Shown: in pieces, positions 1 through 64,000 of the stretch
How positions within the stretch are numbered: position 1 is the first letter of the stretch
Layout: every line of letters starts with the position of its first letter
From: Octadecabacter sp. SW4
GTDB lineage: Bacteria > Pseudomonadota > Alphaproteobacteria > Rhodobacterales > Rhodobacteraceae
Direction of reading: 5' to 3'
DNA: 64,000 nt
NCBI RefSeq assembly: GCF_008065155.1
Contig: NZ_CP042819.1
Coordinates: forward strand, 248,001 to 312,000
Translations under genes and position numbers: made by a program
Notes under the pieces: generated by a model
Databases searched by the model: none
What the model saw: the letters and a program-made list of their open reading frames with translations, nothing else
Told to the model about the DNA's origin: nothing

Positions 1-7
1 ATCCCCT

Positions 8-52
8 CTGGTATACTAGTAGCTCATCTCAAATGCCAGTCTAGTATACTAG
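8..52. promoter_or_regulatory. paired GntR-type operator palindromes upstream of the GntR gene
   Basis: A perfect 12-bp palindrome CTAGTATACTAG lies at 41–52. A second copy, CTGGTATACTAG (11 of 12 matching), lies at 8–19, so the centres are 33 bp apart, about three helical turns. GTATAC-centred palindromes are typical of FCD-type GntR operators. Autoregulation of the gene starting at 105, and control of the genes after it, is inferred from position. Confidence 0.55.
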
Positions 53-104
53 TTTATTTCCTGATATTCAGGTATCACCGGTGGGGTCGAAAGGGTTTCT
101 AATT

Positions 105-797
105 ATGGTACAGTCAATCGCTCAAAACGAACGCCGCACGAGCGTGGATGATGTTTTTGACAATCTGCATGAGCAAATTGTGACTCTGAAGCTCAAGCCT
201 GGGGATCGTATTTCAGAGGCCGAAATAGCAGCGCAGTTTGGTGTGTCGCGGCAGCCTGTACGTGATGCTTTCAGCAGGCTGGCAAACCTGGATTTGCTTT
301 TGATCCGGCCACAGCGGGCGACCGAGGTCCGGCGGTTTTCATTGCGCCAGATCGAAAAGGCTCGGTTCATTCGGGCCGCTATTGAAAAAGAGGTATTGCG
401 CCGCGCCGCAGCCCATTGCGACAGTGCAGGCGCGGCACAGTTGAGCGATGCCTTGGCACAGCAAAAAGCAGCGGTTGCCGCCAAGGATGTTGAGCGTTTT
501 GGCAAGCTTGACTATGCCTTTCATGAGATATTGTGCGATATCGCGCATGTGGACTATGCGTTTGATGTAATCCTTGAGGAAAAGGCGAAAGTCGACCGGC
601 TCTGCATGCTGGGCATCGAAAAAGAGCAGCGCATGCCCGAACTGATCGAGGACCATAAGGCGATCGCCGACGCGATCATTTCGCATGATGCAGAGGCCGC
701 AATCGCCGCAGGTCAAAAGCACCTTTCGCGTCTTGATGGCACGATCGCGCGGATCACCGCGACGAACGCAAATTACTTTGAGAGCGCAAGCTCCTAG
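105..797 (+). CDS. GntR family transcriptional regulator with FCD domain
   Basis: DNA-binding regulator, probably a ligand-responsive repressor of the sugar-acid genes that follow. The N-terminal winged helix (about residues 10–75) contains PGDRISEAEIAAQFGVSRQP, a standard GntR recognition region. The C-terminal part (about 85–220) is an all-helical FCD domain with Asp and His residues placed as in metal/ligand-binding members (for example FHEILCDIAH). A GTG at 81 opens the same frame, but the ATG at 105 is preceded by AAAGGG at normal spacing and was chosen. Two GTATAC palindromes sit just upstream. The effector is not readable from the sequence; mannonate or a related hexuronate is a guess from the neighbours. 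Confidence 0.85.
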   Translation: MVQSIAQNERRTSVDDVFDNLHEQIVTLKLKPGDRISEAEIAAQFGVSRQPVRDAFSRLANLDLLLIRPQRATEVRRFSLRQIEKARFIRAAIEKEVLRRAAAHCDSAGAAQLSDALAQQKAAVAAKDVERFGKLDYAFHEILCDIAHVDYAFDVILEEKAKVDRLCMLGIEKEQRMPELIEDHKAIADAIISHDAEAAIAAGQKHLSRLDGTIARITATNANYFESASS

Positions 798-857
798 AAC
801 GGGTCCGGCCTATTTGATGGCCTGCCCCTAACGCGCGCCCAAATACGGAACCGGTCC

Positions 858-2231
858 ATGACCACAGCGACAGAATATGCAGAGGCTGAGGCCGGTCCCG
901 GCGCACGGCAGGTGTTTGTTCTGGCGTGGCCTATGACGCTGCGGGCGATCTTCCTTCATGGGACCGTTGTGATTGATGGCTTCCTTTTATCGTCCTTAGG
1001 GGAAGGAGCACTTGCCGCGATGGGTCTGGCGGCGGCCCTTGGCGGGATTGTGTTGGGTTTTATCTTCGCCTTCTCTCATGCAATGCAGATCCGCACCGCG
1101 CAGGCGTTCGGCGGCGGAAATCCGATTTTTCTAAAATCCGTGCTGGTTGCGGGGCTGACTGTCAGCCTCGGCATTGGCGTAGTCGGCGTTGGCATGATCC
1201 TGGTCTGGGGCGAGGTAGTGATCGCTGCACTGGCCCCATCAACCCAGATCGCCGGTCAAGCGCAGACCTATCTGTTGATCTTCACCGTTGTTATCCTTTG
1301 CGAGGCAATCGGCCAGTGTATTGCAAGTTTCTTCAATGGCTGTAGCCGCAGTAAACTGCCCCTCTACGGGTATCTGCTTTCAGTCCCTATCAACGTCACC
1401 AGCAGCATCGTCTTGATCCATGGATATTGGGGTTTCCCGGCGCTTGGCGTGGCTGGCGCCGCTCTTGGCAGCGCCATCGCGATCACCGTTCAAACCGCGT
1501 TTTGGAGCGTTCTTTTATTTCGCACGAGTGGGCACTTGCTTCGTGTCGTGGGGTGGCACCTTGATACATTTGTGTCCACCCTTAAACGGCACATTCAGTT
1601 TGCCTTGCCGATCGCTGCAACCTTTGTCAGCGCGACGCTTTCGACGCATTTGTGTTCACTGATCTACGCCAGAATGGCGCTCAACAGTTTTGCGGCGCTG
1701 ACGCTCATCGCGCCGTGGAACATGTTGGCCGGGCAAATCGCGATGCAGTGGACCCAAGCGACCGGCATCTTGGTTGCCCAATTGCTTGGCAAGCGCACCC
1801 CTGAGGACGTGCTCGACCGCTTCCTGTCGCGCGCCTGGCTTGGCGCATTTGTAGCTGCGGGCATTGTATCGGCGGCGTTTCTGATCATGGGCCTGTCGCT
1901 CGACTGGATTTACCCGAACCTTGAACGTGAGACCCGCGCGATCCTGTTTGGGTTTCTGCCGATCCTGATGGTCATCCAGTTTCCCCGCGCCACCAATGCG
2001 ATCTGTGGCAACACACTGCGTGCGGCGGGGGATACCGTGTATGTGATGCACATCTTCATCTGGTCACAGTGGGCGTTTCGCGTGCCAGCGACCGCCCTTC
2101 TTGTTCTGTATTTCGATCTGTCAGCCTTTTGGATATTGTCCCTGTTTTTGTGGGAGGAAGTCATAAAATTCCCGGCATTTCATCGTCGTCTTTGGCGTGG
2201 TGACTGGAAAAAGTTTGACGTCGCTGCATGA
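858..2231 (+). CDS. MATE family efflux transporter
   Basis: Integral inner-membrane protein of 457 residues, the usual MATE length, with about twelve hydrophobic segments in two related halves. It matches the NorM/DinF-type fold, which exports organic cations or other solutes using Na+ or H+. The segment QIRTAQAFGGGNP and the later MQWTQATGILVAQLLGKRTP correspond to equivalent loops of the two halves. The gene sits between the GntR regulator and the KduD-like gene, and its stop region overlaps the upstream reading frame of that gene, so co-transcription is likely. A MATE exporter inside a sugar-acid operon is unexpected, because such operons normally carry a TRAP or ABC importer. The substrate is unknown. 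Confidence 0.85.
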   Translation: MTTATEYAEAEAGPGARQVFVLAWPMTLRAIFLHGTVVIDGFLLSSLGEGALAAMGLAAALGGIVLGFIFAFSHAMQIRTAQAFGGGNPIFLKSVLVAGLTVSLGIGVVGVGMILVWGEVVIAALAPSTQIAGQAQTYLLIFTVVILCEAIGQCIASFFNGCSRSKLPLYGYLLSVPINVTSSIVLIHGYWGFPALGVAGAALGSAIAITVQTAFWSVLLFRTSGHLLRVVGWHLDTFVSTLKRHIQFALPIAATFVSATLSTHLCSLIYARMALNSFAALTLIAPWNMLAGQIAMQWTQATGILVAQLLGKRTPEDVLDRFLSRAWLGAFVAAGIVSAAFLIMGLSLDWIYPNLERETRAILFGFLPILMVIQFPRATNAICGNTLRAAGDTVYVMHIFIWSQWAFRVPATALLVLYFDLSAFWILSLFLWEEVIKFPAFHRRLWRGDWKKFDVAA

Positions 2232-2266
2232 CAACCGCGAAACATAACATCAAAAGAGAGAGTGCG

Positions 2267-3022
2267 ATGAACCGATTTTCTTTGAATGATACAAGGGCTT
2301 TCGTGACAGGGGCCAATACTGGCATCGGTCAGGCGATTGCCGTCGATCTGGCGCGCCACGGCTGCCACGTCATTGCGGTCGGACGCTCGCCCATGGACGA
2401 AACGCTGGCAAAGGCGGCCGCAACAGGTGGCACGGCGAGCGCCGTGCGGGCTGATTTGGGAACGGTTGCAGCCGCACAAGCCGCGTTTGAAGAGGCAGAG
2501 CAGCAATTCGGACCCATTGATACGCTGGTGAACAATGCCGGCATCATCCGCCGCAACGACAGTCTTGAGTTCACAGAAGAAGACTGGGACGCGGTCATGG
2601 ATATCAATCTGAAGGTAGTGTTCTTCCTCAGCCAGTCCTTTGCCAAGTCACGTGTCGCGAAGGGGCAGGGCGGCAGCATCATCAACATTGCCTCGCTCCT
2701 GTCATTTCAAGGCGGCATCCGTGTGCCGTCCTACACCGCATCCAAGAGCGGGGTGGCCGGGCTTACGAAAATTCTGTCTAACGAATGGGCAGCAAAAGGG
2801 ATCACAGTGAATGCGGTCGCACCGGGTTACGTCATGAGCAACAACACAACCGACCTACGCAATGATCCCGAACGCAACAAGGCGATCCTTGACCGTATTC
2901 CAATGGGTCGTTGGGCAGAACCCGAGGATATCGCTGGCGCCGTTACGTTTCTGGCAGGCCGGGCTGCGCGATATGTGACGGGTGCCACGCTGCCGGTAGA
3001 TGGCGGATGGTTAGGGCGCTAA
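2267..3022 (+). CDS. kduD: KduD-like short-chain dehydrogenase (2-deoxy-D-gluconate 3-dehydrogenase type)
   Basis: Cytosolic NAD(P)-dependent oxidoreductase of the classical SDR family, 251 residues. The cofactor motif TGANTGIG is at 14–21, NNAG at 89–92, and the catalytic Ser143, Tyr156 and Lys160 lie in IASLLSFQGG and VPSYTASKSG. The block around LSFQGGIRVPSYTASK and the C-terminal VDGGWLGR closely match KduD, which interconverts keto-deoxyuronates or oxidises 2-deoxygluconate. Next to D-mannonate dehydratase it could instead act as an SDR-type mannonate/fructuronate oxidoreductase. An upstream in-frame ATG at 2228 overlaps the MATE stop, but the ATG at 2267 has GAGAGAG at good spacing and a proper SDR N-terminus. 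Confidence 0.8.
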   Translation: MNRFSLNDTRAFVTGANTGIGQAIAVDLARHGCHVIAVGRSPMDETLAKAAATGGTASAVRADLGTVAAAQAAFEEAEQQFGPIDTLVNNAGIIRRNDSLEFTEEDWDAVMDINLKVVFFLSQSFAKSRVAKGQGGSIINIASLLSFQGGIRVPSYTASKSGVAGLTKILSNEWAAKGITVNAVAPGYVMSNNTTDLRNDPERNKAILDRIPMGRWAEPEDIAGAVTFLAGRAARYVTGATLPVDGGWLGR

Positions 3023-3026
3023 GGCC

Positions 3027-3809
3027 TTGGAAAGTAACCAAGTCTTGAGTGCGGGGACGGGGTTCACGGGAATGGGTCACGCGGCGGACATGGCGATCCT
3101 AAATGCAGGCACGAATTGGGCCGCGGCCCTGGTCGAGCTAGAGCCTGATGTTGTCCCACGCGCGATGCCGGCAGGTGCCCAATACCCTCCGATCAAACAG
3201 GGCATCGCGCAGGCGCTGATCGGGGGTGACATCCTGGACATCGCGGGGGACGTGCGCGACGATCCGGGGCGGGCGCCCAGGGTTGCCAGCGTTCATGACT
3301 TCACCAAGCGGTGCGCATTCATCCCCGAAAACCTAGATGATCCATTGCTGGAGTGGGGCGAAAGCAGTGGGGAATGGTCCTATACCGTTACTTCGCGGCA
3401 AAAGTCGGACTTGGACCCGAAGCCTGTTTTCGTCCTTTTCAAATGCGGCGGATCAACACCATGGTTTCATGACGATCATATCGTGGGCTACGGAACCAAA
3501 AGTGCGATTTATATGGAGGGGCATTACGGCGTCGGCCCCTTATCGCTGCACGATGGATCGGGTCGGCGTGAACATCCGAAGCCTTTGGATATAGCGAGTC
3601 TGGCGTATGCTGAACTGGCTGATACCGAATACCGTTGGCATGTATTAGCCGACTATTGCTTGCGCGATCTACGCGGTCAGGCAGTGCCGCCCGATCCGAC
3701 CTTCGCGCAAGGCGCACAGCACCAAGGGATCACAGCAATTTACTGCGACGCGCCGAGCTGGGCAGATGCGCCGCCCATTCACCACCACGAGAGGGGGCTA
3801 AAGCCATGA
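3027..3809 (+). CDS. probable Gfo/Idh/MocA-related protein lacking a clear Rossmann N-terminus
   Basis: A 260-residue open frame starting at TTG, five bases after the KduD-like stop, and overlapping the ManD start by ATGA, so it belongs to the operon. The C-terminal half (VGPLSLHDGSGRREHPKP, then a helix ending DLRGQAVP) resembles the end of Gfo/Idh/MocA sugar oxidoreductases. The N-terminal half has no GxGxxG nucleotide-binding motif, and the protein is about 100 residues shorter than the family norm. It may be a truncated oxidoreductase, a divergent stand-alone C-terminal domain, or an unrelated protein. The continuous frame and operon fit suggest it is still expressed. Confidence 0.4.
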   Translation: MESNQVLSAGTGFTGMGHAADMAILNAGTNWAAALVELEPDVVPRAMPAGAQYPPIKQGIAQALIGGDILDIAGDVRDDPGRAPRVASVHDFTKRCAFIPENLDDPLLEWGESSGEWSYTVTSRQKSDLDPKPVFVLFKCGGSTPWFHDDHIVGYGTKSAIYMEGHYGVGPLSLHDGSGRREHPKPLDIASLAYAELADTEYRWHVLADYCLRDLRGQAVPPDPTFAQGAQHQGITAIYCDAPSWADAPPIHHHERGLKP

Positions 3810-5032
3810 AAATTACCGACGCAAAAGTCTTTGTCGGCGGCCCGGGGAAGAATTACGTCACGCTCAAGATCATGACCGATCAGGGCATCTATGGCCTTGG
3901 CGATGCCACGCTGAACAATCGCGAAACGCTGCCTGCGGCCTATCTTCGGGATTACCTGATCCCCAACTTGATTGGCATGGACCCTCGCCAAAGCGAAGAC
4001 ATCTGGCAGTTCCTGTATCGCGGTGCCTACTTCAGGCGCGGCCCTATCGCCATGGCCGCGCTCGGTGCCATCGACATGGCCCTTTGGGACATCAAGGGCA
4101 AGCTGGCGAACATGCCGCTTTACCAGCTCTTTGGCGGCAAAAGCCGCGAAGGAGCCTTGGTCTACGCCCATGCCGCAGGTGCTGATCTGCCTGATCTGAT
4201 GGATTCAGTCGCGCGGTATCTGGACCAAGGCTATAGGGCAGTGCGGGTGCAATGCGGTATCCCGGGGATGCCAACGGCGAGCTACGCAGTGCCTGATCAG
4301 AAGGGCGCAGACAAGGATTTCATCACAGATTTTAGTGGCATTATCCCCAAGACCGAAGTCTGGGACACCGATCACTATATGCGGTACATGCCCGGCGCGC
4401 TCGCCGACATTCGCGACAGGTTCGGGCCAGAGCTTAAGATTCTCCATGACGTTCACCACCGCTTGCTGCCCCGCGAGGCGGCGGAATTTGCGAAAGCCGT
4501 CGAACCCGTGGGCCTCTATTGGCTAGAGGACCCAACGCCGGCCGAGGATCAGGACGCATTGCGTCTTGTGCGCCAGCATTCGACGACGCCAATCGCCATC
4601 GGCGAAGTTTTCAATTCGATCTGGGATTGCAACAAACTGATTGAAGACGAGTTGATCGATTTCATTCGTGTCGCGGTGACCTATGCGGGCGGAATTACCC
4701 CTGTGAAACGCATCGTCGATTTGGCGGCGCTGCATCACGTGCGCACCGGCTTTCACGGCGCACCAAGTCATTCACCTGTGTCTATGGCCGCGCAACATCA
4801 CCTCAACGCTTGGGCTCCAAATTTTGGCATTCAGGAATATCTTGTTTTGGCTACTGCGGAATGCGGCGCATTGTTCCCGTCCGATCATGTCATGGAAGAT
4901 GGGATGGTTTTTGTCAGCGACGCACCGGGCCTTGGCGTCGATTTCGACGAAATTGAAGCCGAAAAATATGAATACAAAGCGGGCAGTCACCCAATTGTCC
5001 GGCTTCAGGACGGAACGGCTTGGAACTACTGA
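3806..5032 (+). CDS. manD: D-mannonate dehydratase, enolase superfamily (ManD/RspA)
   Basis: Cytosolic Mg2+-dependent dehydratase converting D-mannonate to 2-keto-3-deoxygluconate (some relatives use D-gluconate). It has 408 residues, the normal ManD length. The N-terminal capping domain includes VTLKIMTDQGIYGLGDATLN and YRGAYFRRGP. The barrel carries likely metal ligands Asp215, Glu241 (WLEDPTPAE) and Glu267 (AIGEVFN), with Arg147, Tyr160, His217 and His318 at catalytic positions known for ManD. The ATG at 3806 overlaps the upstream stop by ATGA and gives the conserved MKITDAKV start; the longer open frame from 3635 is only upstream read-through. Whether the protein is a high-activity mannonate dehydratase or a low-activity relative cannot be told from the sequence alone. 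Confidence 0.9.
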   Translation: MKITDAKVFVGGPGKNYVTLKIMTDQGIYGLGDATLNNRETLPAAYLRDYLIPNLIGMDPRQSEDIWQFLYRGAYFRRGPIAMAALGAIDMALWDIKGKLANMPLYQLFGGKSREGALVYAHAAGADLPDLMDSVARYLDQGYRAVRVQCGIPGMPTASYAVPDQKGADKDFITDFSGIIPKTEVWDTDHYMRYMPGALADIRDRFGPELKILHDVHHRLLPREAAEFAKAVEPVGLYWLEDPTPAEDQDALRLVRQHSTTPIAIGEVFNSIWDCNKLIEDELIDFIRVAVTYAGGITPVKRIVDLAALHHVRTGFHGAPSHSPVSMAAQHHLNAWAPNFGIQEYLVLATAECGALFPSDHVMEDGMVFVSDAPGLGVDFDEIEAEKYEYKAGSHPIVRLQDGTAWNY

Positions 5033-5370
5033 TGCCGGTCTCGAGCGCATCAAAACGCGTGGGCGTGGCATGGGCTGGCGCAGGCATGATCGCAAAACCA
5101 CATTTCGGCCTTTCTGCGCTCATGGATGCGGCCCAGCTCAAGGCAATCGTTGCCACACCGCCAAACGTCCGGCATGGCGTCATTTCAGTGCTGGCTACAG
5201 CAGGCAAACGTGGTCCGCTGGAAAAACCGGTCGGGCGCAGCGTCAAAGAAGCGCAAGCGGTTGTGGAGATTTGTGAAAATGCAGGTGACGCGGTGGTAGT
5301 ATTTCAATAACGCATGCGCGCTCCCTCCATCCTGGCAGCGCAGCATATCGCGGGTGGTGCGCTTGGCCCC
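5032..5370 (+). pseudogene. truncated Gfo/Idh/MocA oxidoreductase remnant
   Basis: The frame opens with ATG overlapping the ManD stop and encodes a Gfo/Idh N-terminus: GAGMIAKPHF, then VATPPNVRHGVIS, then LEKPVGRSVKEAQAVVEI. It has three visible lesions. The stretch between LKAIVA and ATPPNV is missing about 40–50 residues compared with the family. TAA at 5308 interrupts the frame where a His would be expected (FQ-stop-RMRAPS). After the in-frame continuation ending AGGALGP near 5370, similarity stops. The C-terminal substrate domain is absent. It was once the last gene of the mannonate operon and is now non-functional. Confidence 0.7.
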
Positions 5371-5462
5371 CGGCAAGCACGGCGTATTTGCCGTCGCGTT
5401 TCTGGACGGTCAGCGGCTGAAGCAGACCCAGCACGGCAATGCTGGCCTTAAGGTGAGCAAGG
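5360..5462 (-). pseudogene. fragment of a ParB/RepB-type nuclease-domain protein
   Basis: Read on the minus strand, about 30 residues (LAHLKASIAVLGLLQPLTV followed by QKRDGKYAVLAGG) match the core of the ParB N-terminal domain, where a helix precedes GLLQPLxV and a strand ends in AGG. The match starts and ends abruptly with no start codon of its own, and similarity is lost at the Gfo/Idh remnant on the other strand. It is a relic only, probably of a plasmid-partition type protein brought in by recombination. Coordinates are approximate. Confidence 0.5.
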
Positions 5463-5544
5463 CACCGGGTGTGCCACGGTCTGTCAGGTTGGCGTCGCTT
5501 TCGGCGGCGGTGCCGTAGAACGCGATCGTCCTGGCGTCAGGCAT
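5460..5544 (-). pseudogene. possible truncated N-terminus of a small methyltransferase
   Basis: An ATG overlaps the stop of the DUF3429 gene (TGATG) and opens a frame beginning MPDARTIAFYGTAAESDANL and continuing to GTPGAL. The FY…A…L pattern resembles the first 30 residues of class I SAM-dependent methyltransferases. The expected glycine-rich SAM motif never follows, because the sequence changes into the ParB-like fragment near 5460. If the reading is right, this was the downstream partner of DUF3429, cut by the rearrangement. Evidence is thin. Confidence 0.25.
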
Positions 5545-6008
5545 CAGAAAACCACCGTCAACAGGCAAGCCACGACAACCACGGTCAGCAGCACCCGCAA
5601 ATGCATCCACCACGGAGGGGCCAATTCGTAACGCCAGAAATGCCAATCCAGAATCAGCAGCCCGAGAAAGCCGATCAGCAGGTTTGACGCCATGCTGACC
5701 GGCCCGCCGCTGATCATGAAAAACGCCCAAAGTGCGGGAATCACTGACAAAACATAGCCCGAGGCCTGCATTGTTCCGGTTGCCCGTGTGGCAAACCCCC
5801 AAAGAATGCCGGACATGAATGCAAGGATGATCGTGCCATAGCGGATCATCATTACCCGCCCGTCAGCAGGGATGATCTGCCAGTATCCGCCCGCGTTTGG
5901 GCCACTCATGCCGGTCGTCAGCCAGCCAAGATTGATCACTGCGCCCAACAGGAAGGGCAGCAGGCCCAGCAGGCCAAGGATCAGGGCAGAGCGGGGAATA
6001 TGCCTCAT
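5544..6008 (-). CDS. DUF3429 family membrane protein
   Basis: A 154-residue integral membrane protein with about five hydrophobic helices. It starts with SALILGLLGLLPFLLGA, followed by a short polar loop and GTIILAFMSGILWGFA, the hallmark of DUF3429; this family has no assigned function. It ends in a helix rich in Val and Leu. The start at 6008 overlaps the end of a short in-frame tail from upstream (ATGA). It appears intact although the sequences on both sides are gene fragments. Nothing shows its regulation. Confidence 0.75.
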   Translation of the reverse strand: MRHIPRSALILGLLGLLPFLLGAVINLGWLTTGMSGPNAGGYWQIIPADGRVMMIRYGTIILAFMSGILWGFATRATGTMQASGYVLSVIPALWAFFMISGGPVSMASNLLIGFLGLLILDWHFWRYELAPPWWMHLRVLLTVVVVACLLTVVF

Positions 6009-6077
6009 GCGCGTTTTACCGCGCCGCGGGCAATGGCGGTGACAAAGAAATGCAATGTGATCATCAGAGTGTTCCAG

Positions 6078-6266
6078 TCAGATTGGCGATGCTTTGTGCA
6101 AGGGTTTCAACGTGTTGGCGCTGTTGTTCGGGTGCAACAGAGCCTGCCGTTTGTCGGGGGTCAGGCCTCCCATGCGGCTGTCTGGAAGTGCGTCACTATA
6201 AATTCGCTCAGCCCCTTCGGAATCATGATCGAACGTCAGGCAAATCTTGTCCTTGGGTATGATCAT
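6078..6266 (-). pseudogene. truncated PhnB-like VOC-family protein remnant
   Basis: The minus-strand frame starting MIIPKDKICLTFDHDSEGAE and continuing ALPDSRMGG matches the first 35 residues of PhnB-like glyoxalase-fold proteins (pattern ICLWFD…AEEAARFY…FPDSRVG). It then diverges and stops after about 60 residues, whereas the family has about 140–160. In the adjacent frame a separate tail (SDWNTLMITLHFF, ending about 6009) leads into the DUF3429 start and may be the end of another lost gene. The whole 6009–6321 interval appears to be relic DNA. Confidence 0.5.
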
Positions 6267-6321
6267 GCAGGCTTCTGACCTCAAAGGACAAGCCAGGCGA
6301 AGGACCTGGAAATGGCGCGAT

Positions 6322-7272
6322 TCACGCAGGTTCCCGCAACACGCGCGGCACTTTGAATTCGACGTTTTCCGTGGCAGTCTCGACCATCGCGACGGTCACA
6401 TCATAGCGGTCGCGGAAGGCGTCGATCACTTCATTGATCAGCACCTCGGGGGCGCTGGCACCCGCAGTAATACCGACCGATGTGATCCCGTTCAGCGCAC
6501 GCCAGTCGATGTTTTCAGCCCGCATGACAAGTTGCGAATAGGCGCAGCCCGCCTTGCGTCCGACCTCGACCAGACGTTGCGAATTGGATGAGTTGGGGGC
6601 GCCCACCACCAGCATTGCATCGCATTTGGGTGCCATCGCCTTGACGGCCTCCTGACGGTTGGTGGTGGCGTAACAGATGTCTTCCTTGTGGGGTCCGATG
6701 ATATCAGGAAAGCGGGCATAAAGCGCGGTAACGATTTCCGCCGTGTCATCCATCGACAGGGTCGTCTGGGTCACGAAAGCAAGGCGTTCAGGGTCACGCA
6801 CGACAGCGGTTGCCACGTCCTGCACAGTTTCGACCAGCACGACCTGACCGGGTGGCAGTTGCCCCATCGTGCCGATGGTTTCGGGGTGGCCCGCATGGCC
6901 GATCATGATGATCTGAAGGCCGTTCTCGTTGTGCCGCTCGGCCTCGATATGGACCTTGCTGACCAAGGGGCAGGTGGCATCCACATAGACCATCTCACGG
7001 CGCGCGGCCTCGGCCGGGACGGCCTTGGGGACGCCGTGCGCGGAAAAGATCACGGGCCGGTCATCGGGGCATTCATCAAGCTCCTCGACGAACACGGCCC
7101 CTTTGGTGCGCAGATCATCGACCACATATTTGTTGTGCACGATTTCATGCCGCACAAAGACGGGCGCGCCCCATTTGTCCAGCGCCATTTCGACGATCTT
7201 GATGGCACGATCCACGCCCGCGCAAAACCCGCGCGGCGCGGCCAGATATAAGGTGAGGGGTGCTTTTGTCAT
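6322..7272 (-). CDS. ispH: 4-hydroxy-3-methylbut-2-enyl diphosphate reductase
   Basis: Last enzyme of the MEP isoprenoid pathway. It reduces HMBPP to IPP and DMAPP with a [4Fe-4S] cluster in the cytosol. It has 316 residues, a normal length. Cluster cysteines are visible in [11 protein letters not shown] (Cys17), DATCPLV (about 100) and [10 protein letters not shown] (about 199). Substrate-binding His residues lie in [10 protein letters not shown] and [10 protein letters not shown], and the catalytic Glu/Thr region is [10 protein letters not shown]. The SAHG motif ([11 protein letters not shown]) is also present. It is a single gene facing away from the cytochrome gene, with about 140 bp between them. 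Confidence 0.97.
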
Positions 7273-7410
7273 GTGGCATAGGTAGTGCCGCTGGACCGCG
7301 CCGTCCAGACCCCGAGATCACGGAGCGGTGACCTGCTTTTCAGTAAATAGATGGTGCTCGCGCTACCGGAAAATGATTATGATGATCAGGAACATGATCA
7401 AGGATGAACA

Positions 7411-7875
7411 ATGAACAGGATTCTCATTGTAGCTGCGGGCGGCGTTTCAATTGCGATTGCGATTGGCGCTTTTTTGGTCGCCGGACAGGGTGGCGCTGAC
7501 TCGAATGGGGGATTGCCCTACGATGATGCGGCCGCCGTCGCGCGCGGCGCTGCCATCTATGAGGCCAGCTGTGCGGCATGCCACGGTGCCAATCTTGAGG
7601 GGCAGGCCGAGTGGCGCACGGCCCGCACGCCCGAAGGTCGCGCGCTTGCCCCGCCCCATGACGAAGACGGCCATACCTGGCACCACCCCGACGAGCAACT
7701 GATCGAAATCACCAAAGTGGGCACGGCAGCTGTGGTCGGGAATGGCTATGAAAGCGATATGAGCGGGTTTGGTGACGTGCTGACCGACACGGAAATCCGC
7801 GAGGTTCTGGGCTATATCAAAAGCAACTGGCCCGCCGAGGTTATCGCCCAGCACAACCTGATCAACGAGCGGTGA
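7411..7875 (+). CDS. membrane-anchored class I cytochrome c
   Basis: A small c-type cytochrome of 154 residues. An N-terminal hydrophobic segment (ILIVAAGGVSIAIAIGAFLV) either anchors it in the inner membrane or acts as a signal, so the haem domain faces the periplasm. The haem-attachment site CAACH is at 54–58, and Met117 in SDMSGFGDVL is the likely distal ligand. The fold is close to the single-haem electron carriers fused to, or working with, oxidases and dehydrogenases. It is a lone gene followed directly by a strong terminator hairpin. Its redox partner is unknown. Confidence 0.85.
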   Translation: MNRILIVAAGGVSIAIAIGAFLVAGQGGADSNGGLPYDDAAAVARGAAIYEASCAACHGANLEGQAEWRTARTPEGRALAPPHDEDGHTWHHPDEQLIEITKVGTAAVVGNGYESDMSGFGDVLTDTEIREVLGYIKSNWPAEVIAQHNLINER

Positions 7876-7881
7876 CGTCAA

Positions 7882-7914
7882 AGCAAAGCCCCGCGCGATT
7901 GGCGGGGCTTTGCT
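7882..7914. terminator. bidirectional intrinsic terminator
   Basis: A perfect 13-bp inverted repeat (AGCAAAGCCCCGC / GCGGGGCTTTGCT) with a 7-base loop lies between the convergent stop codons of the cytochrome gene (7875) and the NYN-domain gene (7918). The A- and T-rich outer arms suit termination from both sides. Confidence 0.8.
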
Positions 7915-7917
7915 GGC

Positions 7918-8493
7918 TCAATCGTCTTGTGAGACCATTTCGGTGGCTTCCTCGGGGCGCGGCTCGCGCGGGGGGCGCCCGACGACATCACGTAACTCGT
8001 CCAGCTCGATAAAGTTATCGCACTGACGACGAAGTTCATCGGCGATCATCGGCGGCTGGCTGCGGATCGTGGACACGACCGAAACACGCACGCCCTTGCG
8101 CTGAAGCGCTTCGACCAGCGGACGAAAATCACCGTCACCCGAGAAGATCACGATGTGATCGACATGCGCGGCCAGCTCCATTGCGTCTACGGCCAATTCA
8201 ATGTCCATGTTGCCCTTGACCTTACGGCGGCCCATCGAATCTGTGTATTCCTTGGCCGGTTTGGTCACCATCGTAAAGCCGTTGTAATGCAGCCAGTCGA
8301 CAAGTGGACGGATCGGCGAATATTCGTCGTTTTCCAGCAAGGCCGTGTAGTAAAAGGCACGCAGCATCTTGCCGCGTCGCATAAATTCGGCCCGCAGTAG
8401 TTTATAGTCGATATCAAAGCCAAGTGACTTGCTGGCGGCATAGAGATTCGACCCGTCAATGAAGAGCGCCAGACGCTCGTCACGGTAGAACAT
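7918..8493 (-). CDS. NYN-domain (LabA/DUF88-like) protein
   Basis: A predicted PIN-like nuclease-fold protein of 191 residues. The opening LALFIDGSNLYAASKSLG carries the first acidic residue of the NYN active site. VKGNMDIELAVDAM and HIVIFSGDGDFRPLVEALQ carry the further Asp residues, as in LabA/LabB proteins. Such proteins are thought to process RNA, but the substrate here is unknown. An in-frame ATG lies 15 bases upstream at 8508; the ATG at 8493 was preferred because AAGGAAAT precedes it at proper spacing. The C-terminus is acidic and Pro/Arg-rich and probably disordered. Confidence 0.85.
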   Translation of the reverse strand: MFYRDERLALFIDGSNLYAASKSLGFDIDYKLLRAEFMRRGKMLRAFYYTALLENDEYSPIRPLVDWLHYNGFTMVTKPAKEYTDSMGRRKVKGNMDIELAVDAMELAAHVDHIVIFSGDGDFRPLVEALQRKGVRVSVVSTIRSQPPMIADELRRQCDNFIELDELRDVVGRPPREPRPEEATEMVSQDD

Positions 8494-8601
8494 GAAATTT
8501 CCTTTCAAATAGTGCTTGGCCCGTGCTTGTGAGTGAGTGGTGTGAGTGGTGTGAGTAGTCTAAAACGGGTCAGGCGTAGTTTAATGTAAGGGAATTGTGA
8601 C

Positions 8602-9180
8602 ATGCTGCAACCCCATGAGCGAGACACTGCCTTGATTGCCATCGGTGCAAATCTGGCGCGTGCGGACGAGACGCTGCAGACCACAATCCTTGAGAGTGTG
8701 ACCGACATTGCGCAAGCCTTGGGGCCGATCACGGGGAAAAGTCGGCTGTTTCGCACCCCTTGTTTTCCCGCAGGTGCAGGCCCGGATTATGTAAATGCGG
8801 CCGTGGCTGTGAGGACGTTATTGCAACCTTCTGAAATATTGCGGGAATTACATGGCATTGAACGCAAATACGGGCGCGAACGGCAACAACGCTGGGCCAG
8901 CCGCACCCTTGATCTGGACCTGATCGCGGTTCGTGACGTTGTGTCACCAAATGCGCAAATGCAGACCGAGTGGCGCACGCTTGATGCAAAGTCGCAAGCA
9001 CGGACCGCACCGGAGCAGTTGATTCTCCCGCATCCGCGGCTTCAGGATCGCGCGTTTGTGTTGGTTCCACTGGCCGATATTGCCCCCGATTGGGTGCATC
9101 CGCTGTTGGGGCTGACAGTTGCGCAGATGCTGGCTAATCTTCCCGCACAAGACGTCGCGCAGGTGGTCGCGCTGGCGTGA
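8602..9180 (+). CDS. folK: 2-amino-4-hydroxy-6-hydroxymethyldihydropteridine pyrophosphokinase
   Basis: Cytosolic HPPK of folate synthesis, which transfers pyrophosphate from ATP to hydroxymethyl-dihydropterin. It has 192 residues. The N-terminal ALIAIGANL matches the family's ALGSNL strand. The ATP/Mg region RYG…RTLDLDLIAV (here KYGRERQQRWASRTLDLDLI) has the two catalytic Asp residues, and LPHPRLQDRAFVLVPLADIAP is the conserved C-terminal signature. A loop of about 25 extra residues between the DLDLI strand and LPHPRL is common in alphaproteobacterial forms. No strong ribosome site is seen before the ATG. Confidence 0.93.
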   Translation: MLQPHERDTALIAIGANLARADETLQTTILESVTDIAQALGPITGKSRLFRTPCFPAGAGPDYVNAAVAVRTLLQPSEILRELHGIERKYGRERQQRWASRTLDLDLIAVRDVVSPNAQMQTEWRTLDAKSQARTAPEQLILPHPRLQDRAFVLVPLADIAPDWVHPLLGLTVAQMLANLPAQDVAQVVALA

Positions 9181-9270
9181 TGACACGGGCGGGGATTGCG
9201 CTTGTCATTCATCGCCCTAGCCCTTAGATAGAGCGCTTGCAGACCGCCCCTGACTGACTGGAGAGCCCCG

Positions 9271-9633
9271 ATGGCCCGCGTTACCGTAGAAGATTGCGTC
9301 GACAAAGTTCCCAACCGCTTTGAGCTGGTGATGCTTGCCGCGCATCGTGCCCGTGAAATTTCCGCCGGTGGCGCGCTGACAGTGCCCCGCGACAACGACA
9401 AGAACCCTGTTGTTTCCCTGCGCGAGATCGCCGAAGAAACCCAGAAAGCCGACGATCTGCGCGAGCGTATGATCGAAGCCAACCAGACCCAGATCGAGGT
9501 TGATATGCCTGAAGAAGACGCGATGGCGTTGCTGATGGGTGCCGGTGGCGGCGAGGCGGACAAACCCGCTGACGATGACATGTCAGAAGAGAAATTGCTG
9601 CGCGCCCTGATGGAAGCGCAGGAGCCCAAGTAA
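9271..9633 (+). CDS. rpoZ: RNA polymerase omega subunit
   Basis: Small RNA polymerase assembly subunit of 120 residues. The N-terminus [20 protein letters not shown] is the canonical omega start, followed by [10 protein letters not shown] and [11 protein letters not shown]. The C-terminal third is acidic and variable, as in other alphaproteobacteria. A GGAGAG site precedes the ATG. It lies 31 bp before the (p)ppGpp synthetase/hydrolase gene, the usual alphaproteobacterial pairing. Omega forms part of the ppGpp-binding site on RNA polymerase in proteobacteria that have the MAR motif. Confidence 0.97.
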
Positions 9634-9664
9634 GGGCGACACCCCAAACCAAGCGCGGACCGGT

Positions 9665-11824
9665 ATGATCCCAGCAGATGACCTGATCGGACTGGTCCGC
9701 AGCTACAACCCCGCAACAAACGAGGCGCTGGTCCGCGCCGCCTACGATTTTGGCCGCGACATGCACGAGGGGCAGTTTCGCCATTCGGGCGAGCCCTACT
9801 TTTCCCATCCCATTGCCGTTGCCGCCATTCTGGCCGAGCAGCAGATGGATGATGCCACGATCATCACCGCCCTGCTGCACGACACGATCGAAGACACCAA
9901 GGCGTCATTCGCGACCGTCGAGGCCAAGTTTGGCCGCGAGATTGCCGAACTGGTCGATGGTGTCACCAAGCTGACCAACCTCCAACTGAATTCGGCCCAG
10001 ACCAAACAGGCTGAAAACTTCCGCAAGCTGTTCATGGCCACGAGCCGCGATTTGCGGGTGACGCTGGTCAAGCTGGCCGACCGTCTGCACAATATGCGCA
10101 CGATCAAATCCATGCGCGAGGACAAGCAAGCGCAGAAGGCCCGCGAGACAATGGATATCTATGCCCCGCTTGCCGGACGCATGGGGATGCAGTGGATGCG
10201 CGAGGAGTTGGAGGATCTGGCGTTCCGTGTCCTCAACCCCGAAGGGCGCAATTCGATCATCCGCCGCTTTATCACGCTGCAGCGCGAAACCGGTGATGTG
10301 ATCGAAAAGATCACGGCCGACATGCGCCATGAATTGGACAAGGCCGGCCTTACCGCCGAGGTCACGGGCCGCGCCAAGCGCCCCTATTCAATCTGGCGCA
10401 AGATGCAGGAAAAGGATCAGGGGTTCTCGCGCCTGTCCGACATCTATGGCTTTCGCGTGATCACCGAGACCGAGGCCGATTGTTATCGCGTTCTGGGGGC
10501 CGTGCATCAGCGTTGGCGTGCGGTGCCGGGCCGGTTCAAGGATTACATCAGCCAGCCGAAATCGAACGGCTATCGCAGCATCCACACCACCGTATCCGGC
10601 CGCGATGGCAAGCGCGTCGAGGTGCAGATCCGCACGCGCGAGATGCATGAGGTGGCCGAAACCGGTGTGGCCGCCCATTGGTCCTATCGCAATGGTGAAC
10701 TGGTCGAAAACCGCTTTGCCGTTGATCCGGCGCGCTGGATTGCATCGCTGACCGAGCGTCTGGGCGAAGGCTATGAGGACGATCACGACGAATTTCTCGA
10801 GACGGTCAAGCTCGAGATGTATCAAGATCAGGTGTTCTGCTTTACCCCCAAGGGCGAAGTGATCAAACTGCCGCGGGGTGCCACCCCGATTGATTTCGCC
10901 TATGCGATCCATACCCGCATCGGCAGCGCTTGCGTCGGCGCCAAGGTCGATGGGTTGCGCGTACCGCTGTGGACCCGCCTCAAGAATGGCCAGTCCGTTG
11001 AAATCATCACCGCCGAGGGGCAAACGCCGCAGGCCACTTGGATCGACATCGCCGTTACAGGCCGTGCGAAAACCGCGATCCGGCGCAGTCTGCGCGAGGA
11101 AGACCGCGAAAGGTTCATCAAGCTTGGCCGCGAATTGGCCCGCGTGGCATTTGAAAACGTTGGCAAGAAAAGCACCGACAAAGCGTTGGCGACTGCCGCC
11201 AAGGCGCTGGCGGTTGAATCGGTCGAAGAAATGTTGGCCCTGCTGGGCAGTGCTGAAATGACCGCACGTGAGGTCGTCAATGCCATCTATCCCGATCTGG
11301 CGGAACTGCCACAAGACGAGGTGGACCAGCGCCGTGCGGTTGTCGGTCTGTCACCTGATCAGCTTTATCGCCGCGGTGCATGCTGCCAGCCAGTGCCGGG
11401 AGAACGTATTGTCGGGATCACCTTTCGCGGGCAGGGCGTTGTCGTGCACGCGATTGATTGCGAAGTGCTGGCCCAATACGAAGAACAGCCCGAACGCTGG
11501 ATCGATCTGCATTGGCAAGAGGGCACGCACCCGGCGCGCAATTCCGTCAGCCTTGATCTGGTGATCACCAATGACGCCGGTGTGCTGGGCCGTATCTGCA
11601 CGCTGATCGGCGAACAGAACGCCAATATCTCGGACCTGATTTTTGTTGATCGCAAGCCGGATTATTATCGCCTGCTGCTTGATGTCGAACTGCGCGATGC
11701 GGAACATTTGCACCGCGTCATGACCGCGCTCGAGGCTGAAAGTAACGTGTCGTCCATCGGGCGGCACCGCGATCCGGCGCGCACCGTGGCCCCCTTGGCA
11801 GACAATGCGCGGGACGGGCATTAA
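9665..11824 (+). CDS. rsh: bifunctional (p)ppGpp synthetase/hydrolase (RSH)
   Basis: Stringent-response enzyme of 719 residues, the typical length for the single long RSH of alphaproteobacteria. Domains in order are: an HD hydrolase (about 45–150, HDTIEDT at about 76–82, with the downstream DRLHNMRT); a synthetase (about 240–350, GFRVITETEADCY, KDYISQPKSNGYRSIHTTV); a TGS domain (about 395–455, VFCFTPKGEVIKLPRGATPI); a zinc-finger-like CCQPVPGERIVG segment; and a C-terminal ACT domain (about 640–705, LGRICTLIGEQNANIS). Both active sites look intact, so it should make and degrade (p)ppGpp. Position after rpoZ is conserved in the group. Confidence 0.96.
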   Translation: MIPADDLIGLVRSYNPATNEALVRAAYDFGRDMHEGQFRHSGEPYFSHPIAVAAILAEQQMDDATIITALLHDTIEDTKASFATVEAKFGREIAELVDGVTKLTNLQLNSAQTKQAENFRKLFMATSRDLRVTLVKLADRLHNMRTIKSMREDKQAQKARETMDIYAPLAGRMGMQWMREELEDLAFRVLNPEGRNSIIRRFITLQRETGDVIEKITADMRHELDKAGLTAEVTGRAKRPYSIWRKMQEKDQGFSRLSDIYGFRVITETEADCYRVLGAVHQRWRAVPGRFKDYISQPKSNGYRSIHTTVSGRDGKRVEVQIRTREMHEVAETGVAAHWSYRNGELVENRFAVDPARWIASLTERLGEGYEDDHDEFLETVKLEMYQDQVFCFTPKGEVIKLPRGATPIDFAYAIHTRIGSACVGAKVDGLRVPLWTRLKNGQSVEIITAEGQTPQATWIDIAVTGRAKTAIRRSLREEDRERFIKLGRELARVAFENVGKKSTDKALATAAKALAVESVEEMLALLGSAEMTAREVVNAIYPDLAELPQDEVDQRRAVVGLSPDQLYRRGACCQPVPGERIVGITFRGQGVVVHAIDCEVLAQYEEQPERWIDLHWQEGTHPARNSVSLDLVITNDAGVLGRICTLIGEQNANISDLIFVDRKPDYYRLLLDVELRDAEHLHRVMTALEAESNVSSIGRHRDPARTVAPLADNARDGH

Positions 11825-11826
11825 AG

Positions 11827-12471
11827 ATGGTGTTCAAGCGTCGGGACAGACGACCGGTCTGGCAAGTCATTTTTGAAGTCATCTATCCACGCGGTGGCTG
11901 GTCACGGGCGTTCAACTACGTCAAGCACCGGGTGCGCCGCCTGCCCGACACCCCCGAGAAAATCTCGCGCGGGATATGGGCTGGTGTTTTCACGACCTTT
12001 ACACCGTTCTATGGGCTGCATTTCGTCGTTGCTGCGATCATTGCCAAACTGATGCGTGGAAATATCCTCGCCGCCTTGATGAGCACGTTTTTCGGCAATC
12101 CGCTGACCTACCTGCCGATCGCTGTGGCATCGCTTCAGGCCGGGCATTTCTTGCTGGGCACGCGCCCCGACCGCGATATTCACGAAAGCCTTGGCGGCAA
12201 GTTTGTCGGTGCAGGGCGCGACCTTTGGCATAATTTCAAGGCGATCTTTACGCCCGAACAGATGGATTGGCAGCGCCTGCGCATCTTTTTTGACGAGGTG
12301 TTCTTTCCCTATATGATCGGCGGCATAATCCCGGGCATCATCGCGGCAACCATCGCCTATTACATCAGCGTCCCGTTGATCCGCGCCTACCAGAACCGGC
12401 GCCGCAAGGTGCTGCGCAACAAGTTGGCACAACTCAAGAAAAACATCGAAACTGACGGCTCGGGCCAGTAG
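11827..12471 (+). CDS. DUF2062 family membrane protein
   Basis: A 214-residue inner-membrane protein starting three bases after the RSH stop, so in the same operon. It has a basic N-terminus (FKRRDRRP), then [20 protein letters not shown] and a GNPLT loop ([13 protein letters not shown]), which together mark DUF2062. Two to four hydrophobic segments are present. The C-terminus is very basic ([20 protein letters not shown]). No biochemical role is established for the family. Its place between rsh and pdxJ is shared across Rhodobacterales. Confidence 0.85.
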
Positions 12472-12502
12472 GTTGGCAGCAGGAATCGCAAGAGGGCCGC
12501 AC

Positions 12503-13249
12503 ATGGCAACCCAAGACCTGCGCCTTGGCGTCAATATCGACCACGTGGCAACCGTGCGCAACGCGCGTGGCGGTGACACCCCCGACCCTGTCCGCGCCGC
12601 CATATTGGCGCAAGAGGCTGGCGCGGACGGCATCACGGCGCACCTGCGCGAAGATCGCCGCCATATCACAGATCGCGATATCGACGCATTGATGGCGGCG
12701 CTGACTGTGCCGCTGAACTTTGAAATGGCCGCCACGCCCGAGATGCAAAAGATCGCCCTGCGCCACAAGCCCCATGCCGTGTGCATCGTCCCCGAAAAGC
12801 GCGCGGAACGCACGACCGAAGGCGGCCTTGAAGTCGCGCGCGAGGAAAACCAGCTGGCCCATTTCATCGCACCGTTGCGGGATGCGGGATGCCGCGTATC
12901 CATTTTTATCGCTGCCGATCAGCGCCAGATCGAGGCGGCCAACCGGATCGGTGCGCAAGTGATCGAGCTGCACACCGGTGCCTATTGCGATGCCCACGCC
13001 GAAGGGGATTTTGCCAAACGCGATGCCGAATTGGAAAAGATGCGTGAAATGTCGGCCTTTGCCCACGCCCTTGGTCTTGAAGTCCACGCGGGTCACGGCC
13101 TCACCTATGATACTGTGCAGCCCGTCGCCGCTTTTCCCGAAGTGCGCGAGTTGAACATCGGTCATTTCATCATCGGCGAGGCGATTTTTCGCGGCCTCAC
13201 CCCCGCAATTGCAGAAATGCGCCGCTTGATGAAAGAGGTCCGGGCATGA
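12503..13249 (+). CDS. pdxJ: pyridoxine 5'-phosphate synthase
   Basis: TIM-barrel enzyme that condenses 1-deoxyxylulose-5-phosphate with 3-amino-2-oxopropyl phosphate to form pyridoxine phosphate. It has 248 residues. [17 protein letters not shown] is the family signature, followed by [20 protein letters not shown] and the C-terminal phosphate loop [17 protein letters not shown]. The frame is open from a TTG at 12473, but the ATG at 12503 has AGAGGG upstream and the expected N-terminus. The stop overlaps the next frame. Confidence 0.96.
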
Positions 13250-13314
13250 CCCGGCCAGCGTTCTTTCGGCGCGGTCAGCCTGCAACTGCTGACCACCCGA
13301 TTGGAGGCATGATA

Positions 13315-13521
13315 TTGCGACTTCTTCCCGCCTTGTTATTGGCCCCGCGGGCGGCCACCGCGCAAACCGCTACCCCTTGCGACTGGCAGGCCTCGGCGCA
13401 GGCGCTGGTCGAGCCCTGGGAGGACAACAGCGCAACCTTTGCCAACGCGGCCCCGCTGGAAATCACGTTTAATCAGGCCACCGGCAGTGTTACCGTCACC
13501 AGCCAATTGGGTATGGAATGA
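13315..13521 (+). CDS. short secreted hypothetical protein, possibly internally deleted
   Basis: Starts at TTG 13315 or ATG 13309; GGAGG at 13304–13308 is best spaced for the TTG. It begins with a signal-peptide-like stretch (RLLPALLLAPRAATAQ) and a mature part with one Cys (PCDWQASAQALVEPWEDN). The mature region is only about 50 residues and overlaps the Dabb gene by 4 bp. Rhodobacterales often carry a longer secreted protein at this spot, so the abrupt join ATFAN–APLEITFNQATG may mark an in-frame deletion; this is from memory of the family and unproven. Function unknown. Confidence 0.45.
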   Translation: MRLLPALLLAPRAATAQTATPCDWQASAQALVEPWEDNSATFANAAPLEITFNQATGSVTVTSQLGME

Positions 13522-13832
13522 TTGCGCATTGTGTCATGCTGAACCTGCGTGAAGATCACGACGCAGGCGAATTGGCGCAGATCATGCAGGGGCTTGCTGC
13601 CCTTGTGGGCACGATCGACGGATTTACCGGTTTCGAACACGGGCCGAACATTGATTTGGAAGGCAAATCACCTGATTTCGCCGTAGGGTTTGTGGGGCGT
13701 TTTACCAGCCGGGCCGCGTTGGAAACCTACGCCGCCGATCCACGCCATCGCGCCCTTGGCGCGCGCCTGGTTGCGCAATGTGCGGGCGGCGGTGACGGTA
13801 TCACGGTCTTTGATATCGAGAGCAGATCATGA
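13518..13832 (+). CDS. Dabb (stress-responsive A/B barrel) domain protein
   Basis: A 104-residue ferredoxin-like alpha-beta barrel protein. [20 protein letters not shown], then [10 protein letters not shown] and [20 protein letters not shown] give the Dabb pattern, including the family's H-x-[VC]-x-[FL] first strand. Family members form dimers; some are plant or fungal enzymes, but most bacterial ones have no assigned reaction. It overlaps both neighbours by 4 bp, so it is translated within the pdxJ–recO operon. Confidence 0.85.
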
Positions 13833-14230
13833 TTCTGGGTATCGGCACTGACCTCGCGAATATCGAGCGTATTCAAGGCACGCTTGACCGCTTTGGCGAC
13901 CGGTTTCGCAATCGTGTTTTCACCGATGTTGAACAGCGCAAGGCCGAACGCCGCCGTGACGTCGCGGGCACCTACGCCAAACGCTGGGCCGCCAAGGAGG
14001 CTTGCTCCAAGGCGCTGGGCACGGGTCTGCGCATGGGGATCTCCTGGAAGGACATGGCCGTGTCTAATCTGCGCAGCGGACAACCCGTCATGGCCGTAAC
14101 GGGATGGGCTGCCGAACGCCTTGCGAAAATGACTCCCGCTGGCCACGAGGCCATCATTCACGTGACTTTGACCGACGATCACCCCTGGGCGCAGGCCTTT
14201 GTCGTGATCGAGGCACGCCCCATCGCTTGA
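13829..14230 (+). CDS. acpS: holo-[acyl-carrier-protein] synthase
   Basis: Transfers the phosphopantetheine arm of CoA onto ACP, activating fatty-acid synthesis. It has 133 residues. [15 protein letters not shown] holds the Mg-binding Asp, and [15 protein letters not shown] holds the catalytic Glu and CoA-binding Lys. [18 protein letters not shown] is the last strand pair. It overlaps the Dabb gene by ATGA and precedes lepB by 51 bp. Confidence 0.96.
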
Positions 14231-14281
14231 CAGCCAAGGATGCGGGCCGCATGTAGCAGCCAACCAATGATAGGAACACGC

Positions 14282-15136
14282 ATGTCCGAAACTTCGAGCC
14301 TTTGGGGCACCATCAAGGAAACCATCAAAACGGTGGTTTACGCCCTGTTGATCGCAGGTGCCTTTCGCACGCTGCTGTTCCAGCCGTTCTGGATTCCATC
14401 GGCGTCGATGAAAGACACGCTGCTGATCGGTGATTTTCTGTTCGTAAACAAAATGGCCTATGGCTATTCCTATGCATCCTGCCCCAGCATCATCATTCCG
14501 CGCATCGGTCTTGATGTGGACGCCGAAGATTTCTGCGGCGTGTTCAAGAGCGACGAGGACGACACCAGCGGCGGCAACCGATTGTTTGGCTCTATGCCTG
14601 ACCGCGGCGATGTTGTCGTTTTTCGCCACCCCGTCACGGGGCGCGATTTCATCAAGCGCCTGATCGGCCTGCCCGGCGACCGTATCCAGATGCGCAACAG
14701 CGTTCTTTATGTCAACGATGAGGCAGTCACACTTGAGGACGCAGGCACGTTCGTCGAAACGATGGAGCGCCAAGGCCCGCAAGGAAACCTGCCGCGCTGC
14801 CGCAATGGTGCCGTGGGCATGGGCGCGGATTGCGAAAAGACCCGCCAGACCGAAACGCTGCCCGGCGGTGTCAGCCATGACATCCTCAATATTGGCACCA
14901 CGGCCCTTGATAATACCGGCGTCTTTACGGTGCCCGAGGGGCATTTCTTTTTCATGGGTGACAACCGTGACAATTCCACCGACAGCCGCGTTCCACAAAA
15001 CGCCCGTGGCGTGGGTTTCGTGCCGTTCGAGGATATCGTTGGCCGCGCGGATCGCATCATGTTCTCGTCTGCCGGGCGTTCGATGCTGGCGTTCTGGACA
15101 TGGCGCAGTGACCGTTATTTCAAGGCGATTGAGTGA
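14282..15136 (+). CDS. lepB: signal peptidase I
   Basis: Inner-membrane serine protease that removes Sec and Tat signal peptides on the periplasmic side. It has 284 residues. One N-terminal membrane helix ([17 protein letters not shown]) is followed by [15 protein letters not shown] with the nucleophile Ser, [20 protein letters not shown] with the general-base Lys, and [11 protein letters not shown] (box E). A loop of about 40 residues with Cys residues between boxes, and another near [12 protein letters not shown], are typical of alphaproteobacterial forms. The upstream in-frame ATG at 14240 has no ribosome site; AGGAA precedes the ATG at 14282. Confidence 0.96.
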
Positions 15137-15813
15137 AACTGGCCGCTGATCTGAACGCCTTTGCGCGCACCCTTGGTCATGATTTCGCCAAGCCGGAATT
15201 GTTGGTGCGCGCCGTCACCCATTCGTCGATGGCAACAGCGCATCGTGACGACAATCAGCGGCTTGAATTTCTTGGGGACCGGGTGCTGAACCTGGTCATT
15301 GCCGACGCAATCTTTGCCGCTGACCCAAGCGCGGCCGAAGGCGAACTGGCCGTGCGCTATAACTACCTTGTGCGCAAGGAAACCTGCGCAGATGTGGCGC
15401 GCGAATGGGGCTTGGGCGAGGTGCTGAAAATCGGCCGCTCCGAGATGAAAAGCGGTGGACGACGCAAGACGGCGATCCTTGGGGATGCGCTTGAGGCGGT
15501 GATTGCCGCGATCTATCTGGATGCAGGCCTTGATGCGGTGCGCGCCGTGATTCTGCGAATCTGGGGCGAGCGGATTTCAACAGCCGCGACCGAATCCAAG
15601 GATGCCAAGACCGCATTGCAGGAATGGGCGCAGGCGCGTGGTATCCAGCCGCCAAAATATACTGAAATCAGCCGCGAAGGACCGGATCACGCTCCGGTTT
15701 TCCTGATCGAAGCGCGCCTTGAAACGGGCGAGGCCGCACAGGCGAGCGACACTCCCAAACGCCTTGCCGAACAGGCCGCCGCCGAGGCACTTTTGCAGAA
15801 AGTCAGCCCATGA
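15133..15813 (+). CDS. rnc: ribonuclease III
   Basis: Double-strand-specific endoribonuclease for rRNA and mRNA processing. It has 226 residues. The catalytic domain (1–150) contains [16 protein letters not shown] with the signature acidic residues and [16 protein letters not shown] with the second catalytic pair. A dsRNA-binding domain occupies about 155–225 ([18 protein letters not shown], then [10 protein letters not shown]). It starts at GTG overlapping the lepB stop and is followed by era with a 4-bp overlap, the classical lepB–rnc–era operon. Confidence 0.96.
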
Positions 15814-16727
15814 ACGATGCGCCCACCTCAGCCGGATTTGTCGCCCTGATTGGTGAACCCAACGCCGGAAAATCAACGCTGCTGAATCGTATGGTTGGCG
15901 CCAAGGTGTCAATCGTGACCCACAAGGTGCAAACCACGCGTGCCCGCATCCGAGGTGTCGCGATGGACGGTGCCGCACAGATTGTTTTTGTCGATACGCC
16001 GGGCCTGTTCGCCCCCCGCCGCCGCCTTGACCGCGCTATGGTCGCCGCCGCCTGGAGCGGGGCTGCGGATGCAGACGTGATCGTGCTGATGATCGAGGCC
16101 CATCGCGGGATCACCCCGGGCGTCGAGGCGATCCTGGAGAAATTGGCCGAAGTTGGTGAGGGGCGCACAGTTGCACTTGCGATCAACAAGATCGACCGCG
16201 TGAAATCGGAACAGCTGTTGGAACTTACGCAGCGAATGAACGACCGCTACGCTTTTGCCGACACCTTTATGATCTCGGCGGAAAAGGGCCACGGGTGTGA
16301 TACCCTGCGCGCATGGCTGGCTGACAAAATGCCCAAAGGACCGTGGCTTTATCCCGAAGATCAAATCGCCGACCTGCCGCTGCGCATGATCGCCGCTGAA
16401 GTGACGCGCGAAAAGCTGACCCTGCGCTTGCATCAGGAATTGCCCTATCAGTTGACCGTCGAAACCGAAAACTGGGAAGAACGCAAAGACGGATCGGCCA
16501 AGATTGATCAGGTTGTTTACGTCATGCGCGACGGGCACAAAGGGATCGTGCTGGGCAACAAGGGCGAGACCATCAAGGCGGTGGGCAAGGCCGCGCGCGA
16601 GGAACTGGTCGAATTTCTGGGCCGCAAGGTGCATCTATTCCTGCAAGTGAAGGTCCGCCCGAACTGGCTTGAGGAAAGCGAACGCTATTCCGAAATGGGC
16701 CTTGATTTCAAAGACGGAAATGCATGA
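15810..16727 (+). CDS. era: GTPase Era
   Basis: Ribosome-assembly GTPase that binds 16S rRNA at the 30S subunit. It has 305 residues. The G1 motif GEPNAGKST, the switch region [12 protein letters not shown]3 DTPG and G4 NKID are all present. The C-terminal KH domain (about 215–300) includes [19 protein letters not shown], the RNA-binding GxxG loop. It overlaps rnc and DUF1491 by 4 bp each. Confidence 0.97.
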
Positions 16728-17053
16728 CGCGGCTGACGGCGGATATCTGGGTATCGGCCTATCTGACACGGCTGCGCCTGCAAGACATCCCCGCCTTCGT
16801 GGTGGCCAAGGGTGACCTCACGGCGGGCACGGTGATCGTCAAGCTCAACACTTTGGACGGGCAGGCGCGCGCGTTTCACCGCGCGTTTGATCTGATGAGC
16901 GGCGAACGCACATGGGCCGTCTTGGCCGATGGGGCGGAGGCGGATGTTGATGCCTCTCTTGCCAGACAACGCAGTTTCGACCCTGACCTTTGGGTGATCG
17001 AAGTCGAAGACCGCGCCGGGCGTCACCTGCTGGATCAACCGGGTCTTGAATAA
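16724..17053 (+). CDS. DUF1491 family protein
   Basis: A 109-residue soluble protein. RLTADIWVSAYLTRLRLQ, then VVAKGDLTAGTVIVKLNTLD and the closing DPDLWVIEVEDRAGRHLL match DUF1491, a small alphaproteobacterial family with no known activity. It is regularly found between era and recO, as here. It overlaps the era stop and ends 27 bp before recO. Confidence 0.85.
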   Translation: MTRLTADIWVSAYLTRLRLQDIPAFVVAKGDLTAGTVIVKLNTLDGQARAFHRAFDLMSGERTWAVLADGAEADVDASLARQRSFDPDLWVIEVEDRAGRHLLDQPGLE

Positions 17054-17080
17054 CCCGTCACCTTCGGGCCTGATCGCACC

Positions 17081-17806
17081 ATGATAGAATGGCGCGACGA
17101 AGGCCCGCTGATTGCGGTGCGCAAACATGGCGAAACCTCGGTCATTATCGAGGTGTTCACGGCTGAACATGGCCGCCACGCCGGTGTCGTGCGCGGTGGC
17201 ACCAGCCGCAAGGTTTCGGCCAGCCTGCAGCCCGGCACCCAGATCGAGATCACATGGAAAGCGCGGCTCGAGGATCATTTGGGCAGCATCACCGTTGAAC
17301 CGCAGCGTAGCCGCGCCGCGCAAGTGATGCAGGATCGTGTGGCGCTTGCCGGGTTGAACGCGGTCTGCGCCATCCTGTCGTTCAGCCTGCCCGAGCGTGA
17401 ACCCCACCCCGCCCTTTATGCGCGCACCGTGGCGCTGCTTGATCTGTTGGGGCAGGGTGATGTCTGGCCACTGGCCTATCTGCAATGGGAAATGGCGCTG
17501 CTGGATGAACTGGGCTTTGGCCTTGATCTGTCGGCCTGCGCCGTGACCGGTACCAACGCGGATCTGTGTTTCGTGTCGCCGCGCACGGGGCGCGCGGTGA
17601 GCCGCGAAAATGCGGGTCCGTGGGTGGACAGGTTGCTACCGCTCTCGCCCGCCCTGATCGGGCGCGACATCACCGATGAAAACATCCTGCAAGGGCTGAA
17701 AACCACCGGGCATTTCTTTGAGAACCACCTAGCGCCGTCATTGGGGGATCGCAAATTTCCCGCAAGCCGCGCACGCCTTCTGGATGCGCTTAATCGCCAG
17801 CCTTGA
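17081..17806 (+). CDS. recO: DNA repair protein RecO
   Basis: RecF-pathway mediator that loads RecA on SSB-coated DNA. It has 241 residues. An N-terminal OB fold ([20 protein letters not shown]) is followed by the helical domain with [20 protein letters not shown], where the family often has a Cys-rich zinc site; here few Cys remain ([17 protein letters not shown]). The last 17 bp overlap the 3' end of the convergent META-domain gene. Confidence 0.93.
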
Positions 17807-18176
17807 ACACCATTTCGCGCCCCGCGTCGTTGCGCAGGATCAGCGTGTCACCAAGGACTTCGGACCGTGACATGGATTGAAGTGCGGTGAAAAACTGCGT
17901 CTCGGCCGCCAGATCAGGGCAGGCCATGCGCGTCGCGCCGATATTTTCGACGTTGAACGCTGGATAGGGCGCGGTTTGCGCGGCGAAATAGCTGTTGCAG
18001 GGCGCCTGGCCGGTGACGCGGCCGTCTTCGGCAAATTGGATTGTGGCGCGGGCCGTGAACGGCGCACTGTCCAGCCCGATCAGGCGAAAAACGGTGTTAG
18101 CGTCGTATCCGGACATGCCTTTGCCTCCCACACACCCCGCAAGCGCGGCGATCAAGACAAGTGGAAACAGGCGCAT
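17790..18176 (-). CDS. META/HslJ-domain lipoprotein
   Basis: A 128-residue envelope protein. The signal sequence [15 protein letters not shown] ends in a lipobox (LAGC), so it is probably lipidated. The META-type domain contains [20 protein letters not shown], where the G…CN…Y pattern is the family hallmark, and ends in a strand with [13 protein letters not shown]. The related E. coli HslJ is linked to novobiocin resistance and motility; the role here is unknown. Its 3' end overlaps recO by 17 bp, tail to tail. Confidence 0.8.
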
Positions 18177-18227
18177 GGTTTCCTCCTACTCCCCTTGATC
18201 TATAAGAGCTGGTGCAGGCATACGACG

Positions 18228-19907
18228 CTACCCAAGCAAACGTCGCGCGATGACCTGCGCCTGAATCTCGGCGGCACCTTCAAAGATATTCAGGATGCGT
18301 GCGTCGCAGAGAATGCGGCTAACCTTGTATTCCAGCGCGAAACCATTGCCGCCGTGGATTTGCAGCGCGTTATCTGCCGCCGCCCAAGCGACCCGCGCGC
18401 CCAGCAGTTTCGCCATGCCGGCCTCAAGGTCGCAGCGGCGATCGTTGTCCTTCTCGGCGGCGCTGAAATAGGTCAGTTGGCGCGCGATCATGATCTCTAC
18501 GGCCATCATCGCCAGCTTGCCCGCGACCCGTGGAAAATCGATCAGGGATTTGCCGAATTGCTTGCGGTCCTGCGCGTATTGCATCCCTACATCAAGCGCC
18601 GATTGCGCCACGCCAATTGCGCGGGCGGCGGTCTGGATGCGGGCGGATTCGAAGGTCTGCATCAACTGCTTGAAGCCTTTGCCCTCTTCGCCACCCAGCA
18701 GGTTTTCGCCCTTCACAGTGAACCCGTCAAAGGCCAGTTCGTATTCCTTCATCCCGCGATAGCCCAGCACCTCGATCTCGCCACCGGTCATCCCGTCGGT
18801 GGGAAAGGGATTTGCATCATCGCCCGGCGTCTTTTCGGCCAGAAACATCGACAATCCGCGGTGATCGGTGCTGTCAGGATTGGTGCGGGCCAGCAAGGTC
18901 ATCACATGGGTGCGGGCGGCGTGGGTGATCCAGGTCTTGTTGCCCGTCACCCGGTAATCGTCGCCGTCCTTGACCGCGCGGGTCCGCAACGACCCAAGGT
19001 CGCTGCCGGTATTGGGTTCGGTGAACACCGCCGTGGGCAGCTTTTCAGCCGAGGCGAGCGCGGGCAGCCATTTCTGTTTCTGATCTTCAGTCCCACCGCA
19101 GATGATCAGTTCGGCGGCGATTTCGCTGCGCGTCCCCAGCGACCCCACACCGATATAGCCACGCGACAGTTCTTCGGAGACCACGCACATCGATGCTTTG
19201 GATAGGCCAAAACCACCGTATTCTTCGGGGATCGTCAGGCCGAACACGCCCATCTCGGCCAGTTCCTCGATGATTTCCATCGGGATCAATTCATCGTTCA
19301 GGTGCCAGTCATGGGCAAAGGGTTCAACCTTTTCCACGGCAAAGCGGCGGAACTGTTCGCGGATCATCTCGAGTTCATCATCAAGACCCGAGCGGCCCAC
19401 GGTAATATCAGCGCTGTGCTCCTGCATGAGTGCGACAAGGCGCATCCGCGCGGCCTGCGTATTGCCCTCTTGGGTCAGCGTCTGGATTTCAGGGGTCATC
19501 AGCCCGCGCATCTGGTCCTGGGTCAGGCCGATGTCTTGCAGGCGCACGATTTCACCTTGTGACATGGGGATGCCGCCGTAAATCTGCCAAAGATATTCAC
19601 CAAAGGCGATCTGATGGATCAGTTGTTCGACCTCGCCAAACTTGTCGTCCGCCTGCAGCCGTTCCGCCCATGCCTGCATCTGGCGAAGGCTTTCGGCGTA
19701 GGTCGCAAGCCACGCAAGACCGTGCGCGGCGGTTTGGTTTTCTTCGATCAACGTAGCTGATACGCGGTCGTCATCGGTAACGGCCGCGCGCACGTGACTT
19801 GTCGCCGTCGCAAGAATATCTTGCACAGGCGGCACAGCGGCGCCGGTCAGTTTCAAAAGATCCGTCAAAACCGGTGTTACAGCCATGTCCATTTCATCCC
19901 GCGCCAT
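18228..19907 (-). CDS. mcd: (2S)-methylsuccinyl-CoA dehydrogenase (ethylmalonyl-CoA pathway)
   Basis: FAD enzyme that oxidises methylsuccinyl-CoA to mesaconyl-CoA during acetyl-CoA assimilation. It has 559 residues: an N-terminal extension of about 165 residues precedes a complete acyl-CoA dehydrogenase core, which is the architecture of Mcd rather than of ordinary ACADs. FAD/substrate motifs include FTEPNTGSDLGSLRTRA and GNKTWITHAARTHVM. The core ends with ALQIHGGNGFALEYKVSRIL and a GAAEIQAQVIARRLL tail. The start at 19907 is preceded by GGAGGCTGAA; the longer upstream frame has no such site. Its electron acceptor would be EtfAB, encoded at 59–60.8 kb. Confidence 0.88.
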   Translation of the reverse strand: MARDEMDMAVTPVLTDLLKLTGAAVPPVQDILATATSHVRAAVTDDDRVSATLIEENQTAAHGLAWLATYAESLRQMQAWAERLQADDKFGEVEQLIHQIAFGEYLWQIYGGIPMSQGEIVRLQDIGLTQDQMRGLMTPEIQTLTQEGNTQAARMRLVALMQEHSADITVGRSGLDDELEMIREQFRRFAVEKVEPFAHDWHLNDELIPMEIIEELAEMGVFGLTIPEEYGGFGLSKASMCVVSEELSRGYIGVGSLGTRSEIAAELIICGGTEDQKQKWLPALASAEKLPTAVFTEPNTGSDLGSLRTRAVKDGDDYRVTGNKTWITHAARTHVMTLLARTNPDSTDHRGLSMFLAEKTPGDDANPFPTDGMTGGEIEVLGYRGMKEYELAFDGFTVKGENLLGGEEGKGFKQLMQTFESARIQTAARAIGVAQSALDVGMQYAQDRKQFGKSLIDFPRVAGKLAMMAVEIMIARQLTYFSAAEKDNDRRCDLEAGMAKLLGARVAWAAADNALQIHGGNGFALEYKVSRILCDARILNIFEGAAEIQAQVIARRLLG

Positions 19908-20049
19908 TTCAGCCTCCATTATGCAGGTGCAGAGATAATGTGTTTGCAACTGCAGCGCAATAATAAGTCGCAAAATGATCCGCAAAGGTAAATAAATGTC
20001 GCAGTCGAATTATCGTGCGACAAGCGAAACGGCGCGGTAAAACCCGGAT

Positions 20050-20817
20050 ATGCCTTTGATTTTTGATCAAATCGGCGCTGAAGCGCTTGTTCTTGCCAGT
20101 CTGATCACGCTGTTTGCGGGGTTGGTCAAGGGCATGGTCGGCTTTGCGATGCCGATGATCATGATTTCCGGTCTCAGCACATTGATCGCCCCTGATCTTG
20201 CACTTGCAGCACTGATTCTGCCGACATTGGTATCAAACGGCGCGCAGGCACTGCATCAGGGGCCGCGTGCCGCGTGGCAATCCGTGCGCCGTTTTGGCGT
20301 GTTTCTTGGGGTAGGGCTGGTGATGTTGTTGATCAGTGCGCAGTTCGTGCGTGTGTTGCCCGTCAACGTCATGTTCTTGCTCATCGGTGGCCCGGTCGTT
20401 CTGTTTACGGCGGTGCAGCTATTGGGTTGGAAGCCACATATCGCGCGGCCCACCCAGTGGATCGAAGCCGCGGTTGGTGGTTTTGCGGGATTTATTGGCG
20501 GGTTGTCAGGTGTTTGGGGGCCACCGACGATCGCCTATCTGACAGCCATCGACACCGAAAAGCGTGACCAGATGCGCATTCAGGGTGTGGTTTACGGGCT
20601 GGGCGCGCTGGCCCTCACGGTGGCGCATCTGCAGTCAGGGGTGCTGCGCATGGAAACCGCGCCGCTGTCAGCGCTGATGGTCGTTCCGGCGGGTATCGGG
20701 ATGTGGATCGGCCTGCGCCTGCATAACAGGATTGATCAGGCAGCGTTTCGCAAGGCAACCCTGCTGGTGCTGTTTATCGCTGGGTTGAACCTGATCCGGC
20801 GCGGGCTGTTAGGATAG
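20050..20817 (+). CDS. TauE/SafE family membrane transporter
   Basis: A 255-residue protein with about seven to eight membrane helices and an internal two-fold repeat. LITLFAGLVKGMVGFAMPMI and GGFAGFIGGLSGVWGPPTIAY are the equivalent G-rich motifs of each half and define TauE/SafE. The family exports sulfite, sulfoacetate or other organic anions. No sulfonate genes are adjacent, so the substrate is open. Its last 9 bp overlap the convergent DUF3859 gene. Confidence 0.88.
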   Translation: MPLIFDQIGAEALVLASLITLFAGLVKGMVGFAMPMIMISGLSTLIAPDLALAALILPTLVSNGAQALHQGPRAAWQSVRRFGVFLGVGLVMLLISAQFVRVLPVNVMFLLIGGPVVLFTAVQLLGWKPHIARPTQWIEAAVGGFAGFIGGLSGVWGPPTIAYLTAIDTEKRDQMRIQGVVYGLGALALTVAHLQSGVLRMETAPLSALMVVPAGIGMWIGLRLHNRIDQAAFRKATLLVLFIAGLNLIRRGLLG

Positions 20818-21366
20818 CAGATCCTCGAATCCGCAGGCGCCGGCCAGTTCCGGCACGGCTGTCGGCGGCACCACGTCAAAGCCGACACGATAGAGAACCT
20901 CGCCGTTCAGGCTTGCTTCCATTTCCCACCGCCCGACCAGAAGTTCGTAATTGTAGTCGAACTGATAAAATGTGATCGACCGTGCCGTGCCCCTGATTGC
21001 GGTGCTATAGACTTGCTGCGTTGCCCCATCTGCGCCCATCGGAGGATGCGTCACGGTCATCACCACCCCATCAAGACCAAACGGATTGGCCGACCGGGAT
21101 TTCACACCAAACCCGACACCCATAACCGCAGGAACAACGCGCGCGCGGGAAATGAACTCGGGCTCGCCCTCGATCACGTTCGTGGTGCCAGCGATGGTGC
21201 CGGGCGCATCATTGAAGCCGACGATTTCCTGCGCGCAGATCACACCGACATCAATTTCGGCGATTTGCGCGCTGACTTTGTCGTCCGGCAAAAGCTGCAC
21301 CTGCTGCGCGAGCGCGGCGCTGCCAAGGGCGAGGGCAGCGAGAAAGGGAAAGAACCGGTTGAACAT
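20809..21366 (-). CDS. secreted DUF3859-like protein
   Basis: A 185-residue exported protein. The signal peptide FFPFLAALALGSAALA-Q is followed by a beta-rich domain. DVGVICAQEIVGFNDAPGT, VMGVGFGVKSRSA and LLVGRWEMEASLNGEVLYRV suggest the DUF3859 family of Rhodobacteraceae, which has no known function. There are two Cys (ICAQ, GACGFE), perhaps a disulfide. The ATG at 21366 starts directly at the signal peptide; the frame is open from 21387. Confidence 0.6.
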   Translation of the reverse strand: MFNRFFPFLAALALGSAALAQQVQLLPDDKVSAQIAEIDVGVICAQEIVGFNDAPGTIAGTTNVIEGEPEFISRARVVPAVMGVGFGVKSRSANPFGLDGVVMTVTHPPMGADGATQQVYSTAIRGTARSITFYQFDYNYELLVGRWEMEASLNGEVLYRVGFDVVPPTAVPELAGACGFEDLLS

Positions 21367-21416
21367 GCCCCTAGGGTGGCGTGGCACGCACGCATGTTCA
21401 ACCTTGAATTTGCGCG

Positions 21417-23024
21417 CTACCCGATTGCCGCCGCTTTGACATCATCGTCGATGAACGGCACGTATTGGCCAAAGTTATCGGCAAACATCTGCACCAGCTT
21501 GGCGGCCTGAGCGTCATAGGCGTCCTTGTCGGCCCAGGTGTCGCGCGGGTTGAGCAATCCGTCATCGACATTATGCACGGAAACGGGCACGTCAAAGCCG
21601 AAATTGGGGTCTTTGCGGAACTCGCTTTCCACCAGCGACCCATCCAGCGCTGCCGTCAACAGAGCGCGCGTGGCCTTGATCGGCATCCGCGATCCGGTGC
21701 CATAGGCACCACCCGTCCAGCCGGTATTGACCAGCCAGCATGTTGCGCCGTGGCTGGCGATCTTTTCCTGCAACAGCTTGCCATAGGCTTCGGGGCGGCG
21801 TGGCATGAACGGCGCGCCAAAACAGGTGCTGAACGTGGGTTCAGGTTCTGTCACCCCGGTTTCCGTGCCCGCCACCTTTGACGTAAAGCCCGACAGGAAG
21901 TGATACATCGCCTGCGCCGGTGTCAGGCGCGAAATGGGAGGCAACACGCCGAACGCGTCACAGGTCAGCATGATGATGTTTTTGGGGTGCCCGCCCAGGG
22001 CGCTGTCCGAGGCATTGCTGATGTAGTGCAGCGGGTAGGCGCAGCGCATATTGGCCGTCAGGCTGTCATCCTCGAAATCCAGTTCTTTGGTTTCAGGATC
22101 GAACACCATGTTTTCGATAACCGTGTGCGGCATCTTGGTGGTGGCATAGATTTCAGGTTCCGCCTTTGGATCTAGGCCGATGGTCTTGGCATAACAGCCG
22201 CCCTCAAAGTTAAAGATGCCACGATCCGACCAACCGTGTTCGTCGTCCCCGATCAACACGCGGGATGGATCCGCCGACAGGGTCGTCTTGCCCGTGCCTG
22301 ACAGGCCAAAAAAAACAGCCGCATCGACAGGGTTACCCTTGGCGTGGTTGGCGCTGCAATGCATTGGCATGATGCCTTTTTCGGGCAGCAGGTAGTTCAG
22401 TAACGTGAACACCGATTTCTTGTTCTCGCCCGCGTATTCGGTGCCACAGATCAAGATCAGTTTGGCGTCGAAATTCAGCGCGATCACGGTTTCGCTGCGG
22501 CAGCCGTGGCGGGCCGGATCGGCCTTGAAGGTCGGGCAGTTGATGATTGTGTAATCGGGCACAAAGCTGGCCAGTTCGGACACTTCCGGGCGGCGCAGCA
22601 TCGTGCGTATGAATAGCCCATGCCAGACCAGTTCCGTCACCACACGCACGTCCAGACGATACGCGGGGTCGGCACCGCCGAACAGATCCTGCACCGTGTA
22701 GGTGCCGCCCTTCATGTGTTCCAGCATGTCGGCATGCAGGCGATCAAAGGCCGCAACGTCCATTGGCGGATTATTTTCCCACCAGATCGTATCCTGGACC
22801 GACGGGGTAGAGGCGACGAATTTATCCTTGGGGGATCGACCGGTGTGCTTGCCAGTGGTGACCAGCAACGTGCCGCCCTGTCCCTCGACGCCTTCACCAG
22901 CGGCAAGGGCGGCAGCCATCAATTCAGGTTCTGAGTAGTTGTAATAGACCTGGCCAAGCCCTGTGATGCCTTGATCTTCAAGCTTCATCTGCGGGTTGAC
23001 CGTTCCGTGGTCCATGTCTTTCAC
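21417..23024 (-). CDS. pckA: phosphoenolpyruvate carboxykinase (ATP)
   Basis: Gluconeogenic enzyme converting oxaloacetate and ATP to PEP, ADP and CO2. It has 535 residues. [13 protein letters not shown] binds substrate, [10 protein letters not shown] (about 240–249) is the kinase-1a P-loop, and [21 protein letters not shown] is the kinase-2 and metal region (Lys and His ligands in NHAKG). The gene diverges from chvI. Two 14-bp direct repeats in the 288-bp divergent region are candidate operators. Linkage of pckA to chvIG is conserved in alphaproteobacteria. Confidence 0.97.
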
Positions 23025-23105
23025 TCCTGATTTGGGGCCGGTGTTGACCCAGACAAGGCTGGCTTAACATGGGTTCTTTGCGGGTGAATAGGTGGGTTTG
23101 TTATA

Positions 23106-23139
23106 GTTAGCGCAACCAAATGCCTGTTAGCGCAACCAA
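23106..23139. promoter_or_regulatory. tandem GTTAGCGCAACCAA repeats between pckA and chvI
   Basis: GTTAGCGCAACCAA occurs at 23106–23119 and again at 23126–23139, 20 bp apart start to start (about two helical turns). The core GTTAGCGCAACC is an imperfect palindrome around GCGC, as in LacI-family operators. The sites lie 82–115 bp upstream of the pckA start, so control of pckA by a LacI-type regulator such as PckR is a reasonable inference. Confidence 0.5.
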
Positions 23140-23312
23140 GGCGGGCGCTTGCCGACAAGTGAGACATTTTAGTCATTGGTTACGCTTTTTGCGCGCAAAT
23201 AAGGCAACACATCCCGACTGATTCGCACTTAGGGATTGATTCGATTGCCAAAAGCAGGGCAAAACCGTGGAAAATCAGGCAAAAAATTGCCACGAGCAGT
23301 AGGAGTAACCCC

Positions 23313-24014
23313 ATGTCGAAGATTGCACTGGTGGATGACGACAGGAATATCCTGACGTCCGTATCCATGACACTCGAGGCCGAAGGCTTTGATGTTTCCA
23401 CCTATAATGACGGTCAGGCCGCGCTTGATGCGTTTAACAAACAGATGCCCGATATGGCGGTGCTGGACATCAAGATGCCCCGCATGGATGGCATGGACCT
23501 GTTGCAGCGCCTGCGCCAGAAATCGTCGATGCCGGTGATTTTCCTGACCTCCAAGGATGACGAGATTGATGAAGTGCTTGGTCTGCGCATGGGGGCCGAC
23601 GATTATGTGAAAAAGCCTTTCTCGCAGCGCCTGCTGGTCGAACGCATCCGTGCCTTGCTGCGCCGTCAGGATGCGATTTCCGGCGAAACCATCGAAGAAA
23701 CCGAAGACACCAAGATCATGGTGCGCGGAGAGTTGACGATGGATCCGCTACGCCACGCCGTAAAGTGGAAGGGCAATGATGTGTCCCTGACCGTCACCGA
23801 ATTCCTGCTGTTGCAGGCGCTGGCCCAACGCCCTGGTTTCGTGAAATCCCGCGATCAGTTGATGGACGTGGCCTATGACGACCAAGTTTATGTGGATGAC
23901 CGCACGATCGACAGCCATATCAAGCGTCTGCGCAAAAAGATGCGCACTGCCGACGACAACTTCTCGGCAATCGAGACGCTTTATGGTATCGGATATCGCT
24001 ACAACGAAGAGTAG
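23313..24014 (+). CDS. chvI: response regulator ChvI
   Basis: OmpR-type response regulator of 233 residues. The receiver has acidic residues VDDD (8–10), phospho-acceptor Asp52 in [12 protein letters not shown] and a conserved Lys in DDYVKKPF. The winged-helix output domain (about 130–233) ends with [16 protein letters not shown] and [21 protein letters not shown] precedes the ATG. It works with ChvG, encoded immediately downstream, in acid/envelope-stress and metabolic control. Confidence 0.94.
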
Positions 24015-24017
24015 GTG

Positions 24018-25775
24018 ATGACCGTAGCCCCGAAAATCGACATCCATGATCTGAACGCGGTCCGCTCTGCGGCCGGGTCAGGTGGGGATGTGGAACAACG
24101 GGTTGTGCTGGGCGAAGACTGGGTGTCACCCGATGCCGCCGCCGACAAGGATATGGCCGACCGCCGCCGCCGCCGCGGTTTGGTGCGCCTGAACCGTTCG
24201 CCTTTGGCACGCAAGATCATCACCTTTAACCTGCTGGCGTTGATTGTGCTGGTCGCAGGTGTGCTTTATCTGAACCCGTCACGCGACAATCTGGCATTTC
24301 AACGCGCCAGCGGTCTGGTGAACGAGGCGGAATTGATTGCCGATGTGTTCGAGGCACAGTTGCCCGCCGGTGCGCCTGTAAATCTGATTACCGGCGATGG
24401 GATCGACGCGGTGACCACCCTTGACGGGCTTGATCTGCGGGGTGGTATCAACGTCTATGTTTTCGATCCCTCTGAAACGCTTGTTGCAGAATCCGCGGGT
24501 CTGACCAGCGGTCAGGCGCAACCGATCGACGGGCTTGCGTATGATTCCGGCGGCACGCTGATCACCGATTTCCTGAATACTGTCTGGGAAGGGATCGCAG
24601 GTCTGCTTGCCCCCGAACCTGCCGAACCGGTCGCCGTGGATACCGAAGGCCATGCGCGCGCCCTTGTTGCCGACGCGATGGGTGGCGCACCCAAAGTGCA
24701 GACCCACACCGACGCAACTGGTGGCACGATCTTTGCCGTCGCGACCCCGATCATGCAGGGCAGCAGGGCCGTTGGCGTTGTCGCCTTGACCAGTGCTGCG
24801 GGCGAAATCGACGGACTTGTGCGGCGCGAACGCGAACAGCTTTTGCAGATGTTCGTGATTGGCAGCCTCGTGTCGATCGGTCTGTCGCTTGTTCTGGCCT
24901 CGACCATAGCTAATCCGCTGTCGGATTTGGCCGCCGCCGCCGAGCTGGGCCGTGATCGCAACGCGCGAAAAATGTCACCCAACCGCATTCGCATCCCTGA
25001 CCTCACAGCTCGGCCTGATGAAATCGGGCGATTGTCAGGCGCATTGCGTGGCATGGTCGCTGCCCTGTTTGAACGGATTGAAGGCAACGAACAGTTTGCC
25101 GCCGATGTCGCCCATGAAATCAAGAACCCGCTGGCCAGTCTGCGCTCAGCCGTGGGCACAATGCGGGTCGCGAAACGTGACGATCAGCGCGAACGTCTGC
25201 TGCAAGTGATCGAACACGATGTGCGCCGCCTTGACCGCCTTGTCAGCGATATTTCCAACGCCTCGCGCCTGGATAGCGAGTTGGTGAAAGAGGAAGAAGA
25301 ACCCTTTGATCTGATCAAGATGCTGACGAACCTTAGCGAATTTCTTGGGGAACAGGCGGCACAGAAGGGCATCGACTTTATCTCGGACCTGCCTGACAAG
25401 CCGATCATCGTGCATGGCCTTGAAGGGCGGTTGGCGCAGGTTTTCGTCAACCTGATTACCAATGCCACATCGTTCTGCGAAGATGGCGATGCGATCCGCG
25501 TCTGGGCCCGCAAGCGCGAAAACCGCGTGCTTGTCGTTGTCGAAGACACAGGCCCCGGCATCCCCGACGAGGCGCTGACCAAGGTATTCAAACGGTTCTA
25601 TTCGGAACGCCCTGAAGGGCAGTTTGGCAATAACTCCGGCCTTGGCCTTGCGATTTCCAAGCAGATCGTCGAAGCGCACGGCGGCGTGATCTGGGCTGAG
25701 AATATCCGCCCCACCGAGATGGATATCACATCGGAACCGCTTGGCGCGCGATTTGTGGTCGGCCTTCCGGTCTGA
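24018..25775 (+). CDS. chvG: sensor histidine kinase ChvG
   Basis: Two-helix inner-membrane sensor of 585 residues. TM1 is at about 60–80 (IITFNLLALIVLVAGVLYL) and TM2 at about 275–295, with a periplasmic domain between. A HAMP segment is followed by the HisKA box FAADVAHEIKNPLASLRSA with the phospho-His, and the HATPase motifs NLITNATSFC, DTGPGIP and GLGLAISKQIVEAHGG. It starts 3 bp after the chvI stop (GTG at 24015 or ATG at 24018). The N-terminal cytoplasmic extension has a run of Arg (RRRRGLVRL) before TM1. Confidence 0.93.
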   Translation: MTVAPKIDIHDLNAVRSAAGSGGDVEQRVVLGEDWVSPDAAADKDMADRRRRRGLVRLNRSPLARKIITFNLLALIVLVAGVLYLNPSRDNLAFQRASGLVNEAELIADVFEAQLPAGAPVNLITGDGIDAVTTLDGLDLRGGINVYVFDPSETLVAESAGLTSGQAQPIDGLAYDSGGTLITDFLNTVWEGIAGLLAPEPAEPVAVDTEGHARALVADAMGGAPKVQTHTDATGGTIFAVATPIMQGSRAVGVVALTSAAGEIDGLVRREREQLLQMFVIGSLVSIGLSLVLASTIANPLSDLAAAAELGRDRNARKMSPNRIRIPDLTARPDEIGRLSGALRGMVAALFERIEGNEQFAADVAHEIKNPLASLRSAVGTMRVAKRDDQRERLLQVIEHDVRRLDRLVSDISNASRLDSELVKEEEEPFDLIKMLTNLSEFLGEQAAQKGIDFISDLPDKPIIVHGLEGRLAQVFVNLITNATSFCEDGDAIRVWARKRENRVLVVVEDTGPGIPDEALTKVFKRFYSERPEGQFGNNSGLGLAISKQIVEAHGGVIWAENIRPTEMDITSEPLGARFVVGLPV

Positions 25776-25782
25776 GCGGCGC

Positions 25783-26226
25783 GTGCCACTCGCCTTTCCT
25801 GATAGCCCCGATGGCACCCTGAATATCCACGCTTCCTGCGTCTCCGTCCAAGGGCGCGGCGTGCTGATCTGCGGCCCCTCGGGCAGCGGAAAATCGGCCC
25901 TCGCGCTGCACTTGATGGCGCTGGGCGCGGACCTTGTCGCCGATGATCGCACGCTTCTGCGCAACACCGGTGATACGCTGACCGCAAGCGCCGTTGCTAC
26001 CATTCACGGCCTGATCGAAGCACGGGGCGTGGGCATTCTGAACGCCGCCGCGACGCAAGCGGCCCTGCATCTGTGCATAGATCTGGGCACTACGGAAATA
26101 GAACGGCTCCCCCCGTTACGCAGCGTCAATGTGATGGGGCACGCGATCCCCTTGCTTCACCGCGCCCCTTACGATCATTTTGGCGCGGCAATCTTGCAGA
26201 TACTCAGACACGGGCGCCACAGCTAA
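25783..26226 (+). CDS. hprK: short HPr kinase/phosphorylase (HprK C-terminal type)
   Basis: A kinase of about 147 residues with only the C-terminal P-loop domain of HprK, as usual in alphaproteobacteria. Visible are NIHASCVSVQGRGVLI, the P-loop GPSGSGKSALALHLM, the catalytic-type LVADDRTLL and RGVGILN near the C-terminal loop. It phosphorylates HPr on its regulatory serine. A GTG at 25783, 7 bp after chvG, is the preferred start; a TTG at 25741 would overlap chvG. It is part of the chvIG–hprK–rapZ–EIIA–HPr operon. Confidence 0.88.
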   Translation: MPLAFPDSPDGTLNIHASCVSVQGRGVLICGPSGSGKSALALHLMALGADLVADDRTLLRNTGDTLTASAVATIHGLIEARGVGILNAAATQAALHLCIDLGTTEIERLPPLRSVNVMGHAIPLLHRAPYDHFGAAILQILRHGRHS

Positions 26227-27159
26227 ATGACCGATCAACCGCCTGACATCCAGACCGAGCCGTCACCACACAGGGTCGTCCTTGTGACCGGCCCGTCTGG
26301 AGCGGGCCGTTCAACGGCGATGCGCGCCCTCGAGGATGCGGGCCACGAGGTGATTGACAACCTGCCGTTGTCCTTGCTGCCCCGTTTGCTTGATGGTCCG
26401 CCTCATGATCATCCGCTTGCCGTGGTCGTCGACGTGCGTAACCGTGATTTCAGTGTCGATGGATTTCTGGATATGACTCGCGCCCTGGCCGAAGATGTGC
26501 ATGTGGCATTTCAACTGCTGTTTCTTGACTGTTCCGAGGATGTGCTGGTGCAGCGTTATTCGGAAACGCGCCGCCGCCATCCGCTGACCCCCACGACAAC
26601 ACCGCTTGAGGGTATCCATGAAGAACTGGAGCTGTTGCTGCCGATCCGCGCACGCGCCGATGTGCTGATCAACACGACCGGCCTGACCCCCCATGAGTTG
26701 CGTGCCGAAATCGAGATGTGGTTCGTCCCCAAGGACAGCCCGAACCTTGCGGTATCCGTACAGTCGTTCTCCTATAAACGCGGGCTGCCTCGAGGGCTTG
26801 ATATCGTGATGGACTGTCGCTTTTTGCGCAATCCGCATTGGGACCCGGCGCTGCGCGCGCTTGACGGGCGCGACAGTGCCGTCGCCGAGTATGTGCAGGC
26901 CGACCCGAATTTCGCAGCCTTCACCGAGCAGATCGAAAATATGGCCACCCTGCTGATCCCCGCCTATAAGGCCGAAGGGAAATCGCATCTTTCGATCGGT
27001 TTTGGTTGCACCGGCGGGCAACATCGATCCGTTGCCGTAGCGGAAAGATTTGCCCAAACCCTTGCACAAGCGGGATGGCAAGTATCTAAACGCCATCGGG
27101 AGATTGAACGCCGCGCGATTGGGACATCGGCGGCACAGGCACAGGGGCAAACTGCGTGA
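26227..27159 (+). CDS. rapZ: RapZ/YvcJ family nucleotide-binding RNase adapter
   Basis: A 310-residue protein with an N-terminal P-loop (VTGPSGAGRSTAMRALEDAG) and Walker-B-like VVVDVRNRDF. The C-terminal domain has SFSYKRGLPRGLDIVMDCRF and SIGFGCTGGQHRSVAVAERFA. In enterobacteria RapZ directs RNase E to the small RNA GlmZ and senses glucosamine-6-phosphate; in other groups the role is less clear. The gene starts immediately after hprK and overlaps the EIIA start by 4 bp. Confidence 0.93.
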   Translation: MTDQPPDIQTEPSPHRVVLVTGPSGAGRSTAMRALEDAGHEVIDNLPLSLLPRLLDGPPHDHPLAVVVDVRNRDFSVDGFLDMTRALAEDVHVAFQLLFLDCSEDVLVQRYSETRRRHPLTPTTTPLEGIHEELELLLPIRARADVLINTTGLTPHELRAEIEMWFVPKDSPNLAVSVQSFSYKRGLPRGLDIVMDCRFLRNPHWDPALRALDGRDSAVAEYVQADPNFAAFTEQIENMATLLIPAYKAEGKSHLSIGFGCTGGQHRSVAVAERFAQTLAQAGWQVSKRHREIERRAIGTSAAQAQGQTA

Positions 27160-27548
27160 TCGGGATCGTGATCGTGGCGCATGGTGGGTTGGCGATGGAA
27201 TACCTCGCTGCTGTCGAACACGTGGTCGGCAAACAATCTGGTATTATCGCCATTGCGATCCAGCCCGACGATGACCGCGCCGCCAAGCAAAACGAGATTT
27301 GCGATGCCGCCGACGCGGTTGAAGTCGGTGATGGTGTTGTGATCGTGACAGATATGTTCGGCGGCTCGCCATCCAATCTGTCGCTGCGCGCCTGTAGCCC
27401 GGAAAACCGCCGTATTCTTTATGGCGCGAACCTGCCAATGCTGGTGAAATTGGCAAAAAGCCGCAATAAATCGGTGCCTGATGCCGTGGCTGCTGCGCTT
27501 GACGCTGGCCGTAAATACATAGACAGCCATTCTGTTGACCAAAATTGA
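27156..27548 (+). CDS. PTS EIIA component, mannose (ManX) family
   Basis: A 130-residue cytosolic phosphocarrier. The phosphorylatable His9 lies in IVIVAHGGLAMEYL, and the later VVIVTDMFGGSPSNLS is the conserved dimer/active-site loop. No EIIB, EIIC or EIID genes are near, so it probably serves a regulatory PTS rather than sugar uptake, as in other alphaproteobacteria. It starts at GTG overlapping the rapZ stop. Confidence 0.9.
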   Translation: MIGIVIVAHGGLAMEYLAAVEHVVGKQSGIIAIAIQPDDDRAAKQNEICDAADAVEVGDGVVIVTDMFGGSPSNLSLRACSPENRRILYGANLPMLVKLAKSRNKSVPDAVAAALDAGRKYIDSHSVDQN

Positions 27549-27555
27549 GGCCAAG

Positions 27556-27828
27556 ATGACCGTCACCCGCACGCTGAAAATCGAGAACATCAAGGGCTTG
27601 CATGCCCGCGCTTCGGCAAAGCTGGTCGAAGTGGTTGAGCAATTCGACGCCGAGGCAAGCGTGTCAAAGGATGGGCTAAGTGCTGCGGGCGACAGCATCA
27701 TGGGGCTTTTGATGTTGGCAGCCTCAATCGGAACCTTTATTGAAGTCGAGACCAAAGGCACAGATGCCCAAGCGCTTGCCGATGCCATTGAGGCCCTTGT
27801 GGCTGACAGGTTTGGCGAAGGCGACTAG
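27556..27828 (+). CDS. ptsH: HPr phosphocarrier protein
   Basis: A 90-residue HPr. The active-site His16 is in KGLHARASAKL and the HprK-regulated Ser47 is in AAGDSIMGLLMLAAS. The ATG at 27556 follows a GAGG site; the frame is open from 27535 inside the EIIA gene. Enzyme I is not in this window. With HprK upstream, Ser phosphorylation of HPr probably links carbon status to the ChvG/ChvI circuit (inference from conserved linkage). Confidence 0.93.
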   Translation: MTVTRTLKIENIKGLHARASAKLVEVVEQFDAEASVSKDGLSAAGDSIMGLLMLAASIGTFIEVETKGTDAQALADAIEALVADRFGEGD

Positions 27829-27887
27829 GGCATTTCAAGCTGCAACTGGCAAGCGATTGCCCTCAGGCCGTCAGGGAGGAGCCCGCG

Positions 27888-28787
27888 TTGACCGATACGA
27901 CGACACGGAATTCCGGCGCGCAGCCCATCGTGAAACCCGATGATACGCAGCGCATATATGACCGTCGTACGCTGACCTATTCCAACACCTTTGATAATCC
28001 CTGGCGTCGCAACATCATTCGCACAATCGAATGGTTCACCGGCAAAATAACGATCCTGCGCCGCATCCGCACCTTTGAAAGGCGCGGCACGCCGACAGGG
28101 CAGGCGTTTTGGCGCGCCACCCTTGATGTGATGGGTGTCGATCTGCTGACCCCGCCCGAACAACTGGCCCGCATCCCAAAGACGGGCCCCGTCGTGCTGG
28201 TTGCCAACCACCCGCACGGCCTTGTTGACGGGATGATTTTGGCCGATCTGGTCGGACGTGTGCGCAACGATTATCGCATTCTTACACGATCCCTGCTGAC
28301 AGGGATCGACGAAAGTGCCGCCAGCTATATGATTCCGGTGCCCTTTCCGCACGAAGAAGACGCGCAGAAAAAGATGATCGAAATGCGCGCCAAGGCGATG
28401 GAACACCTGAAACAGGGTGGCCTTGTGGCGCTGTTTCCATCGGGCGTTGTCGCCAGTTCCGAGACCATGTTTGGCCCCGCGATCGAGCAGGAATGGAACG
28501 TCTTTACCGCCAAGATGATCCGCACGTCCGGCGCACAGGTGTTGCCCGTCTATTTTCAGGGGTCCAATTCGCGCTGGTACCAGATTGCCAACCGGCTTTC
28601 AGCGACCCTGCGCCAGGGATTGCTGTTGCATGAAATCGTGCATTCGCTGGACAAACCCCAGGCCCCTGTCGTGGGCGAGGTCATCTCGTCGGATGATGTC
28701 CGCGAACGGGTCAAAGACCCACGCGCCTTTATGGCTTGGCTGCGCGACAAGACGCTGGGTCTGGGTCATCAGGGTCGGGATTCATAG
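27888..28787 (+). CDS. PlsC-type lysophospholipid acyltransferase, 3' end altered by an IS
   Basis: A 299-residue glycerolipid acyltransferase. The catalytic block NHPHGLVDGMILADLVG resembles the NHPFGGLDG variant of haemolysin/OlsA-like acyltransferases, and LVALFPSGVVASSE is the second conserved block. It starts at TTG with GGAGGAG upstream. The final residues (GRDS and the TAG stop) are encoded by the end of an IS5-type relic (GGGTCGGGATTCAT at 28772), so the original C-terminus has been replaced, though the catalytic domain is complete. It is the last gene before the island. Confidence 0.8.
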   Translation: MTDTTTRNSGAQPIVKPDDTQRIYDRRTLTYSNTFDNPWRRNIIRTIEWFTGKITILRRIRTFERRGTPTGQAFWRATLDVMGVDLLTPPEQLARIPKTGPVVLVANHPHGLVDGMILADLVGRVRNDYRILTRSLLTGIDESAASYMIPVPFPHEEDAQKKMIEMRAKAMEHLKQGGLVALFPSGVVASSETMFGPAIEQEWNVFTAKMIRTSGAQVLPVYFQGSNSRWYQIANRLSATLRQGLLLHEIVHSLDKPQAPVVGEVISSDDVRERVKDPRAFMAWLRDKTLGLGHQGRDS

Positions 28788-29005
28788 TCAGAACTTGACG
28801 GCGTCGGCGAGAGCACAGGCGGACAGGAATACGACACGGCATTGATCATCAGCGCATCAGCTCCGCTACCGCGAGCCATAGCGATTTTTGAGAATAAATC
28901 CTGACGGCATAGGGTGGTGATCGTCCTGGGCCTGCCGTGGGATTTGCGAAAGCAAGGCACCAACGCGCCATCTGCGCGTCTGTCAGCCAGCACGATCAGA
29001 AATCT
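28788..29005 (-). mobile_element. IS5-family transposase relic, internally deleted (left copy)
   Basis: Read on the minus strand, the N-terminal block LTDAQMAR (ending near 29000) and, after a frameshift, CFRKSHGRPR match the start of IS5-group transposases. The C-terminal block FLSACALADAVKF plus TGA (28788) matches their end. The catalytic middle is missing, and at least two frame breaks and an in-frame stop are present, so it cannot encode an active enzyme. One element end is the GGGTCGGGATTCAT at 28772; the other end is not clear. Confidence 0.7.
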
Positions 29006-29071
29006 CACCGCTCGGCTTTTCGGGCCATAAATTTTGGTTACTTAACGTAAGACTAATGGGTTTCAGACCCT

Positions 29072-29156
29072 AGCCTCAGCGGGTCGGAACCGGGTCGCCT
29101 TCGCCCCGACAATCAGAGAATCCGCGTTGGGTTGTGCGGCCCAACCAGCCCGCTTC
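29072..29156 (-). pseudogene. orphan 3' tail of a hydroxybutyryl-CoA dehydrogenase gene
   Basis: The minus strand encodes GWLGRTTQRGFSDCRGEGDP and then VPTR-stop (stop at 29076), nearly the same as the C-terminus of the intact gene at 57097–57975 (GWLGRKTQRGFYDYRGEGDP). Only about 27 codons are present, with no start and nothing of the gene upstream of position 29156. It is a duplicated fragment, not a gene. Confidence 0.85.
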
Positions 29157-29217
29157 AAAAGGTTTAATGAACCAGCACGCGGGTGTTGGCCTGCCGACCC
29201 AATAGGCCCCAATCGGA

Positions 29218-30579
29218 TCACGTATGCGGCAACATCATTGTGACAGAAAAGCGCCTATTCTCATTGCGCAATTCTATGCGCCCGCCAAAGGCCTCTGCAA
29301 CTGCGGCGGTGATTGGTAAACCCAAGCCTGATCCTGCGCTAGGTCCGACCTGGCTGAAGCGCCCCCGCGCGCGGTCAAAGTCCTTTGGTGCGATCCCTTT
29401 GCCGTCGTCAGATACTGACACCTCCAACCTATCCGCGACCCGGTGGGCAGTTAGCGCAATCTTCTTCAAATGTGTCCCGCCATGAACCATCGCGTTGTTG
29501 ATGATATTGAGAACTGCCTGCTCAAACATCACTGGATCGCCATAGAGGCTGATATTTCCGCAGGCCAATACTGGCTGAAACGCAATGCCTTGTTCTTGGG
29601 CGAGCGTTGCGGCTTTGTTGGAAACCTCCTGAAGGATAGGCAAGGGCGCAAACCGTTGTTTGCTGTCTTGCGGCAACCTTGCCTGTGCTCGTTCCAGGGT
29701 CAATAGGTTGTTGGCCAACTGGCCCGCGTCACGCGCTGCTTCCAGCAGATCTTCAGATCGCTCTTTGGATACAGCGAGCGTTTTTGCATTGGCCACAGAT
29801 TCCGCGAGGCTTAGCACGCCTGCGATTGGATTGCGCAATTGGTGCGCGGCATCAGAAATGAAGGCATTTTTGGCCTCCATGGTTCGCGATAGTTCGCCAA
29901 CAAGATCATTGAACCGCCCGACGATGCCCGTCACCTCTTGCGGGATGCGCCGCTTGATAGGTGTAAGATCAGAGGCGGAGCGGCGGGCAATGGCGTCTTC
30001 CAGATCTATCAAGGGGGCAAGACCACGCGCGACCCCGAACCAAACGATGATGGCCAGCGCGCCGATCAGCGATGCGATGATCAGAAAGACTGGCCGCGTC
30101 CGTGTCTGCACAAAGCCATTACGCACCGCGGTCCTTTGCCAGACCGTAAAAGTAAACAGCCCCGTCAGCCCATCGATCGAGGTGCTTTGCGAGAACCGCA
30201 ACGCCCGCACTGGGGCATCATGATAGACCGCATCGTAGTAAGTTTGCGGGGCATCATCCGCCACGTGTTCCGGTGGGACCGGCGGTGTTGCGTAGCCAGT
30301 GACGAATACGCCATCTGGCGCATAAACATGGTAGAAAACTGCACCGCCGGACGTATCGCGCAGAAGGTCGCGGGTTTCCTCGCTCAGCGCATCGCCACCT
30401 GTGACCGCCGTGTCTCGCGAAATTGCGAGCGCCGTCGAAAGCAGCGACCGGTCAAAACGCTCGGCCGCATTGGATTGGGCATCGTAATAGGCCCAGAGCC
30501 CAACCAGAATGGCAATCACAATCAGCGGTGCAAGGATGACGATAGTCAGGCGCGCACGCAGGGATAGACTGTTCTTCAC
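29218..30579 (-). CDS. tctE: sensor histidine kinase, TctE type
   Basis: A 453-residue membrane sensor. TM1 is at about 9–30 (LTIVILAPLIVIAILVGLWA), followed by a periplasmic domain (about 35–155) and TM2 at about 165–185. The HisKA box FISDAAHQLRNPIAGVLSLA carries the phospho-His. The ATPase motifs are NIINNAMVHG, DDGKGI and GSGLGLPITAAVAEAFGG. It overlaps the regulator gene by ATGA. It is encoded divergently from a TctC-type binding protein, so it probably senses tricarboxylates, perhaps through the binding protein as in other TctDE systems. Confidence 0.88.
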   Translation of the reverse strand: MKNSLSLRARLTIVILAPLIVIAILVGLWAYYDAQSNAAERFDRSLLSTALAISRDTAVTGGDALSEETRDLLRDTSGGAVFYHVYAPDGVFVTGYATPPVPPEHVADDAPQTYYDAVYHDAPVRALRFSQSTSIDGLTGLFTFTVWQRTAVRNGFVQTRTRPVFLIIASLIGALAIIVWFGVARGLAPLIDLEDAIARRSASDLTPIKRRIPQEVTGIVGRFNDLVGELSRTMEAKNAFISDAAHQLRNPIAGVLSLAESVANAKTLAVSKERSEDLLEAARDAGQLANNLLTLERAQARLPQDSKQRFAPLPILQEVSNKAATLAQEQGIAFQPVLACGNISLYGDPVMFEQAVLNIINNAMVHGGTHLKKIALTAHRVADRLEVSVSDDGKGIAPKDFDRARGRFSQVGPSAGSGLGLPITAAVAEAFGGRIELRNENRRFSVTMMLPHT

Positions 30580-31244
30580 GTCACCGCCTGCATCATGTAG
30601 CCGAGCCCGCGTTTTACGATGATCTGAACCCCGTGAGGCTGCAATCTTTTGCGCAAACGCGACACATACACCTCGACGACAGGCTCATCTACATCCGCAC
30701 CTGTGCCATAAAGGCTGTCTAGCAAAAGTTGTTTCGAAACGACCCGCCCATCCGCCAGCCAAAGCCGTTCAAAAAGAGCGATCTCGCGGCGGGGAATATC
30801 CAGCGGACCATTCGGCCCTTCAATCGTGCGGGCGGTGCGATCAAACTGCACCTCCCCGATCTTGGCAACCTGCTTTGGTTGGTCGGTGACACGGCGTGAC
30901 AACGCTCTGATCCGCGCGCCGAATTCTTCCATCTCAAAGGGTTTGCTGAGGTAGTCATCGGCGCCAGCATCCAGCCCTTTGATCTTGTCGTCTGTCTCGG
31001 ATTGCGCCGTCAGGAGCAACACCGGGCGCATATCTTCCCGAGCCCGCATCCCCCGCAGGATGGTCAACCCGTCGGTGTGGGGCAGGTTAATATCAAGCAC
31101 TACGATATCCGCATCATCATTGCGCAAGAATGCCGCCGCTTCCGCGCCATTATGCAGCAAATCCACCGCATGGCCCGCATCTTGCAGGTAGTAGCGGACA
31201 CCTTTCGCCACAGAAATATTGTCTTCGACAACGACGATACGCAA
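30576..31244 (-). CDS. tctD: response regulator, TctD type
   Basis: OmpR-family regulator of about 222 residues. The receiver starts RIVVVEDNISVAKGVRYYL, the phospho-acceptor is in DIVVLDINLPHTDG and the Lys in DDYLSKPF. The output winged helix ends VSRLRKRLQPHGVQIIVKRG. A TTG at 31244 with GAAAGGG upstream gives the natural receiver N-terminus; an ATG at 31283 would add 13 atypical residues. It diverges from tctC across about 140 bp that should contain its target sites. Confidence 0.88.
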   Translation of the reverse strand: MRIVVVEDNISVAKGVRYYLQDAGHAVDLLHNGAEAAAFLRNDDADIVVLDINLPHTDGLTILRGMRAREDMRPVLLLTAQSETDDKIKGLDAGADDYLSKPFEMEEFGARIRALSRRVTDQPKQVAKIGEVQFDRTARTIEGPNGPLDIPRREIALFERLWLADGRVVSKQLLLDSLYGTGADVDEPVVEVYVSRLRKRLQPHGVQIIVKRGLGYMMQAVT

Positions 31245-31380
31245 AGCAGCCCTTTCAAGAGATTTCGCGGATGCAAGGTTCACGCAAGGATGTCACTGCA
31301 ACTTGCCCATATCAAGAAGGCAAGGGAAGCCTTCTGATTCTATTTTGGGTCACAAGATCCGAAGTTCTGGGAGGAACAAC

Positions 31381-32472
31381 ATGCTTAAGAAAACACTGGG
31401 CGCGCTCGCGCTTTCAACGGCTTTGGTCGCGACACAATCCGCAGCCGGCGGTCACAGGATTGATCTGTCCGGCAAAACGGTCGAATGGATCATTCCATTC
31501 TCTGAAACGGGCGGTTCAGCCAAATGGGCCAACTTCTATGCCCCGCTGTTGTCCGAGGCATTGCCCGGCAACCCAACGGTCGTGGTGATGTTTGACCCCG
31601 GCGCGGGGTCTACGAAAGGCGCCAATGCGTTTCAGGAAATGACCTACGAAGATGGCACGACGATCTTCGGGTCGTCCGGTTCGACACAGTTCCCATACCT
31701 GCTGAGCGATCCACGTGTCCGCTATGAATACAGCGACTGGAACGTTGTTCTGGCCTCTGGCACGGGCGGTGTGGCCTATCTGCCTGCTGATCTGGCCGGG
31801 CAGCTGGGTGATGGCGGTGACGCGACACCATTGGCTGGCGAAGACTTTATCTACGGCTCGCAGGGTGCCACCCGTCTGGACCTTGTGCCGCTTTTGGCAT
31901 GGGAGATGCTGGGTCTTCAGGTCGAGCCCGTCTTTGGGATCGAAGGTCGCGGCGACGGCCGCCTGATGTTCGAGCGTGGCGAAGCCAACATCGATTATCA
32001 GACCTCGTCCAGCTACCTGTCCGGCGTCACGCCGTTGGTCGAAGCAGGCACCGCCGTGCCATGGTTCTCTTTCGGCGCGTTGGACGATGACGGCAACATC
32101 GTGCGGGACCCTACGTTCCCCGACATGCCGACCTTCAAGGAAGTCTGTGAGGCCACCGAAGGTTGCGCGACAGAAGGCGCGCAGTGGGAGGCCTGGAGAG
32201 CTTTTTTCATCGCAGGTTTCCCGGCCCAAAAGATGGTGTTCCTGGCTGCAGGCGCGCCTGACGAAGCAATCGCGACCTTCACCGAGGCGTTTGCAGCTAT
32301 TCAGGAGCGCGACGATTTCGCTGAAATCAGTCGGGCCCGTCTTGGCGTTTACCCGCAGATGACCGGTGCGGCTGCGCAGACCGCGTTGAGCAGTGCTACG
32401 GATGTGCCACAAGGGGCCAAGGACTTTGTGATTAACTGGCTGAGCGAGCGTTACGGCGTCGTCCTTCAGTAA
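31381..32472 (+). CDS. tctC: tripartite tricarboxylate transporter binding protein TctC
   Basis: Periplasmic solute-binding protein of 363 residues with signal peptide LGALALSTALVATQSAAGG. The mature start (GKTVEWIIPFSETGGSAKWA) has the TctC/Bug-family pattern, in which the IPF…GG loop contacts a carboxylate; the pattern VVMFDPGAGSTKGANAFQ follows. It is somewhat longer than the usual 320. GGGAGGAA precedes the ATG. Two Cys (EVCEATEGC) may form a disulfide. A strong hairpin follows the gene, which should give more binding protein than permease. Confidence 0.88.
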   Translation: MLKKTLGALALSTALVATQSAAGGHRIDLSGKTVEWIIPFSETGGSAKWANFYAPLLSEALPGNPTVVVMFDPGAGSTKGANAFQEMTYEDGTTIFGSSGSTQFPYLLSDPRVRYEYSDWNVVLASGTGGVAYLPADLAGQLGDGGDATPLAGEDFIYGSQGATRLDLVPLLAWEMLGLQVEPVFGIEGRGDGRLMFERGEANIDYQTSSSYLSGVTPLVEAGTAVPWFSFGALDDDGNIVRDPTFPDMPTFKEVCEATEGCATEGAQWEAWRAFFIAGFPAQKMVFLAAGAPDEAIATFTEAFAAIQERDDFAEISRARLGVYPQMTGAAAQTALSSATDVPQGAKDFVINWLSERYGVVLQ

Positions 32473-32480
32473 TTTCTCCA

Positions 32481-32511
32481 TGCCCCATCCGTGCTGGTCA
32501 CGGGTGGGGCA
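32481..32511 (+). terminator. intrinsic (partial) terminator between tctC and tctA
   Basis: TGCCCCATCCGTG pairs with CACGGGTGGGGCA (13 bp with one wobble) around a 5-base loop and is followed by TTTTCTTTTTTC. Its place between the binding-protein gene and the permease gene suits read-through control of their ratio. Confidence 0.75.
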
Positions 32512-32545
32512 TTTTCTTTTTTCACTTTGATGAACGGGGTCCGAA

Positions 32546-34573
32546 ATGGAGGTCTTTGCGACCGCCTTGCCTGCGCTGGACGCAGCGTTTGCGATGATCT
32601 TGCAGCCGCATGTGCTGGGCTTTCTGGTCCTTGGCGTTGTGATGGGCCTTTGTATCGGGGTCTTTCCCGGCCTGGGCGGCATCGCTGGGCTGTCTCTCCT
32701 CCTGCCGTTCATGTTTGGGATGGAACCTGTCACGGGCCTCGCCCTGATGATCGGCATGGTCGCGGTGGTGCCGACCTCTGATACCTTCGCCTCTGTCCTG
32801 ATGGGGATACCAGGATCGTCTGCGTCGCAAGCCACGGTGCTGGATGGCTTCCCGATGGCCAAGAAGGGGCAGGCAGCGCGGGCATTGTCGGCGGCCTTTG
32901 CGTCATCCCTGTTTGGTGGTCTTGTCGGGGCTGCTTTCCTCACCGTGTTTATCCTCGCTGCGCGTCCTATCGTGTTGCTGTTCCAAACGCCCGAACTGCT
33001 AATGATCACGATCTTTGGCCTGTCGATGGTTGGCATTCTTGCCGGTCGCGTCGCATTAAAGGGGCTCGTTGCGGCTTGCCTCGGCATCCTTGTCGGGACG
33101 ATTGGCGAAGGGGCCAGCTCCGGCGCTCTGCGGATGTCCACGTATGACATGCCTTATCTTGTTGACGGTCTGAAACTGGTGATTGTAGGCCTCGGTATCT
33201 TTGCGATTCCTGAAATCGTGGCGCTCCTGCGACGTGATAAGGCCATCTCTGACCACACGCCGTTGGGTGGCGGCTGGCTCGAGGGTGTAAAGGACTGGTG
33301 GGCGAACAAATGGCTCTCTGTGCGTTGTTCCCTGATCGGCGTGGTCGTGGGCGTTATCCCCGGGCTTGGCGGTTCAGTTGTGGATTGGATCGCCTATGGT
33401 CACACAGTGCAAACCGCGAAAGACAAATCCGGGTTCGGGTCTGGCGACGTGCGCGGCGTGATTGGGCCTGAAAGCTCTAACAACGCCAAGGAAGGCGGCG
33501 GGTTGGTCCCGACCTTGCTTTTCGGCATACCCGGTTCTGGTTCGATGGCGATCTTCATCTCTGCCGTAGCGTTGCTGGGCACCGGATCGATCGAGGTTGG
33601 CCCTTCGATGCTAAAGAACAACCTTGATTTCACCTATGCCATCGTATGGCTGCTGGCGCTGGCCAATGTCGTCGGCACGGTCATCTGCATTGCCGCTTCG
33701 GGTGGGATCGCCAAGCTGACGGAAATCCGCTTTGCCTTGCTTGCCCCATTCCTGTTCATGATTATCGCCTTCGCAGCGTTCCAGTCACGACAGGAAATCT
33801 GGGACCTTGTTGCGCTTTTTGGTATCGGTCTGCTGGGCATCCTCATGCGCCGTTTCGACTGGTCGCGCCCGGCTTTCCTGATTGGGTTCGTACTGTCCGC
33901 CCCGGCTGAACGCTACACCAACCAAGCCTACCAAATAGGCGCGTCCCGGTTCCGGCGCGGGTTTGAAGAAGGCATCGAGTATGTCTTCAGCCCCATCGTG
34001 ATCGTGCTGATCATCATAACCCTGTTGTCGGTGGTGATCGGATTGCGCCAGGCAAAAAATATTCAGGCTGAGGGCGCTGTTGCGTCCGGATCAAAACGCG
34101 CGCCGCTGATCTTCCTGCTGGCGGTGACTGGCTATATCGCTGTCGCCTACTGGAACTCCGCGATCATCCCGGACTTTGCCCGCATGGACCGCGTCTTTCC
34201 CGTCTTTGTGGCCACCGTCGCTTTGGTTGGCTGTGCATTGCTATTGGTCCAGATGGTGCGGTCCGACGAGACAGCGCCGATTTTCGCAGATCGCGAAGAC
34301 GAAGAGGCAGAAGAAAACGTGCATGGTTTGTGGGTCACATTGGGGTGGTTTGCGAGCCTGCTGATCGCCTCTGCTCTAGTTGGTTTCATCCTTGCGTTGG
34401 CCGGGTTCCTGCTGCTGTTCATCCGCATTCGCGCCGGCAAAAGCTGGGGATATGCCGTGGCCTACACGGCGGCGGGCATCGCGTTCATCTGCGGCATGGC
34501 CTGGACGTTGAACCGCGACTTCCCACCGGGCCTTTTGCAGGACCTCGTCGATCTGCCGTGGCCGCTGACATGA
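32546..34573 (+). CDS. tctA: tripartite tricarboxylate transporter permease: TctA fused to a TctB-like domain
   Basis: A 675-residue inner-membrane protein. Residues about 1–500 are a TctA permease: GVFPGLGGIAGLSLLLPF and GVIPGLGGSVVDWIAYGH are the duplicated PGLGG motifs, and GVIGPESSNNAKEGGGLVP is the strongest family signature. After a polar linker (about 505–525) a further block of four helices (about 525–675) looks like TctB, the small subunit. No separate tctB is present, so the fusion would supply both subunits. It overlaps the next gene by ATGA. Confidence 0.85.
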   Translation: MEVFATALPALDAAFAMILQPHVLGFLVLGVVMGLCIGVFPGLGGIAGLSLLLPFMFGMEPVTGLALMIGMVAVVPTSDTFASVLMGIPGSSASQATVLDGFPMAKKGQAARALSAAFASSLFGGLVGAAFLTVFILAARPIVLLFQTPELLMITIFGLSMVGILAGRVALKGLVAACLGILVGTIGEGASSGALRMSTYDMPYLVDGLKLVIVGLGIFAIPEIVALLRRDKAISDHTPLGGGWLEGVKDWWANKWLSVRCSLIGVVVGVIPGLGGSVVDWIAYGHTVQTAKDKSGFGSGDVRGVIGPESSNNAKEGGGLVPTLLFGIPGSGSMAIFISAVALLGTGSIEVGPSMLKNNLDFTYAIVWLLALANVVGTVICIAASGGIAKLTEIRFALLAPFLFMIIAFAAFQSRQEIWDLVALFGIGLLGILMRRFDWSRPAFLIGFVLSAPAERYTNQAYQIGASRFRRGFEEGIEYVFSPIVIVLIIITLLSVVIGLRQAKNIQAEGAVASGSKRAPLIFLLAVTGYIAVAYWNSAIIPDFARMDRVFPVFVATVALVGCALLLVQMVRSDETAPIFADREDEEAEENVHGLWVTLGWFASLLIASALVGFILALAGFLLLFIRIRAGKSWGYAVAYTAAGIAFICGMAWTLNRDFPPGLLQDLVDLPWPLT

Positions 34574-35658
34574 TCCAGACAGCGATCCCCTTTCTGTTCA
34601 TGCGCGGGGGCACGTCGCGCGGGCCTTATCTGAATCGCGCGGATCTGCCAGAGAATCGCGAGGTGTTGGCAGATGTGTTGGTGGCTATGGTGGGGTCGGG
34701 CCATCTGTTGAATATTGACGGACTTGGCGGGGGTAACGCGGTCACGACAAAGGTCGCGATGCTGTCGCGGTCTGAGGACGACTGGGCTGATGTTGACTAT
34801 TTTTTTGCGCAGGTCAGCGTGGACGACCGCACCGTTGATTTCAAACCAACTTGCGGGAATATCCTGTCCGGCGTTGGGCCTGCGGCCATCGAAATGGGGC
34901 TGATCCCGGCTGATGGAGCGCAAACCACAGTGAATATTCGCGCGGTCAACACCGGTGCGCGGGTCGTCGCGACGGTTCGGACACCGGATGGACAGGTGCG
35001 CTATGACGGCGATGCTGCAATCGACGGCGTGCCCGGGACCGCCGCGCCGGTGAACCTGCAGTTCATGGATACCATTGGCGGCGCGACTGGTGCGTTTCTT
35101 CCGACCGGCAATTTGATCGATACATTCGACGGGGTGGACGTGACCTGCATGGACGTCGCAATGCCCATGGTCATCGCCAAGGCGGAAAGCTTTGGCCTGA
35201 CGGGCTATGAGAGTTCAGAGGCGCTAAACGAAAACGTCGAATTTTTCGAGGCGATGGAGGCTGTGCGCATCAAGGCCGGCGAAGCAATGGGCATCACAGA
35301 GGTTGCCAAATCGGTAACTCCCAAGTTTGGTTTGCTGGCCCCCGCCCAAGAGGGCGGCACTGTCGCAACCCGCTATTTCATGCCGTGGAAGACGCATCCG
35401 ACGATGGCCGTGACCGGGGCGCAATGTCTTGCCTCTTGCGTGTTGACCCCCGGGACCGTGGCCGACGGAATTGCCGCCCGTTCCAATGACCGGCCCGCGA
35501 CTCTCACGCTGGAACATGCCAGCGGTCAAATCGACGTCTTGGTGGACTATGAACTGACATCAGAAGGCATTGATCTGCGCTCTGCCGGGTTGGTCCGCAC
35601 GGCCAGACTTTTGGCGCGGGGCGATGTGTTCATACCCGGATCAGTTTGGACACCATGA
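34570..35658 (+). CDS. PrpF/GalD-family aconitate-type isomerase (tautomerase)
   Basis: A 362-residue protein of the PrpF family (two diaminopimelate-epimerase-like domains). [20 protein letters not shown] is the family N-terminus, [18 protein letters not shown] carries the active-site Cys, and [17 protein letters not shown] and [15 protein letters not shown] are further conserved blocks. Relatives move a double bond in 2-methylaconitate, trans-aconitate or 4-oxalomesaconate. Next to a tricarboxylate importer and a TcuA-like dehydrogenase, an aconitate isomerase role is the best guess. The ATG at 34570 overlaps the tctA stop; the upstream open frame is read-through of tctA. Confidence 0.8.
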
Positions 35659-36611
35659 AGGTTCACATCCTCGACGATTGGTTCGATACGCTGCGCAGCT
35701 TGCCGTGTTTTGACAAGCTCGCGGGGCATGATGTTACCATCTGGACGGATCACGAACCGGAACCTGCGAAACTCGCCGCCCGCGTTCAAGATGCCGAGGC
35801 GCTTGTTTTATTTCGCGAGCGCACGAAGATCGGGGCTGACCTGCTTGAACGCCTCCCGCACCTGCAACTGATCAGCCAACGCAGCGTTTACCCTCATATC
35901 GACGTGCCCGCCTGCACGGCGAACGGCGTGATGCTCTGTTCGAACATGCATAGCGACACACCGTCCTATGCCGCGGCTGAAATGACGCTGGCGCTCATCC
36001 TCGCCAGCTATCGCCAAATCCCGCAGCAAGTCGGGTCGATCCGCGCTGGAAACTGGCAAATCGGTGTGGGCCGAACGTTGCGGGGCCGGACACTCGGGCT
36101 TTACGGGTATGGGCGTATTGCGCAGGCCGTTGCAGGATATGCAGAGGCGATTGGCATGCAAGTGCAATGGTGGGCGTCTGATGATGGACGCGCACGCGCC
36201 AAGGCTGATGGGCGTCGCATTGCAGGTAGTCGGGGCGCGTTTTTTGCGACGTCTGACATTGTGAGCCTGCATGTCCGGCTTAAGCCGATGACGCGGGGCG
36301 TTATCACGGCGGATGACCTGGCCGCGATGACCGCGCGTAGTTTGCTGGTGAATACGTCGCGCTCTGGATTGATCGCGCCGGGTGCGCTTGAGGCGGAAAT
36401 CGCAAAAGGCCGCATCCATGCTGCCGTCGATGTCTTTGATGCAGAGCCTTTGCGGGACACCGCCAACCCTTTGTTGACCCACCCGAATGTCTTGCCAACA
36501 CCCCATATCGGCTACGTCACAGAAGACGAATTCGATCTGCAGTTCAGCGATATCTTCGACCAAATCAACGCCTACGCTGCGGGCCATCCGATTCACGTGA
36601 TCAACCCTTAG
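35655..36611 (+). CDS. D-2-hydroxyacid dehydrogenase family protein
   Basis: A 318-residue NAD-dependent oxidoreductase. The Rossmann motif [19 protein letters not shown] is central. The catalytic Arg lies in [14 protein letters not shown], Glu in [12 protein letters not shown] and His in [12 protein letters not shown], the normal R–E–H triad of the family. It overlaps the PrpF-like gene by ATGA and runs 11 bp into the convergent AbrB-like gene. The substrate may be a 2-keto or 2-hydroxy acid made in the same pathway. Confidence 0.85.
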
Positions 36612-37629
36612 GTTGCTGATTGAACAGGCGGGCTGCAATCGGCGCGCCGACAATCACGGTCACGATCCGCAATACATGGTGGGCAATGACAAAGGCCATA
36701 TCGGCCCCCGCGATCAATGCCAGAACCGTCATCTCTGCCTGACCGCCGGGCGCGAAGGCGAGCAGGGCTTCCATCGGTGGAGCCAATGAGAAGAGATGGA
36801 TGATTTCCACAAAGATCGCCGCAAGGATCAACAAGATCACGCAGAACCCGAGGGCCGCGGCCACATCATGCCGCACTTCCTTGCCGGTGACACCGGCGTA
36901 TTTTGTCCCCACCGTCATGCCGATAAAGAATTGCGCGGCCCAGATTGCCTCTGCCGGGGGGCGGTGCTGCAAGACCCCTGCCAGCGCCAGAATACCCGCC
37001 AGAATCATCGGCCCCAGGATCGACGCGCCGAACAGCCCAATGGCCTTGGCGATTTGCCAGCCGGCCAATCCCGCTACGACCATCAGCAAGAGTTGTGAAA
37101 GCGGCAGCGTTGCCGCTGGCACACCCGGTGGATTGCTAAGGTCAACGCCCCAGTAAGCTTTCAAGATGAATGGCAAGGCCGCGACGATCACCATGACCCG
37201 CGTCGCATGGATGAGTGAAAGGGCCCTGACGTCGCCGCCTGCCTCCTCACCAAAGAGCAGCATGTCCTGCAATCCACCCGGCATCGCGGAATAGTAGCTC
37301 GTGGCGAAATCGAAACCCCACAACCGTTGGAAATAGGGAACCCCGATCAGCCCGATCAGGAACACCATGAGGGGAACCAAGATCAGGGTGGTCCACATGC
37401 CTGCCAAGCTGATGACCAGTGCAGTCGTAAACGTAGCGCCCACCGCGACACCCAGGATCGAGCGCATGGCATTGTTCAAGACGGCGATGCCCTTCATCGG
37501 GACGCCGAGCAGCGCTGCCACCAAACAAGCCGTGATCGGCCCAAGCAACCAAGGCAGGGGCAAGTTCAGCAGGTGAAAGGCCAAGACACCAAGGCCCGCG
37601 ACGACATGCGTGATCCCGATCCTTATCAT
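36601..37629 (-). CDS. AbrB-family (duplicated-domain) membrane protein
   Basis: A 342-residue protein with about ten to eleven membrane helices in two repeats. [18 protein letters not shown] and [10 protein letters not shown] recur as the second-half [18 protein letters not shown] and [33 protein letters not shown] and [20 protein letters not shown] are the paired PGG motifs typical of the AbrB/DUF-type family once annotated as ammonia monooxygenase. It may be a transporter. It overlaps the GntR gene start by ATGA, so the pair is one operon. Confidence 0.82.
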
Positions 37630-38273
37630 CCCCGCATCACTTTCAAGCGATAGCGCAGCGAGGTCTGCAAGTGCGCCTCTGCGGCGGCCCCTGCACCGTC
37701 GATATCCCCCGCGGCCATAGCATCTATGATCTTCCCATGCTGGTGGACCACCGTCGCAATGCGCTCGGCGTCGGCAAGTGTGGTCGGTCCCAGCAGCAAA
37801 AGCGCGTTGTTCATCGCCCGCGCGGCATCAAGCAGGAACCGATTACGGGCCGCCAGATAGATCGCACGATGAAACTTCTGATTGATCGCGGCGGCCTGCG
37901 GCCCATCATCGCCGACGGCCGCGATTTCGTCGTTCAAGGCACCCAGTGCATCAATCTCTGCCTCTGAGGCATGTTTTGCCGCCATTTCTGCGGCTGTTCG
38001 TTCCAGCACCAATCGCATCTCGTACAGCTCGACAACCTCTGTCTGTTCCAACTTGCGGATTACCGCACCGACGCGGGGGCGGTGTTCAATGATGTTCTCG
38101 GCCTCCAGCCGTCGCAGCGCCTCTCGGACGGGTGTGCGGGACAGCGCTAGCCGGTCTGCGACTTCGACCTCACGAAGGCGGTCGCCGGGCTGATAAATCC
38201 CACCCTCAATCGCTTGCATCAGTTTGGTGAAAGCCATACCGCCCTGGGACAGATCGGTTGGATCGTTGGCCAT
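37626..38273 (-). CDS. GntR family regulator (FCD domain) of the tcuA-like gene
   Basis: A regulator of about 215 residues. The winged helix includes GGIYQPGDRLREVEVADRLALSR and TPVREALRRLEAE; the C-terminal FCD domain follows. Two ATG codons are adjacent (38276 and 38273); GAGAGA fits the second better. The protein diverges from the tcuA-like gene, and a 7+7-bp palindrome in the gap is its likely operator. The open frame extends to 38312, which would overlap that operator and is less likely. Confidence 0.87.
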   Translation of the reverse strand: MANDPTDLSQGGMAFTKLMQAIEGGIYQPGDRLREVEVADRLALSRTPVREALRRLEAENIIEHRPRVGAVIRKLEQTEVVELYEMRLVLERTAAEMAAKHASEAEIDALGALNDEIAAVGDDGPQAAAINQKFHRAIYLAARNRFLLDAARAMNNALLLLGPTTLADAERIATVVHQHGKIIDAMAAGDIDGAGAAAEAHLQTSLRYRLKVMRG

Positions 38274-38293
38274 CATCTTCTCTCTTTTCAAAT

Positions 38294-38311
38294 TGTATCC
38301 GCTTGGATACA
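38294..38311. promoter_or_regulatory. GntR operator palindrome
   Basis: TGTATCC-GCTT-GGATACA is a perfect inverted repeat with 7-bp arms. It lies in the 64-bp gap between the divergent GntR gene and the tcuA-like gene. The GTATCC/GGATAC arms are like FCD-type GntR sites. It probably controls both directions. Confidence 0.65.
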
Positions 38312-38337
38312 TAAACGTCTAAAGAGGAGAATCGCAA

Positions 38338-39813
38338 ATGTCAAAGCAGGTCATCGTTGTTGGGTCCGGGAACGCCGCCATGTCTGCGGGCATTGCCGCA
38401 CTTGAGGCGGGCGCGCAGGTCCTGATGCTGGAAAAGGCAGATGAAGCTTTGGCTGGGGGCAATACCAAATACACAGCCGGCGCCATGCGCTTTGCCTATG
38501 ACGGTGCGGACGATTTGATGCCGCTGTTGAAAGACCCGGAAGATCCGCGCCTCGCGGTGACCGACTTTGGCGGCTACACGCAGGCGAAGTTTTCCGAGGA
38601 CCTGCTAATGTTTAATGGCGGGCGCCCTTTGTCGCCCGAGCAAGAGCGGCTCATTGGCGAATCTCTGTCGGCCATGCAATGGCTGGGTGGTCACGGGGTG
38701 AAGTTTGAGCCGATCTACAGTCGTCAAAGCTTTGAAAAGGACGGGCGGCATGTTTTTTGGGGCGGTCTGACACTTGCCGCAGAAAACGAAGGCGTGGGGC
38801 TATTTGAGATGGAGCTTGGGGCCTTCACGCGGCTGGGCGGCATCATACGCTACAATGCCGCCGTGACGGGTCTGCTGACCGAGGACGGGTCTGTCACAGG
38901 TGTGCGCGTTGGCGACGAAGAGATTGCAGCGGACGCGGTGATCCTCGCCTGTGGCGGTTTTGAAGCCAGCACCGATCTGCGCCGCGCGTGGATGGGCGGC
39001 GATTGGGACAAGGCCAAAGTGCGCGGCACGCCGATGAACACCGGGGATGGACTGGTGATGGGGGCACAGGTCGGCGCCCAAACATACGGGTTGATCGACG
39101 GTTGTCACGCGACACCGATGGATTTGCACATGGCAGACTACGGTGGCCTCGGCCTGCCAGCGTCGGAGCGCAAGAATTACCGCAAGATTTGCTACTTCCT
39201 TGGTGTGATGCTGAACGCAAGTGGAGACCGTTTCGTGGATGAAGGCGCGAATTTCCGCAACTACACGTATGCGCAATTCGGCAAGGCGGTGTTAGAGCAG
39301 CCTGGCCATTTCGCGTGGCAAATCTTCGATGCCAAGGTCGATGATCTGCTGTATGCTGAATACCGCTTTCATGATGCGCATTTCGTTGAAGCCGATACGC
39401 TGGATGAGCTGTGCGAGAAACTCGACGGGACCGACCCGCAGGCGGCGCGGTCGACCCTTGATGCCTACAACGCAGCCGTCAACGATGCTGTGCCGTTTGA
39501 TCCGACGTCGCTAGATGGCAAGAACACGCAAGGCCTGCCGCTGCCAAAATCGAACTGGGCGCAGCGGTTGGATACACCACCCTTCAAGGCCTATCCGGTG
39601 ACGGGTGGGATCACCTTCACCTATGGCGGGTTGAAAGTGTCTGAAACGGGTGCCGTGCTCGACAAGTCCGACGCGCCAATCCTCGGGCTTTATGCAGCTG
39701 GAGAAATGGTCGGCGGTGTCTTTTTTGAAGGATATCCGGGCGGGTCCGGCCTGACGTCAGGGACCGTCTTTGGGCGAAATGCCGGACGTGGTGCCGCACG
39801 ATCACCGGTATAG
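38338..39813 (+). CDS. tcuA: FAD-dependent tricarballylate dehydrogenase-like flavoprotein (TcuA type)
   Basis: A 491-residue flavoprotein of the fumarate-reductase/succinate-dehydrogenase type. VIVVGSGNAAMSAGIAALEAG binds FAD, GGNTKYTAGAMRF and VILACGGFEAS are further FAD contacts, and the C-terminal GLYAAGEMVGGVFFEGYPGG is the conserved substrate/FAD loop. The overall pattern resembles TcuA, which oxidises tricarballylate to cis-aconitate. GAGGAGA precedes the ATG. There is no adjacent tcuB iron-sulfur electron-transfer gene, which Salmonella uses to re-oxidise TcuA. Other dicarboxylate or tricarboxylate substrates are possible. Confidence 0.75.
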   Translation: MSKQVIVVGSGNAAMSAGIAALEAGAQVLMLEKADEALAGGNTKYTAGAMRFAYDGADDLMPLLKDPEDPRLAVTDFGGYTQAKFSEDLLMFNGGRPLSPEQERLIGESLSAMQWLGGHGVKFEPIYSRQSFEKDGRHVFWGGLTLAAENEGVGLFEMELGAFTRLGGIIRYNAAVTGLLTEDGSVTGVRVGDEEIAADAVILACGGFEASTDLRRAWMGGDWDKAKVRGTPMNTGDGLVMGAQVGAQTYGLIDGCHATPMDLHMADYGGLGLPASERKNYRKICYFLGVMLNASGDRFVDEGANFRNYTYAQFGKAVLEQPGHFAWQIFDAKVDDLLYAEYRFHDAHFVEADTLDELCEKLDGTDPQAARSTLDAYNAAVNDAVPFDPTSLDGKNTQGLPLPKSNWAQRLDTPPFKAYPVTGGITFTYGGLKVSETGAVLDKSDAPILGLYAAGEMVGGVFFEGYPGGSGLTSGTVFGRNAGRGAARSPV

Positions 39814-40159
39814 CCAAACACAGGAAACGGATGCCGCCATGTGCACCCGCGCAACTTATTGATGTTCATGGGCGCGTTGGGATTCGTCGACCGGCGCGCA
39901 TTTTGGTTGCACGGTTGCACGGTTGCCTGGCTGTGGGGCTGAATAAGATCGGCCAATCGTATCCGATGGCACGATTACGCAGAATTTCTACCGATGCGCT
40001 AGGCCGCAAGGACCCCGACCTTCCAAGTTTCTGAAAGATGGCGAATTACCGCCTCTGGCCTTTGCCGCCAGAAAGCGCTGCTGAGAAACACTCATGCCAT
40101 CTGTGTGCAGCGGAGACGGGCGGGGTCTCGTGTTCTATTTCAAATCATTCATGGCAGAC
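39814..40159. other. intergenic region without a recognised gene
   Basis: 346 bp between the tcuA-like stop and the convergent Rieske oxygenase stop. The only structure noted is a short direct repeat of TTGCACGG at about 39905–39921. No frame with family similarity was seen. Confidence 0.5.
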
Positions 40160-41251
40160 CTATTGGCGTTGAAGTGAGCGGCCCTCGGCCTTGAGTTTTT
40201 TGTTGAGGATTTGCCGGACCTTGATGCCAGCGCCATCAGCCCCAAGCGTGACCTCTAGAAAATCAAGGCCCCGCGGGTCGGCGGCAACGCTCGCTTGCAG
40301 CTTTTCCAGCAGGTGTTTGTCTTCGTCAAATGCGGCAGTGACGCTTGCGCGGGTCTTTTCCGCCACCACATCGGTCAGCGATGGCACATCAAACGCGGCC
40401 ATCCAGAAATAGTGTGTCTTGCCGCGTTGCGCTGGCGTTACGATATGGCACCCGCGCACGATGAAATCTGAGCGATGTCCTTCCTCGGGTGCGGGATCAT
40501 GCACATTCCAATCCGAGAACGAAATCGCCAGCGACGGCATCCGCCCCTTTTGAACGCGTTTGATTGGTTTGTCCTCCGGAAGTCCCATGCCCGCACAAAA
40601 GAGCGGCGAGAGCGGCGCGAGGTCGAACTCCTGCTCGTAGCAGATCGTCTCTCCGTCCATGTAGGTATCGGGCGCGGTGATCCAGTCATCTTGCTTGAAG
40701 GTATCCTTGTGCAGGAACGCGATATGGGTCAGATCCAGCACGTTTTCGCGGATCAATACCCAGTTTGCGGCCACTTCATAATAGCCATGGACCGGGGCCC
40801 AGCCCGGATCGCTTTGATATTCGACTTCGGGCGGGTCGCAATCGATAGCGTCTTGGTCGCCCATCCAGATCCAGACATAGGCGCCAGCCTCGCGCACGGC
40901 AAACGACGGGATTTCGGCCGTCTTGGGCCTCATATGCTGTGTCGGTGCTTTGGTGCAACGTCCGGCCTTGTTGAACTCCATCCCGTGGTAGGGGCAGATG
41001 ATCTTGTCGCCCTCCACATGGCCTTCGCTGAGTGGCGCCCAGCGGTGCGGGCAGCGGTCATAGAGCGCGGCGGGCGTGCCATCTTCGAGGCGATAAAGAA
41101 CGACGGGCGTCTCCAGGAGCCAACGGGCCAGCGGTTTTGTCGTTAACTCATCGCGATGCGCGGCGACCCACCACATATTGCGCGGATAGTTGTCTTCAAG
41201 CATCCCGTTGGGAATGGTCTGGCCATTTGTCCGCTTTGCCTCGTCATTCAT
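40160..41251 (-). CDS. Rieske non-haem iron oxygenase, VanA-like
   Basis: A 363-residue oxygenase component. The Rieske cluster ligands are Cys67-x-His69 in DRCPHRWAPLS and Cys86/His89 in ICPYHGMEFN. The mononuclear iron site lies in ENVLDLTHIAFLHKDTF. The layout matches vanillate O-demethylase oxygenases, which cleave methyl ethers to formaldehyde. No reductase partner (VanB type) is encoded nearby, so it must borrow one. It overlaps the PanB gene start by ATGA, forming a two-gene operon. Confidence 0.85.
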   Translation of the reverse strand: MNDEAKRTNGQTIPNGMLEDNYPRNMWWVAAHRDELTTKPLARWLLETPVVLYRLEDGTPAALYDRCPHRWAPLSEGHVEGDKIICPYHGMEFNKAGRCTKAPTQHMRPKTAEIPSFAVREAGAYVWIWMGDQDAIDCDPPEVEYQSDPGWAPVHGYYEVAANWVLIRENVLDLTHIAFLHKDTFKQDDWITAPDTYMDGETICYEQEFDLAPLSPLFCAGMGLPEDKPIKRVQKGRMPSLAISFSDWNVHDPAPEEGHRSDFIVRGCHIVTPAQRGKTHYFWMAAFDVPSLTDVVAEKTRASVTAAFDEDKHLLEKLQASVAADPRGLDFLEVTLGADGAGIKVRQILNKKLKAEGRSLQRQ

Positions 41252-42114
41252 GTCGCATCCTCCCTGTTCAAGAGCGCTGCAAACCGCTCGATTTCTTCGG
41301 GTTTCATCTGATAACTATGGTCGGCATCTGGAAAGCGGCCAGATCGCACATCCTCGGCATAGGCCGCAAAGGAATCTGTCGCATCTTGGGCAAGGTTGGC
41401 GTAGCGCTTGGCAAATTTGGGTTTGAACGTATCGAACGCGCCGAGCAGGTCGTAGCCGTTCAGCAGTTGACATGTGCCCGCCGCGCCTGCGCCAATCGAA
41501 AAGGTGAAGATGGCGACCGCGTCGTCGACGGCCTTGCCAACCTCGTAAGGCATCGCCTCGATTTCTAGGCCGATGGCGCCAGCCGCCTCGATGGCGCGCG
41601 CGTTCTCGACGATCTCGATTGCGGCTTCGGCGGTGCGGCCCTGCATTTTGAAACCACCCATCTGGTGGACTTTATGCGGCAACAGGCCGACATGGCTCAT
41701 CACGGGCACGCCAGCATCTGCGACAGCGCGGATGATATGCGCGCCTTCGCGGCCCAACTGCAATTTCAGCGCGTCCGCACCGCTTTCTTTCATCATGCGC
41801 ACCGCATTGGTGACCGCCAGCTCGGGCGTCGCGTAAGAGCCGTAGGGCATGGACACTATGCACAGCGTATTGGGCGCCCCACGCCGGACCGCTTGGGTGT
41901 GCATGATCATCTGATCAACCGTCATCGCGAGGGTATTTTCGTGGCCATGTAACGTCATGCCCAGGCTATCGCCCACCCCGACAATATCGACGCCTGCGCG
42001 CTCGGCCCATGTTGCGGTCAGCACTTCTCCGACGGCGACCATGACCAGCCGTTCGCCTGCCGCCTTTCGGGCAGCCAGTTCCGGCAGTGTCAGTTTCTTG
42101 CGGGTCGAGGTCAT
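41248..42114 (-). CDS. panB: PanB-family ketopantoate hydroxymethyltransferase paralogue
   Basis: A 288-residue barrel enzyme of the PanB family. VDIVGVGDSLGMTLHGHENT carries the metal-binding Asp, HTQAVRRGAPNTLCIVSMPYGSY the next conserved block, and ADALKLQLGREGAHII and VPVMSHVGLLPHKVHQMGGF the Lys and His region. PanB transfers a hydroxymethyl group from methylene-tetrahydrofolate to a 2-keto acid. Pairing with a Rieske oxygenase rather than panC is unusual and suggests another one-carbon transfer. It diverges from a MarR gene across an operator palindrome. Confidence 0.82.
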   Translation of the reverse strand: MTSTRKKLTLPELAARKAAGERLVMVAVGEVLTATWAERAGVDIVGVGDSLGMTLHGHENTLAMTVDQMIMHTQAVRRGAPNTLCIVSMPYGSYATPELAVTNAVRMMKESGADALKLQLGREGAHIIRAVADAGVPVMSHVGLLPHKVHQMGGFKMQGRTAEAAIEIVENARAIEAAGAIGLEIEAMPYEVGKAVDDAVAIFTFSIGAGAAGTCQLLNGYDLLGAFDTFKPKFAKRYANLAQDATDSFAAYAEDVRSGRFPDADHSYQMKPEEIERFAALLNREDAT

Positions 42115-42149
42115 TCACGTCCTTTGCGACCATGGAATCGTCGCATTTG

Positions 42150-42167
42150 TTGTTCCATTTGGAACAA
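42150..42167. promoter_or_regulatory. MarR-type operator palindrome
   Basis: TTGTTCCA-TT-TGGAACAA is a perfect inverted repeat with 8-bp arms, centred in the 94-bp divergent gap between the PanB/Rieske operon and the MarR gene. Its length and symmetry fit a MarR dimer site controlling both directions. Confidence 0.7.
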
Positions 42168-42208
42168 TATGCGCTAGGACGGATGTAGCTGGCAATGGGC
42201 AACCGATC

Positions 42209-42682
42209 ATGGACAGATCAAACGACACGGACCTGACGCGGATCTTCGACACGATCGAATACCCGGAGGCGTATCGTATCACCTATCTGGCCAACGCCAT
42301 CGTGTTCCCCGCCTATGCAGAGATTAAGCGGGACTTCGGCTTGGTGCGTGCCGAATACATCCTACTGGCCTGTCTTTCGCATTTCGACATCCTCACAGCG
42401 CAGGACGTTGCCCGCATCTCGCGGCGTCCACGCAATACCATCAGCCGCGCCGTGCACCGGATGTTGAAAGATGGCTACCTTGACCGCGCACCTGATCCAG
42501 CGGACGGACGGCAATCGTGGTTGCAAATCACGCCCGCCGGTCGCGCGTTACACGCACAGATCAGCGTCTATCTGAGCCGCAGACAAGACGACGTTCTAGC
42601 AGGGCTGAGCACGGATGAACGCGAAACGCTTGCGACACTCTTGAAGAAAGCGGCACTTAATGCTGCAAACCTAGACGACTGA
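42209..42682 (+). CDS. MarR family transcriptional regulator
   Basis: A 157-residue winged-helix regulator. FDILTAQDVARISRRPRNTISRAVHRMLK is the recognition region (given here only to locate it, about residues 68–96), and the wing follows with APDPADGRQSWLQITPAGRA. The ATG at 42209 is the first codon giving a MarR-like N-terminus; the longer frame from 41957 is antisense to panB. It is followed 9 bp later by the DmdA-like gene, so these two form one unit opposite the Rieske/PanB pair. Confidence 0.87.
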   Translation: MDRSNDTDLTRIFDTIEYPEAYRITYLANAIVFPAYAEIKRDFGLVRAEYILLACLSHFDILTAQDVARISRRPRNTISRAVHRMLKDGYLDRAPDPADGRQSWLQITPAGRALHAQISVYLSRRQDDVLAGLSTDERETLATLLKKAALNAANLDD

Positions 42683-42691
42683 GGCACCCAA

Positions 42692-43795
42692 ATGGCTGAG
42701 ATTGGACCCAACACCCGACTGCGCGTGTCGCCCTTTTACGAGGCGACGATTGGAGAAGGTGTCACTGCTTTTTCCCCTTATAACGCGATGCTCATGCCGG
42801 TGTCCTATGGCGATCCGGATGCTGAATATGATCGGCTGATGAACGGCGTGGCCCAATGGGATGTCAGCGTCGAACGACAGGTGGAAATCAAGGGACCGGA
42901 TGCCGCGCATCTGGTGCAGCTTATCTCGGTGCGCGACCTGTCGGCCATTGATGTTGGCAAGGGCAAATACATTCCGATGTGTGACCATCGCGGCGTGCTG
43001 ATCAATGACCCCGTGGTCCTGAAGCACGAGGATGGGACCTATTGGTTGTCGATTGGCGACAACAATATCCTGATGTGGGCACGGGCCATTGCCGCTGAGC
43101 GCGGCCTGAAGGTTGAGATTTGCGAACCTGACGTTTCGCCCATGGCGGTTCAAGGCCCCAAGGCCGAAGATGCGGTTGCCGCAGTCTTTGGGGATTGGGT
43201 GCGGGCGCTGAAATACTTTTGGTTTGCCCCGGCTGAGATAAACGGCATTCCGCTGATTATCCAGCGGTCGGGCTATTCCAAACAGGGCGGCTTCGAAATC
43301 TACCTGCGCGATGGATCCCGTGGCACCGAGCTGTGGAACATCATCAAGGAGGCTGGGCAACCCTGGGGCATCGGCCCCGGCAATCCCAATCCGATTGAGC
43401 GGATCGAAAGCGGTTTGCTGTCCTATGGCGGCGACACTGACGATAAGACCAATCCGTTCGAGGTGCGGCTGGGGAAATACGTCGATCTCGATCTTGATGA
43501 CGAGGTCGTCGGCATCAAAGCCCTAAGGCGGATCAAAGCCGAGGGGGTCAAGCGTCAGCAGTTGGGCATTGTGCTGGACAATTCCGAACGCCACCCCGGT
43601 CACGCGATTTGGTATGACATGCTAAAAGACGGCGAGCGTGTGGGGCACATGACCTGCGGGGCGTGGTCGCCTCGCGCGCATTCCATGATCGGATTTGCGT
43701 TGGTTGGGGCAGACAGGGCGGTCGGAGACAAGGTCGATGTCATCCGTGGCGGGTATCGTGACCCCGCAACGCTTTGCCCATTGCCGTTTTTCTAG
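42692..43795 (+). CDS. DmdA-like tetrahydrofolate-dependent demethylase (GcvT family)
   Basis: A 367-residue folate-binding protein of the GcvT/DmdA group. NGVAQWDVSVERQVEIKGPD, VLINDPVVLKHEDGTYWLSI, SPMAVQGPKAEDA, QRSGYSKQGGFEIYL and NPIERIESGLLSYGGD follow the DMSP demethylase DmdA block by block, and the length matches. DmdA moves a methyl group from DMSP to tetrahydrofolate. Paralogues act on other methylated compounds, and the Rieske/PanB neighbours are not typical of dmdA loci, so the substrate is left open. Confidence 0.78.
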   Translation: MAEIGPNTRLRVSPFYEATIGEGVTAFSPYNAMLMPVSYGDPDAEYDRLMNGVAQWDVSVERQVEIKGPDAAHLVQLISVRDLSAIDVGKGKYIPMCDHRGVLINDPVVLKHEDGTYWLSIGDNNILMWARAIAAERGLKVEICEPDVSPMAVQGPKAEDAVAAVFGDWVRALKYFWFAPAEINGIPLIIQRSGYSKQGGFEIYLRDGSRGTELWNIIKEAGQPWGIGPGNPNPIERIESGLLSYGGDTDDKTNPFEVRLGKYVDLDLDDEVVGIKALRRIKAEGVKRQQLGIVLDNSERHPGHAIWYDMLKDGERVGHMTCGAWSPRAHSMIGFALVGADRAVGDKVDVIRGGYRDPATLCPLPFF

Positions 43796-43872
43796 ACGCC
43801 ATTCCCGTCGGTCATTCGGGCCCCTATTGTAAAAGCCGGTTCAGCACTGCGAACCAAGGTCCGCCAAGGGGC

Positions 43873-44757
43873 TTAGCGGCCAAGTTCCCCAGCCAGAAAC
43901 CGTACGAAGAGCAGCGTCAGGGTTTCGCGCCGTGAGGAATCCGGCCAAACGGCATTAAGGCCGATGTCCGGCAATCGCCACTTTGGCAGGAGCCGGACAA
44001 GTGCACCGGATGCCACACCCCGCTCGGCCAGATTTTCCGGCAAGACCGACGCGCCCACGTCTTGCGTTGCGAAGTAATAAAGCGCATCGGCGCTGTCGAC
44101 CTCAATCTGCGAGCGCCCCGTGACCCTTTCGGTTTCGCCGGTGTCCGATGTCAGGTCTATCGTGTCGGTCCGCTGTTGGTATCTGATCCAGTCCCAATCC
44201 TCCAGATCGGTGGGACGTGTGGGTACCGGGCGAGCGCGCGCATATTCGGCACCGGCAACCAGCGCGCGGGGGATGCCGCCCAGCTTGCGAGTCATCATTG
44301 CACTGTCGGAAAGGCCCCCCGCGCGGATGGCAAGATCGAACCCGTTCTCGATGATCTTGACCCTGCGATCACTATAGAACAGCGACAGGGCCACGTTTGG
44401 ATACCGCTTGATAAACGCTGCCATGGCAGTCGAAAGATCCGATGTGGCCAGGAACGCCGGGACGGATACGCGAAGCGCACCTACGGGATCCTGCATGGTC
44501 GCGTTGATTTCGTTCAATCCCGCCTCGGCACTTCGCAACATCTCGGTGACGCGCGTATAGAGCGCTCTGCCTTCGCCAGTCAGCGCGAGCTTGCGGGTTG
44601 TCCGATAGAGCAACGTCGTGCCGAGATGGTTTTCCAGATCGGTGATCGTCTGACTGACGCGAGAGGGGGCCACACCAATATCTTGTGCGGCGGCCCGGAA
44701 AGACCCCTTGTCGACGACCCGCGCAAAGACGGCCATGTGTTTCAGGTGGTCAATCAT
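43873..44757 (-). CDS. LysR family transcriptional regulator
   Basis: A 294-residue LysR-type regulator. The N-terminal helix-turn-helix includes GSFRAAAQDIGVAPSRVSQT, followed by a linker helix and a periplasmic-binding-like effector domain ending in VRFLAGELG. The HTH subtype (IDHLKHMAVFARVVDKGSF) is that of the regulators near SDR or quinone reductase genes. It diverges from the DUF2218 gene with a T-N11-A box between, and probably controls the 44.8–47.5 kb genes. Confidence 0.9.
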   Translation of the reverse strand: MIDHLKHMAVFARVVDKGSFRAAAQDIGVAPSRVSQTITDLENHLGTTLLYRTTRKLALTGEGRALYTRVTEMLRSAEAGLNEINATMQDPVGALRVSVPAFLATSDLSTAMAAFIKRYPNVALSLFYSDRRVKIIENGFDLAIRAGGLSDSAMMTRKLGGIPRALVAGAEYARARPVPTRPTDLEDWDWIRYQQRTDTIDLTSDTGETERVTGRSQIEVDSADALYYFATQDVGASVLPENLAERGVASGALVRLLPKWRLPDIGLNAVWPDSSRRETLTLLFVRFLAGELGR

Positions 44758-44784
44758 TGTTCTGTTTCCGGAACTATAAAATCA

Positions 44785-44799
44785 ATATTAATACAATAT
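44785..44799. promoter_or_regulatory. LysR box (ATATT-N5-AATAT)
   Basis: ATATT AATAC AATAT, a T-N11-A inverted repeat, lies in the 96-bp gap between the LysR gene and the divergent DUF2218 gene. A TTCCGGAA palindrome is just beside it (44766–44773). Binding by the local LysR protein is inferred. Confidence 0.55.
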
Positions 44800-44853
44800 C
44801 CGAAACCATCCCGAGGGGCTAGTTGTGACTTCAACATTGAAGGAGCCCCCCCG

Positions 44854-45129
44854 ATGAACGCACAGACGACATTCAGGACAGAGCAGGCGAAACGCTACCT
44901 CGGCACGCTGTGCAAGCATTTCAGCCACAGGGTTCCGGTAGAACTGGACGGCAATTCCGGCCGAATCGAACTTCCGTTTGGCCAGTGCGAACTAGATGCA
45001 TCTGGCGACGGGTTAGACATGAAAGTGTCCGCCGAAACCAAGGCCGACCTCGACAAGACAGCACAGGTCATTGCCAGCCACCTCGAACGCTTTGCCTTCC
45101 GCGAGAATCCGCAAATCGAGTGGCACTGA
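44854..45129 (+). CDS. DUF2218 family protein
   Basis: A 91-residue soluble protein. AKRYLGTLCKHFSHRVPVEL, then GRIELPFGQCELDA and the C-terminal VIASHLERFAFRENPQIEW match DUF2218. This small family often accompanies siderophore or redox-stress genes, but its biochemical role is unknown. AAGGAG precedes the ATG at 44854. The long open frame from 44062 is antisense to the LysR gene and not coding. Two SnoaL-fold genes follow. Confidence 0.82.
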   Translation: MNAQTTFRTEQAKRYLGTLCKHFSHRVPVELDGNSGRIELPFGQCELDASGDGLDMKVSAETKADLDKTAQVIASHLERFAFRENPQIEWH

Positions 45130-45187
45130 ACAACGCGACTCGCCCCTTTTAACCCGACCCAATCACCCTGACATTTGGAGATTTGAC

Positions 45188-46030
45188 ATGACTATGACAA
45201 CACTTATGGCGACCGCCGCTATTGCGCTCGCCCTGCCTTTCGCGGCGCTTGCCGACAGCGATCAAAACAAGGCACTCGTCCTTGAGGCACTGCAAAATAC
45301 GCTTCTTGCAGGCGATGTCGATGCTGTCGACGACTACTTTGCGACCGACATTATCCAGCACAATCCGATGTTCGACAACGGGATCGAAGCGCAGAAAGGC
45401 GTCGTCGGTTTCCTCGCCGGCAGTGGCGACTTCAAGGCCGACTATATCCGCGTTATCGCGGATGACGACATTGTCGCCGTGCACGCACGGTACGAAGGCT
45501 TTGGCGAAACGCCGATGATCGCGTTTGACGTCTTCCGCGTCGAGGACGGCAAGATCGCAGAGCACTGGGATAACCTGATCGAAGAGCAGCCGCTTAACCC
45601 GTCGGGCCGCAGCCAGATCGACGGCGCGACAGAGATCACCGACCTAGACCAGACCGAGGCGAACAAGGCCTTGGTCGAGGAATTCCTTACCAAATCAATG
45701 ATCGATCACGCCGAGATCAACCTCACCGACTACATCAGCCCCGTGACCTACCTTCAGCACAATCCGATGGTCGCGGATGGGCTGGAGGGCTTCGGCGCGT
45801 TCATGGCCGAAATGGCCCAGAAGGACATTTCCATGAACTACGCGCAGGTGCATCAGGTGATTGGCGAAGGAAACTTCGTGCTGACCTTGTCTGAAGGGAC
45901 GCTCGGTGATGAGCCCACCGCTTTCTACGACCTCTTCCGCCTCGAAGACGGACTGATCGTCGAGCACTGGGACGTCATTGCTCCTATGCCCGGCCCGGAC
46001 GCCGCGCATAACGAAGCTGGCAAATTCTAA
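45188..46030 (+). CDS. secreted protein with two SnoaL-like domains
   Basis: A 280-residue exported protein with signal peptide TTLMATAAIALALPFAALA. Two NTF2/SnoaL-type domains follow (about 25–140 and 155–275), each with the same features: YFATDIIQHNPMFDNG versus YISPVTYLQHNPMVADG, then VHARYEG versus LTLSEG, then AFDVFRVEDGKIAEHWDN versus FYDLFRLEDGLIVEHWDV. They clearly arose by internal duplication. The family includes cyclases and isomerases, but also many periplasmic proteins of unknown activity. The ATG at 45188 follows a GGAG site. Confidence 0.8.
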   Translation: MTMTTLMATAAIALALPFAALADSDQNKALVLEALQNTLLAGDVDAVDDYFATDIIQHNPMFDNGIEAQKGVVGFLAGSGDFKADYIRVIADDDIVAVHARYEGFGETPMIAFDVFRVEDGKIAEHWDNLIEEQPLNPSGRSQIDGATEITDLDQTEANKALVEEFLTKSMIDHAEINLTDYISPVTYLQHNPMVADGLEGFGAFMAEMAQKDISMNYAQVHQVIGEGNFVLTLSEGTLGDEPTAFYDLFRLEDGLIVEHWDVIAPMPGPDAAHNEAGKF

Positions 46031-46081
46031 TTGAAACCTGCGCCCCCGGCCCGTGCGGGGCGCCCCCAAAAGGAGCAAACA

Positions 46082-46573
46082 ATGAACCGCCGAACTCTTA
46101 TCAAGACATCGCTTGGCGCATCGCTGGCGATCATTCTCGGAACACAAGCAGGAGCACAGGACATGGATGAGCAGACACAAGCATCCTTCGACACCGTGAT
46201 GGCCTTCATGGGCGCGATGGGATCGGGCGACATGGAAGCGATGAACGCACTGATGGCCGACGACATGGTCTGGCACAATGAAGGCGACGAAAGCCTGCCC
46301 TGGATCGGCGAAACCCGCGGCAAGGAAAACATCTTCGAATTCCTCGGCGTCTTTTCTCAGAACCTGCAAACCACGAAGTGGGAAAATACTGACGCCTTCG
46401 CCTCCGGCGACACCGTGGCCGTATTCGGTGTGATGAACGCCGTTACCACCCAATCCGGTAAAGAAACGGGGGACTTCTCCTTCGCCCTGCGCGCCAAGGT
46501 GCGCGACGGTCAGGTGGTTCTCTGGCACTGGTTCGAAGACAGCTTCGCCATCAGCCAAGCCTATAACGGCTGA
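46082..46573 (+). CDS. exported single-domain SnoaL/ketosteroid-isomerase-like protein
   Basis: A 163-residue protein with an N-terminal signal NRRTLIKTSLGASLAIILG; the RR pair suggests possible Tat export. The mature part is one NTF2-like domain: MAFMGAMGSGDMEAMNALMA, DDMVWHNEGDE, then a strand pair and DGQVVLWHWFEDSF. It is a relative of the preceding two-domain gene and 51 bp downstream of it. AAAAGGAG precedes the ATG. A hairpin follows. The reaction is unknown. Confidence 0.78.
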   Translation: MNRRTLIKTSLGASLAIILGTQAGAQDMDEQTQASFDTVMAFMGAMGSGDMEAMNALMADDMVWHNEGDESLPWIGETRGKENIFEFLGVFSQNLQTTKWENTDAFASGDTVAVFGVMNAVTTQSGKETGDFSFALRAKVRDGQVVLWHWFEDSFAISQAYNG

Positions 46574-46583
46574 CCCAAGCACC

Positions 46584-46617
46584 ATGGCACGGCCGGTTTC
46601 AATGCCGGCCGTGCCAT
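46584..46617. terminator. strong hairpin after the SnoaL-like gene
   Basis: ATGGCACGGCCGG pairs perfectly with CCGGCCGTGCCAT (13 bp, 8-base loop) between two co-oriented genes. No T-run follows, so it may be an mRNA-stabilising hairpin or a weak attenuator rather than a classical terminator. Confidence 0.55.
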
Positions 46618-46641
46618 CGCAAATCACAGAAGGCGCGCACT

Positions 46642-47487
46642 ATGACCTATGCAATCACCGCTGTTTCGGGCCAGCTCGGGCGGGAAATCGCCCTGAAGCT
46701 GATCGACAAGGTCGGTTCGGAAAATGTTATGGGTCTGGCCCGCACACCGGCCCGCGTTGAGGGTCTGGGCATCGAGGTTCGCGCGGGTGATTACGACAAA
46801 CCCGACGAGCTTCGTGCATCATTGCAGGGCATCGATGCGCTTGTCTTGGTGTCAGGTATGGCCCCGCCCAAGGACCGCATTCAGCAGCATAGCAATGTGA
46901 TAGAGGCAGCCAGGGAAGCAGGTGTGCGCAAGATCGTCTATACCAGCATTCAGGGACCGGACGAGGGCACAGCGTTTTCGCCGGTTGTTCAAAGCAATCG
47001 CCAGACCGAGGCCGACATCCGCGCCAGCGGTCTGGACTGGGCCATCGGGCGCAACGGCATCTATATCGAACCAGATGTGGAGTATATCGACAGCTACCGC
47101 ACCAAGGGTGAGATCGCCAATAGCGCGGGCGACGGCAAGTGTGGTTACACCACCCGGTCTGAACTGGCCCACGCCTACACCGCATTGGTGACGCAGGATA
47201 ACTTGAACGGTCAGACGGTGAACCTGAACGGTGCCCCCATCACGCAAGAGCAACTGGCCGGATACCTGAACTTGGCCTTCGGCACTCACCTGACCTATCG
47301 CGCGATGTCATCAGCAGATTTCGTCGCGGATCGCACCGCAGATCTCGGCGACTTCATCGGTCCGATCATTGGCGGGATCTATGACGGCATCCGCCACGGC
47401 ACCTATGACCGTTCCGGTGATTTCGAGACCGTCATGGGCCGACCTCACCAAAGCTGGGAAGATTATTTTTCTGCTCTAGCACATTGA
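46642..47487 (+). CDS. NmrA-like atypical SDR (NAD(P)H-binding, QorB type)
   Basis: A 281-residue Rossmann-fold protein. YAITAVSGQLGREIALKLID is the atypical glycine motif of NmrA/QorB proteins (G-x-x-G-x-x-G variant), followed by LVLVSGMAPPKDRI and REAGVRKIVYTSIQGPD. Members reduce quinones (QOR2) or act as redox sensors. It has no SDR catalytic Tyr-x-x-x-Lys of the classical kind. It is the last gene of the LysR-linked group; 380 bp without genes follow. Confidence 0.82.
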   Translation: MTYAITAVSGQLGREIALKLIDKVGSENVMGLARTPARVEGLGIEVRAGDYDKPDELRASLQGIDALVLVSGMAPPKDRIQQHSNVIEAAREAGVRKIVYTSIQGPDEGTAFSPVVQSNRQTEADIRASGLDWAIGRNGIYIEPDVEYIDSYRTKGEIANSAGDGKCGYTTRSELAHAYTALVTQDNLNGQTVNLNGAPITQEQLAGYLNLAFGTHLTYRAMSSADFVADRTADLGDFIGPIIGGIYDGIRHGTYDRSGDFETVMGRPHQSWEDYFSALAH

Positions 47488-47868
47488 GCGCGATGGAAAT
47501 GTTGCGCCAAAACGACGATCCATCCCGGATGAAACTCGGTTCATTCTGCAAGCCGTCTGGACCGGCTGGCGTTCCCGACCTTTGTTCCGCTTGCGATCAC
47601 ATCTACGGTCGGGCGGGACTGTAGCCTTGGCCGCAATTGGAAAGTGCGGCAGCAAGTCATTTACGGGGCTGCCGCTTTGACGCTCGTCCATTGGACCGCG
47701 CTACACTGGGGGTGGGACCGGCCCTGGCGCATCTCGCGTTGCAGGTGCTTCCGAAAATCGACCATGTCTGGTCAACCCAATCGCGCCGTCGCCACGTGTG
47801 ACGGCCCAAAGCACGTGTTTGTGGATCAGACCATCAGCCTGACATGATCGCGACGAAGATCACGCCTT
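47488..47868. other. intergenic region without a recognised gene
   Basis: 381 bp between the NmrA-like gene and the convergent glycosidase gene. Short open frames are present but none resembles a known family, and no clear terminator or RNA structure was seen. It may be remnant DNA at a module boundary. Confidence 0.5.
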
Positions 47869-49146
47869 TCATGCGGCAATCTCGTGTGATTTGAGAATTT
47901 CAATGACCATCGCGGCAGTCCAGGTAAATTGGTCGCCACCACAGGGTTCGGCACCCATCGGGCCGTAGTATTCGGCAAAGCCGCTTTTTTCGATCAGCCG
48001 CAGGCAGTCGGCATTGATCCGGTCAGCCATGACGGTTTCACCGCAGCGTTCAAGACCATCAGAAATCATATAATTCACAATCAGCCAGATCGGCCCGCGC
48101 CAATAGCGCAGGGCGTCAAATTCCGGCACCGTTGGATCGTGGCTTGGTACAAGGTAGTTGCAGTTTTGGGACAGGGCGTCGATCCGGGCGGAAATGGCCT
48201 TGGCTCGCGCCTGCGGGATCGGCGCAAAAGCTGCAAGGATACCACCGATCGACGGGCTGTCGATCAGTGCCCCGATTGCACGGTCATAACACACATACTG
48301 GCCGCGCTTGTCGCTCCACAGGGTGTCCATCGCCACGATGGCTTTGTCGGCCATGGCCTGCGACTGGGCTGCGATCCGGGTCTCGCCAAGCGCGGTGGCC
48401 AGATCGGCGAGATCAACGCAAGACCGGATCAGGATCGCATTGAATCCGGGATCGACAATCCGGAATGGCGAGGCGTCGTGCAGTTCGGAATTGTCCCAAC
48501 CCAGGCTGCGGAACTTCTGAACCAGCCAGATGTAACGCTTGTATTGCTCATCCGTGGGCCGGTGTTCGGGGTTGGCGTGGCTGGTATCGCGTCGCGTGAA
48601 TGGCTCAACGCCTTCGGTTGGCACCCGCTCAAACGCCGCGTCCCAATCGACGGAATTGTCCCGGCCGCTTTCCCACGGGTGGATGATGGCCACAAGGCCG
48701 GTCCCTTGCGGGTCGCGGTTGGCAAAAAACCATTGATGCCAGGCATGGATGCGGGGCAGCAGCGCGCGGGCTTTCTCGGCGGCCAATGCCTTGTCTGTCG
48801 CACGGCCAAAAATCCGACGTACCGCGAATCCTGCGACGGGCGGTTGGGTGATGCCAGAAGTCGACACCGGGCGCGCCGTTGCCCAGACATCAGGGCCAGG
48901 GAAATACCCGTCGTCCAATTCGTGAAAGATGATATGCGGCACCATGCCATCGTCCCATTGATGCGCGAACAGCGTTTCGATTTCGGTCCAGGCCCGCGCT
49001 TCGTCAAAGTGCGCAAAGCCAAGCGCACTCAGCGCGCTGTCCCAGTTCCACTGAAACGGATAAAGACCGTGGGTTGGAACGGTATAGGTGCCGCGATCAT
49101 TGCGGCGCAGCACGGCTTTGGCCTGCTCGATCATGTCGTGTGTCAT
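47869..49146 (-). CDS. GH63-type glycosidase, mannosyl/glucosylglycerate hydrolase-like
   Basis: A 425-residue (α/α)6-barrel hydrolase without a signal peptide, so cytosolic. THGLYPFQWNWDSALSALGF, HQWDDGMVPHIIFHE and GYFPGPDVW are characteristic of bacterial GH63 mannosylglycerate and glucosylglycerate hydrolases. IIHPWESGRDNSVDWDAAFE holds a likely catalytic Asp, and the C-terminal AEYYGPMGAEPCGGDQFTWT the second acid. It follows the transporter genes by 9 bp in the same direction, so the imported solute is probably its substrate. Confidence 0.78.
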   Translation of the reverse strand: MTHDMIEQAKAVLRRNDRGTYTVPTHGLYPFQWNWDSALSALGFAHFDEARAWTEIETLFAHQWDDGMVPHIIFHELDDGYFPGPDVWATARPVSTSGITQPPVAGFAVRRIFGRATDKALAAEKARALLPRIHAWHQWFFANRDPQGTGLVAIIHPWESGRDNSVDWDAAFERVPTEGVEPFTRRDTSHANPEHRPTDEQYKRYIWLVQKFRSLGWDNSELHDASPFRIVDPGFNAILIRSCVDLADLATALGETRIAAQSQAMADKAIVAMDTLWSDKRGQYVCYDRAIGALIDSPSIGGILAAFAPIPQARAKAISARIDALSQNCNYLVPSHDPTVPEFDALRYWRGPIWLIVNYMISDGLERCGETVMADRINADCLRLIEKSGFAEYYGPMGAEPCGGDQFTWTAAMVIEILKSHEIAA

Positions 49147-49155
49147 GGGGTTCTT

Positions 49156-50199
49156 TCAGGCGACGGCAAGCGTGGTTTCGGGATCGAACCACCGCACGCG
49201 GTCGGATTGGGGGGCAAGGGTGAGGGTCTGGCCCGCTTTCACCACCGTGTCGCTGTCCAGAATGACACGGAACATCGCATCATCGATCTGGCAGGTCACC
49301 AGCACATGGGCGCCAAGGGGTTCGACGATCCTGGCGGTGGCCGCAAGGCCGTGTTCAGCGGGTCGCATATCTTCAGGTCTGATTGCGAACTGAAGGTTGG
49401 GGTGGGCGGTGTTCGGCCCGTCGAACGTCTGGCCTGCCACCAGCCATTTGCCATTGCCTTCTGGGGTGGCTGACAAGAAGTTCATCGGCGGGTTGCCGAT
49501 GAAGCTGGCAACGAACTTGGCGGCCGGATCACGGTAGATTTCGATGGGCGCGGCCGCCTGCACGATATTGCCCTCATGCATGACACTGATCCGATCGGCC
49601 ATGCTCATCGCTTCGACCTGATCGTGGGTCACATAGATCGTGGTGGTTTTGCTTTCGGCCAGCACACCTTTCAACTCGGCCCGCATTTCCATGCGCAGCA
49701 GCGCGTCAAGGTTCGACAAGGGTTCGTCCATCAGGATCACGTCCGGTTCCATCGCCAGCGCCCGCGCCACGGCGACCCGCTGCCGCTGACCACCGGAAAG
49801 TTCGCCGGAGTAACGCTTTAGCAACATCTCGATATGCATCAGGCCCGCCACCCGCTCGACCCGGCGCGTGACTTCATCATTGGGCAACTTCTGCATCCGC
49901 AGTCCGAACCCGATGTTTTCAAAAACAGTAAGATGCGGGAACACAGCATAGTTCTGGAACACCATCGCGATACCACGGTCCTTGGGCGCCAGATGATCAA
50001 TGCGCTTGCCGCCGATCCAGACCTCGCCCGAGGTGGCCGTTTCCAGCCCCGCGATGATCCGCAACAAGGTGGACTTGCCGCAACCCGATGCGCCCAGCAG
50101 GACCATGAATTCCTGGTCTGCGATGGTCAGGTCGATATCGCTGAGCGCCTGATAAGCGCCAAAGCGTTTGGCGACGTTCTTGATCTGAATTTCAGCCAA
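49156..50199 (-). CDS. sugar ABC transporter ATPase (MalK/UgpC type)
   Basis: A 347-residue ATPase. Walker A is GASGCGKSTL, the signature is LSGGQRQRVAVARAL, Walker B is VILMDEPLSNLDA and the switch His is in YVTHDQVEAMSM. The C-terminal TOBE/OB domain (about 240–347) is typical of carbohydrate importers and can bind regulatory proteins. It lies between the permease and hydrolase genes in one operon. Confidence 0.93.
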   Translation of the reverse strand: MAEIQIKNVAKRFGAYQALSDIDLTIADQEFMVLLGASGCGKSTLLRIIAGLETATSGEVWIGGKRIDHLAPKDRGIAMVFQNYAVFPHLTVFENIGFGLRMQKLPNDEVTRRVERVAGLMHIEMLLKRYSGELSGGQRQRVAVARALAMEPDVILMDEPLSNLDALLRMEMRAELKGVLAESKTTTIYVTHDQVEAMSMADRISVMHEGNIVQAAAPIEIYRDPAAKFVASFIGNPPMNFLSATPEGNGKWLVAGQTFDGPNTAHPNLQFAIRPEDMRPAEHGLAATARIVEPLGAHVLVTCQIDDAMFRVILDSDTVVKAGQTLTLAPQSDRVRWFDPETTLAVA

Positions 50200-50228
50200 T
50201 ATTCCGGTTCCTTTCTAAATCGCGCGGC

Positions 50229-51068
50229 CTAGCGGTTCGCGATGCCCCACATGGCAAAGAGGTACTTGCGCACGGCGAAGATGAAGATCAGCGCAGGCAC
50301 GACAAGGATGAAGCCGCCAGCGAATTTCAGGTGCAGCGGAGAGGTGTCGAGGTTTTGCAGCAGAAACGCGGTCAGCGTGCGGTTCTCGATGGTCAGCACG
50401 GCGGCGGCGAACACCTCGTTCCACGAGATCACGAAGGCAAAGATCGCCGAGGCCGTGATGCCGGGCAGGATCAGCGGCAACACCACCTTGGTGAAGGCGG
50501 TAAGCCGCGTGCAGCCAAGCGTCCACGCCGCTTCTTCCAGCTCGATCGGGATGCCCGAGAACAGCGAGAAGGTGATCAGCACCGCAAACGGGATTGCCAG
50601 CGTGGTATGCACGAGTGCCAGCCCGAATACGGTATCGTCCAGCCCGGTCTGGATGAACATCACCGCCAGCGGCAGTGCCAGCAGCGGAAGCGGAAACGCC
50701 CGCGTCAGCAGGATCAGCAGCCGGAACAGGCCCTTGCCGGGAAAGTCGAACCGCGACAGCGCATAGCCCGCCGGTGCGCCGATGAGGATCGACATGACCA
50801 TCGTCATCAGCGCCACGATGACCGAGTTTTTCAACGCCGTCAGCATACCGGCGAAACCCGCAAAGAACTGCAGGCTGCCAAAATCAAACTCGGGAATGAA
50901 GGACTTGGGAAAGCTGTTGACGGCGTCCGGTGAGGACAGCGTGTTGATCAACAAAAAGTAGATCGGCACGATCACCCAGGCGCAGAGGAACACGACAGAG
51001 GCCACATACAGAATCCGGCCCGATTTGCGCGTGTCTGTGGACACGTCCAAGGCGGTGGCATCGGTCAT
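50229..51068 (-). CDS. sugar ABC transporter permease (MalG family)
   Basis: A 279-residue inner-membrane protein with six helices. The EAA loop that docks on the ATPase is IELEEAAWTLGCTRLTAFTKVVLPLILPG. Only its start EEAAWTLGC needs noting (about residues 186–194). It overlaps the MalF-type gene by ATGA. An N-terminal cytosolic stretch precedes TM1 (ILYVASVVFLCAWVIVPIYF). Confidence 0.92.
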   Translation of the reverse strand: MTDATALDVSTDTRKSGRILYVASVVFLCAWVIVPIYFLLINTLSSPDAVNSFPKSFIPEFDFGSLQFFAGFAGMLTALKNSVIVALMTMVMSILIGAPAGYALSRFDFPGKGLFRLLILLTRAFPLPLLALPLAVMFIQTGLDDTVFGLALVHTTLAIPFAVLITFSLFSGIPIELEEAAWTLGCTRLTAFTKVVLPLILPGITASAIFAFVISWNEVFAAAVLTIENRTLTAFLLQNLDTSPLHLKFAGGFILVVPALIFIFAVRKYLFAMWGIANR

Positions 51069-51922
51069 ATCGAGGCTCCTTTCGGAACGCGCAGGATGCG
51101 CAGGATGATGAGGGTAAAGCCGATGGAGATACCAAGGATGATCAGGGCCATCGCCGCCGCTGCACCAGAGTTGAGAAGATCAAACTGATAGGCATAGGTT
51201 TCGCCCATCAGCACCGGGAACAACGTGCCGCCAAGGGCTGCGACCACGGCAAAGATTTCAAACGCAAGGATGACGCGCAGGACAAGGGCCGTTTGTAGGC
51301 TTGGGCGCAGCATCGGAAAGGTGATGCGCGTGAACTGCTTCCATTTGGAGGCGCCAAAGACGTCTGCGGCTTCGTAGTATTCCTTTGGGATCAGGCCGAT
51401 GCCAGCCACAAGGATCACCAGCATGATCGCGGTTGCGCGCCAGATTTCGGCCAAGGCGATGGCAAGAAACACGATCCACGGGTTCTGATAGGTCAGCAGG
51501 TTCATCGGCCGATCAATCACGCCGATACCGCTCAGCATCGAGTTCAGGAAACCGGATTGTTCAAAGATCGCCAGCCAGATGATCCCGGCGGCGAGGTCCG
51601 AAATGCCCAGCGGAATGGTCCAGATATAAAGCACCATATCGCGGCCCTTTCCCATTTTGCTGACCATCGTCGCCATCAAGAGCGCCAGCGCCAGTTGGAT
51701 CGGCACCACAGCCGCCGCCAGCAGCAGCGTGTTTTTCAGCGAGATCGGGAACTTCCAGTAGTTCACGACTTCGCGGAAGTTATCCAGAGACCAGCCGCCG
51801 TCCGAAGACCCGAAAGCCTGCTGGGACACCAGAACAAAGGGATAAAGGAAGAACAGACACAGAAACAGCGTGACGGGCAGGATCAGCACGTAGGGCAATA
51901 TGCGGGCGTTCATCGGCATCAC
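51065..51922 (-). CDS. sugar ABC transporter permease (MalF family)
   Basis: A 285-residue permease with six helices. PYVLILPVTLFLCLFFLYPF is TM1, and the EAA loop begins EYYEAADVFGASKWKQF at about 190–206. It pairs with the MalG-type protein to form the channel. The gene follows the binding-protein gene after about 100 bp. Confidence 0.92.
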   Translation of the reverse strand: MMPMNARILPYVLILPVTLFLCLFFLYPFVLVSQQAFGSSDGGWSLDNFREVVNYWKFPISLKNTLLLAAAVVPIQLALALLMATMVSKMGKGRDMVLYIWTIPLGISDLAAGIIWLAIFEQSGFLNSMLSGIGVIDRPMNLLTYQNPWIVFLAIALAEIWRATAIMLVILVAGIGLIPKEYYEAADVFGASKWKQFTRITFPMLRPSLQTALVLRVILAFEIFAVVAALGGTLFPVLMGETYAYQFDLLNSGAAAAMALIILGISIGFTLIILRILRVPKGASI

Positions 51923-52020
51923 TCCGGCTTTGCGCCAAGGCGCTGTCTCAATTTACGTGGGAGAGATGTGTCCGGGCAATGGCGCCCGGACACGTGGCTG
52001 TTGTCAGCCTACCCCGGCGT

Positions 52021-53289
52021 CTACTCGACCGGGCAAGCACCTTCGGAAGGCGCATCAGGGGCCCAGCAAGGCGCGCCGGTCTCTTCCATGATCGCCGCGA
52101 GCGTTGCCTTTTGATCGTCCAGAACCGTGCGGATATCCTGGCGGCCCAGAATGATACGCTCGAACGTATCGACGAAGACGCGGTTGAAATCACCGCCCTT
52201 GTCGCCCAATCCAGCGGGCAGAAGGCCAGGGTTGGCGTCCGGGGAACTGCTCATCTTGGCAATCGCGGCGCCTGCGGCCTGCACGGACGGGGGCAGATCA
52301 TCGGGAAGCTCGACATCCACAACCGGAAAGAAGCTTGTCGCGCGCAGCGTTGCAAGCTGGGTTTCAGGTTCCAGCATATAGGCAACCAGTGCTTTGGCCG
52401 CGTCCATGTCGGGCGCTGTGGTTGGAATCGCAACACCGGCAAGAACCGGCATGAAGCCGCGACCGGTCGGACCCGCAGGTGCCGGGAAGGCGACGAAATC
52501 GTCCGGGCGCTCGTTGAAGGCACCGGCAAGGCGCGATGTGTGATCGAAAACGATCCATGCATCACCGGACAACAACTGTTCCTGCATGAACGAGAAGTTG
52601 GTTGAGGCAGGGTTGGTGTGCTCCCACAGTTCAGCAAATTTTTCCCATGCGACGACGGCTTCCTCGGACGCAAAGGTGCGCACAACGCCGTTGGTATAGG
52701 ACGGATAGAGGTAGCCCTGGAAGAAGCGGTGCTTCAACCCGTCCGGGCCAGCAGGAAAGCCGAACTTGGCCTCGCCGGTTGCTTGGTGCACGTTGGCGGC
52801 CCAGGCGATCAGTTGGTCATAGGTCAGCGCGTCGATATCAGCGCCTTCTGGCAGATATTGCAGAGCTTCGCGGTTGGCGGCCATGATATAGCTGGCCTGC
52901 ATCCAGGGGATATACTGCATTTCGTCGGTGCCGAGCATGGCAAGAGTGTTGAAGGTGTCGCTGCTGGCCATTGCGCCCAGATCGCTCAGGTCGACAAGGT
53001 TCGCGGGGTCCATCGCGGAATAGTCGCCGTGCAGCGCGCCCAGAACACCGATGGAGCCTGAACCGGCTTCCAGTTCCGCGTTCAGACGGGTGATCCACGG
53101 ACCGCCGTCGTTCGGCTGGTAGTCAACGCCATCGGCGAAACCTGACATGACCTGCTCGCGCATGGCCTGGGCTTCCTCAACGGGTTTTGCCTGTGTGGAC
53201 CAGAAAAGAACCTCGGCCTGCGCGGCAACCGCGATACAAGAGATGGCGATGCCAGAAGCCGCGCCGGCGAATTTGGAACGTAGGGTCAT
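52021..53289 (-). CDS. extracellular sugar-binding protein (ABC, family 1)
   Basis: Periplasmic binding protein of 422 residues. The signal peptide is FAGAASGIAISCIAVAAQA, then the mature protein begins EVLFWSTQAKPVEEAQAMR. NFSFMQEQLLSGDAWIVFDH and PAGPTGRGFMPVLAGVAIP are typical inner-face regions of carbohydrate-binding proteins. GGGAGGAAAC precedes the ATG at 53289; the open frame continues to 53556 but crosses the operator region and is not coding. It is the first gene of the transporter operon, divergent from lacI. Confidence 0.9.
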   Translation of the reverse strand: MTLRSKFAGAASGIAISCIAVAAQAEVLFWSTQAKPVEEAQAMREQVMSGFADGVDYQPNDGGPWITRLNAELEAGSGSIGVLGALHGDYSAMDPANLVDLSDLGAMASSDTFNTLAMLGTDEMQYIPWMQASYIMAANREALQYLPEGADIDALTYDQLIAWAANVHQATGEAKFGFPAGPDGLKHRFFQGYLYPSYTNGVVRTFASEEAVVAWEKFAELWEHTNPASTNFSFMQEQLLSGDAWIVFDHTSRLAGAFNERPDDFVAFPAPAGPTGRGFMPVLAGVAIPTTAPDMDAAKALVAYMLEPETQLATLRATSFFPVVDVELPDDLPPSVQAAGAAIAKMSSSPDANPGLLPAGLGDKGGDFNRVFVDTFERIILGRQDIRTVLDDQKATLAAIMEETGAPCWAPDAPSEGACPVE

Positions 53290-53440
53290 GTTTCCTCCCA
53301 GAAGTGAAATGCGAGGCCAGCCTCCCTGCCGGCTCCCGTCGGTAAGCGTTTGGCCTGCTGTCGGCCACGCAAAGTCAATCGGTTTCGAAAAGCCCTTGAA
53401 GGCTTCTGTTGCAGTCGAATCGTCCGAATGGTAAATATAT

Positions 53441-53456
53441 GATATAACGATATATC
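53441..53456. promoter_or_regulatory. LacI-type operator near the binding-protein promoter
   Basis: GATATAACGATATATC is a near-perfect palindrome (14 of 16 positions) around a central CG, the usual LacI-family form. It lies about 150 bp upstream of the binding-protein start and resembles the second site at 53560. Confidence 0.6.
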
Positions 53457-53559
53457 TTATGTCAATGATTTTGTCTGCCGACCTCAGGAAGAGACGCGGT
53501 AAAAGCAGGTAACAGGCAGTATATATTGACGAAATGGTTTGAATTCTTGCAGGCAAATA

Positions 53560-53575
53560 GGTATATCGATGTATC
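53560..53575. promoter_or_regulatory. second LacI-type operator, near the lacI start
   Basis: GGTATATCGATGTATC is palindromic at 12 of 16 positions with a central CG. It is 18 bp upstream of the lacI-type gene and 119 bp from the first site. It probably mediates autoregulation. Confidence 0.5.
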
Positions 53576-53592
53576 TAAAGAGGCGTAGAGTA

Positions 53593-54615
53593 ATGTCAGG
53601 CAAGCCGACCCTCGGGACCGTCGCGAAAGAAGCGGGGGTATCGATTCCCACCGTCAGTCAGGTTCTGCGCGGAACCGGACGGATCTCGGAAAAGACCCGC
53701 GATCGCGTCCTCAAGGCCGCCAAGACCCTGCACTATGTGCCAGACCAGAAAGCTGCGGCAATGCGATCAGGCGAAAACCGGGAAATCGGGTTTGTCATCA
53801 ATCAGCTTTCAAACCCGTTCAATGCCGAGGTTATCAGCGGCGTCGTCGATCTGCTCGAAGCAGAGGGCTATCTCGTGTCCATCCTAGACACGCGGGACGA
53901 CGCAGAGAGGCAAGGTCGCCAGCTTGAGGCGTTCATCCGGCACGGGCGGGGCGGGCTGATCTGGGTCCCCGCGATTGAAACTCCTGACGAGACGTTCAAC
54001 CTTTTGGCTGCGCATCACATCCCCTTGGTGACGTTTCTGCGAAATTTGCGCACGGATATCGACCACGTCGGCATCCGAAACGCCGAAGCCACCGCAACCG
54101 CGACGCGGCACCTGATGGCATTGGGCCACCGCGAAATCGCCTATCTGGGCGGCACGGACATGACCTTGGTGCGCAGGGATCGTATCGCGGGATATCAAAA
54201 GACGATGGCCGAAAACGGGTTGGGCCACGGCGTCATCTGGGAGTCCGAGGACAACAAATCGGCAGGGCTTGAGGCCATGCTGGCTTTGCGTCGTGCCCAC
54301 CCTGGCATCACGGCCGTCGTTTGCAACGGTGATGTGGTTGCCCTGGGCGCCTGCCTTGCGTTGCAGCGGGCGGGACTGGTGCCGGGGCTGGACGTCTCGG
54401 TCACCGGCTTTGACGATATCCAGGATGCGACAGTCGCCACGCCTCCGCTTACGACAATGGCGGTCTCGCCGCACAAACTGGGCGGCAAGCTGGCGCAGGT
54501 TCTGCTTGACCGTATTCGCGATCCCGACATGCCGGTCATTGTATCCGAGATTTCGGCCGAATTGGTAGTGCGTGAAACGACAGGCGCGCCCATTGCCCGA
54601 TCTGGCTACCTATAG
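53593..54615 (+). CDS. LacI family transcriptional regulator
   Basis: A 340-residue repressor. The HTH is TLGTVAKEAGVSIPTVSQVL, followed by the hinge helix KAAKTLHYVPDQKAAAMRSG that intercalates at CG-centred operators, then a periplasmic-binding-like sensor (NREIGFVINQLSNPFNAEVI to VTGFDDIQDATVATPPLTT). It diverges from the transporter operon. The ATG at 53593 gives the natural HTH start; the frame opens earlier at 53539. Confidence 0.92.
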   Translation: MSGKPTLGTVAKEAGVSIPTVSQVLRGTGRISEKTRDRVLKAAKTLHYVPDQKAAAMRSGENREIGFVINQLSNPFNAEVISGVVDLLEAEGYLVSILDTRDDAERQGRQLEAFIRHGRGGLIWVPAIETPDETFNLLAAHHIPLVTFLRNLRTDIDHVGIRNAEATATATRHLMALGHREIAYLGGTDMTLVRRDRIAGYQKTMAENGLGHGVIWESEDNKSAGLEAMLALRRAHPGITAVVCNGDVVALGACLALQRAGLVPGLDVSVTGFDDIQDATVATPPLTTMAVSPHKLGGKLAQVLLDRIRDPDMPVIVSEISAELVVRETTGAPIARSGYL

Positions 54616-54842
54616 TTCGCTGCGCGTCGCCTGTGGGCCGTCGGTCATTGGCCTATGCGGACATCCCCCGTCGCATCCGCTGTCGGCAATCAGCCCAGTG
54701 TGACCGGTGCTGCATGGCGCACGATAACCGATTTCGAAGATAGCCCAAACCTGCCAAAATCAAAGTACGTTTCGCCGAGGGTTCGTGGCACAAGATTTTC
54801 AGTAATTTTGACGGAGCCGTCCGCAGTGACAAATTCGACCGT

Positions 54843-55199
54843 TCATCTCCCGCGATAGTTTTCACAAGCCTCAACGCCCTCTGCAACGACATCAAGAAGT
54901 GCGTCTACATCGCTCAACAGCGTTGCGATACGCGAGCTACTGATACGGTAGCGGATGAAGCGCCCTTCGCGGTCGCTGTTGACAAGCCCGCATTCCTGCA
55001 AGCATCGCAAGTGGTTGGATACGTTTGGTTGTGATAATCCTGTGCGTTCGACGAGTTCGTGAACAACCATCGGCCCTTCGCACAAAGCACAGAGAATAGC
55101 CAAGCGGCTTGGGTCTGCAAAGCCGCGGAACAGCTTTGCGCGTTGTTCAATGTTACCGGCCTTGTGGTCGGCAATGATTTGCATCATATCATTACTCAC
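54843..55199 (-). CDS. ArsR/SmtB family metal sensor, CmtR-like
   Basis: A 118-residue winged-helix repressor starting at GTG. The HTH contains HELVERTGLSQPNVSNHL, directly followed by RCLQEC, a Cys66-x3-Cys70 pair placed in the recognition helix as in the Cd/Pb sensor CmtR. A further Cys112 in the C-terminal EACENYRGR could complete the three-thiolate site. It diverges from the HMA–CDF gene with 44 bp between, so it probably represses that gene until Cd, Pb or Zn binds. Confidence 0.87.
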   Translation of the reverse strand: MSNDMMQIIADHKAGNIEQRAKLFRGFADPSRLAILCALCEGPMVVHELVERTGLSQPNVSNHLRCLQECGLVNSDREGRFIRYRISSSRIATLLSDVDALLDVVAEGVEACENYRGR

Positions 55200-55243
55200 T
55201 GATATATTGTCCTTTAACCTAAATTAGCAGGATAACTGCGAAC

Positions 55244-56092
55244 ATGGCCAACTTAGAAAGCGCGATGCTAGATGCCCCATCCTTTCGATACCGGGTTTCG
55301 GGCATGGACTGCGCGAAAGATGCCGCGCAGATCGAGCGGGCGGCGCAGTCGGCCGGAGTTGCGCCTGACGATGTGAAAGTGTCGACCGCAACGCACATAA
55401 TGACATTAAAGGTTCCCCAAGCGCATTTGCCGGAAATTGAAAAAGCCGTTGAGACGACCGGCTACGGCTTTGATCGAATTGAAACCGACGAAGACATACA
55501 TCAGCACGCAGCGCACCAGGATCCGGGCTATCGCCGTGCGCTCTGGATCGTCGTGATCCTGAACGTCGGTTACGGTGTTCTTGAGATGATTGGCGGGTTC
55601 ATTGCCGGGTCACAGGCGGTGAAGGCCGACGCATTGGATTTCATCGGCGATGGCGCAATCACCTTCTTGGGGCTAATGGCCATCGGTTGGAGTCTTCTCT
55701 GGCGGGCGCGGTCGGCCCTGATGCAGGGCGTCTTCCTTGGCCTGCTTGGTCTGGGCGTCATTGGCACGACCATCATGCGTATCTTCGAGCCGACGACACC
55801 GGATGCAGGTCTGATGGGGCTGCTGGGCATCATCGCCCTTGTCGTGAATGTCATCTCCGTGCTGCCGCTGCTGCGGCACCGCAAGGGCGACGCGAACATG
55901 CGTGCCGTGTGGCTGTTCTCGCGCAATGACGCCATCGGCAACGCTGCTGTCGTCGTCGCCGCCGGGTTGGTGGCCTGGCTGGGTAGCGTGTGGCCCGACC
56001 TCATCGTCGCTTTCGGTATAGCCGGACTGTTCCTGCACTCGTCATGGGCGATCATCCGTGACGCGCGGGCCGACCTGAAGACAGCGGCATGA
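55244..56092 (+). CDS. cation diffusion facilitator with N-terminal HMA domain
   Basis: A 282-residue metal exporter. Residues about 12–80 form an HMA-like domain, with GMDCAKDAAQIERA replacing the usual GMxCxxC, so only one Cys (Cys23) remains. Residues about 100–280 are a six-helix CDF transporter: GGFIAGSQAVKADALDFIGD supplies the two Asp of the first metal site, and FSRNDAIGNAAVVVAAG the Asn/Asp of the second. There is no long cytosolic C-terminal domain. It overlaps lspA by ATGA. Confidence 0.85.
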   Translation: MANLESAMLDAPSFRYRVSGMDCAKDAAQIERAAQSAGVAPDDVKVSTATHIMTLKVPQAHLPEIEKAVETTGYGFDRIETDEDIHQHAAHQDPGYRRALWIVVILNVGYGVLEMIGGFIAGSQAVKADALDFIGDGAITFLGLMAIGWSLLWRARSALMQGVFLGLLGLGVIGTTIMRIFEPTTPDAGLMGLLGIIALVVNVISVLPLLRHRKGDANMRAVWLFSRNDAIGNAAVVVAAGLVAWLGSVWPDLIVAFGIAGLFLHSSWAIIRDARADLKTAA

Positions 56093-56598
56093 ACGGGCGC
56101 GTTCTGGGTGGCATTTGCGCCGTCGTGGCGTTCGTTCTTGATCAGGGCTCCAAGGCGCTTGCCCTGAACGCCCCGGAGCTTGAGCGCGGTGTCGAGGTTC
56201 TACCCTTTCTCAATCTCGTCCGGGTTCTGAACGATGGGGTCAGCTTTGGAATGCTCGGCGGGATCGTGCCCTGGTGGGGTCTCATCGCGCTTGCTGCCGT
56301 GGTCGTGGCATGGCTGCTGATCTGGTTATGGCGCGCTCCCGACAGGCTGACGGGTGCGGCCCTCGGTCTGATCATCGGCGGCGCGCTCGGCAATATCCTC
56401 GACCGTCTGCGCTATCAGGCTGTCCCTGACTTTCTCGACCTCTATTACGGATTATACCACTGGCCGTCCTTCAACCTCGCTGACGTGGCAATCGTCTGTG
56501 GGGCGGCACTGCTGCTTTGGGAAGGTTTGCGCGCACCGAACGGCGACCCGGAAATTCGGGGAAAAGACCACCGCGAGGGAAATAACACAGGAGGATAA
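56089..56598 (+). CDS. lspA: signal peptidase II linked to metal resistance (PbrC-like)
   Basis: Inner-membrane aspartyl lipoprotein signal peptidase of 169 residues with four helices. The catalytic Asp residues are Asp114 in GNILDRLRYQAVPDFLDLY (family G-x-V-x-D-F) and Asp132 in FNLADVAI. LNDGVSFGML is the conserved second block. It is translationally coupled to the CDF gene. LspA paralogues coupled to CDF or Cd/Pb efflux genes are known from mobile metal-resistance modules (PbrC). The tail (GDPEIRGKDHREGNN) is polar. Confidence 0.88.
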   Translation: MNGRVLGGICAVVAFVLDQGSKALALNAPELERGVEVLPFLNLVRVLNDGVSFGMLGGIVPWWGLIALAAVVVAWLLIWLWRAPDRLTGAALGLIIGGALGNILDRLRYQAVPDFLDLYYGLYHWPSFNLADVAIVCGAALLLWEGLRAPNGDPEIRGKDHREGNNTGG

Positions 56599-56749
56599 CC
56601 CATATCCGGCATACCATCCGCGACGGGCTTCGACCGCGCGCTCGCGCTGCTGCTCGATCCGTATAGGTGCATTGTGGACGCCTACCGCCCCGTCGATAGC
56701 GATCTCTATACAAATCGCATTCTCGTTCACAGGACCGTCTGTATGACCC

Positions 56750-57177
56750 GGGTCAGGATTCATAATCAGAACATGATGACGGCGGCGAGAGCACAGGCCG
56801 ACGGGAACAGCCAAGGGGCATCTGTCATTGCGGGTTGCGGCGCGCCCTGAGGCGGGCGGCATCGACCATCGGCGTCCCCAGTCTGCTACTGCAAGCCGTA
56901 AGGATTTATGAGAATAAATCCTGTCAGCACCCGGTGGTTATCGTCCCGGGCATGCTGTCAGGATTTGCGAAAGCAAGTCACCAAACGCGCCATCTGCGCG
57001 TCCGTCAGCCCATGAAGATTAGACCTGTCACCGCTCCGCCTTTCGGAGGCATGAGTCAAACCCTCACGGGAAAACTAATGTGTCTTGACTCTAGCCTCAG
57101 CGGGTCGGAACCGGGTCGCCTTCGCCCCGATAATCATAGAATCCACGCTGGGTTTTGCGGCCCAACCAGCCCGCTTC
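56750..57177 (+). repeat. right ~0.4-kb direct repeat bracketing the island
   Basis: Same order and orientation of blocks as 28772–29156, about 40 bp longer owing to extra sequence near 56820–56880. Its final 81 bp are the 3' end of the intact hbd gene, so this copy is the resident one. It also contains a perfect 9-bp hairpin, AGGATTTAT-GAGA-ATAAATCCT (56901–56922), which is degraded in the left copy. Confidence 0.85.
56766..57012 (-). mobile_element. IS5-family transposase relic, internally deleted (right copy)
   Basis: On the minus strand GLTDAQMARLVTCFRKS is followed by an in-frame stop, then NHRVLTGFILINPYGL, another stop, and later PSACALAAVIMF with TGA at 56766. These are the first 45 and last 12 residues of an IS5-type transposase, with the catalytic middle absent. 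The outer end is GGGTCAGGATTCATAA (from 56750). The other end is not clearly defined between about 57040 and 57090. Confidence 0.75.
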
Positions 57178-57975
57178 CACATATTTTGTCAGCAAGGGGC
57201 AGGGGCGGTATTTCGTATCCGCCAACCCGTCGTGCAACACGTTCATAATCGCCAGACAGGTGTCCAGGCCGATAAAATCGGCCAGCTCCAGCGGCCCCAT
57301 CGGGTGGTTCGCCCCCAGTTTCAGCGATGTATCAATGGATTTGACGCTCCCGACTCCTTCATAAAGCGTGTAAATCGCCTCGTTGATCATCGGCATCAGG
57401 ATGCGATTGACAATGAAGGCGGGGAAATCCTCGGAGGCGGTGGATGTTTTGCCCAGCCGTTCCACCACCCCCTGACAGGTCTTGAAGGTATCTTCGTCCG
57501 TGGCGATCCCACGGATCAATTCGACCAGTTGCATGATCGGCACCGGGTTCATGAAGTGGAACCCCATGAACTTTTCGGGCCGGTCCGTGCGCGCCGCCAG
57601 CCGCGTGATCGAAATCGACGAGGTGTTCGATGTCAGGATCGTTTCGGGTTTCAGATGTGGCAGCAGGTCTTCAAAGATCGCAGCCTTGATGGTTTCACGC
57701 TCGGTCGCAGCTTCGATGATCAGATCGGTCGGGCCAAGGTCGGTCAGGGTCAGGGTGCTGGTGATCCGGCCCATCGCGGCGGATTTGTCAGCAGCCGTGA
57801 TCAATTCGCGTCCCACCTGCCGTTCCAAGTTGCGATCAATCAGGGCGCGGGCCGTATCAAGCGCGTCCTGACTGACGTCGGTCATCAGCACGTCATATCC
57901 GGCAAGGGCAAATACATGGGCAATCCCGTTACCCATCTGGCCCGCGCCAACGATGCCTACCCGTTCAATTGCCAT
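57097..57975 (-). CDS. hbd: 3-hydroxybutyryl-CoA dehydrogenase
   Basis: NAD(P)-dependent dehydrogenase of 292 residues acting on 3-hydroxyacyl-CoA. MAIERVGIVGAGQMGNGIAH binds the cofactor. FMGFHFMNPVPIMQLVELIR contains the catalytic His, with Glu in the following helix and Asn in FIVNRILMPMINEA. AAAGGGCAG precedes the ATG at 57975; the frame is open further upstream. Its last 81 bp are duplicated at 29076–29156. Downstream lies the IS relic, without a clear terminator. Confidence 0.94.
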   Translation of the reverse strand: MAIERVGIVGAGQMGNGIAHVFALAGYDVLMTDVSQDALDTARALIDRNLERQVGRELITAADKSAAMGRITSTLTLTDLGPTDLIIEAATERETIKAAIFEDLLPHLKPETILTSNTSSISITRLAARTDRPEKFMGFHFMNPVPIMQLVELIRGIATDEDTFKTCQGVVERLGKTSTASEDFPAFIVNRILMPMINEAIYTLYEGVGSVKSIDTSLKLGANHPMGPLELADFIGLDTCLAIMNVLHDGLADTKYRPCPLLTKYVEAGWLGRKTQRGFYDYRGEGDPVPTR

Positions 57976-58138
57976 GACACTGCCCTTTCCGTGGTTGTCG
58001 GCACCATATGCCCGCCCGCTAGGCGGCTTCAAGGCCGCGGGATCGTTAAAATCTAACTCAATCTCAACCTTTAGCAATTTGGCAATGGAATCGGCCCATG
58101 TTGATCCGTGGTGAGAGAAATAACGAGTGGTGGGAACC

Positions 58139-58999
58139 ATGAAACACGAAACGCTTTACGAAGCGGGGCTGTCCTATGCCCCCTGCCGATACGGAACGTC
58201 GCGTCTGTTCTTCCGTGGTCCGAAAAAGCGGCTGGACGGGCGCCATATCGCCTTTGTCGGCGGAACCGAAACCTATGGCAAATATATCGACAAACCCTTC
58301 GCGACACTGATCGAAGAATCGATGGTCGAAACCTGTGTCAATTTCGGCTGCGTCAATGCGGGCATTGATGCCTTTGCCTATGACGAAACCGTGCAGGCGG
58401 CCTGCCGCGATGCCCGCCTGACCGTCGTGCAGGTGATGGGTGCGCAGAACATGTCGAACCGGTTTTATTCGGTGCACCCGCGCCGCAACGACCGGTTCCT
58501 CAAGCCGTCCACGGTGTTGCGCGCAATCTATGACGATGTGGATTTTGCCGATTTCAGCTTTACCCGCCATATGCTGACCGCGTTGTTTCAGCGCTCTCCG
58601 GAACGCTTCGCGATCATGTGCGCCGAATTGCGCAATGCCTGGGTGGCGCGCATGCAGAATTTCCTGCGCATCGTTGGCCCCGATACGATCCTTTTCTGGT
58701 TTGCTGATCACCAACCCTATGATGGTGCGCGTCCGGAGTCGCTGATGCCCTTGAAAACCAATCCGGTGTTTGTCAGCCGCGAAATGATCGAAGCCCTTCG
58801 TCCTATGGTAAGTGACATCGTCGAGGTCGTGCCAACCGTTGGCGCGATGGAAAGTGGCACCGATGGCATGGTCTTTCCACCGCAAGAGGCGGCAGCGGCA
58901 AAGGAAATGCTGGGCGTGCGCGCCCATGCCGAGGCGGCCAAAGCCCTGCGCGGGCCGATCACGTCAGCCCTCTTGCGCAATATGAAAAGGCCTGCCTAA
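58139..58999 (+). CDS. DUF6473-like protein of unknown function
   Basis: A 286-residue soluble protein without a signal or membrane segment. Blocks that look family-conserved are RHIAFVGGTETYGKYIDKPF, FGCVNAGIDAF, VVQVMGAQNMSNRFYSVHPR and RNDRFLKPS. They resemble the DUF6473 family of Rhodobacteraceae, whose fold hints at a hydrolase or a sulfotransferase-like protein. No catalytic motif can be named with confidence. It starts at ATG 58139 after GGTGGGAACC; a GTG at 58127 is an alternative. It diverges from hbd. Confidence 0.55.
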   Translation: MKHETLYEAGLSYAPCRYGTSRLFFRGPKKRLDGRHIAFVGGTETYGKYIDKPFATLIEESMVETCVNFGCVNAGIDAFAYDETVQAACRDARLTVVQVMGAQNMSNRFYSVHPRRNDRFLKPSTVLRAIYDDVDFADFSFTRHMLTALFQRSPERFAIMCAELRNAWVARMQNFLRIVGPDTILFWFADHQPYDGARPESLMPLKTNPVFVSREMIEALRPMVSDIVEVVPTVGAMESGTDGMVFPPQEAAAAKEMLGVRAHAEAAKALRGPITSALLRNMKRPA

Positions 59000-59009
59000 G
59001 TGGCAGGCC
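58989..59009 (+). terminator. intrinsic terminator overlapping the DUF6473 gene stop
   Basis: GGCCTGCC-TAAGT-GGCAGGCC, an 8-bp perfect stem whose loop contains the TAA stop, followed by CTTTC and preceded by AAAA. It also faces the end of etfA from the other strand. Confidence 0.6.
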
Positions 59010-59063
59010 CTTTCGAAATTGTGGCAATCATTCCTTGGGGTGGGCACTTGCCCCTCCGCATGG

Positions 59064-59993
59064 TCACCCCAGTTTTTTGGTCAGTTCCGGCACGGCATCA
59101 AACAAATCAGCGACGAGGCCAAAGTCGGCGACCTGAAAGATCGGTGCTTCTTCGTCCTTGTTGATCGCAACGATGATTTTGCTGTCCTTCATGCCAGCCA
59201 AGTGCTGGATCGCGCCGGAAATCCCGACCGCGATGTAGAGGTCGGGGGCCACGACCTTGCCGGTTTGGCCGACTTGCCAGTCGTTGGGGGCATAGCCCGA
59301 ATCCACGGCGGCGCGTGATGCGCCCACCGCCGCGCCCAGTTTGTCTGCCAGCCCTTCGATCAGCTTGAAATCGTCTTCGGAGCCAACACCGCGCCCGCCG
59401 GACACAACGATCCCGGCCGAGGTCAGCTCAGGGCGATCGCTTGCCGCGACCTTGTCTTCGACCCATGCCGACAGCCCCGGATTGCCAGCCGCGCCGATGC
59501 TTTCCACCGATGCAGCCCCGCCCATGCCGGCGGCGTCAAAGCCTGCGGTGCGGATCGTCATCACCTTGGTGGCATCCGAGGATTTCACCGTTTGGATCGC
59601 GTTGCCCGCATAGATCGGGCGCGCGAATGTGTCCGCGTCGATCATTTCGACCACTTCGGAAATGACCATCACGTCCAACAGGGCCGCAACGCGCGGCATG
59701 ATGTTCTTCGCGTCCGTTGTGGCGGGCGCAACGATGTGGCTGTAATCACCCGCCAGCGACACGATCAGATCGGCCACGGGTTCGGCCAGGCGGTGCCCAT
59801 AAAGCCCGTCTTCGGCGCACAGAACCTTGGCCACGCCGTCGATTTTCGCGGCTTCATCCGCCGCCGCCTTGCAGGTGGCACCGGTGCACAGCACTGTTAC
59901 ATCGCCCAAAGACGCAGCCGCAGCCACGGCCTTGGCGGTTGCATCAACGGCCAGTTCGCCGTCATTCACTTCGCCCAAAAGTAGAACAGCCAT
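59064..59993 (-). CDS. etfA: electron transfer flavoprotein alpha subunit
   Basis: A 309-residue FAD-binding subunit. The N-terminus [20 protein letters not shown] is standard. The C-terminal domain has [20 protein letters not shown] and [20 protein letters not shown], followed by [20 protein letters not shown], the FAD-binding core. It accepts electrons from acyl-CoA dehydrogenases such as the Mcd at 18.2–19.9 kb and passes them to ETF-ubiquinone oxidoreductase. It directly follows etfB. Confidence 0.97.
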
Positions 59994-60752
59994 TTATATA
60001 GCCCCCGCTTCGTTGAGTTTCTCGACCAGCTCATCGACCGATCCAACAATGATCCCCGCCTTGCGCGTGTCAGGTTCAGCGGTGCTGACGACAGCCAGAC
60101 GTGGTGTGACATCGACGCCGTAATCGGCGGGTGTCTTTTCATCCAACGGCTTTTTCTTGGCCTTCATGATGTTGGGCAGGGACGCATAGCGCGGCTCGTT
60201 CAGGCGCAGGTCTACGGTGACGATCGACGGCATCTTGACCTTGATCGTCTGCAAACCGCCGTCCACTTCGCGGGTCACAACGGCGCTGTCCCCGTCAATG
60301 TCCAGACCGGACGCGAACGTGCCCTGTGACCAGCCCAGAAGGGCCGACAGCATCTGGCCCGTTGCGTTCATGTCGTTATCAATCGCCTGCTTGCCCGCGA
60401 TCACCAGACCTGGCTCTTCTTCCTTGACGATGGCGGCCAATATCTTGGCGACGGCCAGCGGTTCGATGTCTTGATGCACATCATCGGTTGCGACAACCAG
60501 AATGGCGCGATCCGCGCCCATCGCAAGTGCTGTACGAAGTGTTTCCTGCGATTGCTTCACACCAATCGACACGGCGACAACTTCATCCGCCTTGCCAGCT
60601 TCGCGCAGGCGAATGGCCTCTTCGACAGCGATTTCGTCAAAGGGGTTCATCGACATTTTGACGTTGGCAAGATCGACACCGCTGCCATCCGCCTTTACGC
60701 GGACCTTCACGTTGTAATCAATCACGCGTTTGACGGGCACAAGCACCTTCAT
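59994..60752 (-). CDS. etfB: electron transfer flavoprotein beta subunit
   Basis: A 252-residue AMP-binding subunit. [20 protein letters not shown] is the typical start. [19 protein letters not shown] and [20 protein letters not shown] are conserved, and the recognition-loop region is [20 protein letters not shown]. It is the promoter-proximal gene of etfBA; the etfA ATG comes directly after its stop. Confidence 0.97.
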
Positions 60753-60922
60753 GGGCGTTATTCTCCTCTAGAAATCCAGCGCCAAGCGGGGCGCACAAAG
60801 CTTCAAGGCAGTTGGTAGCGCGCCGCGCGAGGGGAAAACAGTGCAAAATCGACGCGCCAGGGCCATCGGACGCCACGTCTTGACGTGCGCGTCACCCTGC
60901 AAACGCCCACATGGCTGAATTT

Positions 60923-61495
60923 TCAGCGATTTGCGCCCGGAACCCATAGCACATCGTCGTGCCCGTCGTTGTTGGCGATCCGCGAGGCGACAAAGAACCA
61001 GTCCGACAGCCGGTTCAGGTATTTCACCGCCGCGCCGTTCACTGATTCCATCGTCGCCAGTTCGACGCACAGCCGTTCGGCGCGCCGCGATACGGTGCGG
61101 CACAGATGCAAATGCGCCGCCAGTGCCGACCCGCCGGGCAGGATAAAGCTGCGCAGCGGCTGAAGCTTCGCGTTCATCCGGTCGATTTCGCCTTCAAGCC
61201 GCAAGACCTGCGCGTCAGACATCCGCAGCGGCGGGTATTCGGCCTCGGCGTCCTTTTCCATGTCGGGGCGGCAAAGGTCGGCACCCAGATCGAACAGGTC
61301 ATTCTGGATCATCGCCAGCAGCGCGTCCATTTCACCATCCGCATGCTGGCGCGCCAGCCCGACGGTCGCGTTGGTTTCATCCACCGTGCCATAGGCGCTC
61401 ACGCGGGCCGAATGTTTTGCCACACGGCTGCCGTTGCCCAAGGCAGTTTCGCCAGAATCGCCTGTTTTCGTATAGATTTTGTTCAGAACGACCAT
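60923..61495 (-). CDS. cob(I)alamin adenosyltransferase, PduO type
   Basis: A 190-residue ATP:corrinoid adenosyltransferase that makes coenzyme B12. KIYTKTGDSGETALGNGSRV is the ATP-binding start, ARVSAYGTVDETNATVGLAR the second block, and FILPGGSALAAHLHLCRTVSRRAER the conserved helix with the ATP-contacting Arg residues. The start overlaps the stop of the small membrane-protein gene. AdoCbl is needed by ethylmalonyl-CoA and methylmalonyl-CoA mutases, which work with Mcd. Confidence 0.93.
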   Translation of the reverse strand: MVVLNKIYTKTGDSGETALGNGSRVAKHSARVSAYGTVDETNATVGLARQHADGEMDALLAMIQNDLFDLGADLCRPDMEKDAEAEYPPLRMSDAQVLRLEGEIDRMNAKLQPLRSFILPGGSALAAHLHLCRTVSRRAERLCVELATMESVNGAAVKYLNRLSDWFFVASRIANNDGHDDVLWVPGANR

Positions 61496-61704
61496 CAGTT
61501 CCCCCCGAGTTGACGCAGCCAGACCAAGCCGACGATCACAATCACGACGATGAACTGCGCGATAATACGATACTGCATGATCTTGTTTGATTTTTTGCCA
61601 TTGTCGTCGGTGCCCGACGTGAACGTGCCGATCCCCCACATCAAGATCGCGGCGACGATCAAAGAGCCGACAATTGCGACGATAATTACTGGATCACGGC
61701 TCAT
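61495..61704 (-). CDS. twin transmembrane helix small protein
   Basis: A 69-residue membrane protein with two helices (VIIVAIVGSLIVAAILMWGI and AQFIVVIVIVGLVWLRQL) separated by a polar, Lys-rich loop (DDNGKKSNKIMQYR). This layout is the alphaproteobacterial small family distantly like HIG1 domains, usually found just before the PduO-type adenosyltransferase, as here. It overlaps the downstream gene by 1–3 bp. The function is unknown. Confidence 0.8.
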   Translation of the reverse strand: MSRDPVIIVAIVGSLIVAAILMWGIGTFTSGTDDNGKKSNKIMQYRIIAQFIVVIVIVGLVWLRQLGGN

Positions 61705-61762
61705 ATGGCGTCCTTCCGGTTATTGCCCTGATTTAGCAGGGATGGCCGAAAAGGGAAGGGTC

Positions 61763-62605
61763 TCAACCTCGCAACAGCACCCAATCCAGCAGGCGTGTTG
61801 ACAGCACCCGCCTGATCGCGCCCGCAAAATAGGTGGGCGTCGTGACATAGTAGCGCGGGCGCGGGCGATCTGCCGTTACAGCGCGCAACAGTTTTTGTGT
61901 CACGGCGTCCGGGGGCAATTCAAACCGATCGGGACCGCGATCTTCATATAGCCGTTTCAGCAGTTTCGCGTGATATTCTTCGGCGCGGGCCGAGTTTTCC
62001 CAATCGATGAACCGTTCGAAATGCGGGATCGAATTGGCCCTGATTTTCGACGTGATCGGGCCCGGTTCAATCAGAATCACCGCAATCGCCGTGTCACGCA
62101 TTTCAAGGCGCAGAACATCGGTCAGCCCCTCCATCGCGTATTTCGTTGCCACGTAGGCTCCGCGCCATTGCATCGGGATCAGCCCCAGCACGGAACTGCA
62201 ATTCACTATCCGCCCGTGCCCCTGCGCGCGCATCACCGGGATCACGGCGCGGGTCAGCTCGTGCACGCCAAACAGATTGGTCTCAAAGATGTTGCGCAGG
62301 GCATCGCGCGGCAAATCCTCGATCGCGCCGGGAATGGCATAGGCGCCGTTGTTAAATACGGCGTGCAGGGTGCCGCCTGTTCCAGCCAGCACCATGGCCA
62401 GACCGGCATGAATGCTGTCGCTGTCGGCGTAATCGATCTGCGGGCTTTCAAAACCTTCATCACGCAGGCGGACGCAGTCGGCCTCTTGTCGGCAGGATGC
62501 AAACACGCGCCAGCCCGCCGCACGCATACCGTGGGCCGCGTTATGGCCGATACCAGAGGAACACCCAGTGATCAGGATGCTGGGTTTGTCGGATTGATCT
62601 GTCAT
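61763..62605 (-). CDS. classical short-chain dehydrogenase/reductase
   Basis: A 280-residue oxidoreductase. The cofactor motif is TGCSSGIG at about 14–21, NNGAYA replaces NNAG, catalytic Ser lies in IVNCSSVLGLI and Tyr-x-x-x-Lys in GAYVATKYAMEG. EPGPITSKIRAN follows as the PG motif. The C-terminal part is longer than in minimal SDRs and may bind a lipid-like substrate (17-β-HSD/retinol-dehydrogenase type). It stands alone between the adenosyltransferase group and the SH3 gene. The substrate is unknown. Confidence 0.88.
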   Translation of the reverse strand: MTDQSDKPSILITGCSSGIGHNAAHGMRAAGWRVFASCRQEADCVRLRDEGFESPQIDYADSDSIHAGLAMVLAGTGGTLHAVFNNGAYAIPGAIEDLPRDALRNIFETNLFGVHELTRAVIPVMRAQGHGRIVNCSSVLGLIPMQWRGAYVATKYAMEGLTDVLRLEMRDTAIAVILIEPGPITSKIRANSIPHFERFIDWENSARAEEYHAKLLKRLYEDRGPDRFELPPDAVTQKLLRAVTADRPRPRYYVTTPTYFAGAIRRVLSTRLLDWVLLRG

Positions 62606-62644
62606 TGTGCCTAAGTGACGTCAGATGGCGCCGCAAACAAGGGC

Positions 62645-63127
62645 TTAACTGTCACCCAGCAGCCGCTCTGCCATCCAGCCTTCTTGGCCGGTCTGGAAGA
62701 TCAACACACGGGCCCAGCCATCAGCGTTGACTTCAAGCACCTCGGCCTCGGTGCCACGGGGCAGGGTGTCAAGCACGCGATACCCAGTGCCCGGCCCACT
62801 GCGCATATTCACACGTTCAGCCGCAACCGAGCGCATGTCCTGCACCGCGACTTCGGGGACCACGTCGACGATGTCGGGCTGAGTTTCTTCGGCGGGCTGA
62901 GGTTCATAGGCCGCAGCCAGCGTCATGAGCGTTTCGGTTTCGGCGCGCGCGACGATGTCTTGCGCAACCTCGGGTTCGACCGCAGGTGCGACCACTTGCG
63001 CGACGACAGCCTCGGCAGGTTCGGTAATTTCTACGGTCGCCACTTCGGGCACGAAATCGGCCCCACCGGACAATTCATAGTATCCCCAGCCCAAAAAGCC
63101 GAAGGTCAGCACAATAAAACGAGTCAC
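62645..63127 (-). CDS. membrane-anchored SH3-domain protein
   Basis: About 160 residues. An N-terminal helix (TRFIVLTFGFLGWGYYELSGG) anchors it, with an acidic, Ala/Val/Glu/Pro-rich linker (about 30–100), then a bacterial SH3_3 domain. The SH3 part includes VNMRSGPGTGYRVLDTLPRG and WARVLIFQTGQEGWMAERLL. Such domains bind cell-wall peptides. A GTG at 63127 with GGGGGA upstream is the preferred start; a TTG at 63151 is in frame. Confidence 0.83.
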   Translation of the reverse strand: MTRFIVLTFGFLGWGYYELSGGADFVPEVATVEITEPAEAVVAQVVAPAVEPEVAQDIVARAETETLMTLAAAYEPQPAEETQPDIVDVVPEVAVQDMRSVAAERVNMRSGPGTGYRVLDTLPRGTEAEVLEVNADGWARVLIFQTGQEGWMAERLLGDS

Positions 63128-63269
63128 GACAAATCCCCCAGAGATTCGCAAAGTTCACAAACAGTAACGCCAAGTTACATCACCGAGAGCGGAGCGGGCA
63201 GGGAAAAGTTTAACATCCTTCCCCGTTTGTGTGCTTTACGCCTCAATTGTCGATGGATACACAGCATCT

Positions 63270-64000
63270 ATGAGCAGTGACGTAGACGACCCCAATATCG
63301 GCATGCCCGACCTGACAGAACCGTTGCGCCGCGCGCTGGGCGAGCGGTATCTGACCTATGCGTTATCCACGATCATGCACCGCGCATTGCCGGATGCGCG
63401 TGACGGGCTGAAACCCGTGCATCGCCGGATTTTGTTTGCGATGTCGCGGTTGAAGCTCACCGCGACGGGAGGTTTCCTTAAATCTGCCAAGATCAGCGGC
63501 GATACGATGGGCGATTTTCACCCGCATGGTGATATGGCGATCTACGATGCGATGGCCCGCCTCGCGCAGGACTTTAACGTGCGTTATCCGCTGGTCCACG
63601 GGCAGGGGAATTTCGGCAATATCGACGGTGATAACCCCGCTGCCAGTCGCTATACCGAGGCCCGCATGACCGCCGCTGCCGAGGCCTTGTTGGAAGGTAT
63701 GGCTGAAAATGCGGTTGATTTCCGCCCCAACTATGACGGGCGCCTTGAAGAACCCGTTGTTCTGCCCGCCGCCTTTCCGAACCTGCTTGCCAATGGGTCC
63801 AGCGGAATTGCCGTGGGGATGGCTACGAACATCCCGCCGCACAACCTGCACGAATTGATTGATGCCTGCCTGCATCTGATCAAATCGCCGAATGCCCGGG
63901 ATGAAACGCTGGTTGAATACATCCCCGGCCCCGATTTCCCGACCGGCGGCGTGATCGTTGAACCGCCCGAGAATATCCGCGAGGCCTATCGCAGCGGCAA
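63270..64000 (+). CDS. parC: DNA topoisomerase IV subunit A (5' part, runs off the window)
   Basis: The open frame from ATG 63270 has no stop before the window ends (243 codons seen). It encodes [20 protein letters not shown] and [21 protein letters not shown], followed by [20 protein letters not shown], and [20 protein letters not shown], in which the Tyr is the DNA-linking residue. [11 protein letters not shown] follows. The short N-terminus and [17 protein letters not shown] favour ParC over GyrA. It is preceded by about 140 bp that separate it from the divergent SH3 gene. Confidence 0.95.

Follow-up and report, generated by a model that had tools for sequence, protein, structure and literature searches.

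A conserved MarR-associated module of a Rieske oxygenase, a PanB paralogue and a DmdA-like protein in Octadecabacter sp. SW4 and other marine bacteria, probably for catabolism of a methylated substrate

Four neighbouring genes of Octadecabacter sp. SW4 almost certainly constitute a conserved module of marine bacteria, which appears to be jointly switched. The module probably serves the catabolism of a methylated substrate, which sustains the suggestion of the initial annotation that this is a pathway for an unrecognised methylated compound. In the window, the analysed stretch of 64,000 nucleotides (NZ_CP042819.1, positions 248,001 to 312,000), two genes on the minus strand encode a Rieske non-heme iron oxygenase of the VanA_C/DdmC type (RO; 40160..41251, 363 aa) and a PanB paralogue of the KPHMT fold family with an apparently altered metal site (41248..42114, 288 aa), for which the name PanB2 was coined in the present analysis. 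They overlap by 4 bp and lie opposite the plus-strand genes of a MarR-family regulator (42209..42682, 157 aa; MarR_2, 40.3 bits) and of a DmdA-like protein of GcvT fold (42692..43795, 367 aa), presumably a tetrahydrofolate-dependent methyltransferase, not DmdA. For MarR the ATG at 42209 was taken as the best start, because the longer reading frame from 41957 would cross the promoter. Pfam assignments (Rieske and VanA_C, Pantoate_transf, MarR, GCV_T and GCV_T_C) confirmed the gene content initially annotated.

Oxygenase and operator

RO scored 75.4 bits for Rieske and 146.5 bits for VanA_C (Pfam). Its best solved relative is the dicamba O-demethylase DdmC (E 1.1e-43), and Rieske N-demethylases are also found among its solved relatives. 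The motifs CxH-x16-CxxH and D-x2-H-x4-H are complete in the window, and the cluster and iron-site motifs are complete in 39 of 42 alignment rows; in the other three rows the alignment is partial or broken, and one of them shows other letters at its edge. RO thus shares domain architecture and motifs with DdmC and VanA, but the partner genes differ and the window module contains neither a reductase nor a ferredoxin gene. The adjacent VanB reductase typical of VanAB is missing from the window module, and the reading frames and the Pfam families of the nearest neighbours confirmed the earlier remark that no reductase gene lies within it. A DdmC-type oxygenase without an adjacent reductase gene is unremarkable.

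Between the divergent operons lies a palindrome of 8+8 bases without any mismatch (TTGTTCCA-TT-TGGAACAA, 42150..42167), as had been reported; its conserved core and its single occurrence in the genome mark it as a putative MarR operator. It was the only match in the window when up to three mismatches were allowed; shuffled windows gave a mean of 0.27 matches at this stringency, and at least one match in 27 of 100 shuffles. It was also the only site in the whole 3.54-Mb genome at up to two mismatches. A larger regulon in this genome was rejected because no other site lies within two mismatches, and hence neither a transporter nor a dehydrogenase can be linked to the module there. Among the matches listed, the core GTTCCN4GGAAC is exact in 30 of 32 MarR-bearing loci, the window included, and has one mismatch in the remaining two; it is conserved from Alphaproteobacteria to Acidimicrobiales. 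In this test, for which six long regions were trimmed to the 110 bases adjoining MarR, the exact core occurred in 0 of 6400 shuffled regions (the shuffles preserving base composition only). The full operator was found exactly in 18 of 49 genomes, with one copy each and always at the module, and its reversed control pattern occurred once in each of three of the 49. A MarR homologue adjoins the module in 31 of 63 PanB2 loci among the matches listed. Further operator copies precede a TRAP DctP gene (L036 and L058) and, with one mismatch, PhyH-HpcH (L186). The conservation suggests that MarR regulates both operons, as the initial annotation proposed, and a single co-inherited module with one MarR operator is supported. 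MarR would bind the palindrome and keep the two divergent operons repressed as long as neither the substrate nor an intermediate is available.

The PanB paralogue and the DmdA-like protein

PanB2 resembles ketopantoate hydroxymethyltransferase (PanB) in its full-length Pantoate_transf domain (289.4 bits, residues 7-263; Pfam) and in passing the NCBIfam panB cut-off (TIGR00222; 249.8 versus 207.55). It differs in its metal site, its phylogenetic position and its gene context. Residues D45, D84 and E114 of E. coli PanB are presumably the conserved acidic metal-site residues. In the alignment, window PanB2 retains the equivalents of D45, S46, K112, H136 and E181, whereas D84 is replaced by serine and E114 by glutamine. 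Among the matches listed, PanB2 loci of at least 60% identity carry glutamine at the E114 position in 64 of 64 cases, and at the D84 position serine (45) or alanine (18), with one unread. By contrast, aspartate and glutamate are retained in 19 of the 20 PanB rows below 46% identity, the remaining one (L113, 25%) being unaligned there. Two acidic metal-site residues are thus lost in every readable PanB2 (D84 to S, A or C; E114 to Q), a new observation, and the metal-binding site appears to be altered. PanB2 forms its own clade (100/98) in a tree built from 60 of the 65 PanB2 rows including the window (broken or short rows dropped), thinned to 31, and 17 of the 20 rows below 46%.

The housekeeping PanB of the same genome is 39% identical to PanB2, and its gene adjoins panC (G000:C1:2721535; panC 254.3 versus cut-off 212.75). 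Window PanB2 is co-inherited with an oxygenase, is not linked to panC and is not the sole panB of the genome; a housekeeping role was rejected on account of the separate panBC copy and the metal-site change. The initial annotation had expected a PanB-like enzyme using a folate-bound one-carbon unit. The family assignment stands, but canonical use of such a unit is doubtful because both acidic residues are absent.

The DmdA-like protein (GCV_T, 142.8 bits; Pfam) reached 363.6 bits against the DMSP demethylase model NF009133, below its cut-off of 410 (NCBIfam), compared with 660.8 bits for the true DmdA encoded elsewhere in the genome beside an AcuI-like gene. In the GcvT tree it falls outside a group of seven rows (100/99), which comprises the genome's DmdA, a second lineage of module proteins and P. 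ubique DmdA, the last on a long branch and of unsure placement. Nine rows were left out of this tree (truncated copies, repeat fetches of one gene or remote family), among them the lineage-2 frame of L025, which contains a stop. Identity of the window protein with DmdA was rejected by cut-off, tree and the separate DmdA gene. The GcvT slot of the module is filled by two separate DmdA-like lineages in the tree, which is new here, and both occur together in 0 of 63 PanB2 loci among the matches listed. Lineage 2 groups with DmdA and may represent true DmdA; its scores exceed the cut-off in L020 (448.5) and, for a shortened read, in L036 (415.9). An aspartate aligned with Asp108 of P. ubique DmdA, which we take to be a folate-site residue, is present in 68 of 68 rows. 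The GcvT relatives outside the module, at 49-66%, occur in varied contexts and fix no substrate.

The module shares with DMSP demethylation (DmdABCD) a DmdA-like protein of GcvT fold, marine Roseobacter and SAR116 hosts and, beside some of its members, a gene of the methanethiol-oxidase family. However, the window module lacks DmdB, DmdC and DmdD, its GcvT protein lies outside the DmdA group (lineage 2 lies inside), and its Rieske oxygenase and PanB paralogue have no counterpart there. The panBC pair and true dmdA lie elsewhere in the genome, VanB is missing from the module, and the view that this locus is of neither the vanillate, the DMSP nor the pantothenate type is supported.

Co-inheritance and gene neighbourhoods

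At least 63 PanB2 loci were obtained from one PanB-pattern scan, and the frequencies apply to that set, which includes near-identical pairs (e.g. L021/L024, L033/L039) and some short loci, in which partners scored as absent may lie past the contig end. Neighbourhood reading frames were chosen simply as the longest, and antisense frames sometimes masked genes; final partner counts were made by tblastn with identity thresholds chosen by the analyst. Among the matches listed, RO is present in 40 of 63 PanB2 loci, at most 92 bp downstream of PanB2 in 38 of them; 23 contain no scored RO and 10 none of the scored partners. RO was found beside housekeeping PanB in 0 of 17 loci, and the same seven of 198 family genomes carry both PanB2 and RO. 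Record titles place the hosts in marine Alphaproteobacteria (Roseobacters, SAR116), some Gammaproteobacteria and Acidimicrobiales. Culturable marine carriers include Shimia sp. Alg240-R146 and Pelagimonas varians DSM 23678; in the module of the latter, GntR takes the place of MarR. Neither of the outcomes that the initial annotation had named as speaking against its reading applies to the window: conservation links the genes to one another, PanB2 is distinct from the panBC copy, and the GcvT-like protein differs from the genome's DmdA and falls outside the DmdA group. A plasmid search for relatives (388 records) gave none above 60%, the best at 51% having uninformative context, and our literature search found no paper tying PanB to Rieske demethylases or vanillate/aminomethyltransferase genes in marine bacteria.

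Several relatives carry additional genes. An SBP56 gene follows HpcH in L026, L048 and L058. The same order occurs in L182 and L190, which are further loci in the genomes of L060 and L059, and in L186 SBP56 is near HpcH. Three module-adjacent SBP56 proteins scored 689-696 bits for PF05694, but 156.5, 163 and 161.3 bits against a cut-off of 650 for methanethiol oxidase (NF052453). They share the SBP56 family and, in several loci, an IclR neighbour with the methanethiol oxidase MtoX (PMC5739008), but belong to a different subfamily and are accompanied by ferredoxin and CoA-binding genes; the window's genome lacks SBP56. The gene occurs in 26 of 50 PanB2 genomes among the matches listed, and also in 68 of 198 family genomes. 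Its long form was found in three of seven PanB2 genomes versus 21 of 191 others in the family sample (p 0.04, relatedness ignored; the 640-bit cut was the analyst's own, set after the scores were seen), a weak enrichment. L051 and L053 have a GlcD-type FAD-linked oxidase immediately upstream of PanB2, and in L059 and L060 such an oxidase belongs to the operon. Among the solved relatives of the L036 DctP are one keto-acid-binding and one lactate-binding protein; the best bear only general names, one being sorbitol/mannitol. CoA-transferase genes also occur near control loci L078 and L079.

Substrate and proposed pathway

We infer the substrate and all catalytic steps of the following reading, which as a whole is favoured only tentatively: a MarR-controlled demethylation of a methylated, probably dimethylsulfonium, 2-oxo or 2-hydroxy acid, with transfer of the methyl group to folate. 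A small methylated carboxylate would be imported from sea water. The DmdA-like protein, to judge from its family and conserved folate-site aspartate, would methylate tetrahydrofolate, with a dimethylsulfonium centre as the likeliest methyl donor. Oxidation of the methyl that is left, or of the carbon bearing the methylthio group, would fall to RO; in other genomes a PhyH 2-oxoglutarate dioxygenase would assist RO or take its place. PanB2 would perform a C-C bond reaction on the resulting 2-oxo-acid-like intermediate, the normal metal site being no longer used. Where present, a CitE-like lyase (HpcH) and the SBP56 protein of the methanethiol-oxidase family may finish the route.

This reading draws on co-inheritance, the operator core and its extra copies, the DctP relatives, the GcvT lineages, the HpcH-SBP56 pairs and the GlcD-type oxidase. 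Against it stand the lack of SBP56 in the window's genome, the low scores of the module SBP56 proteins and their frequency in the family, the 10 partnerless PanB2 loci among the matches listed, the general DctP relatives, the single operator in the genome, the amine-oxidase-type genes beside L050 and L052, which would suit an N-methyl substrate, and the fact that the DdmC and VanA relatives are O-demethylases. The Cys/Met PLP genes, which count among the sulfur leads, are not confined to module loci: one lies near housekeeping PanB in control locus L080. The metal-poor PanB site argues against plain 2-oxo-acid enolisation. A sulfur-containing substrate is put at just under an even chance. Context in relatives leans towards sulfonium or methylthio chemistry rather than the methyl ethers or methylamines of the initial annotation, whose methylated substrate remains probable. 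Overall the module and operator of that annotation were borne out, its PanB role is doubtful and its substrate class less favoured.

Stepwise demethylation of an N-methyl substrate (betaine or N-methyl amino acid) by the GcvT-like, Rieske and PhyH enzymes of the same module is unlikely. It would fit the Rieske N-demethylases related to RO, a TMAO demethylase that is a GcvT relative, and the DAO and sarcosine-oxidase-like frames beside PanB2-PhyH in L050, of which the same clusters occur in L052. However, these oxidases are encoded on the other strand and confined to two loci, the GcvT lineages fall with or close to DmdA, dimethylglycine oxidases score far lower, and the neighbouring SBP56 and Cys/Met PLP genes speak for sulfur, though the latter also occur next to one control locus. 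Homarine catabolism, another lead, was dropped, the literature listings searched giving no link to module genes. Betaine-lipid head groups as a substrate are an idea only.

Slightly less probable is an aryl or alkyl ether, with RO as formaldehyde-releasing O-demethylase and the GcvT-like protein as a LigM-like one: RO carries VanA_C and has DdmC as its best solved relative, and LigM/DesA are distant relatives of the GcvT-like protein, but LigM/DesA score 35-44 bits versus 364 for DmdA, both GcvT lineages are DmdA-like, and no ring-cleavage enzyme appeared among the selected neighbour proteins run through Pfam. Equally improbable is C-demethylation, in which RO would hydroxylate a C-methyl to CH2OH, PanB2 would remove this as formaldehyde or methylene-folate (reverse ketopantoate synthesis) and the GcvT-like protein would take a separate methyl; PanB2-RO is the tightest gene pair, D45, K112, H136 and E181 are retained and the best NCBIfam match of RO is 4beta-methylsterol monooxygenase (though at 78 versus a cut-off of 600 bits), but loss of D84/E114 weakens the site for an enolate-stabilising metal and 23 of the 63 loci among the matches listed contain no scored RO.

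For the favoured demethylation of a sulfonium acid, the likeliest substrate class would be a 2-hydroxy- or 2-oxo-acid with a dimethylsulfonio group, though not DMSP, e.g. 4-dimethylsulfonio-2-hydroxybutyrate (DMSHB), an osmolyte upstream of DMSP. DMSHB itself is a doubtful candidate, and the following route from it slightly more so: the DmdA-like protein would yield MTHB and 5-methyl-folate, a 2-hydroxyacid dehydrogenase 4-methylthio-2-oxobutyrate, which PanB2 together with the oxygenase would cleave into methanethiol, a one-carbon unit bound to folate and carbon at the level of pyruvate. The part available of one paper describes DMSHB as a likely osmolyte (PMC11306096); that of another reports that bacteria turn over the dimethylsulfonium osmolytes DMSA and gonyol with release of methanethiol, and names no genes (PMC7221440).

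Automatic labels can mislead, as the window protein passes the NCBI panB cut-off despite its changed metal site. The module carries a diagnostic operator and makes the search for genes of DMSA- or gonyol-type turnover directly testable. If the DMSHB route were true, it would add a previously unknown branch to the marine sulfur cycle and give the PanB fold a new reaction.

Gene order and conservation of the module

All four gene families named in the initial annotation were confirmed by Pfam. On the minus strand, the Rieske oxygenase (RO) gene (40160-41251) overlaps by 4 bp that of a PanB paralogue (PanB2; 41248-42114). The pair is faced on the plus strand by a MarR gene (42209-42682) and a GcvT-like gene (42692-43795), which starts 9 bp after MarR. 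The palindrome TTGTTCCA-TT-TGGAACAA (42150-42167) is located between the divergent operons. The region ahead of the module (35646-39813) harbors genes for a 2-hydroxyacid dehydrogenase, an AbrB-type membrane protein, a GntR regulator and a TcuA-like FAD dehydrogenase (534 bits, passing the cut-off of 369). Locus L031 has GntR (46%) and TcuA-like (49%) genes in common with the window beside its PanB2.

A single pattern scan, for which the PanB protein served as query, yielded at least 80 loci. The matches listed comprise 63 PanB2 loci (L014-L076) at 61-94% identity and 17 loci (L077-L093) at ≤43%, which served as housekeeping-PanB controls. RO is present at 40 of the 63, MarR at 31, PhyH at 16 and HpcH at 11; two GcvT lineages fill one slot, type 1 at 25 and type 2 at six, one with a broken frame. 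GntR (7/63), DctP (4/63) and GlcD (4/63) are rarer, and no scored partner was found at 10/63. At the same thresholds, the 17 listed control loci showed none of these partners. In all 40 listed loci with RO it lies downstream of PanB2 on the same strand, in 38 with a gap of ≤92 bp. Among 198 genomes of the family, the PanB paralogue (≥60% identity) occurs in seven and RO (E 1e-60 or better) in the identical seven (Fisher p 5e-13, relatedness ignored); three others have PanB matches at 45-50% without RO at E 1e-60. Of the seven carriers, G172 has both genes on separate contigs and G109 has the paralogue as two pieces. The PanB2 genes of L076 and of contig C56 of G109 are split into two frames, by decay or assembly error. 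Because the Acidimicrobiales loci L061-L064, L066 and L067 carry GcvT, PanB and RO, all in one line and in 5/6 with a divergent MarR, the gene set spans phyla. The genes grouped by the initial annotation are thus found together in other genomes, and represent a module rather than a chance neighbourhood. The set was not described in titles and abstract openings among the literature matches listed; most subscription journals and preprints lie outside this coverage, and novelty is thus unproven.

A module of Rhodobacteraceae type also occurs in L028, a record titled Oceanobacillus sp. HTM 045. This looks like a mislabel, since the same gene is found in G004:C400, from a genome assigned to the same family as the window.

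Operator and regulators

Of the 32 loci with MarR (31 of the 63 listed PanB2 loci together with the window), 30 match the operator core GTTCCN4GGAAC exactly and two show a single mismatch, with zero exact matches in 6400 shuffled regions. The window's genome (3.54 Mb) contains a single operator site at ≤2 mismatches, whereas at 3 mismatches operator and control patterns are alike (12 vs 14). The exact extended form TTGTTCCN4GGAACAA occurs once each in 18 of the 49 genomes behind the listed PanB2 loci, always in the module promoter (18/18), and is absent from the other 31. Extra core copies precede the gene for TRAP DctP, two in L036 and one in L058, and the core also occurs upstream of PanB2 in L068. 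L186, in the same genome as L065, has a core with one mismatch upstream of PhyH-HpcH. GntR replaces MarR at seven listed loci; the 40 listed RO loci divide into 27 with MarR, seven with GntR, none with both and six with neither.

PanB2 and the GcvT-like proteins

The window PanB paralogue has S and Q at the positions of D84 and E114, which we take to be metal-binding or metal-surrounding residues of E. coli PanB. At ≥60% identity (the 63 listed loci plus L119), Q occupies the E114 position in 64/64 and S or A the D84 position in 63/64, with one unread. Three loci at 50-51% show C at the D84 position and Q at the E114 position. Rows below 46% keep D and E in 19/20, the remaining row being unalignable there. 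Every PanB row read keeps the equivalents of D45, S46, K112 and E181, and a single row lacks that of H136. PanB2 constitutes a separate clade (support 100/98), and the window protein still passes the NCBI panB cut-offs. The housekeeping panB of this genome adjoins panC elsewhere; the module paralogue is distinct from it. PanB is stated to need a metal (PMC7770189, PMC4814558).

Separation from true DMSP demethylases applies to the GcvT-like protein of the window (type 1), whose score of 363.6 bits with the DMSP-demethylase model falls short of the cut-off of 410, but not to type 2. The DmdA of the window's genome reaches 660.8 bits and adjoins an acrylyl-CoA reductase family gene (AcuI score 422.9, just short of the cut-off of 440). 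A tree built from 68 proteins separates type 1, together with its relatives, from DmdA. Type 1 does not form a strict single clade, as the non-module row L111 is nested inside. Type 2 (represented in the tree by L020, L026, L036, L038 and L058) falls within the DmdA group beside the DmdA of the window's genome (98/90), and may therefore be DmdA in a wide sense; P. ubique DmdA forms a long branch outside both. The folate-site Asp is kept in 68/68 rows. The two types were found together at none of the 63 listed PanB2 loci, and their occurrence in one slot suggests that they may serve the same needed reaction.

Candidate substrate

Type 2 in this slot favours a sulfonium substrate. SBP56, the methanethiol-oxidase family (PMC5739008), directly follows HpcH (CitE/RipC-like, under both cut-offs) in L026, L048 and L058. 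The pair recurs away from PanB2 loci in L182 and L190, from the genomes of L060 and L059, and in L186 an IclR gene separates the two. These SBP56 proteins match the MtoX model only distantly. Counted against a sulfur substrate, SBP56 is missing from the window's genome and widespread in the family anyway (68/198 genomes; 26/50 with PanB2), and the nearest relative of the window Rieske protein is an O-demethylase. An N-methyl substrate would also fit, given the amine-oxidase genes in L050/L052. Cys/Met PLP enzymes adjoin PanB2 in L050, L052 and L054, and also in one control, L080.

Two further arrangements were observed. A conserved operon of SBP56, 2Fe-2S ferredoxin and CoA-binding protein by IclR and another DmdA-like protein (L177, L183, L191; part in L147) looks like a separate organosulfur cluster. 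In L047 and L049, PanB2-PhyH stands by two luciferase-type monooxygenases, a second Rieske protein and a four-domain rhodanese (families scanned in L047, where TauD is also near).

Solved relatives of the DctP proteins of L036 and L059 include keto-acid-binding and lactate-binding proteins. Their best solved matches carry general names or sorbitol/mannitol (2hzk, presumably the keto-acid protein TakP). The Arg and Glu-Trp of this alignment are conserved in the L036 protein. Genes for a GlcD-type FAD-linked oxidase occur immediately upstream of PanB2 in L051 and L053, and as part of the operon in L059/L060; in L178 and L189, FMN-dependent dehydrogenases adjoin the SBP56 operon. In the SAR116 loci L059 and L060, PanB2 and genes for PhyH, a GlcD-type oxidase, a D-threonate-kinase-like and a PdxA-like protein stand in one line, with a TRAP transporter adjacent (families scanned in L059 only).

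Marine bacteria metabolise both DMSA and gonyol, releasing methanethiol (PMC7221440); for DMSHB, a role as an osmolyte is described as likely (PMC11306096). Taken together, SBP56, the Cys/Met PLP enzymes, the DctP relatives, the GlcD-type oxidase and the FMN-dependent dehydrogenases suggest, short of proof, that the module may act on a methylated-sulfur 2-hydroxy or 2-oxo acid.
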